A DNA stretch of 8,268 nt, from contig JBFLYE010000122.1 in NCBI GenBank assembly GCA_040756715.1, forward strand, positions 1 to 8,268. The letters are read 5' to 3'. This DNA comes from JBFLYE01 sp040756715 [NCBI: bacterium]. Lineage in GTDB: Bacteria > UBA9089 > UBA9088. Below are positions 1 to 8,268 of the stretch, one piece after another. The notes beneath the pieces were generated by a model that worked only from the letters and a program-made list of their open reading frames with translations, did no database searches and had not been told where the DNA came from. The position numbers and the translations under genes were made by a program. Position 1 is the stretch's first letter, and each line of letters begins with the position of its first letter.

Positions 1-36
1 ATTTTTTAAGTAAAATAGAGAATATTAGGTAATTTT

Positions 37-131
37 TTGTCAAGTGCAAAATATGTAGTGCCGAAAAAATTGGGCCTTAGATTTAGTATTAGAGCCAATT
101 TTCAAATTTAGTGGCGAAAATGACTTGTCAA
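37..131. repeat. imperfect palindromic segment
   Basis: The ends TTGTCAAGT (37-45) and ACTTGTCAA (123-131) are inverted copies differing at one position. Inside them AAAATTGG (66-73) pairs with CCAATTTT (95-102). The segment therefore could fold into a long imperfect hairpin or be a small palindromic element. It ends just where the beta-helix reading frame becomes recognisable (codons from 124), so it may mark the disruption of that gene's 5' part. No gene is seen in 1-123; all forward frames are closed by stops. The middle of the palindrome pairs poorly, so confidence is low. Confidence 0.3.
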
Positions 132-414
132 CAATATAATCTTTGGAAATACCAATTCTGGCATAGACTGCTACAATAATTCTTTCCCAATCATTACAAA
201 CAATACCATATTTGGGAATAACAATCACGGCATTGACTGCGAAAGTTCTTCCTTCCCAACCATTACCAACAACATTGTAGCAGAAAATGGGACAACAAGC
301 TCTGGTTATTATGGCATCTATAATTCAGGAGGCAACCCTGTCATTAATATAACTGTGTCTTCGGAAATGGATATGGTGGAAACAGGAATTATTTTGGTTG
401 CTCTACTGGATTAA
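124..414 (+). pseudogene. parallel beta-helix fragment of large surface protein
   Basis: This frame encodes about 96 residues with no start codon of its own; it is preceded by TGA at 121 and ends at TAA 412-414. It shows two clear beta-helix rungs, NNIIFGNTNSGIDC and NNTIFGNNNHGIDC, each followed by a serine/proline turn and ITNN. This is the pattern of right-handed parallel beta-helix repeat proteins (polysaccharide-binding or adhesin-like, secreted). The good match stops at about 348, after GNPVIN. The homologous continuation YNCVFGNGYGGN lies in the other frame from 348 onward, so one base has been lost at about 348-350, either by mutation or by sequencing error. It is the N-terminal part of the same protein as the segments at 495-1358 and 1703-3841. 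The true N-terminus and signal peptide are not visible in the window. Confidence 0.7.
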
Positions 415-494
415 AGGACATACAACAAAATTCCCAATTTATAGGAGGAGATGATTTTCATCTTAAAGCTAATTCTCCCTGCATAGATGCTGGT

Positions 495-1358
495 TTGAAT
501 ACCGCACCCTCTATCTCTTCAACTGATAAGGATGGCAAGATAAGGATATTCAACGGTATTGTTGATATGGGTGCTTATGAGTATCAAGGGGCAGTAGAGC
601 CTCAAATATCAAGCATAGCTCCAAACAAAGGGGGAAATACAGGCGATGTTACAATAAAGATAACAGGAAGGGGGTTTGTGAATGATGCAATTTTAAAGCT
701 GACAAGGATAGGCTATCCCGATATTATTGGAACAATGACATACTATTCAGAGAGCTCCCTCCTTGCCACATTTGACCTTACTGCCAAAACCCCTGGTGTC
801 TGGAATGTGGTTGTTGTAAATTTGGGTCAGAACCTGATACTACAAAATGCATTTACCATTGAGCAAGGCGGTGAGCCAAAGCTTTGGACAAATGTTATAG
901 GAAGGCAAGAGATAAGGGTTGGACAAGAGCAATTATATTGGATAGATGTAGGAAATTCTGGAAATATTGATGCAGAAAATGTATATGTTAGGCTTACAAT
1001 TCCCACTGGATTTTTGCTTAAGAGGGTTGAGACAAAAGGTGGGTATATTGTCTGGGATAGGGATAGCCTTCTAAAAAATATTGAGGAGGGAAAAGCTCTA
1101 TATCCAGAAGATTGGCAAGGTATTCCAGATGGAAGTATAACAACATTCCTTGACCAATCTGATATATTCTGGATTCCAAGAATTAGACCTTCTGAAACAT
1201 TCGTATTTAAAGCAGTAATTTATGCGCCTTTAACCCTATCTTCCCAAGAGCATGAAGTCCAAGTTGCTATTGTTCCTGTTTTGGTAGCAGGAGCGAAAAT
1301 AGTTGGTGGGATTGTTGCAACTACTTATAGTATCTTCCATTACTTAGTGCAAAAATAG
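495..1358 (+). CDS. middle part of split secreted multi-domain protein (IPT/TIG, CARDB-like)
   Basis: The frame is open from 348, and TTG 495 is merely its first possible start; there is no ribosome site, so independent translation is doubtful. Bases 348-590 finish a beta-helix, with the hallmark NSPCIDAGLN followed by VDMGAYEYQG (choice-of-anchor Q type ending). Residues about 37-120 look like an IPT/TIG Ig-like domain (PQISSIAPNKGG, then ITGRGF). Residues about 130-270 resemble a CARDB/DUF11-like extracellular beta-sandwich (DVGNSGNIDAENVYVRLTIP). The last ten residues, YSIFHYLVQK, belong not to the protein but to the inserted miniature element starting at 1326. Without the insert, VATTY would continue into IKHCIAQTLKTTAEE at 1586. 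Role inferred: a cell-surface or secreted structural protein. There are no catalytic motifs. Domain names are from pattern recognition only. Confidence 0.7.
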   Translation: MNTAPSISSTDKDGKIRIFNGIVDMGAYEYQGAVEPQISSIAPNKGGNTGDVTIKITGRGFVNDAILKLTRIGYPDIIGTMTYYSESSLLATFDLTAKTPGVWNVVVVNLGQNLILQNAFTIEQGGEPKLWTNVIGRQEIRVGQEQLYWIDVGNSGNIDAENVYVRLTIPTGFLLKRVETKGGYIVWDRDSLLKNIEEGKALYPEDWQGIPDGSITTFLDQSDIFWIPRIRPSETFVFKAVIYAPLTLSSQEHEVQVAIVPVLVAGAKIVGGIVATTYSIFHYLVQK

Positions 1359-1584
1359 TATTTAAGAAATTTTGAATTCTAAATTTTGAATTTTGAATTG
1401 AAAAAGGTTAAGTTTTATAAAATTTTGAATTCTAAATTTTGAATTTTGAATTGAAGGTTTAAGTTTTATAAAATTTTTTCCCTTTTAATTCAAAATTCAA
1501 CATTCAAAATTCATAATTTTATAAAGTTTTCCTTAAGATTATCTAAACACATACATTTTGTAAAGCGTTATGGAATTAACTATA
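1326..1584. mobile_element. MITE-like element, copy A, splitting the surface-protein gene
   Basis: The left end TATAGTATCTTCCATTAC (1326-1343) and the inverse of the right end (GTTATGGAATTAACTATA, 1567-1584) match at 14 of 18 positions, giving terminal inverted repeats. TA at 1326-1327 and at 1583-1584 fits a TA target duplication, as made by IS630/Tc1-mariner-type elements. The inside is AT-rich and largely palindromic: a left arm of TTTTGAATT repeats (about 1367-1475) faces the inverse arm at 1483-1535. There is no transposase, so it would need one supplied in trans. Copy B lies at 6972-7212. Copy A lacks 35 net bases near 1359 and carries an extra tandem unit of about 53 bp (1367-1419 and 1420-1472). 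Deleting 257 bases restores the host reading frame exactly. Confidence 0.85.
1367..1472. repeat. 53-bp tandem duplication inside MITE copy A
   Basis: Two near-identical units of about 53 bp lie head to tail. Bases 1367-1402 equal 1420-1455 without a difference, and the rest differs by a small indel (AAAAAGGTTAAG against AAGGTTTAAG). Copy B has one unit only, so this is a duplication specific to copy A or a loss in copy B. Confidence 0.8.
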
Positions 1585-1702
1585 TATTAAGCATTGTATT
1601 GCCCAGACCCTTAAGACTACAGCAGAAGAGATAGCAGACCCGGCAGATACTGACCTTTGGCAGGCGCTTTATAAAACCTCTCATGAAGCTCTGGATAAAA
1701 CA

Positions 1703-3841
1703 GTGGAGGAAATTACAGGTTGGGCTAGTTGGGCCCAAGAGGGTATAGTAAAATTTAGTGAAAGTATTGTAAAAAATCCCGATGATATTGCATTTCGTTT
1801 GTATCAATCTGGGGTTGATCCAACAAAAGCAAAAGAAGTAACTTCTAACCTACAAGGTTTATATGCAAAGATAGGGATTACACCGGAGACAGTGGGAAAG
1901 GTTTCAAAGGGAGTTATGGTTCTTGATTTTGCATTGGAAATTGATAAAAAACTTGGGATATCTGGGGGAATGTGGCAGGAGATAACCAAATTGTTAAGTA
2001 GGGTTGCAGCGTGGGATCCGAATGATAAGGAAGGTCCTGCAAGCCAATGGATACTTCCAGAACAAACATTACATTACACAATATTCTTTGAAAACGCCAT
2101 TCCAACAGCCACAACCTATGCCAGAAGGATTGAGATTACAGACCAATTGGATTCTAACCTGGATTTGGCAACATTGGTTTTTGATGATGTTTGTATAGGA
2201 GGAAAGGTTATTGATATTCCAGAAGATAGCATAATCTCAACATCAACAATCTTTTCACCAGGCACCTGGACAGGTCCTGCACCAGAGACAGATACTTGTA
2301 AGCTTTGTATTTATGCCTCATCTACACCAACAGGACTTACCCGTTTTATCCTGGAGGCAAGAGATATAAATGGAAGCTTAACCGACCTTCTTCCTCCCAA
2401 TTCATATTCCCCAAATGGCGAAGGATGGGTAAGCTTTAGCATTAAGCCTAAATCAGATCTATCATCTGAAACACAGATAAAAAACAAGGCTGGCATTATA
2501 TTTGATATCAATCCTCCAATAGACACAAAAGAGGTGCTTAATACAGTTGATGCAAGTTTCCCAGCAAGTAGCATTGCTTCGCTTCCCTTAACCCAGACAA
2601 GAACTACATTTTCAGTAAATTATTCTGGAAGCGATGCCCATTCTGGGGTAAAAAACCTTGTAGTCTATATTTCTGACAATGGTGCATCTTATGCCCCCAT
2701 ATTCACAAAGACATTTGATAGCCCCCTCTCTACATTTTCTGGTTCTTTCACCTATCAGGGTAAATATGGCCATAGCTATAAATTCTATTCTCGCTCAATG
2801 GATGCAGTAGGTAACTTTGAGGCTGAGCCATTATCTCCTGATGCAGAGATAAGTATTATTCTTGAAGGATTAAGGATAAATACAGACAAAAGGGCATTGG
2901 GTATATCAGCAACAACAACCCTGTATTCCCTGAATCAAGAAGGGACAGAATATGTGGAGGGAACATGGAGCATTGAGGGAAACATTGGAACATTGTCTAA
3001 TAGCTTTGGAACAAGCACCATTTTTTATGCATCATCTATTGGCTTTGGGACAATTAGTGTTATAAGCCAGGCAAAGGGTAGCTGGACAAGTATCATTGTT
3101 GGAAGGCTTGTAGATAAAGTAAATACTTTAACGGCCACCCTATCTGTTTTCTGGGGAACAGCAACAATTAGAATAGGAACAGAGGCAAATACCCTTGTCT
3201 TTATTCCACCGAAGGCTGCAAGCGTGGATAAATTAAGCAAGCTAAAGGGAAATGTTGGAATTGGTGTTGTTCTTAATGCCTATGATACCTTGGGTAACAA
3301 GCTCTCTGGAACCTTAACTAATCCCATCTATATTGAGATACAATATAAAAAGGAATTACTTGGAAACATAGACGAGAATACATTGCTCTTTTATATCCTG
3401 TCAGATGAGGGAGATGTTGGAGGAACCATATCTTGTAGCCTATCTACAATAACCAAAACAATCTCTGGAACATTTAATCACCTTTCCATAATTGCATTAG
3501 CTGGGACAAGCCAACAGGCCCTTACTGCCGAGAATCTAAAAAACATCTCTGTCTACCCCAACCCATTTGTCCCTTATGACAATGACAAGGATAATGGCAT
3601 TCCCTATAATGGCTCAGCGGATTCGGGGATTACCTTTAAGGGATTGACCGAAAATGCAGAGATTAGGATATTCAATCTAGCGGGTAGGTTGGTAAGGGAG
3701 GTTATGCTTACAAATCAAGGAATCTGGCAATGGGATGCGAGAAATCAAAATAATAAAGAACTGTCAAGTGGGATATACATCTATGTAATTACAAATAACA
3801 AAAAAGAGAAGGCAACGGGTAGGATTGCCATTGTGAAATGA
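1703..3841 (+). CDS. C-terminal part of split surface protein (DPNDK domain, Ig-like, FlgD/T9SS-like end)
   Basis: The ORF is given from GTG 1703, but the frame is open and looks coding from 1586, directly at the end of the miniature element. No ribosome site precedes 1703, so this is the downstream half of the gene broken at 1326. Order in the 712 residues: a helical region (1-100, plus about 39 codons upstream); WDPNDKEGP at about 103, typical of the DUF7619-like domain with DPNDK, followed by LHYTIFFENA and ITDQLDSNL; Ig/Fn3-like modules at about 285-480; a beta-rich region at about 490-595; and a C-terminal FlgD-Ig/T9SS-like module with VYPNPF, then EIRIFNLAGRLVRE and SSGIYIYVI. Such C-termini are known as sorting signals of type IX secretion in Bacteroidetes. 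It overlaps the PorV-like gene by ATGA, which suggests translational coupling. Secretion by a T9SS-like route is an inference. Confidence 0.8.
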   Translation: MEEITGWASWAQEGIVKFSESIVKNPDDIAFRLYQSGVDPTKAKEVTSNLQGLYAKIGITPETVGKVSKGVMVLDFALEIDKKLGISGGMWQEITKLLSRVAAWDPNDKEGPASQWILPEQTLHYTIFFENAIPTATTYARRIEITDQLDSNLDLATLVFDDVCIGGKVIDIPEDSIISTSTIFSPGTWTGPAPETDTCKLCIYASSTPTGLTRFILEARDINGSLTDLLPPNSYSPNGEGWVSFSIKPKSDLSSETQIKNKAGIIFDINPPIDTKEVLNTVDASFPASSIASLPLTQTRTTFSVNYSGSDAHSGVKNLVVYISDNGASYAPIFTKTFDSPLSTFSGSFTYQGKYGHSYKFYSRSMDAVGNFEAEPLSPDAEISIILEGLRINTDKRALGISATTTLYSLNQEGTEYVEGTWSIEGNIGTLSNSFGTSTIFYASSIGFGTISVISQAKGSWTSIIVGRLVDKVNTLTATLSVFWGTATIRIGTEANTLVFIPPKAASVDKLSKLKGNVGIGVVLNAYDTLGNKLSGTLTNPIYIEIQYKKELLGNIDENTLLFYILSDEGDVGGTISCSLSTITKTISGTFNHLSIIALAGTSQQALTAENLKNISVYPNPFVPYDNDKDNGIPYNGSADSGITFKGLTENAEIRIFNLAGRLVREVMLTNQGIWQWDARNQNNKELSSGIYIYVITNNKKEKATGRIAIVK

Positions 3842-4983
3842 AAATGAAATTGCTTTTAGTAATTGGCTTAATAGCATTTTCAGGCTATGGAATTGATGAA
3901 AACGCCGGGGTATCCGGGGCACAATTTCTAAATAATATTGGGGTTAGTGCAAGGGCAAGTGGAATGGCTGGTGCATATTGTGCCCTTTCGGATGATGTTG
4001 ATAGCATATGCTACAATCCCGCTGGGCTTGGAAAGATAGAGAAAAAAGGGATCGGATTTATGCATAGCCGCTATCTTAATGAGGTAAATTATGAGTATCT
4101 GGCAGGGGTTATGCCTCTTGGAAATCAAGGAATAGGAATTGCCCTTTCCTTGCTCAATTCCTCTCGGATAAAAAGGACTACCATCTCAAACCCCACTGGT
4201 GATGGCTCTTACTTTGATGCCTGTGATTATAGCCTTACCGGCTCATATGGAAAAAACATTACCAATTCCCTTTCTTGTGGGTTTAACCTTCGCTATATTG
4301 CTCAAAGGATTGACAAATTCTCTGCCAAGGGCTTGGGAGGGGATTTTGGAATACTTTGCAACACCCCAATTAAGGATTTAAAGCTTGGTTTTGTCCTTCA
4401 AAACATAGGAGGAAAAATAAAGTTTGTTGAGAAGGAAGATAAACAACCTTTTAATATTAAGGCAGGAGTGGGCTATAAAATAAATAGGGCAAACCTTGCT
4501 TTGGATATAAATAAACCAGCTGATAGCGGTCTAGGGATAAATCTGGGTGGAGAGTTTTGGCTAATCAACAATCTATGCCTTAGGGCAGGATATGCCTCAG
4601 GTGCAGATGATGGCTCAGGAATAAGTGGAGGGCTAGGGATAGGATTTAAAGAGATTAAGCTTGATTATGCCTATATTCCCCGTAAGCTCCTTCAAGATAG
4701 CCATTATCTTTCATTAAAGATTGGCTTTGGTAAAGAAAAAAGGGAAAAACCCAGGGTTAAGAAAGTAGAAACTAAAGCAAAAGGGATTCCTAAAACAGAG
4801 GAAGCTCCTAAATTACCCCCTTCTGAAAGCCGTTTATCCAAGCTTATCCTCTATTCAAATCCATCCGGTGCAAAGGTTTATCTGGACAATACATTCAAAG
4901 GAACAACACCCATTATCCTCGATGAGCTAGCCTTACAAAAGCCATACAAGATAAGGGTATCAATGGATGGCTTAAAGGATTGA
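3838..4983 (+). CDS. PorV/PorQ-family outer-membrane protein with truncated PEGA domain
   Basis: The 381-residue product starts with a signal peptide (MKMKLLLVIGLIAFSGYG). The family motif follows at 35-65: GVSARASGMAGAYCALSDD, then YNPAGLG. Repeated amphipathic strands with glycine-rich turns run to about 296, as in the FadL-like barrels of the PorV/PorQ (UPF0164) group. After a lysine/proline-rich linker (about 297-333) comes a PEGA domain (334-381; LILYSNPSGAKVYLDN, then GTTP), usually a surface beta-sandwich. The start ATG overlaps the stop of the upstream gene (ATGA). In Bacteroidetes PorV is the shuttle of type IX secretion; here the neighbouring FlgD-like-tailed protein fits as a cargo, but this is inferred. 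TGA at 4981 ends the frame inside the PEGA domain. The same frame continues with EKEFIPKERIDSLRAELIQ to TAA at 5050-5052, as PEGA tails commonly do, so TGA looks like a nonsense change or a readthrough site. Confidence 0.88.
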   Translation: MKMKLLLVIGLIAFSGYGIDENAGVSGAQFLNNIGVSARASGMAGAYCALSDDVDSICYNPAGLGKIEKKGIGFMHSRYLNEVNYEYLAGVMPLGNQGIGIALSLLNSSRIKRTTISNPTGDGSYFDACDYSLTGSYGKNITNSLSCGFNLRYIAQRIDKFSAKGLGGDFGILCNTPIKDLKLGFVLQNIGGKIKFVEKEDKQPFNIKAGVGYKINRANLALDINKPADSGLGINLGGEFWLINNLCLRAGYASGADDGSGISGGLGIGFKEIKLDYAYIPRKLLQDSHYLSLKIGFGKEKREKPRVKKVETKAKGIPKTEEAPKLPPSESRLSKLILYSNPSGAKVYLDNTFKGTTPIILDELALQKPYKIRVSMDGLKD

Positions 4984-5052
4984 GAAAAAGAATTTATTCC
5001 CAAAGAAAGGATAGATTCATTAAGGGCTGAGCTAATCCAAGCTCCAAAGTAA
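4984..5052 (+). other. in-frame PEGA tail beyond TGA stop
   Basis: Twenty-two codons follow the TGA at 4981-4983 in the same frame, ending in TAA 5050-5052 (EKEFIPKERIDSLRAELIQ...). The composition and the alternating pattern fit the last strand and tail of a PEGA domain. A single change from TGG (Trp) to TGA would explain it. Other genes here end in TGA (3839, 5577, 6434) and use TGG, so a reassigned code is unlikely. Confidence 0.65.
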
Positions 5053-5108
5053 TATTCTGCCTAACAAACCCCTTGCCAAATAATGGTTAGATTGTATAAC
5101 ATTATATA

Positions 5109-5166
5109 TATGAAACTTAAGCATTGACATTGGCGGGATAAAGCTTAAAGATAGCCATTTTGGATG
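5109..5166 (+). repeat. 58-bp direct repeat, copy 1
   Basis: The sequence from TATGAAACTTAAGCATTGAC to TTTTGGATG recurs at 5937-5994 with one difference (C at 5128, T at 5956). It contains short inverted repeats (CTTAAGC with GCTTAA; TGGC with GCCA). In one forward frame it reads NLSIDIGGIKLKDSHFG, followed in this copy by WREQHPAGL and a stop, so it may be a fragment of an old gene. It lies just before the two-gene cassette. Confidence 0.85.
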
Positions 5167-5206
5167 GAGAGAACAACATCCAGCAGGATTGTAGATTCCG
5201 CATAAG

Positions 5207-5236
5207 TTGACATCTATTCCTTTCCAAGCTTAAAAT
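5207..5236 (+). promoter_or_regulatory. predicted sigma70-type promoter for the protease cassette
   Basis: TTGACA (5207-5212) is followed after 18 bases by TAAAAT (5231-5236), a consensus -35 box and a 5/6 match to the -10 box. The expected start near 5243 gives an untranslated leader of about 80 bases before the ATG at 5325. The rest of 5053-5324 holds no supportable gene. Confidence 0.5.
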
Positions 5237-5324
5237 GTTTATATAGAGTTTAGATATCTGATAAATTTAGAATAGGAAAACTTGCGATTATTTAAATAAG
5301 TTGGAGAATAGGAGGGTTAAAAAA

Positions 5325-5579
5325 ATGGAAAGATCTGAAGAATTAGAAAAGGTTATGAAGAAAGGCGATGAAGTTTATCACAAGTTTCAGAAGAAGTGGC
5401 TTGAGGAGAAACTAAAGGGTAAATATGCGGCTATTGAACCTGACTCAGAGAAGGCATATATTGGGGAGAACTCTTTGGAGACACTAAAGAAGGCAAAAGA
5501 GAATTACCCGGATAAGCTTTTTTATCTTGTAAAGATAGGGTATGAGACGGCAGCGATGCTACGGAGGAAGGGTTTTTGA
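5325..5579 (+). CDS. small charged protein of unknown function (84 aa)
   Basis: The start is ATG 5325, preceded at 9 bases by a perfect AGGAGG (5310-5315). This is preferred over TTG 5301, which lies upstream of that site. The product has 84 residues and many Lys/Glu. Residues 1-32 are likely helical (RSEELEKVMKKG, then KKWLEEKLKG). Residues 33-72 read GKYAAIEPDSEKAYIGENSL, a helix with KKAKENYPDK, then LFYLVKIG, which suggests a small beta-alpha-beta fold similar in pattern to DUF5678-type proteins. The resemblance is by eye. It has no membrane segment or signal peptide. Its stop overlaps the start of the aspartic protease (TTGA), so the two should be co-translated; it could be a partner or a substrate of the protease. 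Both genes sit between the two 58-bp repeats. Function not recognised. Confidence 0.8.
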   Translation: MERSEELEKVMKKGDEVYHKFQKKWLEEKLKGKYAAIEPDSEKAYIGENSLETLKKAKENYPDKLFYLVKIGYETAAMLRRKGF

Positions 5580-5935
5580 GAGGATACCTTGATGAGACCC
5601 TAACCCCAAGGGTAGAGGTAACCCTATTTGATATTGAGAAAATAGGAAAGGATTTTTCTTGTGTTATTGACACCGGATTTACAGAGGAAATCTACCTACC
5701 AGTAAAATTTGCTGAGGAACTCAATCTTGAGATATCAGGGGTAGAACCTATTATGCTTGCTGATGGAAGCATAACAAAAGTGAGTATTGCCCCTATTTTT
5801 TTAAAATGGTGTGACAAGACAAAGGAGGTAATAGCTTTAATTGGAGGGGGTAAGGACATTCTGATTGGAATAAAGTTATTGAGCGATTATGAGCTCAAAA
5901 TCAATTTTACAAAGGGGGTTGTTGAGCTCTTATAG
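5576..5935 (+). CDS. clan AA (retropepsin-like) aspartic protease
   Basis: The product has 119 residues from TTG 5576, which overlaps the preceding stop by four bases. GGAGG at 5563-5567 lies 8 bases upstream, so the TTG start is well supported. The catalytic motif is DTG at 32-34 within SCVIDTGFTEEIYLP. LADGS follows at 61-65 (flap region) and ILIG at 95-98, the hydrophobic-hydrophobic-Gly element that closes retropepsin-fold domains. These three elements in this order and at this length fit the single-domain clan AA proteases of bacteria and archaea, which must dimerise to form an active site with two DTG loops. There is no signal peptide, so it is cytoplasmic. Its substrate is unknown; the coupled small protein upstream is the obvious candidate partner. 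The 58-bp repeat copy 2 begins two bases after the stop. Confidence 0.85.
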   Translation: MRGYLDETLTPRVEVTLFDIEKIGKDFSCVIDTGFTEEIYLPVKFAEELNLEISGVEPIMLADGSITKVSIAPIFLKWCDKTKEVIALIGGGKDILIGIKLLSDYELKINFTKGVVELL

Positions 5936-5936
5936 C

Positions 5937-5994
5937 TATGAAACTTAAGCATTGATATTGGCGGGATAAAGCTTAAAGATAGCCATTTTGGATG
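5937..5994 (+). repeat. 58-bp direct repeat, copy 2
   Basis: Same as 5109-5166 except T at 5956. The two copies are 828 bp apart in direct orientation and enclose the small protein and the aspartic protease. Similarity ends sharply at both sides: copy 1 continues with GAGAGAACAAC, copy 2 with AGAATGATAAC. Confidence 0.85.
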
Positions 5995-6022
5995 AGAATG
6001 ATAACACAGGTTTCAAAAACGC

Positions 6023-6051
6023 TTGACAAAAAGGTCTTTGTTGTTTAGAGT
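6023..6051 (+). promoter_or_regulatory. possible promoter of the DUF5618-like gene
   Basis: TTGACA (6023-6028), a 17-base spacer and TAGAGT (6046-6051, 4/6) stand just before ATG 6059. Transcription would start at or about one base before the start codon, giving a leaderless message, in keeping with the absence of a Shine-Dalgarno sequence. Confidence 0.4.
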
Positions 6052-6058
6052 TTCTTTG

Positions 6059-6436
6059 ATGAAAGAGTCATTAAGGTATTTAAACAATGCAAAGGAGATT
6101 TTAAGGTCTATTCCAATTGAGAATAATACCTATACAGATATTAAGCCTGTTAGGGAAGCCTTTGGAGTTGCCTATCTTTCTATCCTTGAGGCAATAAAAG
6201 GGTATCTTGTAGAAAAAAAGGGTTTTACAAAAAAGGAACTTCCAAAATCAATAGATGCTTATAGGGAGGCATTGAGGAAACATCTAGCTGTTCATAATGG
6301 AAAGTTGATGAAGGAATTTGAGAAGCTTTATGATGGCTTACATATTGCAGGATATTACCAAGGGCTTATTTATGATACCCAGGCAGTCAAGGAGTATTTG
6401 AAGGCAACAAAAGACTTTATTGAGAAGATAAGATGA
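6059..6436 (+). CDS. DUF5618-like, HEPN-resembling helical protein
   Basis: The start is chosen at ATG 6059 (125 residues); a longer frame from TTG 6023 would begin on the -35 box. The protein is all-helical. MKESLRYLNNAKEILR is followed by a polar loop, IKPVREAFGVAYLSILEAIKGYLVEKK (29-54), KSIDAYREALRKHLAVHNGKLMKEFEKLYDGLH (63-95) and a last helix (106-125). The opening YLNNAKEIL, the central VAYLSILEA...YL and the YREAL segment recall the DUF5618 family, which is related in fold to HEPN proteins. R73 and H79 are spaced as in the HEPN RX4-6H ribonuclease motif, but I cannot tell whether this is conserved. HEPN proteins often act with a nucleotidyltransferase partner in toxin-antitoxin pairs; none is seen next door. 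Terminator at 6555. Confidence 0.7.
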   Translation: MKESLRYLNNAKEILRSIPIENNTYTDIKPVREAFGVAYLSILEAIKGYLVEKKGFTKKELPKSIDAYREALRKHLAVHNGKLMKEFEKLYDGLHIAGYYQGLIYDTQAVKEYLKATKDFIEKIR

Positions 6437-6643
6437 AGGTTTTATCTTGTGAATAACGCAGTCGCTACAAAAGAATTGGTAAGATGAAAATAAAGGGTTT
6501 GTTGATATACAGAGAGGATGCAGAACACCTTTAGGTATTTTTGTAAAATAAAGCAAAAAGCATCTTTGTCGCAAAAAGCGAGAAGGGTGCTTTTTTTGTT
6601 TAAGGGGGTGATGTAAAAAAAATTTAAAAATAGGAGGATAAGG
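6437..6643. other. non-coding stretch around the terminator
   Basis: No supportable gene. The longest readable piece is a 16-codon frame from ATG 6484 to TAG 6534 (MKIKGLLIYREDAEHL), which could be a relic but has no ribosome site. A perfect AGGAGG at 6632-6637 has no start codon in reach. The terminator at 6555-6597 lies here. Confidence 0.5.
6555..6597 (+). terminator. Rho-independent terminator
   Basis: The 5' arm AAAAAGCATCTTTGTCGC (6555-6572) pairs with GCGAGAAGGGTGCTTTTT (6578-6595) around an AAAAA loop, with a single G/G mismatch and two G-U pairs. It is followed by a run of seven T (6591-6597). The A-run before it makes the structure usable on the minus strand too, against the remnant gene converging from the right. 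Confidence 0.85.
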
Positions 6644-6858
6644 TTATATATAAATTACGGCAATCAAAAGGTCAAAGCCTCCAATAAGCTGACCTGTTTT
6701 TCTAAGCTGTGCATATTCTCTTCCGTAATGCTCACATATTTCCTCATTTATGGGAAGAATTTTAACAAAGGAGAGAAAGTCTTTTAATCCTTGCCTTGCC
6801 TTTTCGGAATTATTGCTAGAATAAACCCCTCCTTGAAGCTCTGCCAAGGTAACATTGA
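6644..6858 (-). pseudogene. VapC-like PIN-domain toxin, truncated at both ends
   Basis: The minus frame is open from 6934 to the stop at 6644, but only about the last 70 codons look like a PIN-domain VapC. Features are FNVTLAELQGGVYSSN (the conserved Glu of the second PIN motif), then KDFLSFVKILPINEEICEHYGREYAQLRKTG and IGGFDLLIAV (the conserved Asp before LLIA; the more usual GDFD has become GGFD). Typical VapC toxins have 130-140 residues. The N-terminal DTN motif with its catalytic Asp is missing, and so are about 30 C-terminal residues. The upstream part of the frame (6860-6934) appears to be antisense to an IS66 fragment, which would explain the loss. No VapB antitoxin gene is present. 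The product would be an inactive ribonuclease. Confidence 0.7.
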
Positions 6859-6972
6859 AAAGAAGGAATTGCCTTAAAAGAAGCATTGTCTCGTATCTAC
6901 CAATCACTAACCGAGGGGAATGCACATAGCCCACCCGAACAAAGGGAAAGATTATACAGGAATAGCATTCTT
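6859..6972 (+). pseudogene. probable IS66 transposase internal fragment
   Basis: This plus-strand frame reads KEGIALKEALSRIYQSL, then TEGNAHSPPEQRERLYRNSIL, running into the left end of the miniature element. The spacing of RIYQSL and PPEQRERLYR resembles the segment of IS66-type transposases just before the conserved EPTNNRAER block found at 7249. About 40 residues between the two pieces are not seen. It is preceded by TGA at 6856. The resemblance is weak and judged by eye. Confidence 0.35.
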
Positions 6973-7212
6973 ATAGTATCTTCCATTACTTAGTGCAAAA
7001 ATAGATAGGGTTGTGTTTATCTGTTAAAAATTCATCCACCTTTTAAGAAATTTTGAATTCTAAATTTTGAATTTTGAATTGAAGGTTTAAGTTTTATAAA
7101 ATTTTTTCCCTTTTAATTCAAAATTCAACATTCAAAATTCATAATTTTATAAAGTTTTCCTTAAGATTATCTAAACACATACATTTTGTAAAGCGTTATG
7201 GAATTAACTATA
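6972..7212. mobile_element. MITE-like element, copy B
   Basis: It has the same ends as copy A: TATAGTATCTTCCATTAC at 6972-6989 and GTTATGGAATTAACTATA at 7195-7212. Bases 7051-7212 equal 1423-1584 with no difference, and 6970-7004 equals 1324-1358. Copy B carries 37 bases (7005-7041) replaced by TA in copy A, and only one of the 53-bp units, so it is 241 bp rather than 259 bp. The interior can fold into a long AT-rich hairpin (about 7057-7082 against 7111-7146). It carries no coding sequence. Confidence 0.85.
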
Positions 7213-7236
7213 ATTATATGGAATTAACTATAATTA
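7198..7236. repeat. 20-bp tandem duplication of the MITE right end
   Basis: ATGGAATTAACTATAATTA occurs at 7198-7216 and again at 7218-7236. The right terminal inverted repeat of copy B is thus present twice, and the element could alternatively end at 7232. Confidence 0.8.
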
Positions 7237-7425
7237 AAGTATAAGGTAGAACCAACCAATAACCGAGCAGAAAGGGGATTGAGGGAACAGGTAGTAATCC
7301 GTAAGATAATAGGAAGCTTGAGGAATGAAAAAGGAACCAGAATCTATTGAAGTGATTACCTCTGTTTTGACTACCTTAAAAACAAAAAGGATATGATCTT
7401 AACCAAAAGTTGGTATATACACTAT
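7234..7425 (+). pseudogene. IS66-family transposase, C-terminal remnant with frameshifts
   Basis: Codons from 7234 read LKYKVEPTNNRAERGLRE, then QVVIRKIIGSLRNEKGTRIY and TGA at 7348. EPTNNRAERGLR followed by RKI-G-RNEKGTR is the hallmark block of IS66-type (DDE) transposases just before the C-terminal end; the Glu in AER belongs to it. One extra base at 7348 shifts the rest to EVITSVLTTLKTKR (7349-7390), and one more base at about 7391 to YDLNQKL, so at least two frameshifts are present. The 5' bulk of the gene is absent. It stands directly behind MITE copy B. It is dead as a transposase. Confidence 0.8.
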
Positions 7426-7464
7426 AATGGAGCTAAACACATACCATTTTTCTATAAAAGATAT

Positions 7465-7483
7465 GGGTAGGTTTCAGCTACCC
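7465..7483. repeat. short hairpin upstream of the GT-C promoter
   Basis: GGGTAG (7465-7470) and CTACCC (7478-7483) form a 6-bp stem with a 7-base loop, ending 5 bases before the -35 box. No T-run follows, so it is not a convincing terminator. It could be an operator-like site, or chance. Confidence 0.3.
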
Positions 7484-7488
7484 CTTAC

Positions 7489-7518
7489 TTGACAAGGCAA
7501 TTGTAAAATCTCTATAAT
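7489..7518 (+). promoter_or_regulatory. consensus sigma70-type promoter, leaderless arrangement
   Basis: TTGACA (7489-7494), an 18-base spacer and TATAAT (7513-7518) match both boxes perfectly. Start of transcription is expected at about 7524-7526, only 2-4 bases before ATG 7528. No Shine-Dalgarno sequence is present (ACCAAAAAAATG). Confidence 0.75.
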
Positions 7519-7527
7519 ACCAAAAAA

Positions 7528-8268
7528 ATGGCAAAGAAGAAAAAGGATTTAGGCCTCCTTATATTTCCCTTTATTATTCTTATATCTATTTTATATATAG
7601 GCTTCTATGTTTGGATGGGGAAATATTATTGTGAAGGAAACATCTCCCTTCCTTTGGATGACCCATTCATATTCTTCCAATATGCCCAAAATATGGCAGA
7701 TGGACATTTCTTAAAATACAACCTAGAAGACCAGGCAACCACAGGCGTTACAAGCCTCCTTTGGCAAATCCTTCTAGCTTTTGGCTTTGTTTTAGGGTTT
7801 TCCGGAATGAATATAATCTATTGGTCTTTGTTTCTCTCCCTGATTATCCTTATTCTATCCGGCATCTTTACTTATCTTATAGGAAAAAGGCTTGTTTCCC
7901 CTGTGGTTGGTGTGATTGCAAGCCTGATGGTTATTTTAAATGGGCCATTTTTATGGGCCTGCTTTTCTGGAATGGATACTGGGCTTTTAGGAATGACCAT
8001 TCTTTCTTCCCTCTTTGGGTTTTTGAAGGCTTGTGAAAAGAAAAATTTTCTTTTGTTTTCTATTTTTGCTTCCTGTATGTCCATTGCAAGGCCTGAGGGG
8101 TTTATCTTTTCCTGCCTTGCTTCTTTTCTTATTTTGCTTAACCAGATAATCCTGCCAAAAAATGAAAAACCCTCGATTGCCCAGATATTTCCTGTTTTTC
8201 TTCCTGTTATTGTAGGCTCTTTCTGGCTCTTTCTAAACCTTGTTCTAACCGGCTCAATAAATTTTAAC
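7528..8268 (+). CDS. GT-C type membrane glycosyltransferase, N-terminal part (runs off window)
   Basis: 247 codons are present and the frame is still open at the edge. After MAKKKK comes a membrane segment (about 9-29), then a first extracytoplasmic loop with PLDDPFIFFQYAQNMADGHF (42-61). Paired acidic residues there (D44, D45) are the signature of GT-C enzymes (ArnT/PMT/arabinofuranosyltransferase-like), which use lipid-phosphate-linked sugars. Also typical are ATTGVTSLLW (70-79), SGMD (147-150) and ARPEG (187-191), a set shared with the DDAYI...SGME...RPDG group of GT-C proteins. Further hydrophobic segments lie at about 81-90, 98-118, 123-140, 153-166, 174-186, 192-207 and 220-236. It probably transfers a sugar to a surface polymer or protein at the outer face of the inner membrane; donor and acceptor cannot be told. 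ATG 7528 is fixed by the promoter and by the Lys-rich N-terminus. Confidence 0.85.
   Translation, partial: MAKKKKDLGLLIFPFIILISILYIGFYVWMGKYYCEGNISLPLDDPFIFFQYAQNMADGHFLKYNLEDQATTGVTSLLWQILLAFGFVLGFSGMNIIYWSLFLSLIILILSGIFTYLIGKRLVSPVVGVIASLMVILNGPFLWACFSGMDTGLLGMTILSSLFGFLKACEKKNFLLFSIFASCMSIARPEGFIFSCLASFLILLNQIILPKNEKPSIAQIFPVFLPVIVGSFWLFLNLVLTGSINFN

What the first reader, a model, noticed from the sequence alone, without database searches (positions are those of the whole stretch)
1326..1584. A miniature element splits a giant surface-protein gene and can be removed on paper to restore the frame exactly
The stop of the upstream ORF and the last ten codons before it are inside an element with 14/18-matched terminal inverted repeats and TA at both ends. 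Joining 1327 to 1585 gives ...GGIVATTYIKHCIAQTLKTT..., with both reading frames in phase and coding-like sequence resuming at once. The two ORFs were therefore one gene, and insertion is recent enough that no further damage has built up in the downstream half.
Basis: seen in the sequence. Interest (0 to 1): 0.75.

Follow-up and report, generated by a model that had tools for sequence, protein, structure and literature searches.

The report
Jumping mini-element split a surface-protein gene
A very short piece of jumping DNA, present about a hundred times in this small genome of an uncultured bacterium, landed inside a large surface-protein gene and cut it in two; it is a new family of a known kind of element, caught soon after a burst of copying.

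Summary
Bases 1326-1584 are a MITE: TA + 255 bp + TA, ends matching 14/18, no coding capacity. Keeping one TA (1327 joined to 1585) gives one open frame of 1,078 codons across the site.

The genome (1.55 Mb, 218 contigs) holds 98 left-type and 97 right-type ends (controls 0), roughly 97 copies. Of 29 complete copies aligned, 10 are identical, including the second copy in this window (6972-7212). The sister species holds 3 ends. This looks like a very recent burst.

The TA duplication is shown directly: one copy's joined flanks match an unfilled site in the sister species over 197 bp without a gap. Keeping one TA opens a frame in 7 of 27 copies against 1-2 for other spacings; one is a response regulator that aligns to solved relatives without a gap at the junction.

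Corrections: the broken gene also changes frame near 345-352; the junction lies in a variable region, so no homologue found aligns across this exact site; no transposase with these ends was found. Unexpected: the element's inner shoulders match an older MITE family, and the sister species carries the same shoulders inside different ends.

The parts
1326..1327 (.). left copy of the TA target duplication
   Evidence: one TA is kept in the unfilled site of another copy; at this site the joined frame opens only with one TA
1328..1582 (+). MITE copy 1, 255 bp between the TAs (259-bp type; identical to the G000:C70 copy)
1583..1584 (.). right copy of the TA target duplication
1361..1525 (.). inner palindrome of AATTTTG-type 7-bp repeats (arms 1361-1402, 1414-1455 against 1484-1525)
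   Evidence: single-strand fold of the element z = -4.25
1527..1554 (-). right inner shoulder of the element, shared with an older MITE family (ends GTATGTGTTTAG)
348..1327 (+). upstream piece of the split surface-protein gene (TIG, DUF11-like), frame 3, ending at the element
   Evidence: Pfam matches just under the curated cut-offs
121..345 (+). further upstream coding sequence of the same gene in another frame (second lesion or assembly error near 345-352)
1585..3841 (+). downstream piece of the split gene (DUF7619, CHU_C type IX sorting domain), open to its stop
6972..7212 (+). MITE copy 2 (241-bp type incl. both TAs; identical to nine other aligned copies)
7011..7040 (+). left inner shoulder in copy 2 (replaced by extra 7-bp repeats in copy 1)
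7155..7182 (-). right inner shoulder in copy 2

Best explanation
A non-autonomous DNA element (MITE) moved into a TA inside a gene for a surface protein with a type IX sorting domain, duplicating the TA. It adds 257 bp, which brings in a stop as the 11th codon and shifts the frame by two, so the gene is split into an upstream fragment without its sorting domain and a downstream fragment without the gene's own start. Shown: repeat status, boundaries, TA duplication (at another copy), recency, frame restoration. Inferred: movement in trans by a transposase that recognises the TATAGT...TTCCAT ends; the TA target fits IS630/Tc1-mariner chemistry (family knowledge), but no such transposase was found. 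Inferred too: the mobile unit arose when an older MITE became enclosed between the present ends and the composite then multiplied.
For: 98 left and 97 right ends in 1.55 Mb, control 0; 37 complete pairs, 54 unpaired ends within 150 bp of a contig start. 10 of 29 aligned copies identical. Sister species: 3 ends by the pattern. Unfilled site: joined flanks of copy L013 match G001:C81 over 197 bp, no gap, 95%, TA once. One-TA joins open a frame (more than 40 codons on each side) in 7 of 27 copies; no TA 1, T 1, TAT 2, TATA 2. Joined response regulator of L007 aligns without a gap at the junction to PDB 1kgs and 9ji3. A relative of the L014 gene in G001 aligns at 71% with no gap at the junction. 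Uninterrupted homologues of the window gene.
Against: The window's own site has no unfilled counterpart in G001-G004, and no homologue was found that aligns across it. Only 1 of 26 joined flanks tested matched a nearly full-length unfilled site; L010, L011, L027 and L029 matched 8-31 bases past the junction, L027 and L029 with a one-base gap just before it and L029 without the TA in the relative; L014 matched at 71% without the TA in the relative; L016 hit only dispersed repeats; 19 had nothing beyond 6 bases past the junction. No transposase with these ends was found: the one DDE_3 protein in the genome lies between other ends. The genome is a fragmented assembly.
Confidence: 0.93

Rival explanations
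1. The two ORFs are naturally separate genes and the repeat lies between them as a normal intergenic element.
For: The downstream frame has a possible GTG start at 1703; the MITE descriptions seen put most copies between genes (passages of PMC10969869, abstract of PMC4596501).
Against: The downstream frame is open for 39 codons before any ATG/GTG/TTG, right up to the element edge. Homologues hold both parts in one frame. The one-TA join opens frames in 7 of 27 copies.
Confidence: 0.04
2. The junction is an assembly artefact: a repeat copy wrongly joined to two unrelated gene pieces in a short-read assembly.
For: By estimate about 60 of 97 copies are broken at contig ends, and two complete copies contain runs of N.
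Against: The two flanks restore one frame and one domain order matching a homologue. This copy is of the rarer 259-like type (4 of 29 aligned, with further ones read), so mis-joining would need another copy of that type.
Confidence: 0.03
3. The element is a regulatory or structural repeat (a folded RNA or terminator) kept for function rather than a mobile element.
For: Strong folding potential (z -4.25 as DNA for copy 1, -4.47 as RNA for copy 2).
Against: Insertion into genes at TA, identical copies, an unfilled site in the sister species. No Rfam match in the window at gathering scores.
Confidence: 0.02
4. The mobilising enzyme is the genome's own single IS630-type transposase (G000:C164). 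(A rival about the engine, compatible with the main explanation.)
For: It is the only DDE_3 match in the genome, in two overlapping frames, and its inverted repeats also begin at TATA.
Against: Its inverted repeats (TATRTAACGCATWAA) do not resemble the MITE ends.
Confidence: 0.12

Closest known systems
RUP of Streptococcus pneumoniae (read as passages of PMC3049150)
   Same: Short, AT-rich, foldable, inverted ends, target duplication; 110 copies in one genome; proposed to be moved in trans by an IS630-type element (IS630-Spn1).
   Different: About 107 bp; its ends are similar to those of a resident IS630; no such partner was found here. No nested core is described in the passages seen.
Chunjie MITE of Geobacter uraniireducens (passage of the review PMC10969869)
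   Same: 235-bp element, one copy of which disrupts an operon, with 37 further copies.
   Different: Those 37 are intergenic; here 7 of 27 complete copies tested lie inside a frame that opens on joining.
Nezha MITE of cyanobacteria (seen only as a reference-list entry in PMC10969869; TA target recalled)
   Same: Active miniature element with inverted ends in a bacterium.
   Different: Sequences were not compared here.
BrickBuilt MITE of Porphyromonas gingivalis (abstract of PMC4596501)
   Same: MITE with a tandem repeat inside.
   Different: 23-nt repeats, 19 copies in one strain, always intergenic; here 7-bp repeats in a palindrome, about 97 copies, some in genes.
IS630/Tc1-mariner family
   Same: Inserts at TA and duplicates it (recalled as family knowledge).
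   Different: No shared ends with those IS630-type elements whose ends could be read here.

Membership tests
MITE (miniature inverted-repeat transposable element) | Short, no transposase gene | tested here: met
   208-269 bp in 29 distinct complete copies, some shorter ones; no ORF of 60 aa or more lies within either copy in the window
MITE (miniature inverted-repeat transposable element) | Terminal inverted repeats | tested here: met
   14/18, 27 of 20,000 shuffles as good
MITE (miniature inverted-repeat transposable element) | Target-site duplication | tested here: met
   TA, unfilled site of one copy in G001:C81; frame test 7 of 27
MITE (miniature inverted-repeat transposable element) | Multiple dispersed copies | tested here: met
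   98 + 97 ends
MITE (miniature inverted-repeat transposable element) | An autonomous partner with the same ends (usual, not strictly defining) | tested here: inconclusive
   None found among own-genome ends or DDE_3 / DDE_Tnp_1 hits; other transposase families were not searched and the assembly is incomplete
IS630/Tc1-mariner-derived MITE | TA target duplication | tested here: met
IS630/Tc1-mariner-derived MITE | Ends shared with an IS630-type element | tested here: not met
   The intact-looking one in G000 has other ends; relics in G001:C159, G002:C73, G003:C148 and C155, read by eye, too; other relics undetermined. Therefore not filed as IS630-derived, only 'works like'
RUP | Sequence relationship to pneumococcal RUP | not tested
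   comparison is by description only

The most novel reading that the evidence does not exclude
Shells around a core: an old MITE family (ends GTATGTGTTTAGCT, found in four genomes of the order) has been enclosed at least twice by unrelated transposon ends, TATAGT...TTCCAT in this species and GTAACTATTCA in its sister, and each enclosed composite then multiplied. A non-autonomous element would thus change transposase by acquiring new ends while its core, with lineage-specific short tandem repeats, persists.
Probability: 0.35. Interest if true: 0.55.

Novelty: new member of a known kind. Interest (0 to 1): 0.38.

Why it matters
It documents a MITE burst in an uncultured phylum (19 genomes held), about one copy per 16 kb, in which copies split genes, a response regulator among them, before selection has removed them. 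The copies coincide with many contig breaks (54 unpaired ends lie within 150 bp of a contig start, 218 contigs in all), which helps explain why such genomes assemble badly. It supplies exact ends with which to hunt the missing transposase and, through a shared core under different ends in two sister species, a testable case of how MITE families are renewed.

Tried and rejected
Searching for an alignable homologue across the junction: none in 19 genomes of the phylum with the 170-aa joined piece and none in genome contigs with a 401-aa joined piece. The end pattern in other genomes: 5 single hits in genome contigs, all inside open frames of 182 to 450 codons, so taken as chance; two of them (L101, L104) are the same place in related Peptostreptococcaceae and have a 4-mismatch inverted sequence 0.8 kb away, also in an open frame. 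0 hits in viral contigs; copy 2 has no match in plasmids or phages. Autonomous partner: PF01609 gives one degenerate hit in G000; PF13358 gives one protein with other ends; sequence around unpaired internal ends showed no transposase-sized pair of ends, only diverged copies and half-elements joined to ends of another family. A sequence with 5 mismatches to the end pattern about 0.9 kb from a DDE_3 relic in G001:C59 lies inside a 567-codon frame and was dropped. I first took a TATAGTTAACC end beside an IS630 relic in G003 for a partner end; the relic's own end seems to lie elsewhere (by eye). The idea that the duplication is 4 bp (TATA) is rejected.

Rows dropped before counts: 31 rows were printed, two of them (both L023) duplicates of L022 copies; 29 aligned; one search used 27 (L018, L024 and the L023 rows left out); searches used 26 (one further copy with a short flank left out). 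The 37 pairs miss at least three complete copies whose second end is more diverged (C153, C168, C63).

Full report
What is in the window. The element runs from the TA at 1326-1327 to the TA at 1583-1584. Its two ends match at 14 of 18 positions; 27 of 20,000 shuffles do as well. The upstream frame ends at TAG 1356-1358 inside the element and the downstream frame is open from just inside its right edge to 3841. Joining 1327 to 1585 gives one frame of 1,078 codons. A second copy lies at 6972-7212.

It is a high-copy family. A DNA search of the own genome (1,552,737 bases, 218 contigs, the window being contig C122) gave 83 matching stretches, with only part of the candidates scored. A pattern for the shared part of both ends, with up to 2 mismatches, found 193 ends in this genome, 3 in the sister species G001, 1 in G004 and 0 in the other 16 of 19 genomes of the phylum; the reversed control gave 0 in the own genome and 3 hits in all, one each in three other genomes. 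Separate patterns gave 98 left and 97 right ends with 0 control hits. Paired by position they make 37 complete copies, with 61 left and 60 right ends unpaired, 54 of these within 150 bp of a contig start; at least three more copies are complete but have one diverged end. About 97 copies is the resulting estimate; it assumes that each broken copy shows both ends.

It is recent. Of 29 complete copies aligned, 10 are identical over 241 bp, copy 2 of the window among them; copy 1 belongs to a 259-bp type, identical to the copy on C70 and close to those on C23 and C131. The outer base is T or C on the left in 29 of 31 rows and A in 24 of 31 on the right, two rows being duplicates.

Target duplication. 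Twenty-six joined flanks were compared with G001-G004. One (L013) matches G001:C81 over 197 bp, no gap, 95%, identical over the first 145 bp, which include the site, with TA once. L010, L011, L027 and L029 match the left flank and 8 to 31 bases past the junction; L027 and L029 need a one-base gap just before it, and L029 lacks the TA in the relative. L014 matches a relative at 71% across the site with no gap there, though without the TA. L016 hit dispersed repeats only. The other 19, the window's own site included, have no match reaching more than 6 bases past the junction. Independently, joining with one TA opens a frame with more than 40 codons on each side in 7 of 27 copies, against 1 without TA, 1 with T, 2 with TAT and 2 with TATA. 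One of the seven is an OmpR-type response regulator whose joined product aligns without a gap at the junction to solved relatives (1kgs, 9ji3); another is a RimK-like ATP-grasp protein, another has WD40-like repeats.

The split gene. The downstream piece carries DUF7619 and a CHU_C type IX sorting domain over the cut-offs; the upstream piece has DUF11 and TIG matches just under them. G014:C153 has both parts in one 2,369-aa frame: joined residues 1-219 at 55% and 462-1078 at 46%. The part between, which includes the junction at about residue 326, is not alignable there, and no relative of it was found. In G001 the gene next to porV keeps the last 120 residues at 88% and is one 3,835-aa frame without any end of this element; its middle differs too. 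So the two ORFs were one gene, though the exact join rests on the element's rule rather than on a homologue of this spot. The upstream part is damaged as well: the coding frame changes near 345-352, where G014:C153 reads on continuously. This may be real or an assembly error.

How it works. Shown: a repeat without coding capacity, exact ends, TA duplication, recent spread. Inferred: movement by a transposase acting in trans on the ends. TA targets fit IS630/Tc1-mariner enzymes, but the only DDE_3 match in the genome (C164) lies between other ends, and those relics in G001-G003 whose ends I could read by eye have other ends too. Other transposase families, DDE_Tnp_1 apart, were not searched. 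The engine is therefore unidentified. Insertion adds 257 bp here (239 for the common type), both of which shift the frame and bring in stops.

A core under different ends. Inside the outer ends lie two shoulders and a palindrome of 7-bp repeats. The shoulders match an older MITE family with ends GTATGTGTTTAGCT / AGCTAAACAC(A/G)TAC: a degenerate pattern for such ends, which also catches a few ends of the present family, gave 89 hits in G000, 98 in G001, 14 in G004, 15 in G003, 0 in G002 and 1 or 2 in each of three others of 19 genomes, with 1 control hit in all; stand-alone copies were read in G001. In G001 a 267-bp element with ends GTAACTATTCA carries the same shoulders: shoulder against shoulder, 0 of 2,000 shuffles score as well on either side, while the outer ends are no more alike than chance (1,301 and 1,221 of 2,000 shuffles score as well). 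A stand-alone copy of the older family also matches both shoulders (0 of 2,000 each). A G001 copy of the present family has the same ends and shoulders but 8-bp repeats in place of the 7-bp ones. Several own-genome copies are half this family and half the older one. The simplest reading is nesting followed by amplification; end exchange is the bolder one. Shoulders were compared using one chosen copy of each family, so this part is a lead.

Comparison with print. Seen: passages of the review PMC10969869 and of PMC3049150 (RUP, 110 copies, IS630-Spn1), the abstract and outline of PMC4596501 (BrickBuilt); other titles and abstract openings only as search listings. None of those listings showed this element; that is not proof that it is undescribed.

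Verdict. A new MITE family in a recent burst, one copy of which splits a surface-protein gene with a type IX sorting domain. The finding is correct; its kind is known.

Noticed in passing
G000 and G001 genome-wide; stand-alone copies L154-L161: A second, older MITE family with ends GTATGTGTTTAGCT / AGCTAAACAC(A/G)TAC, 89 and 98 pattern hits, also in G003 and G004. Interiors are short tandem repeats of differing sequence.
   Followed up: partly
L061 2676-2942; also G001 contigs C1, C40, C49, C77, C91, C114: A third MITE family in the sister species with ends GTAACTATTCA, 267 bp in L061, which shares the inner shoulders of the present family; several copies lie at contig ends.
   Followed up: partly
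window 3838-5052: The porV-like ORF with a PEGA domain stops at TGA 4981-4983, but the same frame stays open and coding-like to 5049; possibly a second broken gene beside the split one. I did not check that residue in relatives (one search lists few that reach so far).
   Followed up: partly
window 7198-7232: The last 15 bp of element copy 2 are repeated 5 bp after it (ATGGAATTAACTATA twice), like a remnant of an earlier end at the same place.
   Followed up: no
window 7246-7350: Remnant of the C-terminus of an IS66 transposase beside copy 2 (weak match, E 0.0006, under the cut-off).
   Followed up: partly
window 5102-5166 and 5930-5994: A 65-bp direct repeat, 95% identical, flanking two small ORFs.
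   Followed up: no
L044-L049 and L051 (G016, G012, G004, G018, G014, G017, G002): Tandem 7-bp repeats such as AATTCAT or AATTTTG, in some places as palindromes, stand at unrelated places in several genomes of the phylum.
   Followed up: no
L015, L007, L022, L014: Other genes split by this family: a 1,001-codon frame, a response regulator, an ATP-grasp protein, a protein with WD40-like repeats.
   Followed up: partly
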